Source: an uncultured Alphaproteobacteria bacterium (lineage in GTDB: Bacteria > Pseudomonadota > Alphaproteobacteria > HIMB59). From it: DNA of 64,000 nt. The position numbers and the translations under genes were made by a program. The notes beneath the pieces are model-generated. The model saw only the letters and a list, made by a program, of their open reading frames with translations. It was not told where the DNA came from and searched no databases. Shown one piece after another: positions 1-64,000 of this stretch (within the stretch, counting starts at the first letter, position 1; each line of letters opens with the position of its first letter). The stretch is taken from contig CABZPR010000001.1 of the NCBI GenBank assembly GCA_902527545.1, positions 1-64,000 on the forward strand, written 5' to 3'.

Positions 1-676
1 TGAGCCGGTTAGGCATATTCCATGCAGTGATACTTCCCATTGACATTAAATAGGACCCTCTGTGATGGTAGACTACACCCTTAGGGTTTCCTGTCGTTCC
101 AGATGTATAGTTAAGCGAAATAGCCTGCCACTCATCATCAGGTCTTATCCATTCAAACCCCTCATCACCTGTTTGCAAGAAACTTTCATACTCTAATTTT
201 CCGATTGATGGAATATCTCCTAAACCTGCTTGTTTGTCATCAATGTCAATAACAATTATTTCGCGGTTAACTTGAGCTATGGCATCAATTGCTACATTAT
301 AAAATTGTCGATCCACTATAAAAACTTTACAGTCACTATGATCTAGTATGTAGGCGACTGTTCTGGTGTCTAAACGAGTATTAATTGTGTTAACAACACC
401 TCCTGTCATAGGAACAGAATAATGCGCTTCAAATAATTCAGGTGTGTTTGCTGCCATAATAGAAACAACATCACCTTTACCAATTCCAACTTTGGTTAAG
501 GCACTAGCAAATCGAGTACATCGATCGTATACCTGTCTCCAAGAATATTTTCTCTCTTTATATACTATTGCTTCATAGTCGGGATATACGTCTTTTATTC
601 GATCAAGGAAACTGATGGGCGTTAAAGGAACAAAGTTTGCACCATTTTTATGCATTCCCTGCTCAAAATTACTCAT
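1..676 (-). CDS. Acyl-CoA synthetase (AMP-forming), N-terminal part, cut by window edge
   Basis: Activates a fatty or aromatic acid to its CoA thioester with ATP. About 225 residues are visible on the minus strand, from an ATG at 676 to the window edge. Near the cut end is the AMP-binding signature YTSGTTGNPKG, the P-loop-like motif of the adenylate-forming superfamily, followed by VVYHHRG, so the C-terminal half lies outside. The start ATG overlaps the TAA of the upstream FadN-like gene (TAATG), which indicates translational coupling in one beta-oxidation operon. The residues around the signature fit the medium/long-chain AMP-dependent synthetases common in alphaproteobacteria, but chain length cannot be told from this fragment. 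Confidence 0.9.
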   Translation of the reverse strand, partial: MSNFEQGMHKNGANFVPLTPISFLDRIKDVYPDYEAIVYKERKYSWRQVYDRCTRFASALTKVGIGKGDVVSIMAANTPELFEAHYSVPMTGGVVNTINTRLDTRTVAYILDHSDCKVFIVDRQFYNVAIDAIAQVNREIIVIDIDDKQAGLGDIPSIGKLEYESFLQTGDEGFEWIRPDDEWQAISLNYTSGTTGNPKGVVYHHRGSYLMSMGSITAWNMPNRL

Positions 677-3015
677 TAGTTTTTTAGCCTTCTCCCTGTA
701 GACAACATTGCATGGATCCTATCCCTCGTCTTATTGGATTGTATTAAATTTATCAAAGACTGTCGCTCTAAATTATACAGATCAGTCTCTAACAATTCTT
801 TTGATTTAGTTGTATCACCCCCGCTAAGTACAGTTGCTAAATGAAGACCTATATCAATATCATAGCCAAAAATGATCTTTTTTTTCTCTAAATCCAATAA
901 CACTTGGTGCATTTTCTCTTTTACTTCAGGTCCACTTAATTTGAACTTTGGTTTTTCAGGAGTTGAATATCCTTTTTTTAAAATTGATACTTGCTTAAAA
1001 GCCTCTACGAGAAGATTGTCTCTATTCAGAACAAAAACATCATCATCTAGAAAAAATTTATGTTTTTTGGCTTGCAATGGGGAATGGGCCATTAGGCCGT
1101 ATCCTATAATATCAAATACTTGAAGGGCTGCTTGATCATGATCATTTACGTATTTTTTATCTTTTACCCATCTCCATAATAATTCTTTACATCCACCACC
1201 GCCCGGAACAAGGCCGACACCTGTTTCTACTAAGCCCAAAGTGCTATTCATATGCGCCACCATCTTAGAAGTTTGACATGCTACTTCAAAACCACCTCCA
1301 ATAGCTAAACCTGCAACAGCGCTAACAGTTGGTTTCGACGCATATTTCATTTTCATACACGTTGATTGGAAATCAGATAAGTATTTATCGATTCCTTTCC
1401 AATCTTTAACGTCAGCTAAACTAATCATGGTATTTAGATCAGCTCCTGCAGAAAAATTCATAGCCTCATTATAAACAACAAGTCCTTGATAATTATCTTG
1501 TTCAAGACGACTCACTGACTCCTCTAAAATTTTCATGGCATCTGCGTTTAAAGCATTAGCCTTAGTGTGAAATTCACAACACAGTATCTTCTGTTCTCGA
1601 GTTTCATCATTAAATTGCCAAATGGTGGCAGCAAAATTTCGAGATAATGGATTAGCATACTTTTTATGATCGCCTAATCGACGAACACCATCTCCTCTAG
1701 AAATAAACTTCATACCTGCTTCATGATTGTAGGCTCTTGAGGAAGTAGTATCATAAGGCTCTTGTTTTAATCTAATCATAGTTGTAAGTAATTCTGGTAC
1801 TTCTATTTTTTCATCTTGAAGTCGTTGGACAAATTTGGTGAGCCCGTACTCATTTAATAATTCAAATGGCCCTTCATTCCAATTAAATCCCATGCGGAGG
1901 GCGTCATCTATATCTGTTACTCTTGATGAAACTTCAGGAATACAAAAAGCGCTATAATTAATGATTTTTGCTAGAACTGCAAAAGCATATCGACCATACT
2001 CACTATCGTCATCAAGGAGTGCTTTGATGCCCTCTTTCTCAACTCTTCTAGCGATTTCTAAATCTACTTTATCAAAATCATAATAACTCATGTCTGAAGT
2101 ATTCATGGCTTTAATATGTTCATCACCCTCAACAATTGTTGTTTGATAAAAACCACCAGGACCCTTATTTCCGTTAAAACCTTTTTCAAGTAACTGCTCG
2201 ACCAGAGGGTGAGGTTTCACCACATCCATAAAAGGATCGTTTTCTTGTAATTCTTTTTTAAAACTTGCAAGCACATCTTTCATCAAATCAATTCCAATGA
2301 GATCATATAGTCCAAAAACCCCTGTTTTAGGAATTCCTAATGGTCGGCCAAATAATGCATCTGCAATTTCTACTGGAAGACCTCGCTCTAGTGCTTCATA
2401 CATCGCAACCTGCATCGCGTACACACCAATTCGATTACCAATAAAACCAGGGGTATCATTACAATTAACAATTCCTTTGCCTAACTCATTCTTACAAAAT
2501 TCACGAAGTCCACCCATCTTGTCTTTATTCATAGTTGGTGTTTCAACGATCTCCAATAATCTCATAAATCGAACAGGATTAAAAAAGTGAGTAATACAAA
2601 AATCTGCTTTCATGCTATCAGACATCTCTTGTGTCAAAATTGAAAGAGGAATTGTCGAAGTATTAGATGAAATAATAGATTTGGGGCTGCGAACTTTATC
2701 AATTTGGGAGTAAAGTTTGTGTTTGATATCAATTCGCTCAACAACAGCTTCGATAACCCAATCTGCATCATTGATTTCATTAAAATCATCATCCAGATTA
2801 CCTGGTTTGATATGATCAATTCTAGATCTTTCCACTAATAGAGGCGGATCTGATTTTTTGATAATATTAAGAGCGCGCTCACTAATTTCATTGGGGGTGT
2901 CCTTCCCCTTTAAGTCCAATAACACCACATCGCGTTTGGAGTTGGCTAAATGGGCGGCTATTCCTGAGCCCATCGTCCCTGCGCCAATTACTATTATTTT
3001 TTTAAATGCAGTCAT
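676..3015 (-). CDS. fadN: 3-hydroxyacyl-CoA dehydrogenase / enoyl-CoA hydratase fusion (FadN-like)
   Basis: Catalyses two steps of beta-oxidation. The N-terminal half is an NAD-dependent 3-hydroxyacyl-CoA dehydrogenase with the dinucleotide fingerprint GAGTMGSG at about residues 11-18 and the family segments SNTSTIP and THFFNPVRFM. The C-terminal ~300 residues are a crotonase-fold enoyl-CoA hydratase with FSAGADLNTM and a glycine-rich GLVPGGGG loop carrying an upstream glutamate. The domain order (dehydrogenase first) is that of FadN, not of E. coli FadB. The open frame extends to 3111, but I prefer the ATG at 3015, where the Rossmann fold begins almost at once; the 32 extra residues are not conserved-looking. 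It overlaps the acyl-CoA synthetase start. A thiolase and acyl-CoA dehydrogenase are expected beyond the window edge. Confidence 0.88.
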   Translation of the reverse strand: MTAFKKIIVIGAGTMGSGIAAHLANSKRDVVLLDLKGKDTPNEISERALNIIKKSDPPLLVERSRIDHIKPGNLDDDFNEINDADWVIEAVVERIDIKHKLYSQIDKVRSPKSIISSNTSTIPLSILTQEMSDSMKADFCITHFFNPVRFMRLLEIVETPTMNKDKMGGLREFCKNELGKGIVNCNDTPGFIGNRIGVYAMQVAMYEALERGLPVEIADALFGRPLGIPKTGVFGLYDLIGIDLMKDVLASFKKELQENDPFMDVVKPHPLVEQLLEKGFNGNKGPGGFYQTTIVEGDEHIKAMNTSDMSYYDFDKVDLEIARRVEKEGIKALLDDDSEYGRYAFAVLAKIINYSAFCIPEVSSRVTDIDDALRMGFNWNEGPFELLNEYGLTKFVQRLQDEKIEVPELLTTMIRLKQEPYDTTSSRAYNHEAGMKFISRGDGVRRLGDHKKYANPLSRNFAATIWQFNDETREQKILCCEFHTKANALNADAMKILEESVSRLEQDNYQGLVVYNEAMNFSAGADLNTMISLADVKDWKGIDKYLSDFQSTCMKMKYASKPTVSAVAGLAIGGGFEVACQTSKMVAHMNSTLGLVETGVGLVPGGGGCKELLWRWVKDKKYVNDHDQAALQVFDIIGYGLMAHSPLQAKKHKFFLDDDVFVLNRDNLLVEAFKQVSILKKGYSTPEKPKFKLSGPEVKEKMHQVLLDLEKKKIIFGYDIDIGLHLATVLSGGDTTKSKELLETDLYNLERQSLINLIQSNKTRDRIHAMLSTGRRLKN

Positions 3016-3146
3016 TGCTAAGGTCGAGATAATAGCAAAAAAAACTCCCATGGGTAGCAGAATTGAAATATTAAAACACTCTGTTTGTTGATAAAATATC
3101 AATAAATGCAATGATTTTACAATGATATAGGATTAATGTTGGAGAA

Positions 3147-4868
3147 ATGAGCAATAAAATTACTCTACCGCAAATGGAGTCTTTCCTTTGGAATACAGCC
3201 GATATCCTACGCGGTAATATGGATGCCTCAGAATTTAAAGATTATATCTTTGGAATGTTATTCTTGAAGCGTCTTTCTGATGCTTTTGAAGAGGCTCAAG
3301 AAAAAGTAGTAGAGCACTACCTCTCCACAGGAAAATCTCAAAAAGATGCCGAAAGACTTGCGGCTGATGAAGACGAATACGATAAAACATTCTTTGTCCC
3401 TGAAGTATCACGATGGTCAACCATGAAAGATTTAAAACACGATATTGGAACAGAACTCAATAAGGCAACAGATGCCATTGAAAAACATAACCCCTCCCTA
3501 GAAGGTGTTTTGGTATCTATTGATTTTAATATTAAAAATAAATTATCAGATAAAAAACTCCAAGACTTACTCTCACATTTTTCAAAACACCGACTTCGCA
3601 ATGAAGACTTCGAGTCTCCAGACTTACTCGGAAGCGCTTATGAATATTTAATAAAACAATTTGCAGACTCTGCTGGAAAAAAAGGCGGAGAATTCTACAC
3701 GCCAGGCGAGGTGGTATGGCTTTTAGTCTCTCTTCTTAAACCCACATCGGGTATGAAAATCTATGATCCCACCGCAGGTTCTGGTGGTATGTTGATACAG
3801 ACTCGTAACTATCTAATTGAAAAAGGTGATAATGCGCAGAACTTGTCTTTGTACGGACAGGAGATGAACTTGAATACCTGGGCGATTTCCAAAATGAATA
3901 TGTTCCTCCATGGGGTGTTCAATGCAGATATTCGCAAAGGCGATACACTAGGCGATCCCCAACATATCTCTGGTGGTGAATTAATGACCTTCGATCGCGT
4001 GATTGCCAATCCACCCTTCTCTCTAAAAAAATGGGGTAAGGATGCGGCTGATGCAGATCCATATGGTAGGTATCCCTATGGAACTCCTCCAAAGGATGCA
4101 GGGGATTTAGCATTTATTCAGCACATGATCGCATCACTGAACGCAGAGGGAAAAATGGGCGTTGTGGTTCCCCATGGTGTACTTTTCAGAGGCTCCAGTG
4201 AGAAGGATATTCGAAAAGGCATCTTAGAAGATGATTTATTGGAGGCAGTAATCGGTCTTCCATCCGCTCTCTTTTACGGCACAGGCATTCCAGCCGCACT
4301 TCTGATCATTAATAAAAAGAAACCAAAGGAAAGAGAAAACAAAGTCCTTTTCATCAACGGGGAGTTAGAATATCAGGAAGGTAAAAATCAAAACAAACTA
4401 AGAGATATTGATATCCAACACATCATCGATGTCTATGACAGCTATGAAGATACAAAACGCTACTCCAAAGTCGTACCTATAGAAGAAATCCGTGAAAATG
4501 ATTACAACCTTAATATTCGCAGATACGCGGATACCTCGCCGCCACCAGAGCAATTTGATGTAAAAGCAATTCTAAATGGAGGTATACCCGTCTCAGAAGT
4601 CGAAGATGAATACATACAAGAAACTCTCAATGGCATGGATGTCTCCTGTGTCTTTATAAAAAGAGACAATGAGTATTATGACTTCAAGCCTGAGATTGAG
4701 TCCAAGGAACAGATTAGAGAATATCTAGGAACCGAAGAGCAATCCATCATCAATCAATTTGAAAGATGGTGGGATAAGTATCAAGTATCTCTTCATGATA
4801 TAGACGCACAGGTAAAACAATCAGAAGAAAAGATGTGGGGTTATTTAAAGGAACTTGGATATGAATGA
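3147..4868 (+). CDS. hsdM: Type I restriction-modification methylase subunit HsdM
   Basis: N6-adenine DNA methyltransferase subunit of a type I restriction-modification complex. The helical N-terminal HsdM domain covers roughly residues 1-150. The catalytic domain follows, with GEFYTP (181-186), the SAM-binding motif DPTAGSGG (207-214) and the catalytic NPPF (288-291). The length of 573 residues is normal. The ATG at 3147 has a GGAG ribosome site just upstream. First gene of a tight hsdM-hsdS-hsdR run, divergent from the fatty-acid operon with about 130 bases between the preferred starts. The base composition looks richer in G+C than the metabolic genes further along, in keeping with horizontal acquisition. 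All catalytic motifs are intact. Confidence 0.97.
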
Positions 4869-6120
4869 GAAACCTCTTGAGGACTGGAAACAAATTCCTA
4901 TAGGTGATTTAGGTATATTCTTTGGAGGATTAACTGGAAAAACTACTAAAGACTTTGGTGAAGGGAGTGCGTTTCTTACCTATATGCAAGTATACCTTCA
5001 AAAGACTTCTCAAAAGGAAGCGGTCGACTTTGTTGTGATTGATGGACATGAGAAACAAAATAAAGTCGTTTATGGTGACATTCTCTTTACTACATCTTCT
5101 GAAACTCCTGACGAAATAGGAATGACTGATGTTTTTTTAGAGTCGGACTGGTCACCATATCTCAATAGTTTTTGTTTTGGATTGAGGGTCAGGGACAATT
5201 CATTGCTTTATCCACCCTTCACAAAATATTTGCTAAGAGGTAATAAATTTAGAGAAAAAATAAGACCCTTGGCACAAGGAAGTACTCGATTTAACCTTTC
5301 AAAGGGCAACCTCGCAAAGATAAGTTTGTTATTCCCCCCCCTAACAGAGCAAAAGAAAATCGCATCCATTCTCACCTCTGTGGATGAGGTAATTGAGAAG
5401 ACACAAAAACAAATCGACAAACTCCAAGACCTCAAAAGAGGTACAATAAACGAGTTATTGACCAAAGGAATTGGTAACACAGAGTTCAAAGAAAGTGAGG
5501 TAGGAAAAATCCCTAAGACTTGGGAAGTTAAAAAGTTACAAGATTGTTGTGAGCTTATCACTAACGGTTATGTTGGAGCGACCAGAGAAATTTATGAAGA
5601 GAATGGGGTTCCATATTTATTATGCCAAAACGTGAGGCCAAACCACTTTGTGGACGAAGTATTTAAATACATAAGTTATGAATTTCATCAAAAAAATAAG
5701 CGTTCACAGCTGCTAGAGGGAGATGTTTTAACAGTTCAAACTGGCGCTGGAAATGGCGACACATGTGTTGTGCCCAAAAAATATGAAGGCAGTAACTGCC
5801 ACGCATTAATAGTCAGCAGAACTCGAAAAGAAATACTAAATCCACATTTTTTGAGTACTTTTATGGCTTCAGACAGAGGTAAAAATCGGATTGAAGTCAT
5901 TTCAACTGGAGGTGCTCACCCTCACTTAAACACGACAGAACTACGAAAAGAATATGTGCCAGTTCCTACGTTGCAGGAGCAAACAGAAATCATCAAAGTT
6001 ATTAAAGCTATTGAGAATAGTTTGATTAAGAAGAATTCTAAACTTGTTCAAACCCAATCCCTCAAAAAATCTCTGATGCAAGACCTACTGACAGGCAAAG
6101 TTAGGGTGCAAGTAAACTAA
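4861..6120 (+). CDS. hsdS: Type I restriction-modification specificity subunit HsdS
   Basis: DNA-recognition subunit that sets the target sequence of the HsdMSR complex. It has two target-recognition domains, roughly residues 8-165 and 215-365. Each is followed by a conserved helical spacer: [20 protein letters not shown] after the first and [16 protein letters not shown] after the second, each ending in a LLTKG or LLTGK motif. I chose ATG 4861 (AAAGGA upstream, overlapping the end of hsdM by 8 bases) over an in-frame TTG six bases earlier. At about 419 residues it is full length. The recognition sequence cannot be predicted from the protein alone. Confidence 0.95.
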
Positions 6121-9089
6121 TGGCTGCCGATGAATACGATAAGGTTGAATGGCCTGCGTTAAAGCAGCTCCAAAGCTGGGGTTGGACTTATATCAAAGGT
6201 GAAGACCTATCTCCTGACAACTCTTCTGAGCGTTTATCCTTCAAAGAAGTAGTTCTAGAAAGGCGGCTTAGAGCAAACATTAAAAAAATTAATCCATGGA
6301 TTAGTGAACAAAATCTTCAAAAAGTTGTTAAAGACCTGACTAAAACTCAATATATCAATTTAATTGAGGCAAATCAGTCAATCTGGACTATTCTAAATGA
6401 ATGCGTCTCAGTCATGCAGGACTTGGGAAAAGGCAATAAAGGTCAAACGGTTCACATTATAGACTTCAAAAATCCTGAAAATAATGAGTTTTTATGTACT
6501 AATCAGTTTAAGGTCTCAGGAATTAACCAAAACATCATTCCTGATATTTTATGTTTCGTAAATGGACTTCCACTTGCGGTTATTGAATGTAAGTCACCCT
6601 ATGTCACCAACCCTATGGAGGCAGGAATTAATCAGCTTCTGCGTTACGCTAACAGGCGTCAACCCGAAAATGAAGAGGGGGCAGAGAAGCTTTTTTACTA
6701 CAACCAATTAATGGTCTCGACTCACCGAGACAAGGCCCGTGTGGGAACAATTACCTCACAAATGGAGCACTACTTAGAGTGGAAAGACCCCTACCCTCAA
6801 ACAATTGACCAATTAGGATCAAGTGAAGAAAGTCAGACTACTTTACTAGCAGGACTGTTTAGTAAAAATAACTTTTTAGATATTATTCAAAACTTTACCG
6901 TCTTCGAACCCATGGACGGGCGAGTAATCAAGAAGATTGCAAGGTACCAACAGTTTCGAGCAGTACACAAAACGATCGAGCGACTTAAAAAAGGAAATAC
7001 AAGTAAAGATAAGTCAGGCGTGATTTGGCATACACAGGGATCAGGAAAATCTCTTACGATGGTTTTTTTAAGTATTAAGATGCGAAGGGATGAGGGTCTT
7101 CGAGATTATAAATTAGTTTTTTTAACTGATCGAAAACAACTCGATACTCAATTAACCTCAACATTCTCCAATGCCCAACAAGAAACAATTCATCATGCCA
7201 AGTCTGTTCAAGAATTAAAAGACCTACTCTCTAAAGACTCCTCAGACATTGTCACTGCAATGGTTCAAAAGTTTCAAGAGAAATCCAAAGACTTTGAGTT
7301 TCCAATCCTCAATGAGTCGGAGAAAATAATTGTTCTAGCCGATGAGGCACACCGCACCCAATACGGGACTCTGGGCGCAGCTCTCAATATCGCCCTTCCT
7401 AACGCCCCTCGTATTGCCTTTACGGGAACGCCCTTAATTCGAACACAGCAGACAACCAACACCTTTGGTGACTACATCGATACCTATACAATTGAGCAGG
7501 CCGTTAAGGATGGATCTACTATTCAAATTCTCTATGAGGGAAGAGAGCCTTCGCTGCGTGTAACTGGAGATAGCTTGGATAGCTTATTTGATGAATATTT
7601 TGAGGACAAAACTGAAGAAGAAAAGGCTGAAATTAAAAGAAAATATGGCACTAGCCAGGCAGTTTTAGCGGCCCCCAAGAGAATTCAAAGGGTGTGCATG
7701 GATATCATTAAGCACTATAAAAATCACATACTCCCCAATGGCTTCAAGGCGATGATCGTCACTGCCTCACGTCACGCTGCCCTTATTTATAAAGAACAAC
7801 TCGATAAGCTTCAGGCGCCCGAGTCTGCCGTCATTATCTCGGGAGACCACAACGATGAGAAAAGGTTTCACGAGTTTACAGATGGAACCAAACATAAAAA
7901 ACAAATTGAAGATTTTAAAAAGCCCTTGGGTGCGGGAGAGGGAAAATCGAACCTCTCCATTCTTATTGTTAAGGATATGTTATTAACTGGATTTGATGCT
8001 CCCATCGCGCAGGTCATGTATCTCGACCGAAAGTTGACCGATCACACACTCTTACAGGCAATCGCTCGAGTGAACAGAACCAATAAAAATAAGTTTCGTG
8101 GGTACATCGTCGATTACTACGGTCTATCGGATTACCTAACTGAAGCACTCGACATGTTTACAGCCGATGATGTGCAAGGAGCATTAGTCGAACTCAAAGA
8201 AGAAATTCCAAAATTAAAGGCAGCGCATACTCGAGCCATTCAACACTTTCATAATCTTGATCTTGAAGACTTGGATGCCTGTATTCTTGCTCTTAAAGAT
8301 GAAATTAAAAGACAAACCTTTCACACAGACTTTCGAAATTTCTCTAAACAAATGGATGTTATCCTTCCTGATCCCGCCGCTACCCCCTTCCTAAAAGATT
8401 TGAAGCATTTAGGAAAGATTGCAATTGGGGCGAGAAACCTCTATCGAGACAAGCAGCTCGACATAAGTAGTGCCGGAGAAAAGGTACGAGAGCTCATTGA
8501 GGATCATGTCTACTCACTGGGGGTAGACCCTAAAATACCACCAGTCGATCTACTTGCTGGTAACTATAAGGAGGTACTCAATCAGCACAAGTCTCCCCAA
8601 TCCAAGGCCTCAGAAATTGAGAATGCTATCAAGCATCACATCAAGCTTCGCTATGACGATGACCCAGAGTACTACCAAAAACTCTCCGAGCGTCTGGAGG
8701 AGCTTATTCGTCAAAATGAGGAGAAGTGGGATGAGTTAGTTCAGCTCCTTTTAAATTTAAGAGATAATATTGAGACAGATCGACAGCAAAAGGCCAGCGA
8801 TCTCGGGCTAAGCTCCACCGAGCTATCTTTTTATAATATTCTTCTAGCAGAGCTCGGGGGAGAGGAAAAAGTTGATAAAAACAAGGTAAATGAGGCAAAA
8901 CAGGTAGTCCAGAGTCTAGTTCGGATGCTGGAAGACGCCACCCAAATAGTCGACTTCTTTCAAAAGTGGGACGAGCAGAAACGAGTTAAAAGAGAGATTA
9001 AAAGAACCATCATCCAGCATTTCGATGAGTCTTTAGTACCGCCCGTCGTTGAGCGTTTCATGGAATTGGCACGGTTCAAATTTAGGTAA
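6120..9089 (+). CDS. hsdR: Type I restriction endonuclease subunit HsdR
   Basis: Motor and nuclease subunit that translocates and cuts unmethylated DNA. The N-terminal PD-(D/E)xK nuclease is seen as PD at residues 141-142 and ExK at 156-158 (AVIECK). The SF2 translocase follows, with Walker A TQGSGKS (305-311), DEAH (408-411) and FTGTP (434-438), then further helicase motifs including LLTGFDAP and a QAIARVNR motif VI. The C-terminal ~250 residues form the helical domain that binds the methylase core. The start overlaps the hsdS stop (TAATG). Its 989 residues and all motifs suggest a working enzyme. Confidence 0.97.
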   Translation: MAADEYDKVEWPALKQLQSWGWTYIKGEDLSPDNSSERLSFKEVVLERRLRANIKKINPWISEQNLQKVVKDLTKTQYINLIEANQSIWTILNECVSVMQDLGKGNKGQTVHIIDFKNPENNEFLCTNQFKVSGINQNIIPDILCFVNGLPLAVIECKSPYVTNPMEAGINQLLRYANRRQPENEEGAEKLFYYNQLMVSTHRDKARVGTITSQMEHYLEWKDPYPQTIDQLGSSEESQTTLLAGLFSKNNFLDIIQNFTVFEPMDGRVIKKIARYQQFRAVHKTIERLKKGNTSKDKSGVIWHTQGSGKSLTMVFLSIKMRRDEGLRDYKLVFLTDRKQLDTQLTSTFSNAQQETIHHAKSVQELKDLLSKDSSDIVTAMVQKFQEKSKDFEFPILNESEKIIVLADEAHRTQYGTLGAALNIALPNAPRIAFTGTPLIRTQQTTNTFGDYIDTYTIEQAVKDGSTIQILYEGREPSLRVTGDSLDSLFDEYFEDKTEEEKAEIKRKYGTSQAVLAAPKRIQRVCMDIIKHYKNHILPNGFKAMIVTASRHAALIYKEQLDKLQAPESAVIISGDHNDEKRFHEFTDGTKHKKQIEDFKKPLGAGEGKSNLSILIVKDMLLTGFDAPIAQVMYLDRKLTDHTLLQAIARVNRTNKNKFRGYIVDYYGLSDYLTEALDMFTADDVQGALVELKEEIPKLKAAHTRAIQHFHNLDLEDLDACILALKDEIKRQTFHTDFRNFSKQMDVILPDPAATPFLKDLKHLGKIAIGARNLYRDKQLDISSAGEKVRELIEDHVYSLGVDPKIPPVDLLAGNYKEVLNQHKSPQSKASEIENAIKHHIKLRYDDDPEYYQKLSERLEELIRQNEEKWDELVQLLLNLRDNIETDRQQKASDLGLSSTELSFYNILLAELGGEEKVDKNKVNEAKQVVQSLVRMLEDATQIVDFFQKWDEQKRVKREIKRTIIQHFDESLVPPVVERFMELARFKFR

Positions 9090-9772
9090 TGCAAAATTTT
9101 AATTTCCCCGTTGAGGTTGTACGAACTAATCGCAAAAAATCAGCTACCATTAAGCTAGATGGAAGCAAGGTTAGAATAAATGTCCCCAGGTCTCTATCAG
9201 ACCGCAAAGTAGAGGAGCTAATTGAAAAAAGAAGAGCGTGGATTGAAACTAAGCTTCAGCAGCAAGCACTCAAGCCCCAACCTCAAAAAAAGCAGTATGT
9301 TGATGGAGAAGGCTTTTTTTATCTTGGTAAGTCCTATCAATTAAAAATTCTGATGGGAAAAAATGATCAGGTAAAAATTTCTAAAAATTTTTTAGTTGTC
9401 ACATTAAAAGATCAAAATTTACAGACCGCAATTAGATCAATCCTTGAGAGCTGGTATAGGGAAAGAGCCGAGGAGCTACTAACAAAAAAAACAATTCAAC
9501 TTGCAAAGGTAATTGATGTACATCCAAGACAAATATCTATAAAAAATTATCGCTCCCGATGGGGTTCCTGCTCAAGTACGGGCGACCTTTACTACAATTG
9601 GCGAATTATTCAAGCACCAATAAATATAATAGATTACGTTATTGTTCACGAGCTCTGTCACCTCATCGAGCACAACCACTCTCCCAGGTACTGGTCGCAT
9701 GTCAGCAAGTACTTTCCTAAATGGAAAGAGTGCCGAGACTGGCTAAAAAATACCACCATTAATATTTATTAA
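9089..9772 (+). CDS. YgjP-like zinc metallopeptidase of the RM operon
   Basis: SprT/YgjP-type (M48-like) metallopeptidase-fold protein. The active-site helix is HELCHLIEHNH (187-197), giving the HExxH zinc site; the conserved YRSRWGSCS (154-162) just before it is a hallmark of YgjP proteins. Its start overlaps the hsdR stop (TAATG), so it is made with the restriction subunit. YgjP homologues directly after hsdR are a recurrent arrangement in bacterial type I loci, but their role is not established; control of HsdR by proteolysis is only a guess. The 227 residues are typical. No signal peptide, so cytoplasmic. Confidence 0.9.
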   Translation: MQNFNFPVEVVRTNRKKSATIKLDGSKVRINVPRSLSDRKVEELIEKRRAWIETKLQQQALKPQPQKKQYVDGEGFFYLGKSYQLKILMGKNDQVKISKNFLVVTLKDQNLQTAIRSILESWYRERAEELLTKKTIQLAKVIDVHPRQISIKNYRSRWGSCSSTGDLYYNWRIIQAPINIIDYVIVHELCHLIEHNHSPRYWSHVSKYFPKWKECRDWLKNTTINIY

Positions 9773-10152
9773 TGGTAACCAAAATTATTGAGCATCCTTT
9801 TACAATAGACTTTAAAATAGGAGGATATTTTTCAGATCGCTATGAAGTTTATAATCGCGGATTAGAGTTAATTGTCACTTACAATGAGATGACATCCAAC
9901 AAATTAAAAACTGAAGCCCAGTGGGCAAATTTGTGGGTAGAAATAGATGACATTAATGTCTGGAGGTGGGAGAAAAGTTACTTTGATCCCGATACTCATG
10001 ACGGCATCCAGTGGGAGCTTCTTGTTGACCGCATTGGAAAACGAAGGAGAAGAATATCTGGCAGCAATAAGTTTCCTCATGAAATGAGAAAATTCCTAAA
10101 ATTGATAGAAATATTTTCTAACCTAGAGGGAAAGCTCGAGAAATACTTATAA
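9772..10152 (+). CDS. Unknown 126-residue protein of the RM operon
   Basis: I do not recognise this family. It starts inside the stop of the YgjP-like gene (TAATG) and is therefore the fifth gene of the restriction operon. The protein is tryptophan-rich in its middle (QWANLWVEIDDINVWRWEK) and carries a basic run GKRRRRISGSNKF near residues 93-105 that could contact nucleic acid. It has no membrane segment or signal peptide and no cysteine pairs. Its position suggests an accessory or modulating role in the type I system; that is inference from coupling only. Confidence 0.8.
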   Translation: MVTKIIEHPFTIDFKIGGYFSDRYEVYNRGLELIVTYNEMTSNKLKTEAQWANLWVEIDDINVWRWEKSYFDPDTHDGIQWELLVDRIGKRRRRISGSNKFPHEMRKFLKLIEIFSNLEGKLEKYL

Positions 10153-10210
10153 ATATTGCATTTCATGGCTTTGATAGATCCTCAATTGTTGTAGAATAAT
10201 TGACAAAATC

Positions 10211-11149
10211 ATGGTGGGGGAAAGAGGTTATTACAGGCTAATTTTGGGTCGTCAGCACGTCCACTTTGATGAGTGCTACAATAATAATTTTATCGGGGTA
10301 AGTTTTGGGGTCGACGTCGACCTTAGTGGCGACTTACCTGATAACTGGAGAGACTTTAACAAGAAATACATCCCCATTTACCAAAATAAGAACCCTGATA
10401 AATCTAAAGTTACAGCTGGACTAGCCTGTGGCGCTATTCACACTGTGTCCAAAGGAATGGATATTGGCGATATTGTATTGTGTCCTAATGGGCAAGGGAA
10501 ATATTATATCGCTAGAATTGTGAGCAATTATATTTATCGGCCAAATAGCTCCCTGATCCATACGCGCGATGTAGAGTGGTTGAACTTATCAATTAATCGA
10601 TCAGATATGTCTCAAGAGTTACGAAACTCCACAGGCTCCATTGGGTCAATCTCTAATATTTCTAAATACAACACCGAAATTGAAAATTTCCTTAATGAAA
10701 ACTCTCAGATTAAAACTATTACAACAAACGATAAGTCTATTGAGGATCCATCAATGTTTGCACTTGAGAGACACTTAGAGGATTTTCTAGTAGCAAACTG
10801 GTCTCAAACTTCCCTAGCTCAAAATTATGATATCTATGAGGACGATGACTTATTCGGGCAGCAGTTTCAAACTGATACCGGTCCCATCGATATACTCGCT
10901 ATTAGTAAAGACAAAAAAGAATTATTAGTAATTGAACTTAAAAAAGGTAGGGCAAGCGATAGCGTTGTGGGTCAAATTCAAAGGTACATGGGTTACATCA
11001 AAGAAGAGTTTTTAGAAAGCGGCCAAGAGGTAAAAGGTGTTATCATTGCATTGGAGGATGATTTAAAACTAAAAAGAGCCCTAAGCGTGATAAAAGATAT
11101 TGAATTTTTCCGATACAAAATTAGTTTTGAATTACTCAAAGGCAATTGA
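10211..11149 (+). CDS. NucS-like PD-(D/E)xK nuclease with EVE/PUA-like N-terminal region
   Basis: Probable DNA nuclease of the defence island. Residues ~185-260 match the NucS/RecB-like PD-(D/E)xK core: E187, GPIDILA with D227, IELKKG with E242 and K244, and Q255 before RYMGY. The N-terminal ~120 residues, with YYRLILG, a conserved GDIVLCP turn and YYIARIVSNYIYRP, resemble EVE/PUA-type domains that read modified bases in type IV restriction enzymes; this part is judged by eye and is less sure. A modified-DNA-targeted endonuclease is the best guess. It stands 58 bases after the restriction operon, and its stop overlaps the TTG start of the next gene (TTGA), linking it to the helicase-nuclease. 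Confidence 0.72.
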   Translation: MVGERGYYRLILGRQHVHFDECYNNNFIGVSFGVDVDLSGDLPDNWRDFNKKYIPIYQNKNPDKSKVTAGLACGAIHTVSKGMDIGDIVLCPNGQGKYYIARIVSNYIYRPNSSLIHTRDVEWLNLSINRSDMSQELRNSTGSIGSISNISKYNTEIENFLNENSQIKTITTNDKSIEDPSMFALERHLEDFLVANWSQTSLAQNYDIYEDDDLFGQQFQTDTGPIDILAISKDKKELLVIELKKGRASDSVVGQIQRYMGYIKEEFLESGQEVKGVIIALEDDLKLKRALSVIKDIEFFRYKISFELLKGN

Positions 11150-14100
11150 GACAAAAAAATAATAATTTAATTTATAGCCCGACTGATATCTCCAATTTTG
11201 AGAAGTGTAATTTTATCACGGTCAATGAAATCAAGAACCTCACCACGCCTCTAGAGGTGAAGGAAACCACTGAAACGCTTAAAGAATTTATTAATCAGGG
11301 TATTGAAATAGAACAAAAATATATCCAAAAACTCATAGATAGCGGGGTAAATTTATTCGACATGTCAAAAGTCAAAAATTCTGACCGATTACAGAAAACA
11401 ATAGAGGCCATGAGAGAGGGCTTTGACTATATCTACCACCCTCTTTTTGAATATGAAAAGTGGATTGGGGAACCAGATTTATTAATTCGCGTAGATCAGC
11501 AATCCGCACTGGGGGATTATTCTTATATCCCTGCAGATATTAAACGAGCCAAAGAGCCCAAACAGGAAAATCTCACTCAGGTCTTATCGTATTGTTACTT
11601 GATAGAAAAAGTTCAGGAGACACTACCTAGCCACTTTCTTCTAATTAACGGAATTGAAAATAAAGAGTATGAGTTTGATATCACAAACTACTATGATGCT
11701 TACAGCCACCTAAGAGAGACATTTGAAAATTTTGTAAACAATCCAAACCTTGAAACACCTGAGCCTTGTGAGGCTTGCCGATTTTGTCAGTACCTTCCCA
11801 CTTGTAACTCCATCTGGTCAGATACTCACATTAAAAATGTTACGGGTATTACTAATCGACAAATTAAAAAGTTAAAAGGGAAGGCCTCAACTGTGGAGGA
11901 GCTGGCCCAAATAAATTTAACCACTGTCGATGGGATTGGAGATGAAACTTTAAAGAAATTAAAAAAGCAAGCATCCCTGCAATTAGAAAAAATTCAAACG
12001 GGCAATCCCAAATATCAATTCAAATCAATTACTCATGGGAAGGGCTTCTATCGGATCCCCCAGGCCCATCCCCAAGATATTTTTTTTGACTTAGAGGGAG
12101 ATCCCACTATTGATGGTGGTCACGAGTATCTTTTTGGTTATGTTTTGGATGGAAATTATACTGCCTTGTGGTCAACCGATTTATCGGAGGAGAAAGACCG
12201 ATTTCAAGAAATTATGGAATTTTTCAAAGATCATCTCCTAACAAACCCCCAAGCTCACATCTACCATTACAATCACTACGAAACGACAGCCCTCAAACGT
12301 ACTACACTGAAGTATGATGTTTGTGCTGATATTCTTGACTTTTTGCTTCGAAATGAGGCATTTGTTGATTTATATCCCGTCGTTCGAGAGTCGATTTTCA
12401 CCTCGGAGAAGGGTTTATCAATTAAGGACTTGGAGATCTTCTACATGCAAGATCGAACCGCCCTGGTCTCCAGTGGAATGGATAGCGTAGACATGTTTTT
12501 AAAATGGAAAGTAAAGCAGGATCTCCAGCTCTTACAGGAAATTGAAGACTACAATAAAGAAGACTGCCAATCAACACAGCTACTTAGAGATTGGCTTTTA
12601 GAAATTCAGCAAGAGTGGCAGCAGCAAGACAATATTGAGGACTTCCAATATCATGAGCAACCTAAGCAGCAGCCCTTCCAAAATGAGTATGATGAAGAGT
12701 ATGTCAATACGTATCGAGGTGTTCACGATCAGCAGCATATCGATGACTACACACGTAACTTAATTGCCGATACCTTAGAGTATCACCGGCGCGAACAGAA
12801 GAGTGAGTGGTGGAGATATTTTGCAAAAGAAAAATTTGACTTCACAGAATTACTCGATGACATGGAATGCATTGGTGGACTTCAAAAAGTTCAGGTAATA
12901 AGTGGAGAAAAGGGAAAACAGTACTACGAATATCAATACCCCTACCAAGAATTTAAAATTAAGGAAGGTAGCGATCTTACCAATATTGACGGACTAAAAG
13001 GAATAGGAACTTTGGAGAGTGCTGACTTTAACAATCAGCGCATTATCATAGAGGCCTACAAAAAAATTACGTCATTGCCGGATGTGATGGATGTTACAAC
13101 TGGAATTCCCATAGATCCCAAAAATTTAAGGGCTGCCCTGTATCGCTTTGCTCGGTCATTTATTACTCAGGATGGAAGATTCTCCTGCACACTTCAACTC
13201 CTCACCCATAAAATTCCAAGATTTAGTAATGGCTATCAATTAAAAGAATTTCTAAATGAAAATATCGTCGAAAATGTCAAAGAGGCGATCGCCAATTTGC
13301 ATCACTCCTATCTCTTTATTCAGGGACCTCCAGGTACGGGCAAGACTTATGTGACCGCCCACGCCATTGTCCACCTTCTTCAAAATCACAAAAAAATCGC
13401 TATAACTAGTAATTCTCATAAGGCCATCAATAATGTCTTGGAGTGGGTTGATCGAATAGCAGACCAAATTAACTTCTCTTATTCGGGTCTAAAGAAATAT
13501 TCCAGTAAAAGTAAAGACAGCAAATACGAAAGTAATAACATCGAGTCAAAGAGTGCCATTAAACATCTACCCGAAGACCTCAACTTATTTGCGGCTACTA
13601 AATTTGAATTTTCCAAAGAGGCTTATGAGGAGGCATTTGAGTATTTATTTATTGATGAGGCGGGACAGCTGGCTGTCCCCGATGTCATTGCCAGTACCAC
13701 TTGTGCAAAAAACTTAGTTTTGATTGGCGATCCTCGCCAACTGGATAATCCCTCTGATATTACCCATCCAGGAGACAGCGGACTATCCGTATTAGATTTT
13801 ATTTTGGGAGAGAAAAATACTGTCCCTCCCAATCTTGGCATATTTCTATCTACCACAAGAAGAATGAGATCAGAAATCACACCCTTTATCTCTGAGAGTT
13901 TTTACGACTCCCGATTAAATTCCCATCCAACTACTGACCAGAGGTCATTAAAATTAGAGGGAAACCCTCTCCCCCGAAATAGTGGGATAGTATTAGTAGA
14001 GATGGAACACCAAGACAATGCTCAAAGCTCAAAAGAGGAAATTGAGGTAATTGCTAAATTATACTCCTACTTCTTAACTCAAAAATTTATTGATGAGGGT

Positions 14101-14478
14101 GTTGAAAGAGATATTTCGGCAGATGATATTTTAGTTGTAGCCCCCTATAACGTTCAAGTTAATCTCATTCAAAAAAAACTACCCGAGGGAAACAGAACAG
14201 GAACAGTTGACAAATTTCAGGGGCAGGAAGCCCCTATCTCCATTCTCTCTATGACCTCCTCAGATGGAGATAACGCACCGAGAGGAATTAATTTTTTAAT
14301 GAATGAGGCAAGATTGAATGTTGCTGTATCTAGAGCTCAATGTTTATCAGTAATTTTGATCAATAAAGAGCTTTTCAACGTCCATATCAATAACATCAAT
14401 CAATTTAAATTGAAAAATAATTTTTTAAAATTAAAGCAAAAATCAAGTGTGATTGAAGTTAATAAATTAAATTTATAG
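11146..14478 (+). CDS. TM0106-type RecB-like nuclease / RNase H-like / SF1 helicase protein
   Basis: A 1110-residue multidomain nuclease-helicase. (1) A Cas4/RecB-like nuclease at ~1-225, with GEPDLL (109-113), ADIK (130-133) and iron-sulfur ligands C21, C211, C214 and C220. (2) A helix-hairpin-helix stretch at ~230-280. (3) An RNase H-like (YprB-type) 3'-5' exonuclease starting at FFDLEGDP (313-320). (4) A Dna2/Upf1-type SF1 helicase with Walker A GPPGTGKT near 726 and FIDEAGQL near 835, plus late motifs DKFQGQE and NVAVSRAQ. The start is TTG, overlapping the NucS-like stop. This architecture is known in scattered bacteria without a settled function; here it sits in a defence context. Confidence 0.88.
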   Translation: MRQKNNNLIYSPTDISNFEKCNFITVNEIKNLTTPLEVKETTETLKEFINQGIEIEQKYIQKLIDSGVNLFDMSKVKNSDRLQKTIEAMREGFDYIYHPLFEYEKWIGEPDLLIRVDQQSALGDYSYIPADIKRAKEPKQENLTQVLSYCYLIEKVQETLPSHFLLINGIENKEYEFDITNYYDAYSHLRETFENFVNNPNLETPEPCEACRFCQYLPTCNSIWSDTHIKNVTGITNRQIKKLKGKASTVEELAQINLTTVDGIGDETLKKLKKQASLQLEKIQTGNPKYQFKSITHGKGFYRIPQAHPQDIFFDLEGDPTIDGGHEYLFGYVLDGNYTALWSTDLSEEKDRFQEIMEFFKDHLLTNPQAHIYHYNHYETTALKRTTLKYDVCADILDFLLRNEAFVDLYPVVRESIFTSEKGLSIKDLEIFYMQDRTALVSSGMDSVDMFLKWKVKQDLQLLQEIEDYNKEDCQSTQLLRDWLLEIQQEWQQQDNIEDFQYHEQPKQQPFQNEYDEEYVNTYRGVHDQQHIDDYTRNLIADTLEYHRREQKSEWWRYFAKEKFDFTELLDDMECIGGLQKVQVISGEKGKQYYEYQYPYQEFKIKEGSDLTNIDGLKGIGTLESADFNNQRIIIEAYKKITSLPDVMDVTTGIPIDPKNLRAALYRFARSFITQDGRFSCTLQLLTHKIPRFSNGYQLKEFLNENIVENVKEAIANLHHSYLFIQGPPGTGKTYVTAHAIVHLLQNHKKIAITSNSHKAINNVLEWVDRIADQINFSYSGLKKYSSKSKDSKYESNNIESKSAIKHLPEDLNLFAATKFEFSKEAYEEAFEYLFIDEAGQLAVPDVIASTTCAKNLVLIGDPRQLDNPSDITHPGDSGLSVLDFILGEKNTVPPNLGIFLSTTRRMRSEITPFISESFYDSRLNSHPTTDQRSLKLEGNPLPRNSGIVLVEMEHQDNAQSSKEEIEVIAKLYSYFLTQKFIDEGVERDISADDILVVAPYNVQVNLIQKKLPEGNRTGTVDKFQGQEAPISILSMTSSDGDNAPRGINFLMNEARLNVAVSRAQCLSVILINKELFNVHINNINQFKLKNNFLKLKQKSSVIEVNKLNL

Positions 14479-14501
14479 CTAGTGTTTTATTTGCTGTTTT
14501 T

Positions 14502-15917
14502 TTAATCATCCTTTATAAGTTTCGATGATTTGCGGATACTATCGCTAATAATTTCAGGTTTTTTATTTTTATCAACTATTGCTGAGGGGTAAAATTTTGA
14601 GATCTCTTCAAATTTAGGCATTACTTTGGAGTCCATACTTCCTATAAATTTATTATAATTGCTTGAAGTTTTTTCAATGCTGTCACCTAAACTGGCTATG
14701 TGTGATGACATAGTTTGAAACCTTTTATATAACTCAGAACCTATATCAACTATCTTTGAGACTTCTTTTGACTGTTTATGAGAGGCCCACATTTTTTTTA
14801 TCATAGTCACCATCATTAATAATCCAGTTGGGCCTACAATTATAATATTTAACTTTAAAGAGTCCTGATACAACTTCTTATCATTTTGAAGAGATGAATA
14901 AAAAATACTTTCCTCAGGTATAAACATTAAAACCTCTGGTAAACTTCCTTTAATTTTTTTAAAATACTCTTTTTTTGAGAGTGCTTGCATATGATTTCTA
15001 ATCTTTGCTGCATTTTTTTGTAAGTAACTATTCCTTGCGGCTTCATCGTTTGTTTCCATTGCACTCAGGTAGTCCTGAATTGAAACTTTCGAGTCTACTG
15101 CTAATTTTAAGTCACCAGGAATATTTACAATACAGTCAGGTCTTAAACCCTCCTCATCAGTGGTTGCCTGCATATCATAATCGACACCTTCTGACATATT
15201 CATCATATCTAAGATATTTTTTAATTTTTCCTCCCCCCATCTACCAGCTGACTGTGAAGATCCTTTTAAAGCATTTGTTAATTTTGAAGTTTCTGATATT
15301 GCCTTTTCATGGGTGGACTTAACATCAGATAATACCGATCCAAAATTTGTAAAATCCTCTTTATAAGACTTAACAAAATTTAGATTAGTGCTTTTTAAAT
15401 CAGTCATTAACTGTTCAATTGGATTAATCATTTCCTCTAAATTTTTTGTTGCTAATTTATTTTTATTTTCAAAGAAATTTTCAAATTGCTCCCTAAAACT
15501 GTTACTGACGTTATCAAGAGTCTTATTTGAAGTATTTTGAAACTGTGTTCCTAAATATTCTTTTAATTGTTCAACAATATTATCTCTTTCAATTTTGAGG
15601 TTTTCTATTTGTTCTTGTTTTTCTTTTAATGCTTGATTGATTTGTTCATCTTTCTCTTTTAACAAAGAATTAAAATTCTTCTCTTTTTCTTGCATGAGGA
15701 TTTCTTTATTGCTGATTTCTTGATGATAAAGACTGTCTTTATTCTCAATATCTTTCCTTAGTGAGTTATTCTCGAGTTTTAAATCTTCAATAGCGCCTTC
15801 TTGGCTGGGGTCACTTGGGTTACTTTTAGATTTTCTAAACCACAGAAAAATTATACAGACTACCAAAAAAAAAATTATGATGAATGAAAAACTTTGAGAA
15901 GTTAAATTCATATGCAA
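14502..15917 (-). CDS. rmuC: DNA recombination protein RmuC
   Basis: RmuC limits rearrangements at inverted repeats, and its core is a PD-(D/E)xK-like fold. The protein has an N-terminal membrane anchor at about residues 10-27, a long coiled coil (~40-115) rich in Lys and Glu, and the RmuC domain from about 190 on, with AGRWGEEKL, GLRPDCIVNIPGDLKLAVDSKVSI and LMFIPEESIFYSSL all recognisable. The length of 471 is ordinary. It is convergent with the helicase gene, separated by 23 bases, and its AT-rich composition matches the host genome better than the island does, so it probably belongs to the core. Confidence 0.93.
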   Translation of the reverse strand: MHMNLTSQSFSFIIIFFLVVCIIFLWFRKSKSNPSDPSQEGAIEDLKLENNSLRKDIENKDSLYHQEISNKEILMQEKEKNFNSLLKEKDEQINQALKEKQEQIENLKIERDNIVEQLKEYLGTQFQNTSNKTLDNVSNSFREQFENFFENKNKLATKNLEEMINPIEQLMTDLKSTNLNFVKSYKEDFTNFGSVLSDVKSTHEKAISETSKLTNALKGSSQSAGRWGEEKLKNILDMMNMSEGVDYDMQATTDEEGLRPDCIVNIPGDLKLAVDSKVSIQDYLSAMETNDEAARNSYLQKNAAKIRNHMQALSKKEYFKKIKGSLPEVLMFIPEESIFYSSLQNDKKLYQDSLKLNIIIVGPTGLLMMVTMIKKMWASHKQSKEVSKIVDIGSELYKRFQTMSSHIASLGDSIEKTSSNYNKFIGSMDSKVMPKFEEISKFYPSAIVDKNKKPEIISDSIRKSSKLIKDD

Positions 15918-16076
15918 AGTATATAGTTTTCATTAAATTATTTCAAAATTATTGAGTATTGATCTTGAAAAAAATTCTTGAGATAATAAATTAACTTAAT
16001 TGCATCAACTAGGTATTTAAAGATGTAATTGATGAAGCAAAAAATTCATAAAAATAAAAAAAATTTTTTAAATTAA

Positions 16077-16439
16077 ATGAGCAAAGCAATAGATAGCATA
16101 TACAGGATGTTTGATTATTTTACAGGTCGTTCCGAACCTGAAGATAGAGAGGAATATCTTGATGCATTAAGTTGTTGTTTTAATCTCCAGTTACCTTGGA
16201 GAATTGATGAAGATTTCAAAAAAAATAAAGAACTAGACCAAGAGATACCGATGAAGTTTAAGAAATGGCTCTGTGAGAAGCTTATTGAAGAGGACGGAGA
16301 GGTGCAAATTGGTAAAGAATTTTACGGTAATAAGGAGCCATTTAAAAATCTACCTGAAAGATATTTCTATGACGACTCTTCCCTCATGGATGCCCTCAAA
16401 AGACTTGCGGAAGCACAAGCAAAAGATAAGTTAAATTAA
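16077..16439 (+). CDS. Small acidic conserved-looking protein, function unknown
   Basis: A 120-residue soluble protein without signal peptide or membrane segment. I do not recognise the family. It is acidic, mostly helical by look, with an aromatic N-terminus (SIYRMFDYFTGR) and a CC pair at about 33-34. It stands alone on the plus strand, after about 160 bases of very AT-rich non-coding DNA that probably contains its promoter, and overlaps the end of the convergent FtsB-like gene by four bases. No ribosome site is obvious upstream. Confidence 0.7.
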   Translation: MSKAIDSIYRMFDYFTGRSEPEDREEYLDALSCCFNLQLPWRIDEDFKKNKELDQEIPMKFKKWLCEKLIEEDGEVQIGKEFYGNKEPFKNLPERYFYDDSSLMDALKRLAEAQAKDKLN

Positions 16440-16720
16440 TCTAATTTTAAAAGAGACTCTCCTTTTTCTGGTTCAGAAAATTGTTTTGAGAGTTCATCTA
16501 AAAAATCATCTTTCTCATAATATAAAGCTTTTAAATCCATATCGACAGCTAGTGACTTTTGCTTCAGGTTATAATGAAAGTCTTGAAACAATTTTAATTC
16601 AAACTTATTGATCAAATAGTTTTGTATATTATATCTTCCGTTAAAAATGTGATAAGTGAGATAAAAGAGAAAAAAAATAAAAAACAAATTTAGAACTAAT
16701 TTTGAACCAAAAAACCTCAT
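16436..16720 (-). CDS. Small bitopic membrane protein, probably FtsB/DivIC family
   Basis: A 94-residue protein with one N-terminal membrane segment (~8-25), then YHIFNGRYNIQNYLINKFEL and a coiled-coil-like stretch ending in YYEKDDFLDELSKQ. This layout (short cytoplasmic tail, one membrane span, a YH-x-x-x-G-xx-G-like turn, coiled coil, then a conserved end of about 15 residues) is that of alphaproteobacterial FtsB-like septum proteins, which link FtsL to FtsQ in the divisome. The sequence match is weak and the usual eno/pdhA neighbourhood is absent, so the assignment is tentative. Confidence 0.5.
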   Translation of the reverse strand: MRFFGSKLVLNLFFIFFLFYLTYHIFNGRYNIQNYLINKFELKLFQDFHYNLKQKSLAVDMDLKALYYEKDDFLDELSKQFSEPEKGESLLKLD

Positions 16721-16818
16721 AACTTTTCTTGATTTGATTTAACATTATGTCTCTAGACAGTTATATTGGCTGTAGGTATTTATCTGTTGATAATGTGTGA
16801 ATAATTTAATTGATAAAA

Positions 16819-17355
16819 CTAATTAATTGCGCAAAGTGTATGAGCCTCATGTAACTTATTATCTATATTCTCAAAATTCCATTGTTCTTCAGGTATGTCA
16901 AAATACTTTGCGTAAACTTTTTGTATGGTCATCTTCATTAAATTGTCTTCTAACATATCCTCATTCATTTTGATGAATTCTTTTGAAAGTGGAATATTTT
17001 GTGCTACATAAATACCTGCAATCTCACCTAGTCCAAATGGTGATGTAAATGCAACACTACCTAATATCTCTTGGCCACCAAAATTTAAATGAATTTGTTG
17101 ATCTTCAAAAATTTCATTTAAAGGCGATGGGTTATCCTGCATGGTGTAAATGAAGAAAAAAACATTAAACCTGCAACCATTATTCTTATCAAAATTAAAA
17201 TGAATATTATTTCCATGTTGGATTTCACCATTTTTTTTTAAAGTGATAAAATTTTCATCTTGGTCTATTTGCCATGGATCAGCCAAAGTAAAATTTGGTG
17301 TCATCCAAATTGAGAAAATTAAAATGTATTTAAATATCAAATTTAAATAATACAT
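16819..17355 (-). CDS. Secreted protein of unknown function (paralogue A)
   Basis: Exported protein of about 178 residues with an N-terminal hydrophobic signal ending near FTLADP. The ATG at 17355 overlaps the stop of the zinc-ribbon gene (TAATG), so I prefer it to the in-frame TTG at 17364. No known domain. It shares a sparse pattern with the proteins at 18154-18762 and 21263-21790: an early W, an I-x-F strand, a D/K-x-N-x-C turn followed by aromatic residues, and a lone cysteine near the C-terminus that could pair with it. I read the three as divergent members of one periplasmic family. Confidence 0.75.
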   Translation of the reverse strand: MYYLNLIFKYILIFSIWMTPNFTLADPWQIDQDENFITLKKNGEIQHGNNIHFNFDKNNGCRFNVFFFIYTMQDNPSPLNEIFEDQQIHLNFGGQEILGSVAFTSPFGLGEIAGIYVAQNIPLSKEFIKMNEDMLEDNLMKMTIQKVYAKYFDIPEEQWNFENIDNKLHEAHTLCAIN

Positions 17356-17768
17356 TAGTCCCAAAGTATTCCCAGTAAGACTTTAAGATCCTGCTGATGA
17401 CATTTGGGACAACACAAATCTGGGATAGTTTCATTTTCATTATCCTCTGGCATATACTCTCTCGCCTTTTGACATGAACGACAATAAGAATCTGTTTGAA
17501 ATATAAGATCTCCTTGTTGGTTATACAATATAAGGTGACACTTATTTTCTAATGAGTGGCAATTACTACACTGATAAAGAGAGTAGCCTCGTGAATAGTG
17601 GGTATGAATTTGTTTACGGTGTTTTAAGAGTTGTACTGTTTTTTTATCATTACCTCTAAGTGCATGGAGTATGTCGTCAATGTTTCCAAATAAAAAGCCA
17701 ACTCCCATTGTGATCTCTTCAGATTTGTACTCACATTTTTGACATTCAATAAAATAACTATGACCCAT
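17355..17768 (-). CDS. Zinc-ribbon protein with four CxxC pairs
   Basis: About 137 residues. Four CxxC knuckles are spread through it: ECQKCEY, QCSNCHS, YCRSCQK and CCPKCHQ, enough for two zinc ribbons. The frame is open upstream to 17885, but that extension runs straight through a tRNA-like element, so I chose the ATG at 17768. No catalytic motif is seen; a nucleic-acid or protein-binding zinc module is likely. It overlaps the secreted protein downstream (TAATG), so the two share an mRNA. Confidence 0.7.
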   Translation of the reverse strand: MGHSYFIECQKCEYKSEEITMGVGFLFGNIDDILHALRGNDKKTVQLLKHRKQIHTHYSRGYSLYQCSNCHSLENKCHLILYNQQGDLIFQTDSYCRSCQKAREYMPEDNENETIPDLCCPKCHQQDLKVLLGILWD

Positions 17769-17810
17769 AAGAGGTATTATAAGTTTTTTTGAAAACTCCC
17801 AAAATAGTTT

Positions 17811-17900
17811 TGGTGCAGCCGGATCAGGAGTCGAACCTGCATCTTCCCTTCCCGCAAGAAATCTCAGTGTGGGACGCTTTTCCATTTAAGCTAAGGCCGC
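17811..17900 (-). tRNA. Aberrant tRNA-like element ending in encoded CCA
   Basis: On the minus strand, 90 bases fold partly as a tRNA. The acceptor GCGGCC pairs with GGCTGC (one G-T), followed by discriminator A and an encoded CCA. The D arm is textbook: T8, A9, stem GCTT/AAGC, G18G19, A21. The T loop is TTCGACT on stem CAGG/CCTG. Two parts are wrong for a canonical tRNA. The T stem continues past a bulged G with GAT/ATC and leaves no room for a normal junction. The anticodon region is a 7-pair arm (TCCCACA/TGCGGGA, one A-C) with an 11-base loop instead of 5 pairs and 7 bases. No anticodon can be assigned. Either a decayed tRNA gene or an unusual cloverleaf. Confidence 0.5.
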
Positions 17901-17929
17901 ATAGGTAAATTTTAATATCATTGATAATT

Positions 17930-18157
17930 TTATTTTCCATATTTAGGAACTACCGGGGGCTCGGGCTCCTCTGGCAAAGTACATTGCTCTTTGTTAGCAG
18001 GTAATTCATCAAAAGGGCGTGTTACCCAAATGTGTGAAAAAATAATATCCCCGTTTTCATTTTGAAAGCATTTCTTACCAAAATGAAGTTGACTGTGATT
18101 TTGCTCATTTGCAACATACAAGAATAAAAATGCTGATATAAAATGTAAAAAAGTCAT
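17930..18157 (-). CDS. Small secreted protein, unknown
   Basis: A 75-residue product with a hydrophobic N-terminus (~3-17) that looks like a signal peptide, two cysteines (GKKCFQ and EQCTLP) and a proline-rich tail (PEEPEPPVVPKYGK). Its ATG overlaps the stop of the preceding secreted-protein gene (ATGA), which argues that it is really translated. No family recognised. It ends just upstream of the tRNA-like element. Confidence 0.6.
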   Translation of the reverse strand: MTFLHFISAFLFLYVANEQNHSQLHFGKKCFQNENGDIIFSHIWVTRPFDELPANKEQCTLPEEPEPPVVPKYGK

Positions 18158-18762
18158 GTTTTTATTTTTAATCCTTTCTGAGAATTGTTTAGGCTAGCCG
18201 AAATCGGATCAGGTATTTTTTTGCAATGCCCGAGAGCTCTGTCCATCGCTTCCTCTACTTTTGGCATGGCCCACTGAATTGTAGGCAAGTCTATGAATGT
18301 TCTTAAAGCTACTGGCTCCTCAAAAGGAACATCAGTGACTGTTAAGCGAGAGCGTTTATGAAAAGTATAATATTCTTTAATCGTTTCATGATTGTATGAA
18401 CCCATACCTATTAAAATCATGTGCCCATTCTTGTATGGATATATGTCATGCACCATTCCGGTGGTTGAATGACCATTTTCACTGAGTTCAATTTCTTTAT
18501 CTAATAATTTTGTAAGATCAGGGTGAGCTGATAAGGTAAATAATTCAAAGAATTGAAGTACACGATCACAATTATTTTTGGTCATAACAAAAATAATATT
18601 TTCTGAATCTTCAACATCACCACTACGTTCAATTGCAATAATTTCCTCTTCCAACAATTGAATATTCCAACCATGAAATTTTTCTAAAGTCATCGCTGAA
18701 CTTAAGGAAACGATAAATTGAGAGGCAATTATTAATATTGAGTATTTTCCTCTTTGTACCAC
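18154..18762 (-). CDS. Secreted protein of unknown function (paralogue B)
   Basis: About 200 residues if started at the GTG at 18762, which puts a signal peptide (GKYSILIIASQFIVSLSSA) at the N-terminus. The frame stays open to 18939, but the extra 59 residues are basic, low-complexity and unlike a coding start. No ribosome site decides the matter; an ATG 23 codons later would remove the signal. It shares the W-x-I strand, TKNNC turn and C-terminal cysteine (LGHCKKI) with the proteins at 16819-17355 and 21263-21790. The stop overlaps the ATG of the small secreted protein downstream. Confidence 0.6.
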   Translation of the reverse strand: MVQRGKYSILIIASQFIVSLSSAMTLEKFHGWNIQLLEEEIIAIERSGDVEDSENIIFVMTKNNCDRVLQFFELFTLSAHPDLTKLLDKEIELSENGHSTTGMVHDIYPYKNGHMILIGMGSYNHETIKEYYTFHKRSRLTVTDVPFEEPVALRTFIDLPTIQWAMPKVEEAMDRALGHCKKIPDPISASLNNSQKGLKIKT

Positions 18763-18985
18763 GGCTAATTTACAGGAGGATGGGATTAGCCGCAGCACAG
18801 AAAGGAACCATGAAAAAACCAACTCAATTTTTCCTCTCCCTTTTTTTTGTTTGTCATTTATTAACCTGGTAGGAAATGACTTAGAGAAGGAGTAACTAGA
18901 AAACAGAAAGGAAGAGAGAGGTCTTTGCACTAAAGACAAAGATATTAATTTTTAAAAATAAAGATTGGGAAAAGATTATGAAATT

Positions 18986-20371
18986 TTAGACAGTTATACC
19001 ATTGTTAAGAATATTCCAATTATTCTTAATAGCCCACCCAAAGATAGCCATAAATAGAAAATAACTTAGACTTAGAGACCAAAATAATTTTTTATCAATT
19101 GTGTTATAGCGACCCGTTTGATGATCACGATGGTAATCCCAGTAGCTCCAAATTGTTATAATAGTAGAAAGACCTGTGAACAAATAAGAAATCAAAATCC
19201 AAGCATCTAAAATACTGATTTTGTTGATTTTTGGAAGTCCATCACCAAATGTAAATTGAAATACCACGAGGGTCAGCAAAGAACCCAGTGATACTGCTAG
19301 CTTAGACTCAAGTTCACGGGCCGGTATCCAAAATACACTAAACGATAGATAAACTAAAAAGATGACTGGTAGAATTATTTTCAAAATATAGTAGAAAGAT
19401 TTTCTTGTAAGCTCAAAGTTGAAATGAACCTCTTGTTGCACACCCTGACCATAAATTTTTGTAGGACAACAATCAAAATCATGATGTGTTATCTGCCACT
19501 CGTAAAGATTTTCGTTGCCCCTATCAATAACAAATTCAGGATTATATAATGCAGATGTATTCAGATCAGTGTCTTGGAAAACAAAGCCTGCTGATGTTGC
19601 TATTCTATCGAATGGAAATTTTTGAAATTCCGAAATATTATTTGCCTGGTAATTTATTTTTTGAACCAAATGAAAATTATAAGGTTTATTACTTGTTACT
19701 AATAAACTATGAAACTCAGATCGATTAATAAATGAAGTGATATCTGATGCATCGAAATTAGGATACCATATTTTTTGGAGAATATTTTCTAATTCAGCAG
19801 ACTTTCTAAAAATACATTTTATTTCAGAGTCTTCATTCTCAGCAAACTTGGCTTTATCTAAACCTAATATTAGAGGTAGTTTATGAATTAAATCTTCATT
19901 TCTCCACTTTAGATGTACTTCAAAATCTAAACTAGTTTTACTACTTTGTTGAATAATCTCTATGTCTCTCAAGATAATATCAAATTCGACAATAGGATGT
20001 CCCAAATAAGGAGTTCTCTCTAGACTAATTGTTTTAGTTTTACCATCTGATCCAATTACCTTTAACGAAACATTCCTAGTAGCTAAAAATTTATTTATAT
20101 TATCTTCTTCAATATTGGATATGTCCTCCCCATTAATTTCGATAATCTGATCCCCTGTGGATATAGAGGACTCAAAGGCAGAAGAGCCAAAGCGTATTTT
20201 GTCAATAATTGCGGCGTTTTCATCTAAAACTACACCGACATCATTGTAGGCAAGACGTATATTAGATGTTTCTCTAAAATCTGTTTTTAAAAGTCGCTCA
20301 CAAATTTCTGCACCCCAACTTACACTGGAAAAGAAGATCCAAAATCCTAAAATTATCCCCCTTGAAATCAA
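18986..20371 (-). CDS. Pentameric ligand-gated ion channel with N-terminal PDZ domain
   Basis: Inner-membrane channel subunit of the Cys-loop superfamily. In order: signal peptide (1-21); a PDZ domain (~38-118) with GDQIIEINGEDI at 73-84; a beta-sandwich ligand-binding domain (~122-325) with IWYPNFD (201-207) and the signature FPFD (252-255); then four membrane helices at about 326-347, 355-375, 385-408 and 428-448. Helix 1 is entered through FELTRKSFYYILKIILP, typical of the family. The two Cys-loop cysteines are absent (N245 and T259 stand there), as in other bacterial members, but loop C carries a vicinal pair C300-C301 followed by P, as in nicotinic alpha subunits. Preceded by a putative DNA-binding regulator with one base between them. 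Confidence 0.87.
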   Translation of the reverse strand: MISRGIILGFWIFFSSVSWGAEICERLLKTDFRETSNIRLAYNDVGVVLDENAAIIDKIRFGSSAFESSISTGDQIIEINGEDISNIEEDNINKFLATRNVSLKVIGSDGKTKTISLERTPYLGHPIVEFDIILRDIEIIQQSSKTSLDFEVHLKWRNEDLIHKLPLILGLDKAKFAENEDSEIKCIFRKSAELENILQKIWYPNFDASDITSFINRSEFHSLLVTSNKPYNFHLVQKINYQANNISEFQKFPFDRIATSAGFVFQDTDLNTSALYNPEFVIDRGNENLYEWQITHHDFDCCPTKIYGQGVQQEVHFNFELTRKSFYYILKIILPVIFLVYLSFSVFWIPARELESKLAVSLGSLLTLVVFQFTFGDGLPKINKISILDAWILISYLFTGLSTIITIWSYWDYHRDHQTGRYNTIDKKLFWSLSLSYFLFMAIFGWAIKNNWNILNNGITV

Positions 20372-20372
20372 A

Positions 20373-20837
20373 TTAGAGTGATTTTAACACACTCTTAATT
20401 TTACTCAACTGATCATCTAATTTTTGGATGTCTTGGTAAATTTTTTCTTTTTCATGTGGGACTATTTTTGCTCCTCCCGAACTTTTCTCATCCATTGACT
20501 CACGTACAGCGTCCATTAAATCTCCTAATCTTCCCCCAATCGCTAATATCTCTGATTGTACTTCACTTTCACTAGCAGGTTTTTCAAGTTGAGCCGTTGC
20601 TAGATAGTCTTTTAAAAAATTACTAAAAGGAGTTTTTTGGTAAATTTTATGCATAGCATGTTCCAGACGAATGACAGTTCTAAATTGTATATTCCTCTCA
20701 ATATCGTCAGGATCAGCACATTTGTATATATAAGACTTAGACTTCCCAGTAATATCTTGAATATCTTGATCACTTAAATTTTTAAGAACCTCATTTAGAG
20801 TGTGTTCAATGGTGATAATTTCTTTTGTTTTAGACAT
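20373..20837 (-). CDS. Putative helix-turn-helix regulator upstream of the channel gene
   Basis: A 154-residue cytoplasmic protein. Residues ~22-60 (SDQDIQDITGKSKSYIYKCAD and following) look like a helix-turn-helix of the phage CII-like kind found in alphaproteobacteria. The C-terminal third is a predicted coiled coil (EKEKIYQDIQKLDDQLSKIK) for oligomerisation. It ends one base before the start of the ion-channel gene, so the two are very likely co-transcribed and co-translated. Target unknown; self-regulation of the pair is plausible. Confidence 0.65.
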   Translation of the reverse strand: MSKTKEIITIEHTLNEVLKNLSDQDIQDITGKSKSYIYKCADPDDIERNIQFRTVIRLEHAMHKIYQKTPFSNFLKDYLATAQLEKPASESEVQSEILAIGGRLGDLMDAVRESMDEKSSGGAKIVPHEKEKIYQDIQKLDDQLSKIKSVLKSL

Positions 20838-20942
20838 ACCCCACTATAGCAATATATGTTAAGCGGGTAATCAATAATCTATGTCCAAAAATAAAAAAGC
20901 TTTGGACTATTTGTATTAATAATATTCCTCATTATTGTTTTC

Positions 20943-21263
20943 ATGAAGTCTAATTATATTACTCCTACTTTAGGTAGAAGGTTATCCTCTAATAAAAAAA
21001 ATGAGCCACAATCCTTAAGAGATATTGAAGAGTATTTGCGTTGTTTAGCACAAATCAGACAAGAAAATAATATTTCAGTTGAGGATGTAATGCAGCATTT
21101 GAATTATTCTCGTAGCACTCTTGATGCTCTTGAAAATGGTAACCTAGAATTTATTCAGTATCCCTTAAATTACTTTTTTACTAGGCAATATGCCTCTTAC
21201 CTTAAAGTGCCCTTTCCTCAGCAATTTTTAATGAGTCATTTCAAACCAGGAGAAAAAAAGTAA
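20943..21263 (+). CDS. RodZ-type helix-turn-helix protein without membrane part
   Basis: A 106-residue protein whose core (~25-95) matches the N-terminal HTH domain of RodZ: an LRCLAQIRQENNISVEDVMQHLNYSRSTLDALENGN recognition region, then the F-x-R-x-Y-A-x-Y-L motif (FFTRQYASYLKVP). RodZ continues with a membrane helix and a periplasmic domain; this protein ends after FKPGEKK, so it is a stand-alone HTH domain. It overlaps the next secreted-protein gene by one base and is divergent from the channel operon across about 105 bases. Confidence 0.65.
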   Translation: MKSNYITPTLGRRLSSNKKNEPQSLRDIEEYLRCLAQIRQENNISVEDVMQHLNYSRSTLDALENGNLEFIQYPLNYFFTRQYASYLKVPFPQQFLMSHFKPGEKK

Positions 21264-21790
21264 TGAGAGCAATATTATTGTTAATTATCAGTGTTTTTTT
21301 AACCAATTATTCTTTGAAAGCAGAAAGTAGTCCTATGCATCATGAATTTGATAATTGGATACATATGGAGGCTAAAGAGGAAAACTTAGACTTAGTCTTT
21401 AGTTTGGAAAACCAGGATCAAATGATTATTTTTATTGTCGATCCAAACTTAAGTTGCGATGCTCGATTAGTTTACACCAATCGAGAATTTGAGCCAAAAG
21501 ATTTTGACGTCATGAGTGGTGAGGCATTTGATTGGAAGCTCTCAGGTCAATCTTATGAAGGTGAAGATGCAAGCCGATTGAATGCCGATGGATACGTTCG
21601 GTGGGAGTTAATGAGTTTTTATAAACATCACTTCTCCAAACTTGAAGAGCTGTTGTCCAAAAGAGGACAAATTTCATTTTCCATCAATGATCCTCTCAAC
21701 AGGTTTGAAAAACAAGAGATAGAAATGAAAGCTAACGGACTCAGTTCTGCTCTTAACAGCGCTTTGGATACGTGCCAGGGATGGACATGA
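21263..21790 (+). CDS. Secreted protein of unknown function (paralogue C)
   Basis: 175 residues with a clean signal peptide (MRAILLLIISVFLTNYSLKA). The remainder has an early W, an IIFIVDPNLSC turn and a cysteine close to the end (LDTCQGW), matching the sparse pattern of the proteins at 16819-17355 and 18154-18762. No recognised domain. Translationally coupled at both ends: to the RodZ-type gene (one-base overlap) and to the next secreted protein (ATGA overlap). Confidence 0.75.
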   Translation: MRAILLLIISVFLTNYSLKAESSPMHHEFDNWIHMEAKEENLDLVFSLENQDQMIIFIVDPNLSCDARLVYTNREFEPKDFDVMSGEAFDWKLSGQSYEGEDASRLNADGYVRWELMSFYKHHFSKLEELLSKRGQISFSINDPLNRFEKQEIEMKANGLSSALNSALDTCQGWT

Positions 21791-22236
21791 TTAAAAAATT
21801 ATTATTTGTGGTCATGTTCCTAACCTTTTCTTTACAAATTAAAGCAGAAATTAATCAGTCAACGATTTTTGTGCTAGGTAGTTTAGATAAAGAAACAAAG
21901 CAATTATTTAAAGAAACAATTTATGACCAAATACACAATTACGCTCAAACAATTAGTATAGAAACACAGTCGAACATATATGTGTTTCCCTATCAAAATC
22001 AAAATCAATGGCAGGTTGTGAGTTTGCATGTACAAGGAAATGAAAACCATTCATATCTTCTCGATCTCTCTTTAGAGGGTCACCCTCTTCGGTCTTTAGA
22101 TGAAATCCGCCAACTCGTTGGTCTAGATGGTTCTCTGAAATACATCGGTTGGAGCAGCTATGATGAGCTCCCACCAGAAAAGGTTTTTATTGCTTCAAAA
22201 ATTATCGCTCAAGATTATCTGTATTTGTATTTTTAA
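21787..22236 (+). CDS. Secreted protein, unknown
   Basis: About 149 residues beginning MIKKLLFVVMFLTFSLQIKA, a signal peptide. I took the ATG at 21787 because it overlaps the preceding stop (ATGA) and has AGGG about eight bases upstream; a GTG at 21772 and an ATG at 21781 are also in frame. The mature protein is mixed alpha/beta, without cysteines or known motifs. Third gene of the RodZ-type / secreted / secreted operon. Confidence 0.7.
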   Translation: MIKKLLFVVMFLTFSLQIKAEINQSTIFVLGSLDKETKQLFKETIYDQIHNYAQTISIETQSNIYVFPYQNQNQWQVVSLHVQGNENHSYLLDLSLEGHPLRSLDEIRQLVGLDGSLKYIGWSSYDELPPEKVFIASKIIAQDYLYLYF

Positions 22237-22369
22237 AAAAAGTTCTATGAGTGTTCTAGTCTTTGTTTCTTTAATGTCTTATCAAAGCGGTTTCATCCCT
22301 CTAGTGGTAATAGTAGGTGTCTTCTTATATACGTTTATAGTCTTATTTTTTTTTCTTAACCTACGACCA

Positions 22370-22582
22370 TCAAAGGTCGTCAACTCCATCAATAGCAGAA
22401 ACCACCATTAACGACTCAATATAGCGCTTTTTGCTACAATCGTAGCAAATCGTAATCATTTCATCGTTGATTTTATTGATATATTTCTTTGAGACTTCCT
22501 TGTAGTCACCACATTCAGAACACTTATTATAAGGAATTTCAATATTTTTAAATAACTCCTCTTTACCATTCCACCAGCCCAT
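22370..22582 (-). CDS. Small zinc-finger-like protein
   Basis: 70 residues with two CxxC pairs (KCSECGD and CYDCSKK) spaced about 24 residues apart, enough for one zinc site. No signal peptide. It starts with MGWWNGKEEL and ends in an acidic tail. No family recognised. It faces the secreted-protein operon and lies between two AT-rich spacers. Confidence 0.55.
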   Translation of the reverse strand: MGWWNGKEELFKNIEIPYNKCSECGDYKEVSKKYINKINDEMITICYDCSKKRYIESLMVVSAIDGVDDL

Positions 22583-22656
22583 TAATGATAAATATCATAC
22601 ATATGGATTAGTCTTTGATTGAAGTAACGCATAAATTAAAAAAAGTTGTTAATAAA

Positions 22657-23229
22657 TTATTTGGTTAATTCATTAATTAAAATATTGAGATCACTTATAA
22701 AAGTCTTTTTATCAATAGAGGAATCAAGATACATGGTGCAATGATGATTGACGAAGTGATCTGAGAGAAATTTCATTACATTTTCCTCGCCAATCCAAGA
22801 TCGACTAAAATCCTCTGATGCTTGAAAAAAAGACTTCAATGAGTCTTCACTACAATTATCCCAAAACGCAGGACAATAGTTTATTCCATCTCCCTTAAAT
22901 AGATTGATGTATGCATCTAATACCAAAATTTCAAAATTAGGATAATTGACTTTTTTATATTTGCTTATATCCACGCCATCCAAATGAGATAAAAATTGCT
23001 TTGATTGGGAGTCATAATATAAGTCATAATCTAATTTTTTTGCACCTTCAAAATTATCGTTAAAGAATTCAATTATTTTTTCTCGTATTTGAACCTCTTC
23101 AATAGGATCTAAAGACCAGTAAACTTCTTCTAAGTAACCAACGCAGTAATCTTGATCTGATGAATATAAACTTTGATAAAAACTTAGATTAATAATAAAA
23201 GTTGTAATTAAGAAATATATTTTTGACAA
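22657..23229 (-). CDS. Secreted cysteine-containing protein, unknown
   Basis: 190 residues with an N-terminal signal (IYFLITTFIINLSFYQSLYSS). The mature part has four cysteines (DYCVGY, NYCPAFWDNCS, HHCTMY), probably two disulfides, and a helical C-terminus. The pattern of a helical periplasmic domain with early and late cysteines recalls Rap1a-like immunity folds, but the resemblance is too thin to name. It begins five bases after the thermonuclease gene ends, so probably the same transcript. Confidence 0.7.
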   Translation of the reverse strand: MSKIYFLITTFIINLSFYQSLYSSDQDYCVGYLEEVYWSLDPIEEVQIREKIIEFFNDNFEGAKKLDYDLYYDSQSKQFLSHLDGVDISKYKKVNYPNFEILVLDAYINLFKGDGINYCPAFWDNCSEDSLKSFFQASEDFSRSWIGEENVMKFLSDHFVNHHCTMYLDSSIDKKTFISDLNILINELTK

Positions 23230-23234
23230 AACAT

Positions 23235-23726
23235 TTAATTATTTTTTCGAAAGTCCCATGGATATTCAAATTTCATGGACCACATTCCAAGTTTGTTAGA
23301 TTTGGCATACTCCTCATCTAAAATATATTTATCTGAATATTTTCTATAAGCAAACGCAAAACCCTCTCTGACTAAATAACTACTTAATGACTCTCCATTG
23401 ACAAAGCACTCACCTAAAACTCTTCCATAAAAGTCTTTTCCCTCATCTGTACAACTAATTTTATTATTTGTAACTTTTGTAAGTAAAATATCTTTTGATA
23501 TTTTTCCACAAGAAACCTTCCCTTCACTTGCAACACACGTCTGATTAATTTCAGGAGCATCTATTCCATTAAAACGTATTTTAACATCACCTAATTTAAT
23601 TGTGTCTCCATCAACTACGGTGACATGAGAAGCAAATAGGTTATTTGCGAGTAAAAACAGTGAAGAAACTAGGTAAATAATAGAAATTTTTAGTGACACG
23701 CAATATTGTACTTTTTTAAACGCCAA
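23235..23726 (-). CDS. Secreted thermonuclease-like (SNase) protein
   Basis: Staphylococcal-nuclease fold, exported. After a hydrophobic leader come HVTVVDGDTIKLGDVKIRFNG and GIDAPEINQ, carrying the calcium-binding aspartates and the first active-site arginine, then DEGKDFYGRVLGECFVNG with the second, and a closing YPWDFR. Most catalytic positions of the family can be seen, so degradation of extracellular or periplasmic nucleic acid is likely. The ATG at 23726 overlaps the DUF4396 gene by 37 bases; a GTG at 23699 would reduce the overlap to 10 and still keep the signal peptide. Confidence 0.85.
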   Translation of the reverse strand: MAFKKVQYCVSLKISIIYLVSSLFLLANNLFASHVTVVDGDTIKLGDVKIRFNGIDAPEINQTCVASEGKVSCGKISKDILLTKVTNNKISCTDEGKDFYGRVLGECFVNGESLSSYLVREGFAFAYRKYSDKYILDEEYAKSNKLGMWSMKFEYPWDFRKNN

Positions 23727-24136
23727 TAATTATAGGGCCAAGGAGTAATAAAACCAACAAAAAGCATTATAGGAACGACCCACCAAGTAAGCATTGCCCC
23801 TCCTGTTAAAATTACATCTGTAACATTCATAGCTATTTCCATTGATATCATAGATATAAAACTCATTCCAAGAGCAGTGCTAATTGCCTGTCTTAGAGAA
23901 AAATTTTGTCTTAGAAGAATTATTGTTTCAAGAATAATGCTAGTAATCAGTCCATTAATAATTGCTAAAATCATTATATTTAAGGTATGCCAAGCAATTT
24001 CATTAACTTGAAAGTAGAATATTGTACCAAGATCGCCTATAGCACATCCAATTAGACACCACTTAGTATTATGAGCACTTTTTTTCCAGGTGTGTTTACA
24101 TTTCCAATTAAAGTTGGTGAGAGTTGAAACAAACAT
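23690..24136 (-). CDS. DUF4396 family membrane protein
   Basis: 148 residues with three to four membrane helices and the DUF4396 signature SAHNTKWCLIGCAIGDLG near the start, with two conserved cysteines that could bind metal. The biochemical role of DUF4396 is not known; members often lie beside CsoR-type regulators and copper or cytochrome genes, as here. It is divergent from the CsoR gene, and the shared palindrome between them probably controls both. Confidence 0.8.
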   Translation of the reverse strand: MFVSTLTNFNWKCKHTWKKSAHNTKWCLIGCAIGDLGTIFYFQVNEIAWHTLNIMILAIINGLITSIILETIILLRQNFSLRQAISTALGMSFISMISMEIAMNVTDVILTGGAMLTWWVVPIMLFVGFITPWPYNYWRLKKYNIACH

Positions 24137-24146
24137 TTTTTTTATT

Positions 24147-24168
24147 TACTATATACTGGTATATAGTA
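24147..24168. promoter_or_regulatory. Perfect palindrome, probable CsoR-family operator
   Basis: Ten-base arms TACTATATAC and GTATATAGTA around a TG centre, lying in the 42-base gap between the divergent DUF4396 and CsoR genes and starting only ten bases before the csoR ATG side. CsoR/FrmR tetramers bind inverted repeats of this size with a GTAT-type end and usually repress their own gene, so autoregulation plus control of the DUF4396 gene is the simple reading. Confidence 0.75.
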
Positions 24169-24178
24169 TATTGCTAAT

Positions 24179-24472
24179 ATGTCAAATATAATTAAAATAA
24201 ATAAAAATCCAGATCATATTAAAAATATTCATCGTATTAATCGAATTCATGGTCAGCTTAAAGGCGTTGAAAAAATGATTGTTGAAAAACGATATTGTCT
24301 AGAAATTTTACAACAAACAAGAGCCATAACTTCGGCAATAAAATCTCTAGAAAATACCATACTCAATAAGCACATTGACCACTGTGTTGTAGATGCTATG
24401 AAAAAAAACGACAAACAAAAAAAACAAAAAATAGAAGAATTACAAGATTTACTAAGAAAATTTAATAATTAA
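24179..24472 (+). CDS. csoR: CsoR/FrmR-family metal- or sulfur-sensing repressor
   Basis: All-helical DNA-binding repressor of 97 residues. The family core is clear: INRIHGQLKGVEKMI at 20-34, then C40, H65 and C69. The C-x24-H-x3-C spacing is exactly that of Cu(I)-binding CsoR, whereas FrmR and CstR lack part of the triad. Copper is therefore the favoured inducer. The downstream gene, five bases away, encodes a membrane-anchored cytochrome c, and the divergent gene is DUF4396; no copper ATPase is in sight. The extreme lysine content of the tail is in line with the AT-rich genome. Confidence 0.85.
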   Translation: MSNIIKINKNPDHIKNIHRINRIHGQLKGVEKMIVEKRYCLEILQQTRAITSAIKSLENTILNKHIDHCVVDAMKKNDKQKKQKIEELQDLLRKFNN

Positions 24473-24477
24473 AAACG

Positions 24478-24960
24478 TTGTCGTTTCTCTTAAAAAGAAT
24501 TTTATTATTTGTTATTGGTTTCGCAGCGATAATAATTTCTCTTCTGTATTTTTTAAACCCTAATAAAAAAGAAAATGGCAATATTGAAATAACTAATATC
24601 GAAATTGATGAAAAATTAATTAGTCAAATTAACTTAGGTAAATCTCTTTATGTAACTCATTGTGCGTCATGTCATGGGGACAACTTACAAGGCCAACCCA
24701 ACTGGAGTACTAAAAAAGATAAAGATGGTCATAATCTCTCCCCACCCTTAAATGGTACAGGTCATACATGGCATCACAGTCAAGAGCAGCTCTTTAGCAT
24801 AATTAGGTATGGGTTTAAAATTTATAATGAAAACTACGATGGTAAAATGCAAGGTAATGAGAAATTAAATGATGATAACATATGGTCTATTTTAGCTTAC
24901 ATGAAATCTGTTTGGCCTGAGTCAATTCAAAAAAAATACGACACTATAAGTAAACATTAA
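24478..24960 (+). CDS. Membrane-anchored c-type cytochrome
   Basis: 160 residues with one N-terminal membrane anchor (~3-25) and a single haem site CASCH (62-66); Met124 in DGKMQGNEKL is the probable sixth ligand. The GNEKLNDDNIWSILAYMKSVWP ending is typical of class I cytochromes c that carry electrons to a terminal oxidase or from a periplasmic dehydrogenase. The start is TTG at 24478, five bases after csoR; no ATG would keep the anchor. Co-transcription with csoR suggests it is metal-controlled. Confidence 0.85.
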   Translation: MSFLLKRILLFVIGFAAIIISLLYFLNPNKKENGNIEITNIEIDEKLISQINLGKSLYVTHCASCHGDNLQGQPNWSTKKDKDGHNLSPPLNGTGHTWHHSQEQLFSIIRYGFKIYNENYDGKMQGNEKLNDDNIWSILAYMKSVWPESIQKKYDTISKH

Positions 24961-25071
24961 TTTTAAACATAGCTGAGAATATAAAACCCCTCAGAAAGTG
25001 GATCAAATATGAATAAAGGTTGATAATATTGATCTTTTGATATCAGTTAATTGCATATTATTTAGGCTTTT

Positions 25072-25091
25072 AATGTGTTTGAAAACACATT
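25072..25091. promoter_or_regulatory. Perfect palindrome upstream of the sugar-binding protein gene
   Basis: AATGTGTTT and AAACACATT around GA, about 50 bases before the start codon of the binding-protein gene and within a 179-base gap. Its size and two-base centre suit a dimeric repressor of the LacI kind, which commonly controls alpha-glucoside uptake, but no such regulator is in the window. It could also act as an mRNA leader hairpin. The remainder of the gap shows only a short CTGAG/CTCAG hairpin behind the cytochrome gene. Confidence 0.55.
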
Positions 25092-25139
25092 CATTTTGTT
25101 AAATTCATTCTCACATATTTTTATAGGAGGAGGATTTCT

Positions 25140-26450
25140 ATGAAATTAATTAAGACAATTACAGCTTTGATAGCTATTTCTCTATTTGGAGCAAGCTATG
25201 CAAATGCTGGTTCTCACGCATATACAGGCCCTGACCTGTCGGGAGAAAAATTAACAATCTTTGGTCCTTGGTTGGCACCACAAGATGATGATTTCAGGGA
25301 TGTCATATCAATTTTTGAAGCAGCAACAGGAGCATCCGTTGAGTATGGTGGTTCTGATGAATTTGAATCAATTATTAATATTGACTGTCAAGCAGGTAGT
25401 CCAGCTGACATAGCTGTATTCCCTCAGCCAGGATTAGCAGCGAACATCGCAGCTACTGGTTGTTTATCTCCATTAGGTGACGACATCAAACAAATGGTTC
25501 TTGACAATTATGCTGCGGGACAATCTTGGGTTGATCTTACAACATATAAAGATCCAACTGGTTTTGAAAAGTTCTATGGTGTTTTTTACAGAGTCAATGT
25601 AAAAAGCTTGGTGTGGTATTCACCAGATAACTTTGAAGACAATGGGTATGAGACACCTTCCAGTATGGAAGAGTTATTAGCATTAGCTGATCAAATGGTA
25701 AGCGATGGTAATACTCCGTTCTGTATCGGACTAGGTTCTGGTGGTGCAACTGGATGGCCAGCTACGGACTGGATGGAAGACATTATGTTGAGAACTCATG
25801 CACCTCATATTTATGATCAGTGGGTATCTAATGATATGAAATTTAATGATCAAAGAGTGATTGATGCGATGGAATTTTTTGGTTCAATTGCATTAAACGA
25901 CGCTTATGTTAATGGTGGAACTAAAGCAGTTGCTACAACAGACTTTAGAGACTCTCCAAATGGTCTTTTCACATCACCTGCTGAGTGTATGATGCATAGA
26001 CAAGCAAGCTTTATTCCTGCATTCTTCCCTGAGGGAGCTGAAGCCGGTGTTGACTATGACTTCTTTTACTTTCCACCTTTTGAGTCTCAGGACTTAGGAA
26101 AGCCTGTTTTAGGTGCTGGTACTTTAATGGCCCCAACTAATAACAGAAAAGTCACTACTGAATTCATGAAGTTCTTGCTTCACACAGAAGCCAACGAAAG
26201 ATTCATGGAAAAAGGTGGTTTCTTAACACCTCATAAGTATGTGGATACAAGCAAATATTCTAGCGATACGTTCAGAGGTCTGCATGATATCCTAATAAAT
26301 GCAACAACTTTCAGGTTTGATGGCTCAGACTTGATGCCTGGTTGGGTTGGTGCAGGATCTTTCTGGACAGGAATGGTTGATTATACCAATGGTAAATCAG
26401 CTCAGGATGTTGCTGACGAAATCCAAACTAGCTGGGAAGCTGGTCAATAA
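25140..26450 (+). CDS. Alpha-glucoside-type ABC transporter solute-binding protein (AglE-like)
   Basis: Periplasmic receptor of a CUT1 sugar importer. Signal peptide 1-23 (cut after ANAG), then the type 1 sugar-binding fold. Sequence features such as LTIFGPWLAPQDDDFRDVISIFEAATG, TGWPATDWMEDIMLR and GGFLTPHK match the AglE group of alpha-glucoside binders. A strong ribosome site, AGGAGGA, precedes the ATG. A stable hairpin after the stop separates it from the permeases, a usual way to make more receptor than channel. First gene of a six-gene unit; the substrate is inferred from family and from the two glycosidases. Confidence 0.88.
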   Translation: MKLIKTITALIAISLFGASYANAGSHAYTGPDLSGEKLTIFGPWLAPQDDDFRDVISIFEAATGASVEYGGSDEFESIINIDCQAGSPADIAVFPQPGLAANIAATGCLSPLGDDIKQMVLDNYAAGQSWVDLTTYKDPTGFEKFYGVFYRVNVKSLVWYSPDNFEDNGYETPSSMEELLALADQMVSDGNTPFCIGLGSGGATGWPATDWMEDIMLRTHAPHIYDQWVSNDMKFNDQRVIDAMEFFGSIALNDAYVNGGTKAVATTDFRDSPNGLFTSPAECMMHRQASFIPAFFPEGAEAGVDYDFFYFPPFESQDLGKPVLGAGTLMAPTNNRKVTTEFMKFLLHTEANERFMEKGGFLTPHKYVDTSKYSSDTFRGLHDILINATTFRFDGSDLMPGWVGAGSFWTGMVDYTNGKSAQDVADEIQTSWEAGQ

Positions 26451-26470
26451 AAAAATAGTTAATTTCTAAA

Positions 26471-26502
26471 CTAAGGGCGAATAGTGTATTATTTGCCCTT
26501 AG
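26471..26502 (+). other. Stable hairpin after the binding-protein gene
   Basis: Thirteen pairs beginning CTAAGGGC and closing GCCCTTAG around a six-base loop, in the 67-base gap between the binding protein and the first permease. No run of T follows, so it is more likely an mRNA 3'-end stabiliser or a partial attenuator than a full terminator. It would raise receptor levels above those of the membrane subunits. Confidence 0.7.
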
Positions 26503-26517
26503 CATCTTTCTAGTACA

Positions 26518-27501
26518 ATGAGTATTTTCTCCCTAGCAATTACTGTTTTAGTTGGCGTTCTCTTTTTTGTATTATTTTTTCACTTATCAAATTTTTTACT
26601 AGATTATTTTAGAGTAAAAGCATCTAAAAATTTTGCTTTTGAAAATTCTATTAGGGTTATTATTTTTATAGCACCTGCTTTTATAGTGTTATTTGTTTTT
26701 ATTATTTATCCTGTATTTGAAACTATAAGATTGAGTTTTTACGACAAAGTAGGTGAAAACTTTGTAGGGCTCTTCAATTATACATGGGCTATTAATGATC
26801 CTGATTTTAGAAGAAGTATTATTAATAATCTAGGTTGGTTAATTGTTGTTCCAACTTTAAGTACTTTTTTTGGTTTAGTGATTGCAAATCTAGCAGATAG
26901 AATTTGGTGGGGATCAATTGCAAAGTCAATAATTTTTATGCCTATGGCAATTTCATTTGTTGGAGCAGGTGTGATATGGAAATTTATGTATGATTATAGA
27001 GGACCTGGTGATCAACAAATTGGACTTTTGAATGCAATAGCAGTCGCTTTAGGCTTTGAACCACAAGCATGGTTAACAATTCCATTGTGGAATAATCTTT
27101 TTTTAATGGCAATTATGATCTGGATACAAACTGGTCTTGCCCTAGTTATTTTTAGTGCAGCTCTAAGGAGTATTCCTAATGAAACTTTAGATGCAGCTAG
27201 GATAGATGGTGCAAGTGAATTGAAAATTTTCTGGTCAATTATCATTCCATATCTAGAGCAGACAATCTTGGTAATTTGGACGATAATTACAATTCTAGTT
27301 TTAAAAGTTTTTGACATTATCTATGCAATGACCAATGGTCAGTGGCAAACTGAAGTTCTAGCAAATTTAATGTACGATTGGATGTTCAGAGGGGGTGGCG
27401 ACTCAGGTAGGGGGAGTGTTCTTGCTTTTTGTATCTTGATTGGAGTTATCCCAATATTGGCTTGGAACTTATACAGACATAAGCAAGAGCAAAAAGTATG
27501 A
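26518..27501 (+). CDS. Sugar ABC transporter permease (AglF-like)
   Basis: Inner-membrane subunit of the CUT1 importer, 327 residues. An extra N-terminal helix (~8-30) precedes the MalF-like core of about six helices. The EAA loop that contacts the ATPase is ETLDAARIDGASELKIFWSIIIP, with the expected E-A-x-x-DGA. It overlaps the next permease gene by four bases (ATGA). AglF-type proteins share this length and the insertion around YRGPGDQQIGLLN. Pairs with the protein at 27498-28637. Confidence 0.9.
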   Translation: MSIFSLAITVLVGVLFFVLFFHLSNFLLDYFRVKASKNFAFENSIRVIIFIAPAFIVLFVFIIYPVFETIRLSFYDKVGENFVGLFNYTWAINDPDFRRSIINNLGWLIVVPTLSTFFGLVIANLADRIWWGSIAKSIIFMPMAISFVGAGVIWKFMYDYRGPGDQQIGLLNAIAVALGFEPQAWLTIPLWNNLFLMAIMIWIQTGLALVIFSAALRSIPNETLDAARIDGASELKIFWSIIIPYLEQTILVIWTIITILVLKVFDIIYAMTNGQWQTEVLANLMYDWMFRGGGDSGRGSVLAFCILIGVIPILAWNLYRHKQEQKV

Positions 27502-28637
27502 AAAAACTAACCTTTGCCTCAGTATTCTCCCAACTTTTATTACTATTATTCGTAATTGCATGGATTGTTCCAACATTTGGGCTATTTATAAGTTCTCTAA
27601 GAGATAAAGATGTTTTAGCTATAAGTGGTTGGTGGACCTCGTTTACCACTACTGAGGTCAATGAAATATATCGTACAAAAGGTAAAGAGGACCAGATCAA
27701 AGAGGGAGATTACTATTTTATAAAAAGTAATTTATTTGATGAAAATCAGGGTAAAGAGATTTATCGGTTTGGAATTACCTCTAAGAATATTGATGAATAT
27801 GAGGTTGGTGAGACTGCATTATTTAAAGATGAAACAGAAATTACAGTCTTTGAAAATGGTGATTATGTTTGGAAATCAAAAGAAGAGTTTAAAAAGAAAA
27901 AAGGGAAAAGGATTTTTGTATCAGCTAAGAGCCCTCCAAGCTTTACACTTGATAATTATAAAGAGGTGCTTCTTAAAGAGGGATTAGGCCAAGCATTCTT
28001 AAATACATTTGCAGTAGCACTTCCTGCAACTTTAATACCTTTAATTATTTGCTCGTATTTTGCGTATGCACTTACCTGGATGAAATTTTATGGTAGAGAT
28101 CTTCTACTAGCTACTATAATAGCGTCTCTAGTTGTTCCATTGCAGATGTGCTTAATACCTGTACTAACAATATACAATGACTTTGGGGCATTATTCGGTG
28201 TCTCTGCTAAATCTTATCCCGGTATTTGGATGGCACATACGGGATTTGGTCTTGCGTCAACTACTTTTTTATTATGGAATTTTCTAAAAACACTACCTAG
28301 CGAAATGATCGAGGCAGCTAGAGTTGATGGAGCGACACATTACGATACTTTTATAAAAATAGTAGTGCCATTATCAATACCCTCTTTTGCATCGATTTTT
28401 ATCTTACAATTTTTATGGGTGTGGAATGATTTGCTTGTTGGTTTAGTTTTTTTAGACAAACATCCAAGTGAGATTATTTTAACAGCAAAGTTAAAAGAGC
28501 TTCTTGGATCGAGAGGAGAAAATTGGGAAATTTTAACAACAGGTGCCTTTGTATCAATGACGGTGCCTTTATTTATTTTCTTTTCTCTTCAAAGATATTT
28601 TATTAGAGGACTTGTAGCAGGATCAGTAAAAGGCTAA
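27498..28637 (+). CDS. Sugar ABC transporter permease (AglG-like) with periplasmic insert
   Basis: Second membrane subunit, 379 residues. After the first helix (~10-30) there is a hydrophilic insertion of roughly 110 residues, running from RDKDVLAISGWW to SPPSFTLDNYKEVL, then five helices. AglG proteins characteristically carry this periplasmic loop, which makes them about 100 residues longer than MalG. The EAA loop is EMIEAARVDGATHYDTFIKIVVP. Co-translated with the upstream permease. Confidence 0.9.
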   Translation: MKKLTFASVFSQLLLLLFVIAWIVPTFGLFISSLRDKDVLAISGWWTSFTTTEVNEIYRTKGKEDQIKEGDYYFIKSNLFDENQGKEIYRFGITSKNIDEYEVGETALFKDETEITVFENGDYVWKSKEEFKKKKGKRIFVSAKSPPSFTLDNYKEVLLKEGLGQAFLNTFAVALPATLIPLIICSYFAYALTWMKFYGRDLLLATIIASLVVPLQMCLIPVLTIYNDFGALFGVSAKSYPGIWMAHTGFGLASTTFLLWNFLKTLPSEMIEAARVDGATHYDTFIKIVVPLSIPSFASIFILQFLWVWNDLLVGLVFLDKHPSEIILTAKLKELLGSRGENWEILTTGAFVSMTVPLFIFFSLQRYFIRGLVAGSVKG

Positions 28638-28657
28638 TGATAATAGGTAAATAAATT

Positions 28658-29977
28658 ATGGGAAAAAGAATTGTAATAATAGGAGCAGGAAGCACTAACT
28701 TTGGTTTGAAGATAATTGGAGATTTTTATAAGTCTCGAATACTTAAAGGATCCACTATCGTCCTCCACGACATAAGACCCGAAGCAGTCGAAAAAACAAG
28801 GAAAATTGCTGAAAATTATAAAGAAAAACTTCAGGTAGATTTTCAAATTGAAGCTACTACTTCAAGAGAAGAAGCTCTCAAAGGTGCTGATTTTTGTTTA
28901 ATCTCTATTGAAGTTGGAAATAGATTTGAACTCTGGGAACAAGATTGGGGGGTACCTGTTGAGTATGGTTTTAAACAAATTTATGGAGAAAACGGGGGCC
29001 CCGGAGGTCTATTTCATGCTTTAAGAATAATTCCTGTGATCATAGAAATTTGTGAGGATATAGAAAAGATTTGCCCGAATGCTGTTGTATTTAATTACTC
29101 GAACCCCATGCAAAGAATATGTCATGCTCTTACCACAAAATTTCCAAATCTAAATATAATTGGCTTATGCCACGAAATTCATTCTATGGAAAGACAATTG
29201 CCAACGTTGCTCAATACCGACCTCGATAATATAGAATTTGAAGCAGGAGGGCTAAATCATTTTAGTATCCTATTGGATGTCAAGTATAAAGACACCAAAA
29301 AAGATGGATATCCTATTATTCGAGATAAATTTAATAGCTACTACTCTAACTTAATTAATGATCACGAAGGTTTTGAGTCAGACCCTGGCGCTGAAAGAGG
29401 GGTCTTCTTTGAGTTATTTAAAAAATATTCTTACCTTCCCATTACAACAGACAGTCATGTTGGAGAATACATGCAATGGGCTTTCAGCGTTGCTGATCAC
29501 GAAGGAATTTCAGATTTTTATAAAAAATATAAAAATAGATGTTTAAATTTTTACGAAGATGACTTTTTGTATGGGAGGTTTTTTGATAATAGCAAACCAA
29601 AACTAGATGAGAGAGTTGTGCCAATTATTGAAAGTATTATTGAAGATGACAATAGACTTGAACATGCAGTAAATATCCCAAATAATAATTTTATTGAATA
29701 TTTACCAAATGATATTGTAGTAGAAGTGCCAGCTATTATTAATAAGAAAGGTGCGAATGGAAAAAAACTAGATAATTATCCTCAAACATTTGGCGCTCTT
29801 TTAAATTCGCAAACAGGAGTCATACAATTAACAACAGAGGCAATTTTAAATAAATCAAAACACGGTGCGTATTTAGCTCTTTTGTCAGATCCTATTGTTG
29901 ATGATGCAATTAAGGCTGAAAAACTTTTAGATACTATGATTAATAAACAATCAAAATTTTTAGGATATTTAAACTGA
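28658..29977 (+). CDS. Glycoside hydrolase family 4 (alpha-glucosidase/galactosidase type)
   Basis: NAD- and metal-dependent glycosidase of 439 residues. The N-terminal Rossmann fold has IIGAGSTNFG (6-15). Family GH4 marks follow: GGPGGLFHALR, NYSNPMQR and GLCHEIHS, the last with the metal-binding cysteine and histidine. GH4 enzymes use a redox-elimination mechanism, with Mn or similar metal held by that cysteine. Being cytoplasmic and lying between permeases and ATPase, it should cleave the imported disaccharide or glucoside. Rhizobial agl loci carry a GH13 enzyme at the corresponding place. Its stop overlaps the ATPase start (TGATG). Confidence 0.87.
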   Translation: MGKRIVIIGAGSTNFGLKIIGDFYKSRILKGSTIVLHDIRPEAVEKTRKIAENYKEKLQVDFQIEATTSREEALKGADFCLISIEVGNRFELWEQDWGVPVEYGFKQIYGENGGPGGLFHALRIIPVIIEICEDIEKICPNAVVFNYSNPMQRICHALTTKFPNLNIIGLCHEIHSMERQLPTLLNTDLDNIEFEAGGLNHFSILLDVKYKDTKKDGYPIIRDKFNSYYSNLINDHEGFESDPGAERGVFFELFKKYSYLPITTDSHVGEYMQWAFSVADHEGISDFYKKYKNRCLNFYEDDFLYGRFFDNSKPKLDERVVPIIESIIEDDNRLEHAVNIPNNNFIEYLPNDIVVEVPAIINKKGANGKKLDNYPQTFGALLNSQTGVIQLTTEAILNKSKHGAYLALLSDPIVDDAIKAEKLLDTMINKQSKFLGYLN

Positions 29978-31053
29978 TGGCGGATATAGAACTTAGCTCA
30001 ATTAATAAATTCTTTGGAAAAACTCATGTAATAAAGGATTTTTCACTCAATATTAAAAGTCAGTCATTTACAACGCTCGTTGGGCCCTCTGGGTGTGGAA
30101 AGTCGACATTATTACGAATGATAGCTGGGTTAGAAGAAACTAATTCGGGAAAAATATCAATTGGTGGAGAAGAAGTAAATAACCTCCCTCCCAAAGAAAG
30201 AAATATTGCCATGGTTTTTCAATCTTATGCTCTTTATCCCCATATGACTGTTTTTGATAATATGGCATTTGGACTGAAATTAGAGAAAAGACCTAAAGAT
30301 GAAGTTAAAGATAGAGTACATGAGGCTGCAAAAATTTTACAAATTGAAGATTATCTTCTAAGAAAGCCTAAACAGTTATCAGGAGGTCAAAGACAAAGAG
30401 TTGCTATTGGTAGAGCAATAACTAGAAAACCTAAAGTCTTTTTATTTGATGAACCTTTATCTAATTTAGATGCCGCTTTAAGAGTTCAAATGAGAATTGA
30501 ATTAGCAAAATTACATGACCACTTGGATGCAACCATGGTTTATGTGACTCATGACCAAACTGAGGCAATGACTTTATCTGATGAGATTGTTGTGTTAGAT
30601 CAAGGTGAAATTTCTCAACAAGGTAGGCCTATAGAATTATATAATAACCCAAAAAATTTATTTGTTGCAGGTTTCATTGGTTCTCCAAAGATGAATTTTA
30701 TAAATGCTAAAATTTCATCAATAGATCAAAATAAAGTTGAAATTAATGTTTTAGGTTCAAAGATTACAATTTCAAAAAAAATTAATTCAAATGAAAATAG
30801 TGATATTATTTTTGGAATTAGACCTGAAGATATAATAATTACTGATGGCTCAGATTATGATTTCCAAGGCAAAGCATTCGTTGTAGAAAAATTAGGCTCC
30901 AACACTTTTATTTATTTAGATAATGAAGGTGATCCAATAGTAGTTGAAGCATCAGGAGATAGTTTAATTAAAGTTGGTGATGATGTTAAAATTAAATTTG
31001 ATTTAAACAAAACAAATTTGTTCAATTCTAGTAATAAAATAAGAATTGATTAA
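29977..31053 (+). CDS. Sugar ABC transporter ATPase (MalK/UgpC/AglK type)
   Basis: Nucleotide-binding subunit, 358 residues. Walker A GPSGCGKST near 37-45, Q-loop in MVFQSYALYPHMTV, signature LSGGQRQR, Walker B FLFDEPLSNLD and the switch histidine in YVTHDQTEAM. A C-terminal regulatory TOBE/MalK domain (~240-358) with FGIRPEDI is present. It serves the two permeases upstream and overlaps the next gene by eight bases. Standard in every motif. Confidence 0.95.
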   Translation: MADIELSSINKFFGKTHVIKDFSLNIKSQSFTTLVGPSGCGKSTLLRMIAGLEETNSGKISIGGEEVNNLPPKERNIAMVFQSYALYPHMTVFDNMAFGLKLEKRPKDEVKDRVHEAAKILQIEDYLLRKPKQLSGGQRQRVAIGRAITRKPKVFLFDEPLSNLDAALRVQMRIELAKLHDHLDATMVYVTHDQTEAMTLSDEIVVLDQGEISQQGRPIELYNNPKNLFVAGFIGSPKMNFINAKISSIDQNKVEINVLGSKITISKKINSNENSDIIFGIRPEDIIITDGSDYDFQGKAFVVEKLGSNTFIYLDNEGDPIVVEASGDSLIKVGDDVKIKFDLNKTNLFNSSNKIRID

Positions 31054-32368
31054 CTTATCTTTTCTTCAAGACTTTCCAAAAGATTTTAACTTTGGAGTTG
31101 CTACTTCCTCTTATCAAATTGAAGGAACGATTTATGGCAATTGTGGTAAATCAATTTGGGATGATTTTGCTGAGAGAAAATTGAATGGCATTGATGGGAA
31201 ACTTGCTTGTAATCATATTGAATATTTCAAAGAGGATATTAAACTTATAAAAGACGCGGGTTTTAAAGCCTATCGTTTCTCATTTGCTTGGCCTAGATTA
31301 TTTCCAGACAACAATAAAGATGTCAATTTAAAGGGTGTGGATTTTTACAAGCAATTATTAGAAGAAATAAATAATTGTGATTTAGAGGCTTTCCCAACAA
31401 TTTATCATTGGGATCTTCCCATAAGATTTCAAAAAATTAAAGGTTGGGAAGATCAAGAAACCTGTAAACATTTTGGAGAATTATCTTTTTTCATATCAAA
31501 AACATTTGGAGATCAATTTGAAAAAATTTCAACCATTAATGAGCCTTGGTGTGTTTCTTGGTTAAGTCATTATTTAGGAGAGCATGCACCAGGTATTAAA
31601 AATATCCAATCAGCTGCTAAAACTATGCATAATATTTTATTTGCACACTCGCAATCTGTTGAAGCATTAAGGTCATGTAATGATCATCAGATCGGAATAG
31701 TTTTAAATAATCAATTTGGTCAACCTATAGATAGTAATGAAGAAAATATTCAAGCAACAAAACTGTTTGATGAGATTCATAATAGATGGTTTTCAGATGC
31801 TATCTTTAAAGGTAAATATCCAGAATTAGCTTTATCCATCCTAGAAAAATACCTTCCAGAAAATTACAAAACACAATTAGAATTAATATCTTCACCAATT
31901 GACTGGATAGGATTAAATTATTACACCCGGTCTTTAATCAAATATAAAAAATCAGATGATGGTGTCAATTATGAATGTAATAGTGGGACGCTAAAAAAAA
32001 CAGATATGGGGTGGGAATTTTATCCTGAGGGATTGAGCTACTTTATTAAAAGAATTAATAAAGAATACGATAATAATATTCCAATCTATATTACAGAAAA
32101 TGGGATGGCTAATAATGACAAATTATCTTTAGGAAATAGTATTAAAGATCATGATAGAATAGAATTTTTCAATATACACTTAAAAGAGGTGTTAGATTGC
32201 GTGAATGAAAAATTACCAGTCAAAGGGTATTTTGCTTGGTCATTACTTGATAACTATGAGTGGGCCTTTGGTTACTCTAAAAGATTTGGTTTAGTTTTTA
32301 CTGATTTCCGAAACTTTAAGAGAATACCCAAAAATTCTTATTATGAATTTCAAAAATACTTGAAATAA
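31046..32368 (+). CDS. Glycoside hydrolase family 1 beta-glucosidase
   Basis: 440 residues in the GH1 TIM barrel. N-terminal DFNFGVATSSYQIEG is the family signature. The acid/base Glu is in STINEPWCVSWL, the nucleophile Glu in IYITENGMAN, and the aglycone-side SLLDNYEWAFGY is intact. The start is a TTG overlapping the ATPase gene, so it belongs to the transporter operon although the importer looks alpha-glucoside-like. No signal peptide, hence cytoplasmic. The presence of both GH4 and GH1 suggests that the system handles several glucosides. Confidence 0.93.
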   Translation: MINLSFLQDFPKDFNFGVATSSYQIEGTIYGNCGKSIWDDFAERKLNGIDGKLACNHIEYFKEDIKLIKDAGFKAYRFSFAWPRLFPDNNKDVNLKGVDFYKQLLEEINNCDLEAFPTIYHWDLPIRFQKIKGWEDQETCKHFGELSFFISKTFGDQFEKISTINEPWCVSWLSHYLGEHAPGIKNIQSAAKTMHNILFAHSQSVEALRSCNDHQIGIVLNNQFGQPIDSNEENIQATKLFDEIHNRWFSDAIFKGKYPELALSILEKYLPENYKTQLELISSPIDWIGLNYYTRSLIKYKKSDDGVNYECNSGTLKKTDMGWEFYPEGLSYFIKRINKEYDNNIPIYITENGMANNDKLSLGNSIKDHDRIEFFNIHLKEVLDCVNEKLPVKGYFAWSLLDNYEWAFGYSKRFGLVFTDFRNFKRIPKNSYYEFQKYLK

Positions 32369-32372
32369 GTGT

Positions 32373-33107
32373 CTACCTTATACTTCTTCCACCATCTACT
32401 GGTATAGTCAAACCCGTCATAAAAGATGCACTCTCACTTGCTAAAAAATATATTACATTGGCCACTTCTTTTGGTTTGCCAACCCTTCCTATGGGATGGT
32501 TTTCTCTCATTCTTTTTTGATACTCTTTCAGTGATAAATCTTTTTTAAAGGAAGCCAACATTGGTGTTTCAATGGCCCCTGGAGCAACAGCGTTTACTCT
32601 GATTTTATTTTTTGTTAAATCCAGAGCAAGTGACGCTGTAAAAGATATTACCGCGCTTTTAGAAGTCGCGTATGCCAACATATTTTTTGCTCCTCTAATA
32701 CTGTTTATTGATGCAACATTTATAATTGAAGAATTTTTAGCTTTTTTAAGAAAAGGTAAAATATACTTACAAGCAAGAAAGGTGCCTGTTACGTTATTAT
32801 TGAGATGGTATGACCAATCACTCATAGACGTAGTCTCTAAATTTCCACTCAATCTGACACCTGCGCTATTCACTAAGACATCAATTTTTTTAAATTTTTT
32901 TTTAATATACAGAGCTAGATTTTCCCAATCCTTATTCTTAGTAATATCAATGCGATGATATTCAATATCTTTAGTATTTTTGTTATTATTATTTTTAAGG
33001 TAAGTACAAATAACTTTGTATCCGTTATCTAAAAAAATTTTAGATGTACTTTTTCCTATACCTGACTCAGCGCCTGTTATTAAGACAACTCTTTTTTTAG
33101 ATGTCAA
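32373..33107 (-). CDS. Short-chain dehydrogenase/reductase
   Basis: Classical NAD(P)-dependent SDR, 244 residues: TGAESGIGKS near residue 11 (TGxxxGIG), NSAGV, catalytic serine in INVASINSIRGA, and YATSK with the Tyr and Lys pair. VNAVAPGAIETPM and VDGGRS close the fold. Sugar, polyol or 3-oxoacyl substrates cannot be told apart. The TTG start lies three bases after the IolD-like gene's stop, so it is probably in that operon and may reduce or oxidise a cyclitol or sugar acid. Confidence 0.88.
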   Translation of the reverse strand: MTSKKRVVLITGAESGIGKSTSKIFLDNGYKVICTYLKNNNNKNTKDIEYHRIDITKNKDWENLALYIKKKFKKIDVLVNSAGVRLSGNLETTSMSDWSYHLNNNVTGTFLACKYILPFLKKAKNSSIINVASINSIRGAKNMLAYATSKSAVISFTASLALDLTKNKIRVNAVAPGAIETPMLASFKKDLSLKEYQKRMRENHPIGRVGKPKEVANVIYFLASESASFMTGLTIPVDGGRSIR

Positions 33108-33110
33108 AAA

Positions 33111-34955
33111 TTAAACACCCTTACGCTGTTTGCTCTTTCCAGACTCAAAATCCTCAAGGGCACTTTTATTATTATCAGTAATTGGATCTTGTAGTGTGGG
33201 GCTTTCCCAAAATGCAGTCCCCTCTAACCATTCATAACCATGAGTTTTAATTGTAATAACATAAGTTTTATCTGAGTCTTTGGCTCTTTTATAGGCTGCC
33301 TCTAACTCTGAGGTTGAGCTTACAGTCTCTGCATTAGCTCCCATACTTTTTGCGTGATTTTCAAAATCTACAAATTTAAGGTTGGTAGCTCTAGCAGCAC
33401 GAAGATTACAAATGTATTCTTTTCCTCCTTTAGCTAATTGAAGGCGATTAATGACCATATGCCCTCCATTATCACATACTATAATAATGAGCTTTTGATC
33501 ATAGATAACTGAACTATATATATCTGTATTGTTTAATAAGTAAGAACCATCACCAACAAATACCACTACGTCTTGATCGGGTTTAGCCATTTTAATTCCT
33601 AGTGCGCCTGAAATTTCATATCCCATACAACTAAAGCCCCACTCAGTTTCAAAGGTATTAAGTTGCTTTGGTTTCCAAACTTGTACAACTTCTCCAACAA
33701 GTCCCCCTGCTGCTGTTACTACAATATCACTTGGATCTGAATTTCTATAAACTGCACCTACCGCGTGAGCATAGGAGGGTTCCTCTTGATTGGTGGGTCC
33801 GCTTTGTTTTTCAACATAAGCATCCCATTCATTCTTTTCCTTAATTGCTCTTTTATACCAGTCATCAGGAGCTTTCCAATCACCAAGAGCTTCAGATATT
33901 TTCTGAAGACCTACTTTAGCATCGCTTATAACAGGGGTTGCTAAATGTTTTGTAGTGTCGTATCGAGCTGTATTTACGGAAACTAATTTGAAATTAGGAT
34001 TTTCAAAATTTGCCCATGAGCCTGTTGTAAAATCTGCGAGCTTTGTACCAATGGCTAAAGCTAAGTCGGTATCTTTAGATAAACTATTTGATGAGCCTTC
34101 TCCTAACGCACCGACCGCACTAATATAATACGGATCATCTTTAGTCATACAACCAATACCCATTACCGTTGATGTGACAGGAATGTTATGTTTTTTTGCA
34201 AATTTTGAGAGTTCTTGCTCTGCTTCAGAGTAGAGAACACCTCCTCCTGAAATAATAATAGGTTGTTTTGAGTTTTTTATTTTTTCGACTGCTTGATTGA
34301 TCTGACTTGGATCTGGATGAACTCTTCTTATCTCGTGTACTTTTTCTTCGAAAAATACTTCAGGGTAATCAAATGACTCTCCTTGAACATCTTGTGACAT
34401 TGCAATAGTTGCTGGTCCACAGTCAGAGGGGTCAAGCATGACTTGGATAGCTTGAGGAAGAGAAGCAAGAATTTGTTCTGGTCTTGTAATTCTATCGAAA
34501 TACTTTGAAACAGGTTTAAAAGCATCATTTGCGGTTTCAATAGGTGAGTTGAAATTTTCAACTTGTTGCAAAACAGGATCAGGAAATCGACTAGCAAAAG
34601 TATCTCCTGGTAATAACAATATTGGCAGTCGATTGCTAAGAGCTACTGCTGCAGCCGTAACCATGTTTGTTGCCCCAGGGCCTACTGATGAAGTGGCAAT
34701 AAAGATTTGTTTTCTTCTCATGGCTCTAGCATATCCAATACCAGTCAAAGCCATACTTTGTTCATGATGACCTCTAAAACCAGGAAGGTCAGACTGGAAC
34801 TCTTCCATTGCTTGGCCTAAACAAGCAACATTACCATGCCCATAAATAGCAAATGCTCCCGGGAATAATGGAGCTTTCTTACCATCAATGATAGTTTTTT
34901 GCGCAATTAAATATTTAAACAGTGCGTGAGCACAAGATAATTTGATGGTTTTCAT
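33111..34955 (-). CDS. iolD: ThDP-dependent trihydroxycyclohexanedione hydrolase (IolD-like)
   Basis: IolD opens the ring of the diketo-inositol intermediate in myo-inositol breakdown. It is a 614-residue acetolactate-synthase relative with the ThDP-binding GDGSYLLNN motif in the C-terminal third and the N-terminal Glu in FRGHHEQSMAL. Segments such as PGAFAIYGHGNVACLGQAM, QDVQGESFDYP and THGYEWLEGTAFWE are distinctive for IolD. No iolB, C, E or G lies next to it; only an SDR dehydrogenase follows. A ribosome site (GGAGG) precedes the ATG. It may use a different cyclic diketone. Confidence 0.85.
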   Translation of the reverse strand: MKTIKLSCAHALFKYLIAQKTIIDGKKAPLFPGAFAIYGHGNVACLGQAMEEFQSDLPGFRGHHEQSMALTGIGYARAMRRKQIFIATSSVGPGATNMVTAAAVALSNRLPILLLPGDTFASRFPDPVLQQVENFNSPIETANDAFKPVSKYFDRITRPEQILASLPQAIQVMLDPSDCGPATIAMSQDVQGESFDYPEVFFEEKVHEIRRVHPDPSQINQAVEKIKNSKQPIIISGGGVLYSEAEQELSKFAKKHNIPVTSTVMGIGCMTKDDPYYISAVGALGEGSSNSLSKDTDLALAIGTKLADFTTGSWANFENPNFKLVSVNTARYDTTKHLATPVISDAKVGLQKISEALGDWKAPDDWYKRAIKEKNEWDAYVEKQSGPTNQEEPSYAHAVGAVYRNSDPSDIVVTAAGGLVGEVVQVWKPKQLNTFETEWGFSCMGYEISGALGIKMAKPDQDVVVFVGDGSYLLNNTDIYSSVIYDQKLIIIVCDNGGHMVINRLQLAKGGKEYICNLRAARATNLKFVDFENHAKSMGANAETVSSTSELEAAYKRAKDSDKTYVITIKTHGYEWLEGTAFWESPTLQDPITDNNKSALEDFESGKSKQRKGV

Positions 34956-35069
34956 AATTCCTCCAAAAAAACTTAACCGTTTGATGATATTACACGATAG
35001 AAAGATAATTTGAACGAAAAACCTTTGAAAATTCGCACTTTTTTGACATAACTTTGAATCAAGAGAATT

Positions 35070-36032
35070 ATGAAAGTTGCTGTACTAGGTAAAGTTGACC
35101 AAAAAGGCTTATCGTTTTTGAAAGAAAACGAATTCAAAGTCATTGAAATTGAGAATTTTGAAATACAAAACTTAAAAGAACAATTAAAAGATGTTGATGG
35201 AATTTTATTAAGAACTACAAGACTTGATAAAGAGATTTTACAACATTGTGACAATTTAAAAATCATATCAAGACATGGAGTTGGTTACGATAACGTTGAT
35301 CTTGATTTTCTCAATGAGAATAAAATTGCGCTTTGTATTACATCTACTTCTAATGCTGTAAGTGTTGCAGAACATGTATTATCATTTTTCATTTATTTAA
35401 CAAAAAATTTATCCCTATCAGATAGTCTAGTTAAAGAAGGTAACTTTGAAAAAAGATCTGAATTACCCAATTTTTTTGAATTGTATAAAAAGAAAGTACT
35501 TATTATTGGTTTTGGTAGAATAGGAAAAGAAGTTGCTAAGAGATGTCTCGGATTTGATATGGAAGTATATGTATATGATCCTTTTTTAGATAATGAAATA
35601 ATAATAAGAAATCAATGTATACCGATTGAGAAAAACCAAGGTTTAACTATAGCTGATTTTATTACTATCCATTTACCATTAAATGGAGATACTAAGAACT
35701 TTATCTCCCAAACAGAATTAAATCTGATGAGGAAAAACTCTATTCTTGTTAATACATCGAGAGGTGGAATCGTTAATGAAAATGACTTATGCATAGCTTT
35801 AGATTCAAAAAAAATTCAAGGTGCAGGAATGGATGTATTTGTATCTGAGCCGCCTGAGTCCAATCATCCATTTTTTAAGTTAGATAATATTTTGCTGACA
35901 CCGCACAACGCTGCATTAACATTAGAATGTAGGGAAAGAATGTCCTTAGAAGCTTCACAAAATATCGTTTTTTTCTTAAATAACATGAGTGAATTAAATG
36001 TCGAAAATTTAGTGAATAAAAAATATTTATAA
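35070..36032 (+). CDS. D-2-hydroxyacid dehydrogenase (NAD-dependent)
   Basis: 320 residues of the SerA/glyoxylate-reductase type. The nucleotide-binding GFGRIGKEVAKR is near 149-160; substrate-binding and catalytic marks are SRHGVGYDNVD, VNTSRGGIVNE with the arginine, and TPHNAALT with the histidine. No ACT domain, so phosphoglycerate dehydrogenase is less likely than glyoxylate/hydroxypyruvate or a sugar-acid reductase. Divergent from the IolD-like gene over 114 bases and convergent with the SMP-30 gene three bases away. Confidence 0.88.
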   Translation: MKVAVLGKVDQKGLSFLKENEFKVIEIENFEIQNLKEQLKDVDGILLRTTRLDKEILQHCDNLKIISRHGVGYDNVDLDFLNENKIALCITSTSNAVSVAEHVLSFFIYLTKNLSLSDSLVKEGNFEKRSELPNFFELYKKKVLIIGFGRIGKEVAKRCLGFDMEVYVYDPFLDNEIIIRNQCIPIEKNQGLTIADFITIHLPLNGDTKNFISQTELNLMRKNSILVNTSRGGIVNENDLCIALDSKKIQGAGMDVFVSEPPESNHPFFKLDNILLTPHNAALTLECRERMSLEASQNIVFFLNNMSELNVENLVNKKYL

Positions 36033-36035
36033 AAA

Positions 36036-36908
36036 TCAAAAATCAGCTAAAAGTTGTTTTAAACCTTGAGTTCCTGTTTTAATTTTATAGAGATTGCCGT
36101 CAGCACTATCGTTATTTGGATCTGCTCTTAAAGAGGTCACATAAAGACATGATAAATCAGAATTTCCAAATGTTACACAAGTAGGTGTGCTAGTAGGGAG
36201 ATCAATTTTTTCAATGATTTTGCCATTTTTTGTATCAATACATATAATACATTTTCCCCTAACCCTTGCTGACCAATAGTTATCATCAATATCCAAAGTG
36301 GCACCATCTGGTTCTCCAACATCTTTGAAAATCATATTTGACTCTAATTCAATTAGTTTTTTAAAATCTTGATTGTAGCTAAATTTTTGTATCCGACCAG
36401 TTGGGGTGTCTGCAAAATACATAATATTATCCTTTTGAGAGAAGGCTAGTCCATTAGAGACAGTAATATTTGATAAGAGATGAGTTAAGGACAAGTCTGG
36501 AGCAAGTCTGTAAAGATTTGCAATAGGTTTTCTATTTAATTTATCTGGATCTTCATTATAAGTCCCAAATACAATTCCACCATATGGATCTACTTTTGCA
36601 TCATTTATTCGTGTCTTTTTAATACTAACTTCAACGTCACATATTTTTTCAAAAGATGAAAAATTTTGATTAGAGATTGCAATAAACTTTGGAAATCCAA
36701 TTATAAATCCATCTTTTTTTCTTGGTAAAATAAAACCAGCTCTATCTGGTAAATTAAATTTAAAACTTTGATTACTCTCATCAAGTTTCCAAATTGTTTT
36801 ACCTTCGATATCTGTCCAAATTAAGCAATTTTCTTTCGAGTCCCAAAAACAACTTTCTCCAATATGGTTTTTACAGTCTAGAGCTATTGAAACCTTATTT
36901 ATATTCAT
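36036..36908 (-). CDS. SMP-30/gluconolactonase family lactone hydrolase
   Basis: Six-bladed beta-propeller of 290 residues that hydrolyses sugar lactones. Seen: the metal-binding HIGESCFWD near residue 15, TRINDAKVDPYGGIVFG with the conserved N and D, VSNGLAFS and GEPDGATLDIDDNYWSARV near the C-terminal metal site. No signal peptide, so cytoplasmic. Last gene of the long minus-strand operon, 35 bases after the PQQ-type dehydrogenase; a periplasmic dehydrogenase making a lactone and a lactonase opening it fit together. Confidence 0.88.
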   Translation of the reverse strand: MNINKVSIALDCKNHIGESCFWDSKENCLIWTDIEGKTIWKLDESNQSFKFNLPDRAGFILPRKKDGFIIGFPKFIAISNQNFSSFEKICDVEVSIKKTRINDAKVDPYGGIVFGTYNEDPDKLNRKPIANLYRLAPDLSLTHLLSNITVSNGLAFSQKDNIMYFADTPTGRIQKFSYNQDFKKLIELESNMIFKDVGEPDGATLDIDDNYWSARVRGKCIICIDTKNGKIIEKIDLPTSTPTCVTFGNSDLSCLYVTSLRADPNNDSADGNLYKIKTGTQGLKQLLADF

Positions 36909-36943
36909 CTCAAAATAATCTTTATTTAGAACATAGATAATAT

Positions 36944-38026
36944 TTAGGGTTTAAGAACAAATAAATTTGAGTCCCTTTCATCTGCGATAACATATATATT
37001 GCCTTGTTGATCTATCTCTAAATCTCTTACTCTTCCAATTTTATCTTTAAAAATTATCTCCTCTTTAACAAATATATTATCTTTTCTGTGTAAAACAGAA
37101 AGGTATTGATATTTTAGTGAAGATACTAAGAGTGAATTTTCCCACTCTGGAAAGGCATCTCCATGATAAAACTTAATACCACTTACTGCTATTGATGGCA
37201 CCCAAATAAAATCAGGTTTTATAAATCCAGGCTCCCACGCATTACCGTCGCCTATTTTAGTCCCTGAGTAATTGGTTCCACCCCAACCTATTTTTTTCCA
37301 ACCATAATTTGATCCACTTACAACTTTTCCTATGAAGTCGCCCCCTTTGGGTCCATGATTAGATATATAAATTGAATTTGTTTGAGGATCCAATGTCATC
37401 CCTTGAGGGTTTCTAACACCAATTTGGTATAACTCAGGTAACCAGTTATTGCCTGAAATGAAAGGATTATCATCTGGTAATTCCCCATTTTTGTGAATTC
37501 TGATTATGGCACCAATAGAGTTTGAAAAGTCTTGGGCAATCATACCCTTGCCTCTTTCCCCTATACTAGCATAAAGATAATCATCAAGAATTTCTATTCG
37601 TGAACCAAAATGCTTACCATTACTGAAGTATGGTAATGCTTCATAAATAAGTTGTTCATTTATGAGGATATTGTTTTTAAGCTCAGCGCGATAAATGGCA
37701 GTAGTGTATTTACCATTTTTTTTAATAGAACCAGTGACCCATATAATATTTTTATCACTTACTATATCTAGAAGTCCTCCTTGTCCATGTTGAACAAAGG
37801 GAATTTTATGATCAATTTTTATTTTTGTATAATCATTTGTGTTAACAAGATAAATTTCACCTGATTTTTGCGTGATCAATAACTGATTTTCCGTCCAGCT
37901 CATTCCCCAAGGATTGTTTAAAGATACTGGTGTTTTCTCTAAGGTTATAGAATACGTGTATGCACTAAAAAATAATAGACAAAATGTAAATAAAGAAGTT
38001 TTTTTAAATGAGTTTATTATCTTCAT
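36944..38026 (-). CDS. PQQ-dependent aldose sugar dehydrogenase (Asd/YliI type)
   Basis: Periplasmic soluble quinoprotein, 360 residues, six-bladed propeller. Signal peptide ~1-27. Family landmarks: NNPWGMSW, RIEILDDYLYASIGERGK, GVRNPQGMTLDP, SNHGPKGGDFI and VAVSGIKFYHGDAFPEW-like blade edges. It oxidises an aldose or polyol to a lactone with PQQ and passes electrons onward. No pqq biosynthesis genes are in the window. The gene overlaps the upstream ATPase by 23 bases, so it is fixed in the transporter operon; substrate oxidation in the periplasm may precede uptake. Confidence 0.85.
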   Translation of the reverse strand: MKIINSFKKTSLFTFCLLFFSAYTYSITLEKTPVSLNNPWGMSWTENQLLITQKSGEIYLVNTNDYTKIKIDHKIPFVQHGQGGLLDIVSDKNIIWVTGSIKKNGKYTTAIYRAELKNNILINEQLIYEALPYFSNGKHFGSRIEILDDYLYASIGERGKGMIAQDFSNSIGAIIRIHKNGELPDDNPFISGNNWLPELYQIGVRNPQGMTLDPQTNSIYISNHGPKGGDFIGKVVSGSNYGWKKIGWGGTNYSGTKIGDGNAWEPGFIKPDFIWVPSIAVSGIKFYHGDAFPEWENSLLVSSLKYQYLSVLHRKDNIFVKEEIIFKDKIGRVRDLEIDQQGNIYVIADERDSNLFVLKP

Positions 38027-39077
38027 ATATGCAGCAATGTTCTGCTGGTAATTTTAGAATAACTTTTTCTGACGGTATGTCTAATTCTCTTTTAACTTTT
38101 GCTTTTATTTTAAATGAATCAAAAGACGCTGTAATAAGTTTATAATTTCCAAAATCTTCGACTTCGATTACATCCGCTTCTAATGAATTATCGCTATGTT
38201 CATTTTCGACAGTAATATACTCAGAACGAATTCCTAGTTTTAGATTTTCCGATTTAAAATTGTTAATATTAGTTTGAACTTTGAATGAATTAACACCTAT
38301 ACTAATTTCATTTTTAGAACTTGCGGAACATTTATATAAATTCATTGCAGGTGAACCAATAAAATAACCAACAAATGTTGTTTGAGGTCTCTCAAAAAGG
38401 TCCTTTGGTGATCCTGCCTGCACAACTTCACCTTGATCCATAACTATAATATTATCTGCAAATGTCATAGCCTCATTCTGATCATGAGTTACATATATCA
38501 ATGTTGTCTTGTACTTATCATTTATTTCTTTTAATTTTCTTCTGAGACGAAATTTTAAGTCAGGATCAATAACTGTCAGTGGTTCATCCATTAATATAGC
38601 AGCTACATCCTCCCGAACTAAACCTCTTCCAAGGGAAATCAATTGCTTTTGATCTGCTGTTAATCCTTTTGCTCGATTATTCAAATAATCTTGTAAATTC
38701 AGTATTTCTGCGACCTCTTTGACTTTCCTTTCTATTTGATCCTCAGGAAACTGTCGGCATTTTAAGGGAAAAGCAAGATTTTCGAATACTGTCATTGTTC
38801 CATAAATTACAGGGAATTGAAACACTTGGGCGATGTTTCTTTCTTCAGTAATCATTGAGGTTACTTCTCTTTCATCGAAAAATACTTTTCCATGGGAAGG
38901 ATTTACTAAACCACTCATAATATTTAACATTGTTGTCTTTCCACAACCTGAGGGACCAAGCAGTGCATAACGTCCACCATCTGCCCAAGAAAGAGACATT
39001 TCTTTCAAAGCAAATATTGGGTTGCTTGCATTGGGCTCGTATGTGTGTGCAATATTATCTAAAATTATTTTAGCCAT
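38004..39077 (-). CDS. ABC transporter ATPase (GlpT-like), one of a pair
   Basis: 357-residue nucleotide-binding subunit with C-terminal TOBE domain. Walker A is intact (GPSGCGKTT near 39-47) and Walker B is ILMDEPLTVID. The signature motif is degenerate: where a normal ATPase has LSGGQ this one has LTADQKQLISLGRGLV. The switch histidine in YVTHDQNEAM is kept. Paired, unequal ATPases are usual in the GlpST-type importers of alphaproteobacteria, where one subunit has a weak signature. It overlaps the sister ATPase by one base. Confidence 0.9.
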   Translation of the reverse strand: MAKIILDNIAHTYEPNASNPIFALKEMSLSWADGGRYALLGPSGCGKTTMLNIMSGLVNPSHGKVFFDEREVTSMITEERNIAQVFQFPVIYGTMTVFENLAFPLKCRQFPEDQIERKVKEVAEILNLQDYLNNRAKGLTADQKQLISLGRGLVREDVAAILMDEPLTVIDPDLKFRLRRKLKEINDKYKTTLIYVTHDQNEAMTFADNIIVMDQGEVVQAGSPKDLFERPQTTFVGYFIGSPAMNLYKCSASSKNEISIGVNSFKVQTNINNFKSENLKLGIRSEYITVENEHSDNSLEADVIEVEDFGNYKLITASFDSFKIKAKVKRELDIPSEKVILKLPAEHCCIYEDNKLI

Positions 39078-40150
39078 TATTGTTGATAGGGAGAGTGTCG
39101 GAGATCTCCTGACTCCTCAAACAAATAAATTTTTGATTTATCAAAATTAATTTTTACAACCTCATTTGTGTTATATGTTTTTACTTCTTCAATTGTGGCA
39201 ACACATTTTAAATTATTATTACGTAAGTGAAGAAAAGTCTCTGAACCTGATATTTCAGAAATTTCTACATCAAAAGCAAAACCTTGATCATCAAGATATA
39301 TATCTGTGGCTCTAATGCCCACTAAATACTTTCCATTAGGTACAGACTTGAGTTCATCAGGGATTTGGATTTGAACGCTATCATTCATAATCAAAGAATT
39401 ATCTTGTATAAGACATTTATTGATATTCATTGCAGGGTCATTAGTAATTTCAGCAACTTTAGCAGTTGCAGGATTTTCAAATACATCTTTAGCTGTACCT
39501 GTCTGAAGTATTTTACCTTCATCAATTACAATAATATCGCCGTTGAGTTGCATCGCCTCTAAAGGATCTGTGCTAGCATAAATTAAAATTGAGTTTGACT
39601 CGTCAGATACATTAAAAAGTTTTTTAAATTCTTCTCGAAGGCCTTCTCTCAATTTGTAATCAAGGTTAACGAGAGGCTCGTCTAATAAAAGTATTTTAGC
39701 TTTTTTTGCTAAAGACCTTGCGAGAGCTACTCTTTGTTGTTGTCCACCAGATAGTTCTTGAATTTTTCTTGACTCAAAACCGATTAAACCAACTTTTTCC
39801 ATTGCCTCTTGAACTTCTTTTTCAATTAGATTTTCATCCATTTTCCTTTGTTTTAGTGGGAAAGCGACGTTATCTCTGACATTTAAATGCGGATAATTTA
39901 TAAATTGTTGATACACCATCGCTACATTTCTTTTCCAAACAGGAATTGATAAAAAATCTGTATCTTCAAAATTTATAGATCCCGAGTCAGGTGTTTGAAG
40001 ACCAGCAATAGTTTTCAAAAGTGTGGTTTTACCTGATAAAGTTCTACCTAATATCGTGTACATTTTTCCTGAGTCAAATCTCAAACTAATATCATTTAAA
40101 TGATATTCCTCTGTTGGTTTAAAAGAAATATGATTGAGCATTAAAGACAT
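39077..40150 (-). CDS. ABC transporter ATPase (GlpS-like), one of a pair
   Basis: About 357 residues from the ATG at 40150; the frame runs on to 40261 but that part is inside the permease gene, and ATG 40150 overlaps the permease stop (TAATG). The Walker A is unusual, GRTLSGKTT instead of GPSGxGKST, though the GKTT core is kept. The signature is a good LSGGQQQR, Walker B is ILLLDEPLVNLD, and the switch position reads YASTDPLEAM, so the normal histidine is replaced. Thus each of the two sister ATPases carries one damaged half: the heterodimer should have only one fully competent site. Serves the permeases at 40150-41863. Confidence 0.9.
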   Translation of the reverse strand: MSLMLNHISFKPTEEYHLNDISLRFDSGKMYTILGRTLSGKTTLLKTIAGLQTPDSGSINFEDTDFLSIPVWKRNVAMVYQQFINYPHLNVRDNVAFPLKQRKMDENLIEKEVQEAMEKVGLIGFESRKIQELSGGQQQRVALARSLAKKAKILLLDEPLVNLDYKLREGLREEFKKLFNVSDESNSILIYASTDPLEAMQLNGDIIVIDEGKILQTGTAKDVFENPATAKVAEITNDPAMNINKCLIQDNSLIMNDSVQIQIPDELKSVPNGKYLVGIRATDIYLDDQGFAFDVEISEISGSETFLHLRNNNLKCVATIEEVKTYNTNEVVKINFDKSKIYLFEESGDLRHSPYQQ

Positions 40151-40998
40151 TATTTTAAAGCTCCAGATAAATTGCCCTTTGATAAATAACGCTCTACAAT
40201 AAACGCCACGATTATTAACGGTGCAACAGATACAAGTGCTGCTGCAGATAAGCTCCACCAAGGTGTAATTGAAGAATTTAATGCTACAATTTTGACTGGC
40301 AACAACTGTACTTTTGTAAAGGTTAATATAAAAGCAAAGAAAAAATCAATCCAACCAAATATAATACAAAACAAACCTGCTACTAACATACCCGGAACTG
40401 AATTAGGAAGAACAACTTTAAAAAAAGCTTGAAATGGATTGCATCCATCAATTAAAGCTGTTTCATCAATTTCTCTGGGAACACGATTAAAAAAATCAAC
40501 CATAATCCAAACAGCAATTGGCATTAATAAAACAATATAAACTAGAATTAAACCAGCGAGACTATCTAGAAGCCCTAAGGAGCTTAAAAAAATAAAAAAA
40601 GGAATTGACAATACAACAGGTGGCATAATTCTTTGGGATATAAAAAAGAACGTAATATCATTATTTTTAACAATTCCAGCTTTGAAGGTGTAACGAGATA
40701 AAGCGTATGCAGCTAATGTGCCTAAAACAATGCTGATCAAACTTGCTGTTAATGTAACAAAAATACTATTGAAATATGGTCCGATAATATTTATTCCACC
40801 TTGGGAACCGGGCTTAAATAAAACACTCCATCCATCTAACGTTGGTTCAAACTGCAACCAAGGGATATATGTCGCTCCACCTGTCACTGAATTAAAATCC
40901 TTAAAAGAGGTTGATATGGCCCAAAGAAAAGGCGCTATAACAAAGCAAGCCCATAGTACAACAAAGAAATATTTCAAAAATGTATATAATTTAGGCAT
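40150..40998 (-). CDS. Sugar/polyol ABC transporter permease (MalG/GlpQ type)
   Basis: 282 residues, six membrane helices. EAA loop near the C-terminus: EIDETALIDGCNPFQAFFKVVLP. The loop after helix 1 (KDFNSVTGGATYIPWLQFEPTLDGW) is typical of the second CUT1 permease. It lies one base after the partner permease and overlaps the ATPase gene. Substrate specificity rests with the binding protein at 41949. Confidence 0.9.
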   Translation of the reverse strand: MPKLYTFLKYFFVVLWACFVIAPFLWAISTSFKDFNSVTGGATYIPWLQFEPTLDGWSVLFKPGSQGGINIIGPYFNSIFVTLTASLISIVLGTLAAYALSRYTFKAGIVKNNDITFFFISQRIMPPVVLSIPFFIFLSSLGLLDSLAGLILVYIVLLMPIAVWIMVDFFNRVPREIDETALIDGCNPFQAFFKVVLPNSVPGMLVAGLFCIIFGWIDFFFAFILTFTKVQLLPVKIVALNSSITPWWSLSAAALVSVAPLIIVAFIVERYLSKGNLSGALK

Positions 40999-40999
40999 T

Positions 41000-41863
41000 T
41001 TATTCTCTCATCAAAACCTTCGTTAAGACTTTAACAATAATTGTCAAACTTATGATCATGATAATAAGGTACGTAAATGAGGCGGTTGCGGCGTATCCCA
41101 TTTGGAATTCGCGAAGCCCTTTTATGAAAATGAAAAAGCTAGATGTTTCCGTAGACGTGCCCGGACCACCGCTTGTCAAAACAAAAACTGTATCCATAAT
41201 TTTAGAAGCTTCAATAAGTCTTATTATTATTGCACCAATAGATATGGGTGCCATCAAGGGAAAAGTGACATAAATAAATTTTTTAAATGGAGAGGCACCA
41301 TCAACAGCTGCTGCTAAAAAAGGCTCTTTAGGTAAACTTAAAAGTCCAGCCAACATTAATAGGAACATAAACGATGTCCACTGCCAAACTTCTACTACAA
41401 TAATGGAAACTTTTGCTAAACCAGGACTAGATAACCATGGAGGCTGTACTCCAAAAATACTCAGAAAATCATTTAAAGGCCCTAGTGACTCATGAAAAAA
41501 AGTTCTCCAAATAACAGTCATAATTACTGGAGTTGTCATCATAGGAATGAGAAACAAAACTCTAAAAAATCTTTTAAACTTAATGTCCTTCCAGACCATG
41601 TGGGCCAAAGCAAACCCAATTATATATTGAAGAAAAACCGTAGTTATTGCTAAAAAACTTAATCTAAAAAATGACTGCCAAAAACGAGGGTCATCAGTAA
41701 ATAATCGAATATAATTTTTAAGACCTATAAAATCTAATCCAGGATTAAAACTATTCCATCCTGATAAACTTAACCTTACAGTAAAAATTATTGGAAAAAT
41801 TAGTATACCAATTAAAACTATTAAACCTGGGAGTAAAAATACATATTTATGTTTAAAGTTCAT
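41000..41863 (-). CDS. Sugar/polyol ABC transporter permease (MalF/GlpP type)
   Basis: 287 residues with six membrane helices starting YVFLLPGLIVLIGILIFPIIF. The EAA loop reads LPKEPFLAAAVDGASPFKKFIYVTFP. First permease after the binding-protein gene, from which it is separated by 85 bases holding a strong hairpin. Normal length for the family, with no inserts. Confidence 0.9.
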   Translation of the reverse strand: MNFKHKYVFLLPGLIVLIGILIFPIIFTVRLSLSGWNSFNPGLDFIGLKNYIRLFTDDPRFWQSFFRLSFLAITTVFLQYIIGFALAHMVWKDIKFKRFFRVLFLIPMMTTPVIMTVIWRTFFHESLGPLNDFLSIFGVQPPWLSSPGLAKVSIIVVEVWQWTSFMFLLMLAGLLSLPKEPFLAAAVDGASPFKKFIYVTFPLMAPISIGAIIIRLIEASKIMDTVFVLTSGGPGTSTETSSFFIFIKGLREFQMGYAATASFTYLIIMIISLTIIVKVLTKVLMRE

Positions 41864-41898
41864 TCAGTAATAAATATTTTATAAAATTAATCTTTGGG

Positions 41899-41926
41899 GT
41901 GATCGCTCAGTATTATGAGCGATCAC
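41899..41926 (-). other. Stable hairpin after the second binding-protein gene
   Basis: Eleven perfect pairs, GTGATCGCTCA against TGAGCGATCAC, with loop GTATTA, 22 bases after the binding-protein stop and before the permeases. No T-run on the transcribed side, so probably an mRNA stabiliser or partial attenuator that lets the receptor be made in excess. It is also a near-symmetric DNA palindrome, but its place after a coding region favours an RNA role. Confidence 0.7.
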
Positions 41927-41948
41927 TAAGTTAAATCAAATTAATAAT

Positions 41949-43475
41949 TTATAATTCGTTATCTTCCATTTTGACACCAACAGCGTATGCATCTCTAACG
42001 TTATCAGCACCAACTCTATCGAGAATTGATACCCACTCAGCATAAACTTCGTCAAGTGCCTCTTGAGGAGATAATTGTCCTGCTAAAGCTTTTGCCGTTC
42101 CAGTTGCTAGTGCACTGTTGAACTCAAAAGTACCAGGAACTCTTAATGGAAATACTCTGTTAGTACTTTTTTCCATATCAGCAAGTGTGTCGACATATGA
42201 TTGAGCAATGTCTGAATCCCAACCAATTTGTGTCCAAACATCAGCTTTAAAGTCCTCTTCCATAAATGGGTTCACACCAAATCGACCAATTCCGATATCT
42301 GCTTGGTGATTAGCTCCATTTGCAAAGAAGCAAAGATAATCAAAAGCGACATCTTTATTTTCTGACTTTCCTGCAACACCAACTGCCCATCCCCATACGA
42401 AGAAAGGAGCTTGATTATATCTTGCTTCCCAGGCACCCATCCCTCTGTTCCAAACTTTTTCTGCACCAGGAAGTTGTGCGGCACCAACTTGGTTTGCAAT
42501 TGGACTATCTGGTTGCATTGCTGCTACAAAAGCATCGTCCCATGAGAAACTAAATAAGGTCTGGCCTCCACCAAAAGAGTTAATTTCATCTCCTAGACCA
42601 AAGTTAATTCCTCCAGGTGGTACATAGTTAACTGCATCAACCCAATCTGTGAGAGCTTCAACAAATCCAGGGTTATTAATTAATGGTTCCATGGTTTCTA
42701 AATCAAAGAAGAAACCTCCTGGGGTACTCTCATTTTTGGCGTAAGCAACTGAACGAGAATAGAAAGCAGCATACATAAGGTCATCTTTTTTCATAACCTC
42801 AGCAGAACCATATTCTAGCTCTCCGTCACCATCCCAGTCCCAACCATTAAAGTAAGAAGCCATTTCTCCGTACTCTTTCCAAGTTGTTGGAACTTTTAAT
42901 TCCTTACCTGTATCAGCTTTATACTTAGCTTGCATCTCAGGATTATCGATGACGTCTTTTCTATATTTTAAATAGTGTCTGTCACCATCAACTGGATACT
43001 GATACATAACACCGTCCCATGAAGCGATAGCCTTATGTGAGGCTGATACACCATCCATTTGGTCCACATATTCTTGTGGCACAGGCGCTAAATATCTTTT
43101 CCAGTCATTGATAAAGTTTGAAAAACCAAAGACGATATCATATGGGGCCTGACCAGCTTGGAAAGGAACCATTGCCTTTGAGTAAAGGTCACCAGCAGGA
43201 GTATGTGTTACTTCTACTTTAGCACCTGTTAATTTTTCAAACTGCTCAGCGTGAAGAGCGGTTGGCTCTCCCATAACAGGGATAGCGTGTGTATTTATAG
43301 TAAGTGTTCTTCCACTATAGTCTTTTTGAGACATAGACTCATAAGAACACATTCCAGGAATATCTCCTGTAGCAGCGATGTGTGGAAATTGATCTCCCCA
43401 CTTGTCTGCATGTGCAACTTGGCTGCCTATCAAGAGGACAGACGCCAAGGCGCTTATCAAAGTTTTAAGTTTCAT
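41949..43475 (-). CDS. ABC transporter solute-binding protein (GlpV-like, 508 residues)
   Basis: Large periplasmic receptor with signal peptide 1-23 (cut after AHA). At 508 residues it is longer than MalE-type proteins and matches the GlpV-like group that serves the two-ATPase importers. Visible: YSGRTLTINTHAIPVMGEPTAL, GDRHYLKYRKDV, WDWDGDGELEYGS (a possible Asp-rich calcium loop) and FFVWGWAVGV. AGGGAGG ribosome site. Second gene of the operon after the alcohol dehydrogenase. Glycerol, another polyol or an aldose are candidates; the enzymes around it suggest a sugar alcohol. Confidence 0.87.
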   Translation of the reverse strand: MKLKTLISALASVLLIGSQVAHADKWGDQFPHIAATGDIPGMCSYESMSQKDYSGRTLTINTHAIPVMGEPTALHAEQFEKLTGAKVEVTHTPAGDLYSKAMVPFQAGQAPYDIVFGFSNFINDWKRYLAPVPQEYVDQMDGVSASHKAIASWDGVMYQYPVDGDRHYLKYRKDVIDNPEMQAKYKADTGKELKVPTTWKEYGEMASYFNGWDWDGDGELEYGSAEVMKKDDLMYAAFYSRSVAYAKNESTPGGFFFDLETMEPLINNPGFVEALTDWVDAVNYVPPGGINFGLGDEINSFGGGQTLFSFSWDDAFVAAMQPDSPIANQVGAAQLPGAEKVWNRGMGAWEARYNQAPFFVWGWAVGVAGKSENKDVAFDYLCFFANGANHQADIGIGRFGVNPFMEEDFKADVWTQIGWDSDIAQSYVDTLADMEKSTNRVFPLRVPGTFEFNSALATGTAKALAGQLSPQEALDEVYAEWVSILDRVGADNVRDAYAVGVKMEDNEL

Positions 43476-43534
43476 ATATTTCCCTCCCTTAATACTTCGT
43501 TTTTTGCTCAGAACTTAATCTGATAACAAACTTT

Positions 43535-44599
43535 TTATGGTACTAAAACTGCTCTTCCTTTTACAAGACCGTTATTAAGATCATGCAAAGCTTTATTGGC
43601 TTCACTAAGCTTGTACTCCTGCATGGATAACCTTACTAGGTCTTTATTCGCTAATTCCATTAGCTCATAAAGTTCGGACCATGTACCAATTAAATTTCCT
43701 ATGATATTTCTCTCAGAAATAATCATATCAACGGATTTGATTTTAATATCTTCTCCGTAACCAACTATATAATAAGACCCAGTGTTTTTAGTCATACTAA
43801 GACCCATTGAAGTTGAACCTTTTTCTCCTACCATATCGATGACTGCCTCAGCACCAAGACCTTTGGTTAATTCCATAACTCTCTCTACTTCATTGCCATC
43901 AATTAAAACACCATGATCTCCTCCAAGAGGCATAGCATGCTTAAGTGCGGTTTCAGATTTTTCTACAATAATTATATTCGCAGCACACATTGCTTTTAAA
44001 CATTGGATGGCTATGTGACCCAAACCACCAGCACCTATTACAACACAGTTCTCACCTGGTAAAAGATGTCTTGTTGCTTTTTTTGCAACACGATATGCTG
44101 TTAAACCGGCATCAGAAAATGGTGCAACATCCTTAGGGGTTAATGTGTTAGGAATCTTGATGAGATTTCTTACACTTGTTTTTAATAATTCAGAGTATCC
44201 ACCTTCTTTAACATTTAATCCTGGAAAAATTCCGTTCTCGGCGTGAGTGTCTAGACCTTTTCTACAACTTAAACAAGTACCATTGGTTCCAGAGATAATT
44301 GGATGGAGAATAACTGAGTCACCTTTTTTAAATCCCTCTACATCACTTCCAACTTCCTCAATCCATCCAGCGTTTTCGTGACCCATTACACATGGTAAAA
44401 GTTTATCATCAGGGTCCTGAATATGTCTCCACTCACCTTCGATGACATGTAAATCTGTTCTACAGACGCCTGCCGCTCCAATTTTAACAATGACGTCAGA
44501 TGCCTTTTCAAGTTTTGGGTTTGGAACTTCCTCTTCCTTTACCCAAACGTCCTGTTTCATCTCAGGGTCATAGCTATGTAATACTTGTGCTTTCATCAA
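43535..44599 (-). CDS. Zinc-dependent NAD(P) alcohol dehydrogenase
   Basis: Medium-chain dehydrogenase, 354 residues. Catalytic zinc ligands: GVCRTDLHVIEG (Cys) and GHENAG (His-Glu). The structural-zinc lobe is reduced: only TCLSC is seen where the usual four cysteines stand. The cofactor fold has VIGAGGLGHIAIQ. A GGAGGAATT ribosome site precedes the ATG. It is the first gene of the eight-gene minus-strand unit and lies opposite the AcoR-like regulator, a common pairing of this regulator family with alcohol metabolism. Confidence 0.9.
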   Translation of the reverse strand: MMKAQVLHSYDPEMKQDVWVKEEEVPNPKLEKASDVIVKIGAAGVCRTDLHVIEGEWRHIQDPDDKLLPCVMGHENAGWIEEVGSDVEGFKKGDSVILHPIISGTNGTCLSCRKGLDTHAENGIFPGLNVKEGGYSELLKTSVRNLIKIPNTLTPKDVAPFSDAGLTAYRVAKKATRHLLPGENCVVIGAGGLGHIAIQCLKAMCAANIIIVEKSETALKHAMPLGGDHGVLIDGNEVERVMELTKGLGAEAVIDMVGEKGSTSMGLSMTKNTGSYYIVGYGEDIKIKSVDMIISERNIIGNLIGTWSELYELMELANKDLVRLSMQEYKLSEANKALHDLNNGLVKGRAVLVP

Positions 44600-44649
44600 T
44601 TCCTCCCAAAAATAACATTCATTAAACTATAAAAAGTCCACAGATCCAA

Positions 44650-44717
44650 TGTTCAAAATTGATGCATACTCTTGTTTAAAAGAAAAAAATCAAAAAATTG
44701 TCCATTTTTTGAACAAT
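44650..44717. promoter_or_regulatory. Candidate AcoR-type binding sites in the divergent gap
   Basis: In the 161-base gap between the alcohol dehydrogenase and the regulator there is TGTTCAA at 44651-44657. At 44697-44717 stands an imperfect inverted repeat with arms ATTGTCC and GAACAAT (one mismatch pair). The shared TTGTTCAA-like half-site in three copies suggests binding by the Fis-type HTH protein next door, for control of both directions. Identified by eye only. Confidence 0.45.
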
Positions 44718-44760
44718 CTTAGAAGTTGTAATAATTTTATGAAATTGCTAATTTTCAAAA

Positions 44761-45855
44761 ATGCAATCTTACAGACAGTTAATTGAAAGAACTCGTCTTT
44801 TGGAAAAGGATAGAAACATATCTTTAGATTTTACAGATAAAAAAATTGTTGATAGTTGGATTAGATGTTTTGAAAATGGTTTAAGTCCTGAGAGAAATTC
44901 TATTGAAAGTGTAATAAGTGCATCAAAATTAAATGAACTCCAAGATGAGTATAACGATATCAGAGGTTTTATTTTACCAGAGTTGGAACTTCTTCATTCT
45001 CAAATTGCTGGAACAAACTTTATGGTTGCTTTTGCGGATAACGAGGGAGTTGTACTCGACACACTCTATGATAATGAATTTTATAATAGTAAAGCAAGAA
45101 AGGTTGTTATACCTGGCTCAGTTTGGAAAGAAGAGTATAGAGGAACGAATGGATTAGGATTAACACTTAAAACAAAGTCTGCATCAATAGTTGCTGGAGG
45201 TGAGCATTTTTTTAATGAACATTGTCAACTTTCCTGTTTTGCAAGTCCAATTTTTGATCATAACCAAAATATTGTTGGTATTATAGACGCTTCAACAGAC
45301 ACATCATCAAGACAAGATCATACTTTGGCTCTTGTAAAACTATCTGCAAAATCTGTAGAACAGAAATTATTTTTGAATTCATTTCAGCACACTAACATTT
45401 ACTCTTTTCACCCAAGAAGCGAATACCTGAATACAAACAGTATAGGTTTAATTGCTGTTAATGATGATGGAGAAATAGAAGGAGTAAATTCTAACGCAAG
45501 AGTTATGCTAAGTGGTATTTTTAAAGATACAACAAATGATTTTTTTAATATCTTTACTACTCCATATCATAAAATTGCTTATGATTTAAATTTAGATAAA
45601 GTTTTAAAAGTAAAAGATTGGTTGGGCTCAAGTCTTTTTATTAAGCTATTTCAAAGACAAGTATCAAATCTTAATAGGGTAAATAATAATTTCAAACAAC
45701 CATATAAGCCTTGTGTTAATTGCGAAGGATCTGCAATAAAAGAAAAGCAGTGTATTCTTATTCAAAAAACATATAAGCAAACTGGCGAAAAAGTTAGCAG
45801 AGTTTCAAGAACTTTAAATATCTCTAGAACGACTGTTTATAAGCATTTATCTTAG
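44761..45855 (+). CDS. AcoR-like regulator with GAF and Fis-type HTH, lacking the AAA+ domain
   Basis: 364 residues. The N-terminus is that of AcoR proteins: SWIRCFENGLSPE at 32-44, then a GAF domain (~75-200) with YRGTNGLGLTL, GGEHFF and CFASPIFDHNQNIVGIIDAS. A PAS-like part follows (~220-300, GLIAVNDDGEIEGVN), and a C-terminal Fis HTH (~340-364, VSRVSRTLNISRTTVYKHL). AcoR itself has a sigma-54-activating ATPase between PAS and HTH; none is present (no GAFTGA or Walker motifs). It must act without sigma-54. A CVNC pair lies just before the HTH. Divergent from the alcohol dehydrogenase operon, its probable target. Confidence 0.85.
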   Translation: MQSYRQLIERTRLLEKDRNISLDFTDKKIVDSWIRCFENGLSPERNSIESVISASKLNELQDEYNDIRGFILPELELLHSQIAGTNFMVAFADNEGVVLDTLYDNEFYNSKARKVVIPGSVWKEEYRGTNGLGLTLKTKSASIVAGGEHFFNEHCQLSCFASPIFDHNQNIVGIIDASTDTSSRQDHTLALVKLSAKSVEQKLFLNSFQHTNIYSFHPRSEYLNTNSIGLIAVNDDGEIEGVNSNARVMLSGIFKDTTNDFFNIFTTPYHKIAYDLNLDKVLKVKDWLGSSLFIKLFQRQVSNLNRVNNNFKQPYKPCVNCEGSAIKEKQCILIQKTYKQTGEKVSRVSRTLNISRTTVYKHLS

Positions 45856-46890
45856 TTACTTTACGCCAAGTTTTTTTTGTAAGTCACTAGAAGAGGTAGT
45901 GTATCTAAACACATATTTCTTATCACTGTGACAGTATTCAAACATTTTTTTTGCTGCAAGAGCTGCTTCATGAAAGCCACTTAAAATTAACTTTAATTTA
46001 CCAGGATAAATACAAATATCTCCGACAGCAAAAACTCTTGGAACAGAAGTTTCAAAATTCTCAGTATTTACTGAAATTAAATTTTTCTCTAAATTTAAGC
46101 CCCAGTCTGCTATTGGGCCTAATTCTATTTTTAATCCAAAAAAAGGAAAAATGGCGTCAATATCACTTAATGTATTTTCATCATTAAGTGTCACTGTGAC
46201 TTTACCGTTATCATTTTTTTCAACTTTTTTTAAACTTCCCATGTTGAAGTTAACATAACCTTTATCAACTAAAGACATAACTTTATTTACAGAGTCTTGA
46301 ACTCCTTTAAATTCTTTTCTTCTGTGGACTAAAGAAACATTTTTGGCTATTCCTTGAAATCCCATAACATAATCAAGCGCAGAGTCACCACCGCCAATTA
46401 TTAAAATATTCTTATCTTTAAAATCAGATCTTTTTTTTACAGAGTAAAAAATATTTTTATTTTCTAGCTCCTGAGAGCCCTCTGCAGGAAGCTTTCTTGG
46501 AACAAAACTACCAGCGCCCGCTGCAATCACAAGAGACTTGCATTTAATGGATGTGCCCTTATCGGTTTCAACTAAAATATCGTTTTCATTTAGAGATATT
46601 TTAGAGGTTAATTGATTGAGATGATAAGAAGGATTGAAAGGCTCAGCTTGTTTTATTAAATCATCGGTTAGTTCTTGGCCAGTAATAGCAGGCCTACTTG
46701 GAATATCATATAAATTTTTATCAGGATATAATTCTGCGCACTGCCCTCCTATTTTATCAAGGTTGTCGATTAAATGAGCCTTCATGTCTAAAAGACCCAA
46801 TTCAAAAACTTGAAACAGACCACATGGGCCAGCGCCGATAATTACAACGTCTGTTTCGTGGCTTCCACCTGATTTAATAATATTGGTCAT
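45856..46890 (-). CDS. Ferredoxin/flavodoxin-NADP reductase, thioredoxin-reductase-like (YumC type)
   Basis: FAD/NADPH flavoprotein of 344 residues. FAD motif IIGAGPCGLFQVFELG at ~16-31, NADPH motif GGGDSALDY at ~166, and AVGDICIYPGK near the C-terminus. The redox-active CxxC of thioredoxin reductase is missing, and ECxxLYPxK-like AELYPDKNLYDIPS is present, both marks of type 2 ferredoxin-NADP reductases. Convergent with the AcoR-like gene with no spacer. Core redox enzyme in many alphaproteobacteria. Confidence 0.9.
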   Translation of the reverse strand: MTNIIKSGGSHETDVVIIGAGPCGLFQVFELGLLDMKAHLIDNLDKIGGQCAELYPDKNLYDIPSRPAITGQELTDDLIKQAEPFNPSYHLNQLTSKISLNENDILVETDKGTSIKCKSLVIAAGAGSFVPRKLPAEGSQELENKNIFYSVKKRSDFKDKNILIIGGGDSALDYVMGFQGIAKNVSLVHRRKEFKGVQDSVNKVMSLVDKGYVNFNMGSLKKVEKNDNGKVTVTLNDENTLSDIDAIFPFFGLKIELGPIADWGLNLEKNLISVNTENFETSVPRVFAVGDICIYPGKLKLILSGFHEAALAAKKMFEYCHSDKKYVFRYTTSSSDLQKKLGVK

Positions 46891-47093
46891 GTCTTATTAT
46901 TATAATAAATGTTACTTGAGTTAGATTATTTGTTTCTTTTGTAAATATCAAAAACCATTATTGCTAATGCTAAAACTGCGCCAAATATACCCAATAAAAT
47001 CTAGGTTTTTAAAGTCATATTTATAAACTAACCAGTTAACTCTATTATGGTAATCAATGCATTTCTAGTTTAAAAAAAACTAGGAGAAATAAA

Positions 47094-48206
47094 GTGGGGG
47101 CAAAAAAGTCGGATTTTTTTGATTCAAGAGATAAATATTTATCATTTGTAAATTCTACCAACGAGAAAAGTCGAATAGCTTTTCAATTAGCGAAGTATTT
47201 AAAAAATTCTAAAATTACTAAAGATGCATTTAGAATTTTTGATGCTGGGACAGGAGATGGCTCAGTTATCTGCACATTGCTATCGGCTGTTCATGACAAA
47301 TTTCCTGAAGATCCAATTATAGTTGTTGGAAAAGAAATTAGTATTGATGATATTAACAGTCTTCTAAATTATCTTGGTTATAGATTTTTTGAACATAAGA
47401 ATTTAGTTTTCTGTATAACGAATGCGTCATACAGAGAAATTAATGATAATCGATTCACAGATTGTAAGTTAATTAAAAAAGAATTAGTTGGAAATTCAAG
47501 TTTTAGTTTCAATCAGCAACTCATGAATATGGGTGAGGTTATAAGAAAAAATTGGGATATAAAAGAAGATACTTCTTCAACCATATTGAGACCGAAGCAA
47601 AAGACACTAATGGTTATTTATAGAAAGGATCAAAAAATTGCATTAAAGCATTTGATACCAAGTAAGTTAGAGAGTATTCCAAAGTTTTATGACTATATAA
47701 TTGCATCTCAAGCTTTCAGGCTAAGATCTCCTTACGAAAGAACACTTAAGCTTGTACTTATTCCATTATTAAAAATGTTAGATATAAAAGGTCAGCTATT
47801 TTTTATTTATTCATCTGGAAATGATTTTTCAAAAAAGCTTCTCAAATTATTCTTTCCAAAAATTAATCCCTATCAATTTAGTGATCCCAAAAAATTTGTA
47901 GAAAGCCTGAATAAGAATATACCTCATTTTAGAAAAAAATTTAAAGTATCCACATCTTCATTTTTATTTTCATTTATAAACCTATCATTATCCTCTAAGA
48001 AAAAATTTTCACCGATGAACTCTCTTGGATTATGGAATGCTATCACCTATGTTGGTCAAATATCCGAAAGTGAACAAAGAATTATAAAAATAAGTATTAA
48101 TTTCCTTGATAAAATTAGCAATAGTGCAAAAAAACTTAAATTGCAATTTAGTGATCATCTTTTAAGATTTGAAAAGAATAATTTTAAAAGTCATTGGGAT
48201 GAGTAA
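47094..48206 (+). CDS. SAM-methyltransferase-like protein coupled to the DddP-like gene
   Basis: 370 residues, cytoplasmic. The start is GTG with AGGAG upstream. Residues ~44-53 (IFDAGTGDGSV) form a class I SAM-binding glycine motif, and a later YDYIIASQAFRLRSP ... LKMLDIKGQLFFIYSSGND stretch matches motifs IV and VI of such enzymes. The central part, ~115-185, is not familiar. The gene overlaps the next one by eight bases, so the two are translated together. Substrate unknown. The 203 bases upstream hold the promoter and a short minus-strand frame interrupted by a stop. Confidence 0.72.
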   Translation: MGAKKSDFFDSRDKYLSFVNSTNEKSRIAFQLAKYLKNSKITKDAFRIFDAGTGDGSVICTLLSAVHDKFPEDPIIVVGKEISIDDINSLLNYLGYRFFEHKNLVFCITNASYREINDNRFTDCKLIKKELVGNSSFSFNQQLMNMGEVIRKNWDIKEDTSSTILRPKQKTLMVIYRKDQKIALKHLIPSKLESIPKFYDYIIASQAFRLRSPYERTLKLVLIPLLKMLDIKGQLFFIYSSGNDFSKKLLKLFFPKINPYQFSDPKKFVESLNKNIPHFRKKFKVSTSSFLFSFINLSLSSKKKFSPMNSLGLWNAITYVGQISESEQRIIKISINFLDKISNSAKKLKLQFSDHLLRFEKNNFKSHWDE

Positions 48207-49485
48207 TTTTACAAGTAAATTTGCTGACCGTAAAATTGGCCCAAAGTTTTTCGAAACAATTAACCAAAATTTTGAAAATCAAGTTTACAAACCTAGGCTC
48301 TACGAAGAAAAAATAGACTTCGACCGTTTACGTATGTACCGACTCAATAGAGTTTTAGAACAACTACGATTAAATAATGTTGGTGCTTGCATATTATTTG
48401 ATCCGATCAATATAAGGTATGCAACTGACAGTAGAAATATGAGTTTATTTACAATGCATGAACTTGTGCGATTTGTATTTATTTCTGCAGAGGGAAAAGT
48501 AATACTATTTGATTATCCGAAGAGCGAGCATCTCTCAGAACATTTATGCACGATTGATGATATTCGAGCAGTTGATAGTTGGGATTTTTTTTCGGCAAAT
48601 AATTTTGTTGATAAAAATGCAAAAAAATGGGCTGGCACTGTTCAAGATTTAATGAGAGAGCATTCACCTGATAATAATTGCCTTGCAATAGATGTTTCCG
48701 ATCCAGTTGGAATACAGATGTTACTTAAACAGTTTAATGTTAAACTAGTGAACGCCCAAAAGTACATTGAGCTTGCAAGATCTATTAAATCTGATGATGA
48801 GTTAATTTGCATGAAGGCTTCTATTGAGACTGCTGAAAAAGGAATGTGGCTAATGAAAGATAAACTTCAAGCAGGTATGACAGAAGAGGAACTTTGGTCA
48901 TACATGCATAAAGTCAATATTGAAAATGGTGGGGAATGGTTTGAGACTCGTCTTTTAGTATCTGGACCACGAACAAATCCTTGGCTTCAAGAATGCAGTA
49001 ACAGAGTCATTGAGTCTGGAGATTTAGTTGCTTTTGATACAGATATGGTTGGACCGTACGGTTACTGTGCTGATATCTCTCGAACCTTTGTTGAGGGCAA
49101 TCGTCTAAATGATGAACAAAAAAGGCTCTACTCAATGTCTTTAGAGCATATTAATCATAACAAATCCCTAATTAAAGCTGGTGTAAATTTTAGAGAATTT
49201 GCAGAAAAATCCTGGACATTGCCTGATAATTGTTACGATAATCATTATCCATGCATTATTCATGGTGTCGGTCTTTGTGATGAATGGCCACTTGTTGCTT
49301 ACCCAAATAGAGATTTTAGCAATGCAGATTACTCAGCCAATTTTGAGGAAAATATGACTATCTGTGTAGAGAGTTATATTGGTGAAGTTGGCGGTAAAGA
49401 AGGAATTAAACTTGAGGATCAGTTCGTTGTAACCAAAGATGGCTTGAAGCAACTAAACTCATTTCCTTATGAGATAGATATCTAA
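48199..49485 (+). CDS. dddP: DddP-like DMSP lyase / M24 metalloprotein
   Basis: Creatinase-fold (M24) enzyme of 428 residues closely resembling DddP, which splits dimethylsulfoniopropionate into DMS and acrylate. The DddP hallmark GGEWFETRLLVSGPRTNPWLQEC (from 244) is nearly unchanged, as is HGVGLCDEWPLVAYP. Metal ligands by alignment from memory: D280, D282, D292, H355, E391 and E406. The catalytic aspartate would be D361. I start it at ATG 48199, overlapping the methyltransferase-like stop; the frame is open to 48169. Cytoplasmic. A peptidase-like relative with another substrate cannot be ruled out. Confidence 0.78.
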   Translation: MSNFTSKFADRKIGPKFFETINQNFENQVYKPRLYEEKIDFDRLRMYRLNRVLEQLRLNNVGACILFDPINIRYATDSRNMSLFTMHELVRFVFISAEGKVILFDYPKSEHLSEHLCTIDDIRAVDSWDFFSANNFVDKNAKKWAGTVQDLMREHSPDNNCLAIDVSDPVGIQMLLKQFNVKLVNAQKYIELARSIKSDDELICMKASIETAEKGMWLMKDKLQAGMTEEELWSYMHKVNIENGGEWFETRLLVSGPRTNPWLQECSNRVIESGDLVAFDTDMVGPYGYCADISRTFVEGNRLNDEQKRLYSMSLEHINHNKSLIKAGVNFREFAEKSWTLPDNCYDNHYPCIIHGVGLCDEWPLVAYPNRDFSNADYSANFEENMTICVESYIGEVGGKEGIKLEDQFVVTKDGLKQLNSFPYEIDI

Positions 49486-49486
49486 A

Positions 49487-49807
49487 TTGATTGGATATTT
49501 TTATTTAGCTGCAGCAGTCTTCTTCGGGATACTTTCAAATAATTTTGCAAAAATATCAAATGGATACGAGAAATTCATACCAACTTCACTAAGTGCTATT
49601 TCCATAGTAATCGCAGTCTTTTTTATTTCTAAGGTAATGAAGTTTTTACCAATGGGAATTGCCTATGCCTCTTATGCTGGTTTAGTGATTTTTGGAACGT
49701 TCATGTTAAGTATAATTAAGTTTGGTCAGAGTCCAAACTTATTTGGAATTCTTGGTTGCGGGCTAATTATACTTGGTATTGTTATGGTAAACGCTCTGGG
49801 TAAATAA
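49487..49807 (+). CDS. SMR-family small membrane transporter lacking the key glutamate
   Basis: 106 residues, four membrane helices, colinear with EmrE without gaps at the N-terminus (MIGYFYLAAAVF against MNPYIYLGGAIL). The SMR marks KISNGY (K22), PMGIAYA with Y60, and a C-terminal GIVMVNAL are kept. But the invariant proton- and drug-binding Glu14 is Gly14 here, and Trp63 is Tyr. It should not work as a proton antiporter in the EmrE way. The TTG start lies one base after the DddP-like stop, so it is third in that operon. It may be one half of a heterodimer or a different carrier. Confidence 0.82.
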   Translation: MIGYFYLAAAVFFGILSNNFAKISNGYEKFIPTSLSAISIVIAVFFISKVMKFLPMGIAYASYAGLVIFGTFMLSIIKFGQSPNLFGILGCGLIILGIVMVNALGK

Positions 49808-50701
49808 TTACTTCATTCCAGTCATAGTTATACCTTCAACAAATCTTTTTTGAGCAACTATGAAAGCCACAATTAGTGGAATGGTAACAGTAACAATTGA
49901 CGCCATCATAGGTCCAAATTCATCACTATCAATTCCGCCTCTAAATTCTCTAATACCAAGTGGTGGTGTAAACAAATCACGATTACCTGTAATAACAATC
50001 CTAGGCCAAAAATAATCATTCCAGTGAGCAACAACTGAGAAAATAGCAAAAGCGAGTAACGCCGGTATGGCTACAGGAAGCATAACTTTCCAAACAATAG
50101 AATACTCTCCCATACCATCCATCCTTGCAGCATCAATAAGTTCATCTGGTACTGTCATAAAAAATTGCCGCATGAGAAAAATTCCAAACACAGATATCGT
50201 CCACGGTATTATCAAGGCTGCATAGGTATCCACTAGTCCAGCTTTTGCTAACATGACATACAATGGTAATGCGATAGCATGTACAGGAATTAATAAACAG
50301 AATAGAACCATGGAAAAGACAAATTCCCTTCCTTTAAACCTGAGTTTCGCTAGTGCATAAGAACATGGAAGTGCAATCAATACTTGTATTAAAAAGATTG
50401 AAATAGTCACGATCAAACCGTTCATTAAATACCTTGGAATTGGGGCTTTTTTGAACGCAAACCAGAAATTGTATTTATATGGCCGCATTGTACATACCTC
50501 TTCGGTGTATCCGTGCTTAGTACATACTGGGAATGTTTGAATCTCCTGCGCTCCGACTAATCCACCAGATATTGACTGAATTTCTTGTTGAGATTTAAGT
50601 GACATTGAAACCATCATGTAGAATGGGATCAACACAATTAATGCTCCAATAATGAGCAGTCCATGCTTCCATGACTCTCCAATATAATGTCTAGCTAACA
50701 T
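49808..50701 (-). CDS. ABC transporter permease (UgpE/MalG type) with cysteine loop
   Basis: About 297 residues from the ATG at 50701, one base after the upstream permease; the frame is open to a TTG at 50725. Six helices; EAA loop ELIDAARMDGMGEYSIVWKVMLP. Between helix 1 and helix 2 is a periplasmic loop of about 50 residues (from KSQQEIQSISGG to FAFKKAP) containing the two cysteines of VCTKHGYTEEVC, which could form a disulfide. Such a loop is not usual in UgpE. Works with the ATPase at 51662 and, probably, the binding protein at 55727. Confidence 0.88.
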   Translation of the reverse strand: MLARHYIGESWKHGLLIIGALIVLIPFYMMVSMSLKSQQEIQSISGGLVGAQEIQTFPVCTKHGYTEEVCTMRPYKYNFWFAFKKAPIPRYLMNGLIVTISIFLIQVLIALPCSYALAKLRFKGREFVFSMVLFCLLIPVHAIALPLYVMLAKAGLVDTYAALIIPWTISVFGIFLMRQFFMTVPDELIDAARMDGMGEYSIVWKVMLPVAIPALLAFAIFSVVAHWNDYFWPRIVITGNRDLFTPPLGIREFRGGIDSDEFGPMMASIVTVTIPLIVAFIVAQKRFVEGITMTGMK

Positions 50702-50702
50702 T

Positions 50703-51659
50703 TTAGTAATGTACCCTTTTCTCAATCACATATCTTTGGAAGAATGTTAGCAAGATTATAAAAATTATAAACACAACAGTAATCGCTGCACCAATACTAG
50801 TAATATTTTGTTGAATTGCTTTTTCAAAAATTGCGTACATCATTACATAAGTTGTTTTTGCAGGGCCGCCTTTTGTAAGAATTTCAATTGTGTCAAATAC
50901 TTGAAATGACCTTATTGTCGTTATGGTTACCACAAAAAGAGTTGTAGGACCTAACATTGGCCAAGTTACAAGTTTAAATTGTTCCCAAGTTGACTGAGCA
51001 CCATCCATTTCTGCAGCATGATACAATTCTCTTGGTATGCTTGTTAAACCAGCTAAGTATAACACCATATTAAATCCAAAGGCTTGCCATACTCCTATAA
51101 AACAAATTGTCCAAATCGCTGTTTTTTTATCTTTGAGCCAATACGGGAAATCCATATTGTTAGCACAAGCAACACTGTACCAACTGTCCTCGGAACTAAC
51201 CCACGGTAGCCAATGAAAACCTAAAATAAATTCTCTTATACCTCCACATCCATTGGCAAGAAAAGAATTTATTATTCCAAGAGTTGGATGAAGAGTAAAT
51301 TCCCAAGCAATAGCCATTGCCAATAAAGTAGCCATTACCGGAAGAAAGAAAATTGTTTTATAAATATCAGCTCCAAATCGAAGAGAGTTGAGCATAATGG
51401 CTGCAACTAAACCTAATACCACTGAAACAGGGACAACGATTAACACGTAAGTTGCCGTTGATATAATCATTTTAATGTAAGTTTTTCTGGAGAACATTTT
51501 TTCATAATTCTCCATGCCTACCCATTCGAAACTAGAATTACCAAGATTGTAATTAGTAAATGAGATACCTCCGGCTAAAAAAATTGGAAGTATTAATATG
51601 ACAATCATTAGTATGATTGCAGGCCAAACAAACCAAATATGTGCTTTAGAGTGGTGCAT
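50703..51659 (-). CDS. ABC transporter permease (UgpA/MalF type) with periplasmic insert
   Basis: 318 residues, six helices; EAA loop SIPRELYHAAEMDGAQSTWEQFKLVTWP. An insert of around 45 residues after the third helix (FLANGCGGIREF to DFPYWLKDKKTA) carries two cysteines and several tryptophans and lies on the periplasmic side. Both permeases of this importer thus have unusual cysteine-bearing external loops. It begins two bases after the ATPase gene. Confidence 0.88.
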   Translation of the reverse strand: MHHSKAHIWFVWPAIILMIVILILPIFLAGGISFTNYNLGNSSFEWVGMENYEKMFSRKTYIKMIISTATYVLIVVPVSVVLGLVAAIMLNSLRFGADIYKTIFFLPVMATLLAMAIAWEFTLHPTLGIINSFLANGCGGIREFILGFHWLPWVSSEDSWYSVACANNMDFPYWLKDKKTAIWTICFIGVWQAFGFNMVLYLAGLTSIPRELYHAAEMDGAQSTWEQFKLVTWPMLGPTTLFVVTITTIRSFQVFDTIEILTKGGPAKTTYVMMYAIFEKAIQQNITSIGAAITVVFIIFIILLTFFQRYVIEKRVHY

Positions 51660-51661
51660 AT

Positions 51662-52780
51662 TTATCGGATACGCTCACCAGATGTTTCAAAAAGCATAGC
51701 CTCTGCATGAGAGGGACTTATTCTAACTGTTTCCCCATTTGAGATCAGTCCAACTTGTGGTGAGCCTCTGACTATGATTTTAGAGTCAGATTGATCAACT
51801 TGAACATGGTAAAATATATCAGAACCAAGGTTTTCTCGGTATGAAACTGTAGCCTCAAATGCAGGTTTGTTTGAGTCTTTTGTAATTTCTAAATGTTCTG
51901 GTCTCACAGCAACTAAAGCTTTTTGACTATTAGTATTAAATTTTCTTTCAAGCTTAATACCCATAAATTCAACAGAACCATCAGAGCCAATCTGAGCAGC
52001 AAATGTGTTAATCTTTGGGCTGCCAACAAATTCTGCAACCCTTAAAGATGATGGATTATTATAAACCTCACTTGGAGTATCAAGTTGCAAAAGTTCCCCA
52101 TCAATCATTACCGCCATTCGAGTTGACATTGTAAGTGCTTCAGCTTGATCATGCGTCACATAAATGAAAGTGGTCTTTAAAGAATTATGAAGCTCAGATA
52201 GTTCAGATCTCATATGAACTCTTAATGCAGCATCAAGATTTGATAAAGGTTCATCCATTAAGAATGCGACTGGTTCTCTTACCATCGCTCTTCCTAGTGC
52301 CGCTCTTTGTCTTTGACCACCAGATAGTTGACCTGGCTTCCTATCAAGTAGTTCTGTTATTTTTAAAGTTTCAGATGTTTTGAAAACAAGGTCATCAATT
52401 GATTTCTTTTTTTCTTTTCTACTTGGTACAAAATTACCAATAAGAGGCAACCTCTCTACAAAACTATAGTCTCTTAATTTCAAAGGTGTTTCTAAATTTT
52501 TTCTGACTGTCAGGTGCGGGTAAAGAGCGTAAGATTGAAAAACCATTGCTAAGTCTCTCTTGCTAGCTCTGGTGCTGTTAACATTCTTATCATCAATAAT
52601 TACGTCACCACTATTTTGTTGCTCCAATCCGGCAATAATTTTTAACAAAGTGGATTTGCCGCAACCGGATGGACCCACTAATGTTAAAAATTCGCCATCT
52701 TGGATATCAAGGCTTAGTTGTTTAAGCACCTCAGTTGAGCCAAATGACTTATTGATGTTCTTTAAAGAAATTGTCCCCAT
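51662..52780 (-). CDS. ABC transporter ATPase (UgpC/MalK type)
   Basis: 372 residues. Walker A GPSGCGKST, Q-loop MVFQSYALYPHLTV, signature LSGGQRQRAALGRAM, Walker B FLMDEPLSNLD, switch YVTHDQAEAL. An insertion of some 20 residues (SFVERLPLIGNFVPSRKEKK) interrupts the helical domain, which is uncommon. C-terminal TOBE with VAVRPEHLEI. First gene of the minus-strand transporter unit, divergent from phnA over 136 bases, so both are likely under one control region. Confidence 0.93.
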   Translation of the reverse strand: MGTISLKNINKSFGSTEVLKQLSLDIQDGEFLTLVGPSGCGKSTLLKIIAGLEQQNSGDVIIDDKNVNSTRASKRDLAMVFQSYALYPHLTVRKNLETPLKLRDYSFVERLPLIGNFVPSRKEKKKSIDDLVFKTSETLKITELLDRKPGQLSGGQRQRAALGRAMVREPVAFLMDEPLSNLDAALRVHMRSELSELHNSLKTTFIYVTHDQAEALTMSTRMAVMIDGELLQLDTPSEVYNNPSSLRVAEFVGSPKINTFAAQIGSDGSVEFMGIKLERKFNTNSQKALVAVRPEHLEITKDSNKPAFEATVSYRENLGSDIFYHVQVDQSDSKIIVRGSPQVGLISNGETVRISPSHAEAMLFETSGERIR

Positions 52781-52916
52781 CTATTTTTATTCCTCAAAAC
52801 TAAAATAGTTCTGATTAAGACATTTTAAAAGTAAATTTGTAAAATTTATGTTAAAACTTTATGAACAAATTTTAAATAAATCGGAAGTTTGTTCTTTATA
52901 GTGGGCAATAGTAGTT

Positions 52917-54152
52917 ATGAGTGATAAAATTGAAATAAACAAAAGACAATACAATAAATCACTTTCTTCAACTGTAGTAGTTATATGCCTTGATGGTAGT
53001 CAAAAAGAGTATATTGATATCGCCTCTTCAAAAGGATTGATACCAAATCTTGATAAAATACTGAAAAATGGCCAATATCTGATGGCTAACAGTGCTATTC
53101 CCAGTTTTACAAACCCTAACAACATTTCGATAGTCACAGGGCAACCTAGTGATGTTCATGGAATAAGTGGTAATTTCTTTTATACCCCATCAACCGGTGA
53201 AGAAGTGATGATGAATGATCCACAATATTTAAGAGCTCCAACTATTTTTGAGAAATATTATAATGAAGGTTATAAAATAGCAGTAATCACTGCAAAGGAC
53301 AAATTAAGAACTCTTTTAGGTAATGGTTTAAGATTTAATGAAGGAAGAGCAATCTGTTTTTCATCAGAAAAATCAGATCAGGCCACACTCAGTGAAAATG
53401 GTATTGAAAATATTAATGACTGGATTGGAATGAAAGTACCTGAGGTATATTCTCAGGATCTATCAGAATTTGTTATGGCAGCTGGGGTAAAATTACTTGA
53501 GGAATTTAATCCTGACATTATGTATTTATCTACCACTGACTTTATTCAACACAAATATGCACCTGGAGATAAAGAAGCAAATGATTTTTATCAGATGTTT
53601 GATAAGTATGTCAGTAAAATTTGTAGTAATGGGAATTCAGTTGTCATCACTGCAGATCATGGAATGAAGTCTAAAGCAAATATTAATGGAGAACCTAATG
53701 CCATCTTCCTTCAAGATTATTTAGATGATCAAATGGGTAAAGATGAGGCTAAAGTAATACTTCCAATTACTGACCCTTATGTAGTTCATCATGGTTCACT
53801 GGGATCGTTTGCCACTATATATGTAAAAGATAAATCAAAAATTGATGAAACAATTAGCAAAATATCATCAATTAAAGAAATTGAAGTAGTTGTTAAACAA
53901 GAAGAAGCATGTAGAGAATATAGGCTACCTTCAGATAGAATAGGTGATATCGTATGCATGTCATCTGAAGATATGACAATTGGTACCTCAAAAGCTAATC
54001 ATGATCTTTCAAAATTAAAGGAACCCCTTAGATCTCATGGAGGTCATCATGAAAGAGAAGTTCCTTTTATTTCTAATAAAAAACTAAACATTGCCAAAGA
54101 TCAAAGTTTAAATAACTATGATGCATTTTTTTATGCTATTAATGGAGCTTAA
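52917..54152 (+). CDS. phnA: Phosphonoacetate hydrolase PhnA
   Basis: Zinc enzyme of the alkaline-phosphatase superfamily that cleaves phosphonoacetate to acetate and phosphate. 411 residues. The two-metal site is all there: D26 (CLDGS), T65 (SFTNPNN), D208 and H212 (TTDFIQHK), D247 and H248 (ADHG), and a late histidine in [21 protein letters not shown] and ISGNFFYTP are typical of the family. Followed three bases later by the aldehyde dehydrogenase that makes its substrate. Gives the cell phosphate and a little carbon from phosphonates. Confidence 0.93.
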
Positions 54153-54154
54153 TC

Positions 54155-55594
54155 ATGACTGATAAAATTATTAATGAGGGTATGAGGATTGGTGGAAAAA
54201 CTGTTCACACCGATAACAAGATTGATGTTATCTATCCCTTCACAGGTAAAGTTATAGGCACAGTACCAGCTGGCACAGCAGAACATGCTCAAAAAGCCTT
54301 TGATATTGCCGCAAATTATAAACCTAATTTATCTAGATATGATCGTCAAAAAATACTTCAAAAGACTGCTGAAACACTTGTTGAGAGAAAAGAACAAATC
54401 TCTGATCTAATTTCACTTGAGTCTGGACTATCGAAACAAGATACGCTTTATGAAGTTGGTAGGGCCTTTGATGTATTTTCTCTTACTGCTCAGCTTTGTA
54501 TCCAGGATGATGGAGAAATTTATTCTTGTGATTTAACACCTCATGGAAAACAAAGAAAAATATTTACAATTAGAGAACCGCTTAACACAATATCTGCAAT
54601 CACTCCATTTAATCATCCTTTAAATATGGTTGCTCACAAAATTGCTCCATCAATAGCAACTAACAATTGTACTGTTTGTAAACAAACAGAATTGACCCCT
54701 TTAACAGCTATGCTACTTGCAGATATTTTATATGAATGTGGCCTTCCTCCAGAAATGTTTTCAATTTTAACAGGATGGCCTGAAGATATTGGGAATGAAG
54801 TAATTAAAAATAAAAATATAGATTTGATTACTTTTACAGGAAGCGTTGGTGTTGGAAAACTGATAGCTGAAAATGCAGGTTACAAAAGAACTGTTTTAGA
54901 GTTAGGTGGAAACGACCCTTTAATAGTTTTGAGTGACTTAGATGATGATGATTTAAATAAAGCAGCTGATCTTGCAATCATGGGAGCAACAAAAAACTCT
55001 GGCCAAAGATGCACTGCTGTAAAAAGAATATTAGTTCAAGAATCAGTAGCTGATAAATTTGTCGACCTTGCTTTGGAAAAAGCAAAAGCAATTAAATATG
55101 GTGATCCTATGGATGTTAACAATCAGTTGGGTACAGTAATTAATAAAGAGGCAGCAAGTATGTTCAATGACAGAGTAAATAAAGCTGAACAGGATGGTGC
55201 AAAAATTCTTTATAACCCTGGGGTTCAAGAAGCTCTTGTGCCACCAATTTTTTTAGACAACGTTAATTATAAATCAGAACTTGTTGTTGAAGAAACTTTT
55301 GGTCCAATTGTGCCTGTCATTAGAGTTCCCAATGATGATGAAAAAGTAATGGAAATTTCAAATTCAACTGCCTTTGGTTTGTCATCAGGTGTTTGTAGTA
55401 ACGATTTTAGAAGAATTAAAAAATACATAAGCGGTCTTAATGTAGGCACGGTTAATATTTGGGAAGTGCCCGGTTACAGAATTGAGATGTCCCCATTTGG
55501 CGGAATAAAAGACTCAGGATTAGGCTATAAAGAGGGTGTAATAGAGGCTATGAAAAGTTACACAAATGTAAAAACCTTCTCATTACCTTGGTAA
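54155..55594 (+). CDS. phnY: Phosphonoacetaldehyde dehydrogenase PhnY
   Basis: NAD-dependent aldehyde dehydrogenase, 479 residues, converting phosphonoacetaldehyde to phosphonoacetate for PhnA. Catalytic cysteine in [10 protein letters not shown], general-base Glu in [10 protein letters not shown], cofactor loop [11 protein letters not shown], and a PFNHPLN substrate-side segment as in PhnY. The identification leans on its place right after phnA; on sequence alone it might be another small-aldehyde dehydrogenase. No aminotransferase PhnW is found nearby, so the phosphonoacetaldehyde must come by another route. Confidence 0.88.
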
Positions 55595-55726
55595 TTAATA
55601 GCTTTAAAAAATTACTCACAGATTTTTTTTAACACATACTGAATATTTCTACTTTGCTTTAAAAATTTAACATATTCTTAACATTAAGGATTTAATAATT
55701 AATTATTTTTATTTTTAGGAGGGACT

Positions 55727-56962
55727 ATGAAAAAAGTAATCTTAGGATTTTTTGCATCAGTTTTCGCATACAACGCTAATGCGGTAGAAATTGAATTTGC
55801 ATATCCTTATTCAGGTTTGTTCGATGTGACATACCAGGCAATTATGCCAGAGTTTGAAAAAGCTCATCCTGACATTAAAGTTAAGTTCAGAGCAACTTAT
55901 GAAAACTATGAAGATGCTACTGCTACTATACTAAGAGAGTCAACGTCAGGAAACTTACCTGATATCACCATGCAAGGTCTTAATAGACAAGCACCTTTAG
56001 TAGACAAAGGTATCGCTTTATCTTTAGAACCTTTCATTGCTAATGAGCCAGATTTTGCAAAAGACGGTTATCATGAAGCTATGTTGAGCTTATCTACCTT
56101 TGGAGGAGAGGTTTATGGCTTGCCATTTTCAGTATCAACTCCAGTTGGTTACTACAACATGGATCTTTTAGCAAGTGCTGGTGTTAGCAGCATTCCATCA
56201 AATTGGGATGAGGTCATTGACGCTTGTAATAAATTAGAAGCTGCAGGACACGGTACACTTTACTTTGGATGGAATATTACAGGTAACTGGTTCCATCAAG
56301 CTCTGATGCATAGCCAAAATGTTCCAATGGTTAAAGATGGAGCTGTTAATATGGGAGGAGATGCTGGTCTAAAAACTTTAGAGCAAATGAAAGATATCAT
56401 GGGTGGCTGTAATATGCCCAACTATTCTATTGCTGACGGACAAGCTGCGTTTAATGCAGGTACTATTGGCATGATGTTTTGGAGTACTAGTAGTTTAGGA
56501 TCTGTTGAAGCTGCAAAAGCTGACTTTGAACTAAAGACTGCGCCTTTCCCAGGAATACCTGGTGTTAATGGTGGAACTCCAGCTAGACTACCTGCCGGTG
56601 GTAACGCAGCGATGTTAGTTACTACTTCAGATGATCCTGAAAGAGTACAAGCGGCATGGACATTTTTAAAGTTTATCACATCAGGTGTAGGAGCAGCTGC
56701 TGTTGCAGAAACAACAGGTTACGTTCCTCCTAACAAAGCTGCAAATGACCTGTTAGGTGATTTTTATGATGCAAACCCCAACAAGTTAACTGCTGTTAAT
56801 CAGCTGCCTTTGTTAGCTGATTGGTTCGCATATCCTGGAGAAAACGGTCTTGCTGTGACTCAGGTAATCTATGACTATACTGAGACCATTGCTACAGGTG
56901 ACGCCGACGACATGGCCGATCTTCAGGAAGAAATGATGGAGGAAATTGAAGACTTAATGTAG
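55727..56962 (+). CDS. ABC transporter solute-binding protein (UgpB type)
   Basis: Periplasmic receptor of 411 residues. Signal peptide 1-19 (cut after NANA), then IEFAYPYSGLFDVTYQAIMPEFEKAHP of the sugar/glycerophosphate-binding fold; further YGLPFSVSTPVGYYNMDLL and RLPAGGNAAML. A strong AGGAGGG ribosome site. The transporter's other parts are on the opposite strand beyond phnA and phnY. The UgpB-like type, rather than PhnD, suggests that the cargo is a phosphonate with an alcohol or ester group, or a glycerol derivative. The very acidic C-terminus is odd. A terminator follows. Confidence 0.87.
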   Translation: MKKVILGFFASVFAYNANAVEIEFAYPYSGLFDVTYQAIMPEFEKAHPDIKVKFRATYENYEDATATILRESTSGNLPDITMQGLNRQAPLVDKGIALSLEPFIANEPDFAKDGYHEAMLSLSTFGGEVYGLPFSVSTPVGYYNMDLLASAGVSSIPSNWDEVIDACNKLEAAGHGTLYFGWNITGNWFHQALMHSQNVPMVKDGAVNMGGDAGLKTLEQMKDIMGGCNMPNYSIADGQAAFNAGTIGMMFWSTSSLGSVEAAKADFELKTAPFPGIPGVNGGTPARLPAGGNAAMLVTTSDDPERVQAAWTFLKFITSGVGAAAVAETTGYVPPNKAANDLLGDFYDANPNKLTAVNQLPLLADWFAYPGENGLAVTQVIYDYTETIATGDADDMADLQEEMMEEIEDLM

Positions 56963-56995
56963 GTCTTTTCAATTCCGTTTATCATTAGATTTTTA

Positions 56996-57030
56996 AACAG
57001 CAGCTAGTATACTGGCTGCTGTTTTTTTTT
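56996..57030 (+). terminator. Rho-independent terminator after the binding-protein gene
   Basis: Stem AACAGCAGC / GCTGCTGTT of nine perfect pairs with a ten-base loop, then an unbroken run of T. The next gene's ATG starts only two bases after the T-run, so that gene must be transcribed by read-through or from a start within the hairpin region, or the hairpin serves as its attenuator. Confidence 0.85.
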
Positions 57031-57032
57031 AA

Positions 57033-58115
57033 ATGAGCATCAAAACTACAACTATTGGAGCTTATCCAAAGCCTAATTACACACCTATAAGAGATTGGTT
57101 TCTCCAAGATAAATCTGACGAAGAAAAAAAACAATCCAAGGGATTGTTATCAAATTGGGATCCCAAAAGTGAAGACCATAAAGTATATGAAGAGAAAGAT
57201 GAGGAAAAAGAAAAACTATTCTTAAAAGCTATTGAAGAAGTAATTCTTGATCAGACAAGTAGCGGAATAGATATCCCCACAGATGGTGAAGTAAGGCGAG
57301 AAAACTATATTTTTTATCAATTGAGATTTTTTAATGGGGTAAGCTTTGAACACTTAACGACTAAATCAGTCAGGAAAGGAGCTTTTGAAGCAACACTCCC
57401 AACAATTATAAGTAAAGTTTCAAATAAATCATTACGATTAGTAGATGATTGGAAATCTGCACAACAGTTTACTAATAACCCAGTTAAAATAACTATACCT
57501 GGTCCTATGACAATAACTGACTCCATTGCTGATAACTATTATAATGATCCCAAAAAAATGGGTTATGATCTAGCATTATGTATTAGTAATGAAGTTAAGG
57601 CTCTATCCGAAGCTGGTTGTCAATACATTCAAATTGATGAACCAGTGTTTGCGAGAAAACCAGAAGAAACACACGATTATGGTATGGAAAACTTAGAAAG
57701 AGCAATGCATGGAATACTAAAAGAAACTCAAAGAGCTTGTCATATTTGTTGCGGTTATCCTAACTCGCTTGACTCAGAACACTACAAAAAAGCAGACCTA
57801 GATGCATATGATAAAATTGCTGACTTAGTTGAAGACTCTAGTATAGACGAAGTTTCTTTGGAAGACTCTCACCGACCTTTAGATTTAAAATTATTAGAAA
57901 AATTTAAAAAAACCAAAGTTATTATGGGTTTGATTGATGTAGCTAAAAGTCGTATGGAAAGTGTTGAAGAAATTCAAAAAAGGATCAGAGAAGTTCTTGA
58001 GCATATTGATGAGGAAAGATTAATTGCTGCTCCTGATTGTGGTCTAGGGTTTTTTGATAGAAATCAAGCAAAACAAAAAATGCAAATTCTCTCAAAAGCT
58101 GTTAAAAATCTCTAA
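57033..58115 (+). CDS. MetE-core (cobalamin-independent methionine synthase-like) methyltransferase
   Basis: 360 residues forming only the catalytic barrel of MetE; the N-terminal half of ordinary MetE is absent. Zinc ligands in order: His and Cys in ACHICCGYPN, Glu in EVSLEDSH, Cys in APDCGLGF. PTDGEVRRENYI and IPGPMTITDS are typical of the family. Core-MetE proteins transfer methyl groups from various donors to homocysteine. It lies right behind the terminator of the binding-protein gene without a visible ribosome site, and is followed at five bases by the iron alcohol dehydrogenase. A methylated phosphonate as donor is speculation. Confidence 0.85.
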   Translation: MSIKTTTIGAYPKPNYTPIRDWFLQDKSDEEKKQSKGLLSNWDPKSEDHKVYEEKDEEKEKLFLKAIEEVILDQTSSGIDIPTDGEVRRENYIFYQLRFFNGVSFEHLTTKSVRKGAFEATLPTIISKVSNKSLRLVDDWKSAQQFTNNPVKITIPGPMTITDSIADNYYNDPKKMGYDLALCISNEVKALSEAGCQYIQIDEPVFARKPEETHDYGMENLERAMHGILKETQRACHICCGYPNSLDSEHYKKADLDAYDKIADLVEDSSIDEVSLEDSHRPLDLKLLEKFKKTKVIMGLIDVAKSRMESVEEIQKRIREVLEHIDEERLIAAPDCGLGFFDRNQAKQKMQILSKAVKNL

Positions 58116-58120
58116 ATCTT

Positions 58121-59233
58121 ATGTGGGAATATTATAATCCGGTAAATGTTATTTTTGGTTCAGAAAAATTTAGTGAAATTGAACATATAATAAGAAATCG
58201 AAAGTACATTCTTGTTACCCATCCTGATGATAACTTTGATACGTACAGAGAGTTTTTTAACAATTTATCAAATAAGCCTCTAGAAATCTTTGATGATGTT
58301 CAACCAAATCCAGACTATCAAGATTTAATTTCTGCAGGGGAAAAATTTTCAAAAATAGAAAGTCAAATTGATACAGTTGTTGCTCTTGGAGGTGGCTCTG
58401 TCATGGATACGGCCAAATTACTCGCGGCTTTTAAAGGTGAAAATAAATATTTAAATGATTTTGTAAGAAATAAAAAATCAGCTTACGTTCAAAATCCAAA
58501 AAAAATTATAGCTATACCTACTACTTCGGGCACATCGAGTGAACTTACGTGTTGGGCTACAGTCTGGGATAAAGAATATAAAAGTAAATTTTCATTAGCA
58601 GATAAATCTTTATATCCTGAAATATCAGTTATTGACCCTAAGTTAATGATCAACAAGCCAAAAAATCTGACTATTTCTACTGGTCTTGATGCATTGTCCC
58701 ACTCCTTAGAAAGCATTTGGAATGTAAACTCAAATCCGATTTCAACATTTCATGGAATTGCAGGTGCTCAAACCGTGATCGATACGCTTCCAAAACTTGT
58801 AAATGATTTAAAAAACATAGAGTTGAGAACTTTAATGGCTAAAGCTTGTGTTCATGCAGGTCTAGCTTTTTCAAATACTAAAACTGCAATAGCACATAAC
58901 ATTTCATACCCGATAACAATTAATTTTAATGTTCCACATGGAATAGCTTGTTCTTTTACTTTGCCGACAATAATGAGGAGTCTGATTGGCCAAGATGAAA
59001 AAACAGAAAAATCCCTAGAAAAAATTTATAATGTTGATCTCATTGAGAGTTCAAAAAGACTATCTGAGACATTGAGAATTCTTGAAGCACCATTAAATTT
59101 AAATGAAATTGGAATACCAAAAATTGAATGGGATAAATATGTTGAAGATGCTTTTCAAGGTGAAAGGGGAAAAAATTTTATTGGAAATAAAATCTCATTT
59201 GATAAAGCGTGTTCTGAGATGAATTTCTTCTAA
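58121..59233 (+). CDS. Iron-containing alcohol dehydrogenase, phosphonoacetaldehyde-reductase (PhpC) type
   Basis: Group III dehydrogenase, 370 residues. NAD motif ALGGGSVMDTAK, PTTSGTSSELTCWATVWD, then metal ligands in DALSHSLESIW (Asp, His) and VPHGIACSF (His). The first ~40 residues WEYYNPVNVIFG recall PhpC-like enzymes, which interconvert phosphonoacetaldehyde and 2-hydroxyethylphosphonate. In this setting, with PhnY and PhnA, the oxidative direction would feed phosphonoacetaldehyde into the pathway in place of PhnW. Convergent with trxA (four-base overlap). Confidence 0.8.
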   Translation: MWEYYNPVNVIFGSEKFSEIEHIIRNRKYILVTHPDDNFDTYREFFNNLSNKPLEIFDDVQPNPDYQDLISAGEKFSKIESQIDTVVALGGGSVMDTAKLLAAFKGENKYLNDFVRNKKSAYVQNPKKIIAIPTTSGTSSELTCWATVWDKEYKSKFSLADKSLYPEISVIDPKLMINKPKNLTISTGLDALSHSLESIWNVNSNPISTFHGIAGAQTVIDTLPKLVNDLKNIELRTLMAKACVHAGLAFSNTKTAIAHNISYPITINFNVPHGIACSFTLPTIMRSLIGQDEKTEKSLEKIYNVDLIESSKRLSETLRILEAPLNLNEIGIPKIEWDKYVEDAFQGERGKNFIGNKISFDKACSEMNFF

Positions 59234-59556
59234 AGTTTACTGTTAATCCAACTTCTTAAGTCCGCTTCTGAGCCTAAGCCAATCTTTGCATCAGCCATTG
59301 ATCCATCTTTAAAGAGGATCATTGTGGGTATACTCCTAATACTAAAGTTTGCTGGTGCTTGAGGATTTTCATCTATATTAATTTTTTTTATAGATATCTT
59401 ATCGCCCATTTCAGAGGCTAAATTATCCAAAATAGGGGCAATAGCCTTACATGGACCACACCACTCAGCCCAAAAATCTACCAAAACAGGCTTATCTTTT
59501 GATCCTTCAAGAACTTTTTGATTAAATTCATCGTCATTTATTTGTTCTACTGTCAT
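59230..59556 (-). CDS. trxA: Thioredoxin
   Basis: Small dithiol oxidoreductase, 108 residues. Active site WAEWCGPCKAI at ~28-38, cis-proline in IRSIPTMILF. Standard TrxA length without signal peptide, so cytoplasmic. It follows murU by 19 bases. In most alphaproteobacteria addB and addA stand between these two genes; here nothing does. Confidence 0.95.
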   Translation of the reverse strand: MTVEQINDDEFNQKVLEGSKDKPVLVDFWAEWCGPCKAIAPILDNLASEMGDKISIKKINIDENPQAPANFSIRSIPTMILFKDGSMADAKIGLGSEADLRSWINSKL

Positions 59557-59575
59557 ATATTTAATATGGTTATTA

Positions 59576-60217
59576 TTATTTGTATTTCAAATACTCATCT
59601 TTAGTCCCAACATGAGCATTGATTATAGTAGTCTCATATCCATAGATTTTTTCGTTTAACGAACAATCTTTCCAAAAATCTTGAATGTTAAAAATTTCAG
59701 GGTAAGGACGCAAAGAGTTTTTTCTAATAATATGACAACCTTGAAATGAAGTATTGCACAATTTTGATGGAAAGTTAATGAGCCCTTCATTATTAACTTC
59801 AAGATCAAAATTATTATTTTTAGAATTTATAAGAAGGACGCTATCAAAACTTTTATTTTCATCAAAAAATTTGATTGACTTTTCTAATTCATTTTCAAAG
59901 GTCTGGTCCCATAAATTATCTGTATTTAGAATTACTGTATCGTTTCTTTGTATGTTTTTAATACCACCTCCTGTTCCTAAGATAGTTTCTTCATAAGAAA
60001 TTGTAATATCAGGGTAATTTTCAGAGACAAATCTTTCTAACATATTATGTTTATAGTGGGTATTGATATAAATTTTATCAAACGACATATTTTTAATGAG
60101 ATCGATTGCATAGCTAATAAGTGTTTTATTTTTTATTTTTAATAAGGGTTTAGGGATATCTTTGGTTAAGTTATCCATTCGCATTCCATAACCTGCAGCT
60201 AATATTAGAGCGTCCAT
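59576..60217 (-). CDS. murU: Nucleotidyltransferase, MurU type
   Basis: Sugar-1-phosphate nucleotidyltransferase of 213 residues. Signature LILAAGYGMRM at 4-14, TKDIPKPLLKI, and the metal-binding LNTDNLWD. MurU forms UDP-MurNAc from MurNAc-1-phosphate in the cell-wall recycling bypass together with AmgK, which here lies just upstream (one-base overlap). The pair is conserved in alphaproteobacteria next to tsaE. Confidence 0.85.
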   Translation of the reverse strand: MDALILAAGYGMRMDNLTKDIPKPLLKIKNKTLISYAIDLIKNMSFDKIYINTHYKHNMLERFVSENYPDITISYEETILGTGGGIKNIQRNDTVILNTDNLWDQTFENELEKSIKFFDENKSFDSVLLINSKNNNFDLEVNNEGLINFPSKLCNTSFQGCHIIRKNSLRPYPEIFNIQDFWKDCSLNEKIYGYETTIINAHVGTKDEYLKYK

Positions 60218-61185
60218 TAACTTGTTTTGTTATATATCTCCATAAATATTTCTCTTAGATCCCATAGTCTTAAATATTCAACATGTTTAAATATTTGAGC
60301 CCATGTATTTTTTCTAAAGACTTTAAGATATTTTGGTTTTCCAGCATTATATAATTGCACCCAATTACCAAGAATTCTCAGATTACGTAAAAGACTAACC
60401 ATATGAATGTCTGACCTAAACTCCTTGAGGTTAAGTTTCATTCTTCTTGCATAAAGCTTCAATAATTTATCTTCGACTTTGGTAGAATAAGATCTCCTAG
60501 CATCAAAAATCAATGAAGAAATATCTAATAATGGATGGTTGTAATGAGTATCTTGATGATCAATAACATAAACTTTTTGATTGTAATAAATTAAATTATC
60601 TAAAAAAAAATCACCGTGAGTTAAAGTTGGCTTAAATTTTCTATATTTTTCAGTACTTTTTTTCAGTGATACTTTCACAAGTTTATTGAGATAAAAACCA
60701 ATTTGGATCTTGTGCTCATAGTGATCAATAAAAGTCTCAATACCGTTCAAAGCATCCTTGAGTAAATTATTTTGTGATTTTACCAGAACGCCTGAAAACT
60801 TTTTCTTAGGTTTTTGAAGATTTGTTAGTGCTCTCACAGCCAATGGAAGTATTTTTTTAATTTGTGGTTTTTGGAAATATTTTGATGCATTTGCAATAGG
60901 GAAATAATCCATGATTACAAACTTATATAAATTACTTTTGTCAATTATTTTTGGTGTATTAACATTTTGAGAAATTAAAATATCAGTTGCTCTAATATAT
61001 TTTTTATAATCGCTAGGTTTATTTAAAAAAGAGAGGACAAGCAATGATTGATTTGCTGTTTTACATAATTTGAAAATTTTTTCTGATGCATCAGACTTAA
61101 AATTTAAAAAGCCCCCTATTTTAAAATTTTTATTTTGAAGGTGGTTTTTTATTTTGATTAGATTTATTTTATTTTGTGAAGCCAT
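60217..61185 (-). CDS. amgK: Sugar kinase of the aminoglycoside-phosphotransferase fold (AmgK type)
   Basis: 322 residues. Kinase core: HGDFFLDNL with the catalytic Asp and Asn and VIDHQDTHYNHPLLD with the metal-binding Asp. AmgK phosphorylates MurNAc and GlcNAc at the anomeric position for MurU. The N-terminus is divergent and rich in lysine, as throughout this genome. It overlaps tsaE by 22 bases. The specific substrate rests on gene order. Confidence 0.82.
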   Translation of the reverse strand: MASQNKINLIKIKNHLQNKNFKIGGFLNFKSDASEKIFKLCKTANQSLLVLSFLNKPSDYKKYIRATDILISQNVNTPKIIDKSNLYKFVIMDYFPIANASKYFQKPQIKKILPLAVRALTNLQKPKKKFSGVLVKSQNNLLKDALNGIETFIDHYEHKIQIGFYLNKLVKVSLKKSTEKYRKFKPTLTHGDFFLDNLIYYNQKVYVIDHQDTHYNHPLLDISSLIFDARRSYSTKVEDKLLKLYARRMKLNLKEFRSDIHMVSLLRNLRILGNWVQLYNAGKPKYLKVFRKNTWAQIFKHVEYLRLWDLREIFMEIYNKTS

Positions 61186-61613
61186 TTTTTATTACTTGAT
61201 TTTATCTCTATATTTCTTTTCTCACCAGTAACCGAAATATTAATAGATAAGGCCATATAGTTATATCTTTTAATAAGATTTTCTAATGGCCACTCAATAA
61301 GAATACAATTATCATTAAAATACTCATCCAAATCTAGTTTGTTATTTTGAACTTGATAAAAATCAAAGTGAATAATATTAAACTTATTAAAATTGTAAAT
61401 ATGTTCTCTTTGATACGTGGGACTCCCTTGGAAGGAGAAAGTTTTTTTTTCTGACTTGCTAATTTCACTTAAGATATATCTAATTAAAGTTGTCTTACCA
61501 GAACCAGCCTCTCCCTCAAAAAAAATAATCTGGTTTTTAGAAATAGACCTAGATATTTTTCTAGCTAAAGGTTTTAACTCAATTTCGTTTGAGACAACAA
61601 ATCTCAAACTCAA
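61164..61613 (-). CDS. tsaE: tRNA threonylcarbamoyladenosine biosynthesis ATPase TsaE
   Basis: 149-residue P-loop protein that activates TsaD/TsaB in forming t6A37 of tRNA. Walker A EGEAGSGKTTLIRYIL near 35-50, then SFQGSPTYQREHIY and FDFYQVQN, which correspond to the SPTF and H-x-D-x-Y segments of the family, and ILIEWPLENL. Length normal. Its start follows the metK stop side by side. Confidence 0.9.
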   Translation of the reverse strand: MSLRFVVSNEIELKPLARKISRSISKNQIIFFEGEAGSGKTTLIRYILSEISKSEKKTFSFQGSPTYQREHIYNFNKFNIIHFDFYQVQNNKLDLDEYFNDNCILIEWPLENLIKRYNYMALSINISVTGEKRNIEIKSSNKKWLHKIK

Positions 61614-62786
61614 TTAAGCTAGCGATTTGAAATCGGACACTAAATCTAGAGCTTCCCATGAAAAAGCTCCTGAAGAGCTGTCATGTGTTCTACCAAAATG
61701 ACCGTAAGCTGCTGTTTGTTCGTAAATTGGCTTATTTAAATGTAATTTCTCTCTGATTCCTCTTGGAGAAAGATTCATGATGTCAGGTATCGCAGACTCA
61801 ATTTTTGCTTCATCTATTTTATTAGTGCCTTGAGTATTCACATAAATTGACAATGGTTTGGCTACACCAATTGCATAAGACAACTGAATAATACACTGAT
61901 CACATAAACCAGCAGCAACAATATTTTTTGCTAAGTATCGTGAAGCATAAGCAGCAGAGCGATCGACTTTTGTAGGATCTTTTCCTGAGAAAGCCCCTCC
62001 ACCGTGAGGTGCTGCACCACCATAGGTGTCGACAATAATTTTTCTTCCTGTTAATCCCGTATCACCATCTGGTCCTCCGATTACAAAATTACCTGTTGGA
62101 TTTACGTAGTATTCTTTATCATCTAAATTTTTTAATAACTCTTCAGGGATAGACTCTTTTAATGCTGGGTTTACTATTTCTTTAACATCAGCAGGAGACA
62201 ATCCGTCAGCATGTTGTGTTGATATAACAACAGATGTAACTGCACTTGGTTTACCATCAACGTATTTAAGAGTTACTTGGCTTTTTGAGTCAGGCTCTAA
62301 TCCTTTTAAGCTGCCGTCTTTTCTTCCCTTAGCCATTATCTCTAAGATTTTATGAGAATAAAAAATTGGTGCCGGCATCAGTTCAGGTGTTTCCGTACAA
62401 GCGTATCCAAACATAATTCCTTGGTCACCCGCCCCCTCGTCTTTGTCAGATGATGAGTCAACACCCATTGCAATATCTGCAGATTGTCCATGAAGTAAAT
62501 ATTGGATATCTGCGGTTTGCCAATGAAAACCATCTTGTTCATAGCCGATGTCTTTTATGCACTCCCTTACTTTTGAAATAATTTCATCTTTGTCTTCTTG
62601 TACTGGTCCTCTTACTTCACCAGATAAAACAACTTTGTTGGTTGTTGTTAATGTTTCACAAGCGACTCTAGCAAATGGGTCTTTGGAGATAAAATGATCG
62701 ACAACTGCATCAGAAATTCTATCAGAAACTTTATCTGGGTGCCCCTCAGACACTGACTCAGATGTAAAAATATAATTTTTTCTCAT
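61614..62786 (-). CDS. metK: S-adenosylmethionine synthetase
   Basis: Makes SAM from methionine and ATP. The ATG at 62786 begins [22 protein letters not shown], the family's usual start (the open frame reaches 62831 inside ahcY). Loops [33 protein letters not shown] and [19 protein letters not shown] are unchanged. 390 residues. Only one base separates it from the ahcY stop, so the two methyl-cycle genes form an operon. Confidence 0.97.
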
Positions 62787-62787
62787 T

Positions 62788-64000
62788 TTAGTACCTATAT
62801 GTATCTTTCTTAAATGGACCTTGTTGCTCAACTCCTAAATAATCGCTTTGTTCCTTGGACATTTCAGTCAATTTAGCACCAACTTTTTGTAAATGAAACA
62901 TTGCAACCATTTCATCTAGTTTTTTAGGAAGGACATAGACTTTATTTTCATAGTTTTTGTAATTCTCCCAAATTTCGATTTGAGCTAAAACCTGATTTGA
63001 GAATGATGCACTCATCACAAAACTAGGATGGCCAGTGGCATTACCTAGGTTCACTAACCTTCCCTTTGAAAGAATTATTAGCTTCTTACCATCCGGAAAT
63101 GTTACTTGGTCAACTTGAGGTTTTATCTCTTCCCATTTATAGTTTTGCAAATCATCTATTTGAATTTCATTATCAAAGTGTCCGATATTACAGACAATTG
63201 CTCGGTCTTTCATTTCTCTCATATGGTCTTGGGTAATGATATCTTTGTTGCCTGTTGCAGTTACAAATATATCAGCATACTTACATGCATCATCCATAGT
63301 GACAACCTCATAGCCTTCCATTGCTGCTTGAAGTGCACAAATAGGATCAACTTCTGTTACTTGAACTCTAGCCCCGGCCCCTCTTAATGAAGCTGCGCTA
63401 CCTTTTCCAACATCTCCAAACCCAGCAACAACTGCTACTTTACCAGCCATCATTACGTCAGTTCCTCTTCTAATTCCGTCTACTAAACTCTCCTTACAAC
63501 CGTATAAATTATCAAATTTACTTTTTGTTACCGAGTCATTCACATTTATAGCAGGAACTTGAAGAGTTCCTTTGGATGCCATTTGCTCTAAACGAAGAAC
63601 GCCTGTGGTAGTTTCTTCAGATAGTCCTCTAACATTTTTTAATAGCTCAGGATACTTCTCGTGCATTCGAAGTGTTAAGTCTCCGCCATCGTCTAGTATC
63701 ATATTAGGCTCCCACCCATCTGCCTCAATTGTTTGATCAATACACCACCAAAATTCCTCTTCACTCATACCCTTCCAGGCAAAAACAGGTGTACCGCTTT
63801 GGGCAATCGCAGCAGCTGCATGATCTTGAGTAGAGTAAATGTTACAAGAACTCCATCGACATTTGGCGCCAAGTGCTACAAGTGTTTCAATTAAAACAGC
63901 AGTTTGTATGGTCATATGAAGGCAACCCATAATATTGGCTCCAGCTAACGGTTTTGACTCTCCATATTGTTCACGAATAGCCATTAATCCTGGCATTTCA
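62788..64000 (-). CDS. ahcY: Adenosylhomocysteinase, N-terminus beyond the window
   Basis: Hydrolyses S-adenosylhomocysteine to adenosine and homocysteine. About 404 residues seen. [39 protein letters not shown], the NAD fold [18 protein letters not shown] and the closing KKDTYRY are canonical. The visible ATG at 63996 is internal ([12 protein letters not shown]); roughly 50 residues should lie outside. With metK it regenerates SAM; the MetE-core protein and methyltransferase elsewhere in the window depend on it. Confidence 0.97.

What the first reader, a model, noticed from the sequence alone, without database searches (positions are those of the whole stretch)
18986..20371. PDZ domain fused to a bacterial pentameric ligand-gated ion channel
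The sequence shows, between the signal peptide and the ligand-binding sandwich, a PDZ-like module with GDQIIEINGEDI (73-84). Accessory domains are known in some prokaryotic channels (for example the extra N-terminal domains of DeCLIC), but I do not know of a PDZ-channel fusion. In the periplasm a PDZ could bind C-terminal peptides, making the channel sense protein damage or anchor to a partner.
Basis: partly seen in the sequence, partly recalled or inferred. Interest (0 to 1): 0.85.

Follow-up and report, generated by a model that had tools for sequence, protein, structure and literature searches.

The report
PDZ domain built into bacterial pLGIC
Marine alphaproteobacteria carry a relative of our neurotransmitter-gated ion channels with a protein-binding PDZ domain built into its outer part, a combination I could not find described and one that could let the channel be controlled by protein tails.

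Summary
Window 18986-20371 (-) encodes a 461-aa protein: signal peptide, short Cys-containing helix, PDZ domain (Pfam PF00595, E=9.4e-8, above the curated cut-off), pLGIC ligand-binding region with FPFD loop, and four TM helices (PF02932, 2.8e-9, above cut-off). It is not an assembly accident: 27 genomes of the genus encode PDZ-bearing orthologues (one partial, one broken) at one locus, and the PDZ is under purifying selection. Divergent paralogues, including one from another family of the class, have PDZ-like domains at the same place. At the same locus three genomes carry the channel without the PDZ. The papers read describe PBP-I, Cache, MCP-N and jelly-roll additions to pLGICs, not PDZ.

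Function is unproven. Leads: most channels end in a PDZ-ligand-like Phi-x-V tail on the same (periplasmic) side; the channel is inherited with a fixed cassette (regulator, secreted proteins); divergent relatives sit beside a PrsW protease. Best model: the PDZ is a peptide-binding regulatory module on a probably cation-selective channel. AlphaFold was uninformative (shallow alignment), so fold and pentamer rest on sequence. New variant of a known kind.

The parts
18986..20371 (-). PDZ-pLGIC gene, 461 aa, TTG start
   Evidence: orthologues
20312..20371 (-). residues 1-20, signal peptide
   Evidence: sequence: hydrophobic core followed by SWGA
20264..20308 (-). residues 22-36, Cys-helix (CERLLKTDFRETS) preceding the PDZ; probably the alpha-1 helix of the sandwich; C24 nearly invariant in the clade, also in PDZ-less members
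20015..20260 (-). residues 38-119, PDZ domain; X-Phi-G-Phi loop D44-V45-G46-V47; GDQIIEING 73-81
19418..20008 (-). residues 122-318, ligand-binding sandwich; C186; KFPFD 251-255
19466..19471 (-). vicinal Cys pair C301-C302 in the loop C region, invariant in the PDZ-type orthologues aligned
19022..19396 (-). residues 326-450, M1-M4; M2 ELESKLAVSLGSLLTLVVF
18989..19018 (-). residues 452-461, C-terminal tail WNILNNGITV-COOH, Phi-x-V end as in PDZ ligands
20373..20837 (-). 154-aa putative regulator (weak phage CII/CP76 similarity; a divergent homologue passes the Pfam cut-off), 1 nt upstream of the channel
18154..18939 (-). downstream gene, predicted secreted; its homologue is found in the same 28 of 52 genus genomes as the channel
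17930..18157 (-). 75-aa small protein of the cassette
17355..17885 (-). 176-aa Cys-rich ORF of the cassette
16819..17364 (-). 181-aa predicted secreted paralogue of the 18154-18939 gene
20943..21263 (+). 106-aa HTH_25 protein, divergently transcribed
21263..21790 (+). 175-aa predicted secreted protein
21772..22236 (+). 154-aa predicted secreted protein

Best explanation
It is a prokaryotic pentameric ligand-gated ion channel of the GLIC superfamily with a PDZ domain inserted between its N-terminal helix and the first strand of the ligand-binding sandwich, so that up to five PDZ domains would sit on the periplasmic part of a (probably homo-)pentamer. Most likely the PDZ is a regulatory or tethering domain that binds the C-terminal residues of a periplasmic protein, or the channel's own Phi-x-V tail, and so biases gating of a probably cation-selective pore. 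Shown by sequence: both domains, their order, four TM helices, conservation across species, purifying selection on the PDZ, gain or loss of the PDZ at a fixed locus, a conserved gene cassette. Inferred: fold and pentamer, periplasmic location, peptide binding, cation selectivity (Glu-Ser-Lys before M2, GLIC-like), and coupling of PDZ occupancy to gating.
For: Both Pfam models pass curated cut-offs. The PDZ piece hits PDZ proteins in the PDB. The channel profile hits GLIC at 2e-17. 26 genomes counting the window carry PDZ-bearing orthologues. PDZ omega 0.15-0.49 in close pairs (LBD 0.02-0.05): kept but fast-evolving. NTDs of divergent paralogues match a PDZ profile that includes this genome's own DegP and Prc PDZs (0-1 of 500 shuffles as good for four of six; p about 0.02 for two), while LBD control stretches do not. 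X-Phi-G-Phi loop kept: D44 and G46 invariant. Tails of 22 orthologues: I/L/V at -2 and V at 0 while -1 and -3 to -7 vary. PDZ-less channels G012, G014, G023 at the same locus show the PDZ is a separable module. Gene 18154-18939 is found in exactly the 28 of 52 genus genomes that have this channel at this locus.
Against: No confident structure. Peptide binding is untested, and a PDZ can serve as a structural or allosteric part. Four PDZ-bearing genomes (G004, G005, G036, G046) lack the tail: a TAG lies before it. The last codon GTC is invariant at DNA level while five other invariant Val positions vary their codons, so V at position 0 may reflect a nucleotide constraint. The PDZ sits near the apex and the tail near the membrane, so self-binding needs a reach of several nm.
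Confidence: 0.45

Rival explanations
1. The PDZ is only a structural or allosteric spacer like the NTD of DeCLIC: it stabilises the ECD or tunes gating kinetics and has lost peptide binding.
For: PDZ evolves several times faster than the LBD, is degenerate in paralogues, and was lost or is absent at least twice without loss of the cassette. DeCLIC's NTD speeds gating (PMC12664993).
Against: The carboxylate-loop glycine and the KxRFGS segment are invariant in PDZ-type orthologues; most tails keep a Phi-x-V end.
Confidence: 0.3
2. Clasp model (a special case of the best explanation): the PDZ binds the channel's own Phi-x-V C-terminus (same subunit, neighbour, or another channel) and holds a state that is released when a competing peptide appears.
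For: Both ends are periplasmic by topology; 13 distinct tails all end [I/L/V]-x-V, a class II PDZ-ligand pattern; the PDZ-less channels G012 and G014 end differently (NLV, KIF).
Against: Apex-to-membrane distance; four PDZ-bearing genomes have lost the tail; GTC codon constraint; divergent PDZ-like paralogues lack the motif.
Confidence: 0.15
3. Sequence-only mimicry: residues 38-119 are not a PDZ but another small beta domain.
For: The AlphaFold model with 5 rows is poor and Foldseek finds no PDZ; some orthologues score below Pfam cut-offs on their own.
Against: Pfam above cut-off; PDB hits are PDZ proteins; the strand/helix order of the low-confidence model is what a PDZ would give.
Confidence: 0.05

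Closest known systems
GLIC (Gloeobacter proton-gated pLGIC) and other plain prokaryotic pLGICs
   Same: Profile E 2e-17, FPFD loop, pre-M1 Arg, four TM, Glu before M2
   Different: GLIC has no N-terminal extra domain and no vicinal Cys in loop C
DeCLIC (pLGIC with periplasmic NTD; PMC12664993)
   Same: Extra periplasmic N-terminal domain before the ECD
   Different: DeCLIC NTD is two calcium-binding jelly-roll lobes, about half the receptor mass; here one PDZ of about 80 residues
[quoted passage not shown]
   Same: Domain fused between signal peptide and core channel
   Different: Those domains bind small molecules; none is PDZ. PBP-like fusions were seen in the phylum sample by reading sequence only
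HtrA/DegP, Prc/Ctp and RseP PDZ domains
   Same: Closest PDZ type by orthologue profile; DegP PDZ1 of the same genome matches the channel PDZ profile
   Different: Those are attached to proteases; here the output would be an ion pore
nAChR alpha subunits
   Same: Adjacent Cys pair in loop C (C301-C302)
   Different: Bacterial, no Cys-loop disulfide; the similarity of the pair may be convergent

Membership tests
pLGIC / Pro-loop receptor superfamily | [F/Y]PxD loop | tested here: met
   KFPFD at 251-255, FP and D invariant in the family alignment; motif definition from PMC4795631
pLGIC / Pro-loop receptor superfamily | Pre-M1 Arg and four TM helices with channel-domain match | tested here: met
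   R323 invariant; PF02932 above cut-off; four hydrophobic segments
pLGIC / Pro-loop receptor superfamily | Ligand-binding sandwich | tested here: met
   TIGR00860 and GLIC alignments cover it in part; PF02931 not matched by this protein, but matched over cut-off by relative L035
pLGIC / Pro-loop receptor superfamily | Pentamer and ion conduction | not testable with these tools
   needs structure and electrophysiology
PDZ domain | Sequence profile above curated cut-off | tested here: met
   PF00595 32.8 bits vs 23.2
PDZ domain | X-Phi-G-Phi carboxylate-binding loop | tested here: met
   D44-V45-G46-V47; D44 and G46 invariant in orthologues; assignment of the loop is by alignment, not structure, and position 45 is S or G in several orthologues
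PDZ domain | PDZ fold | tested here: inconclusive
   pLDDT 54.8, Foldseek no significant hit
PDZ domain | Binds C-terminal peptides | not testable with these tools
   binding assay needed
DeCLIC-type NTD | Two jelly-roll lobes | tested here: not met
   one domain of about 80 residues matching PDZ; no other accepted Pfam match in the N-terminus
PBP-I / Cache / MCP-N fused pLGIC | Small-molecule sensor domain | tested here: not met
   no such Pfam match

The most novel reading that the evidence does not exclude
A peptide-gated ion channel: the PDZ clasps the channel's own Phi-x-V tail at rest and is released by exposed C-termini of damaged or secreted periplasmic proteins, so that envelope state is turned into ion flux, with PrsW-type intramembrane proteolysis linked in divergent relatives.
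Probability: 0.1. Interest if true: 0.9.

Novelty: new variant of a known kind. Interest (0 to 1): 0.62.

Why it matters
The physiological role of prokaryotic pLGICs is largely unknown. A channel with a well-understood peptide-binding module and natural PDZ-plus and PDZ-minus versions at one locus makes the role of an accessory domain directly testable. If PDZ occupancy gates the pore, it would be a protein-sensing member of the neurotransmitter-receptor superfamily and a simple model for allosteric control from outside the ECD.

Tried and rejected
Viral contigs: no relatives. Plasmids: only one 23%-identity match, to Legionella. Rfam and tRNA scans: nothing. Gene-fusion artefact: rejected, since the fusion recurs in 27 genomes and both parts are under purifying selection. 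Regulator without channel (G023, G032, G044): explained by contig ends, and the channel start is still visible in G023 and G044. PrsW as partner of this channel: its own genome has one PrsW on another contig, without a channel beside it.

Full report
The gene. Window 18986-20371 (-) is an intact 461-aa frame with a TTG start one base after the stop of the upstream gene; most complete orthologues have the same TTG and spacing. Domains in order: signal peptide; a short helix CERLLKTDFRETS; a PDZ domain; the pLGIC sandwich; four TM helices; a ten-residue tail.

Test of the two domains. Pfam PDZ 9.4e-8 and Neur_chan_memb 2.8e-9 both pass their cut-offs. The PDZ piece alone finds PDZ proteins in the PDB (best 4.8e-8), and a profile of eight orthologous PDZs is closest to RseP-type and Do-type bacterial PDZs. 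The channel profile of seven orthologues finds GLIC at 2e-17. AlphaFold did not resolve the fold, because only five nearly identical rows were admissible; this is a lack of evidence, not evidence against.

Conservation. The host is an uncultured marine alphaproteobacterium: four near-identical genes (96-97% protein identity) lie in records titled 'uncultured Alphaproteobacteria bacterium', isolates AG-xxx; 'marine' is inferred from the isolate naming, not tested. In the genus, PDZ-bearing orthologues lie in 26 genomes counting the window (G026 is broken), plus a contig-end piece in G044; G012, G014 and G023 have the channel at the same locus without the PDZ, the Cys-helix running straight into the sandwich. 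The locus is accessory: the downstream gene that accompanies it is present in 5 of 10 near-complete genomes. PDZ omega is 0.15-0.49 in five close pairs, LBD 0.02-0.05, M1-M3 about 0, so the PDZ is kept, but it changes faster.

Older relatives. Divergent paralogues (466, 511, 492, 522 and 585 aa; genera g1 and g2, family f10) have N-terminal domains that score as PDZ against shuffles, while LBD controls do not: firm for four, marginal for L113 and L116. The tree puts all in one clade (100/98) with the PDZ-less L111/L112 and L114 nested among PDZ-bearers (several long branches, so placement is tentative). The simplest reading is an old PDZ lost at least twice. In samples of 385 class and 398 phylum genomes, the hits outside this clade whose N-termini I read had plain or PBP-like extensions (by eye). 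These samples are a fraction of the groups, so absence elsewhere is not shown.

Neighbourhood. The channel lies in a fixed block: divergent HTH_25 protein and two secreted proteins on one side; CII-like regulator, channel, secreted protein, small protein, Cys-rich ORF, second secreted protein on the other. The downstream secreted protein occurs in exactly the 28 genus genomes with this channel at this locus, and the regulator in these plus three cut at contig ends. Because the genes are adjacent, this shows joint inheritance of one block, not independent co-occurrence. Most divergent channels with PDZ-like domains, and PDZ-less L114, stand directly next to a PrsW-family protease gene (PF13367, E 1e-25 to 1e-34 in the four tested); the window's channel does not.

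Features bearing on mechanism. (a) 22 orthologues have 13 distinct tails, all [I/L/V]-x-V-COOH, with -1 and -3 to -7 variable: a class II PDZ-ligand pattern on the periplasmic side. Cautions: the GTC codon is invariant at DNA level, and four PDZ-bearing genomes have a TAG before the tail. (b) M2 begins E-S-K, with Glu where GLIC has one, so cation selectivity is likely (inference). (c) Four cysteines: C24 and C186, conserved also in PDZ-less and divergent members, may pin the N-terminal helix to the sandwich and so fix the PDZ insertion point; C301-C302 are adjacent in loop C, as in nAChR alpha subunits.

Mechanism. The PDZ is best read as a peptide-binding regulatory or tethering module; a purely structural role is the main rival. 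Ligand, ion, and coupling are unknown.

Prior art. [quoted passage not shown] PMC4795631 (2016) left N-terminal parts out of its analysis; PMC12664993 (2025) calls DeCLIC the only pLGIC whose NTD has been partially characterised. No paper found in the held library describes a PDZ-pLGIC; subscription papers and protein sequence databases were not searchable.

Noticed in passing
L089:12012-14263, L113:4564-6899, L114:5389-7371, L117:5130-7359, L118:6035-8163, L122:7448-8628: Divergent pLGICs of this clade sit directly beside a PrsW-family intramembrane protease gene; a literature search for the pair found no paper.
   Followed up: partly
window 19466-19471: Adjacent cysteines (CCPT) in the loop C region of a bacterial pLGIC, as in nAChR alpha subunits; invariant in the PDZ-type orthologues aligned, absent from PDZ-less and divergent members.
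   Followed up: partly
window 18980-18991: DNA string GTCTAAA at the channel's stop is invariant across 21 orthologues although other Val codons vary; CCCAATCTTT about 20 nt further is also conserved. Possible DNA or RNA signal; no Rfam match.
   Followed up: partly
L107-L110 (G005, G046, G004, G036): Four PDZ-bearing channels have a different M4 end and a TAG before the tail; the non-coding remainder still resembles a Phi-x-V end.
   Followed up: partly
L094 (G026): Regulator and channel N-terminus are broken in this genome (pseudogenes or single-cell assembly errors).
   Followed up: no
window 18154-18939: The first ~80 codons of the downstream ORF do not look like a signal peptide; a later start before SILIIASQFIVSLSSA is likelier.
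   Followed up: no
L124:4498-6370 (window genome, another contig): A PrsW gene resembling the one beside the L113 channel follows a 347-aa secreted protein, with no channel beside it.
   Followed up: partly
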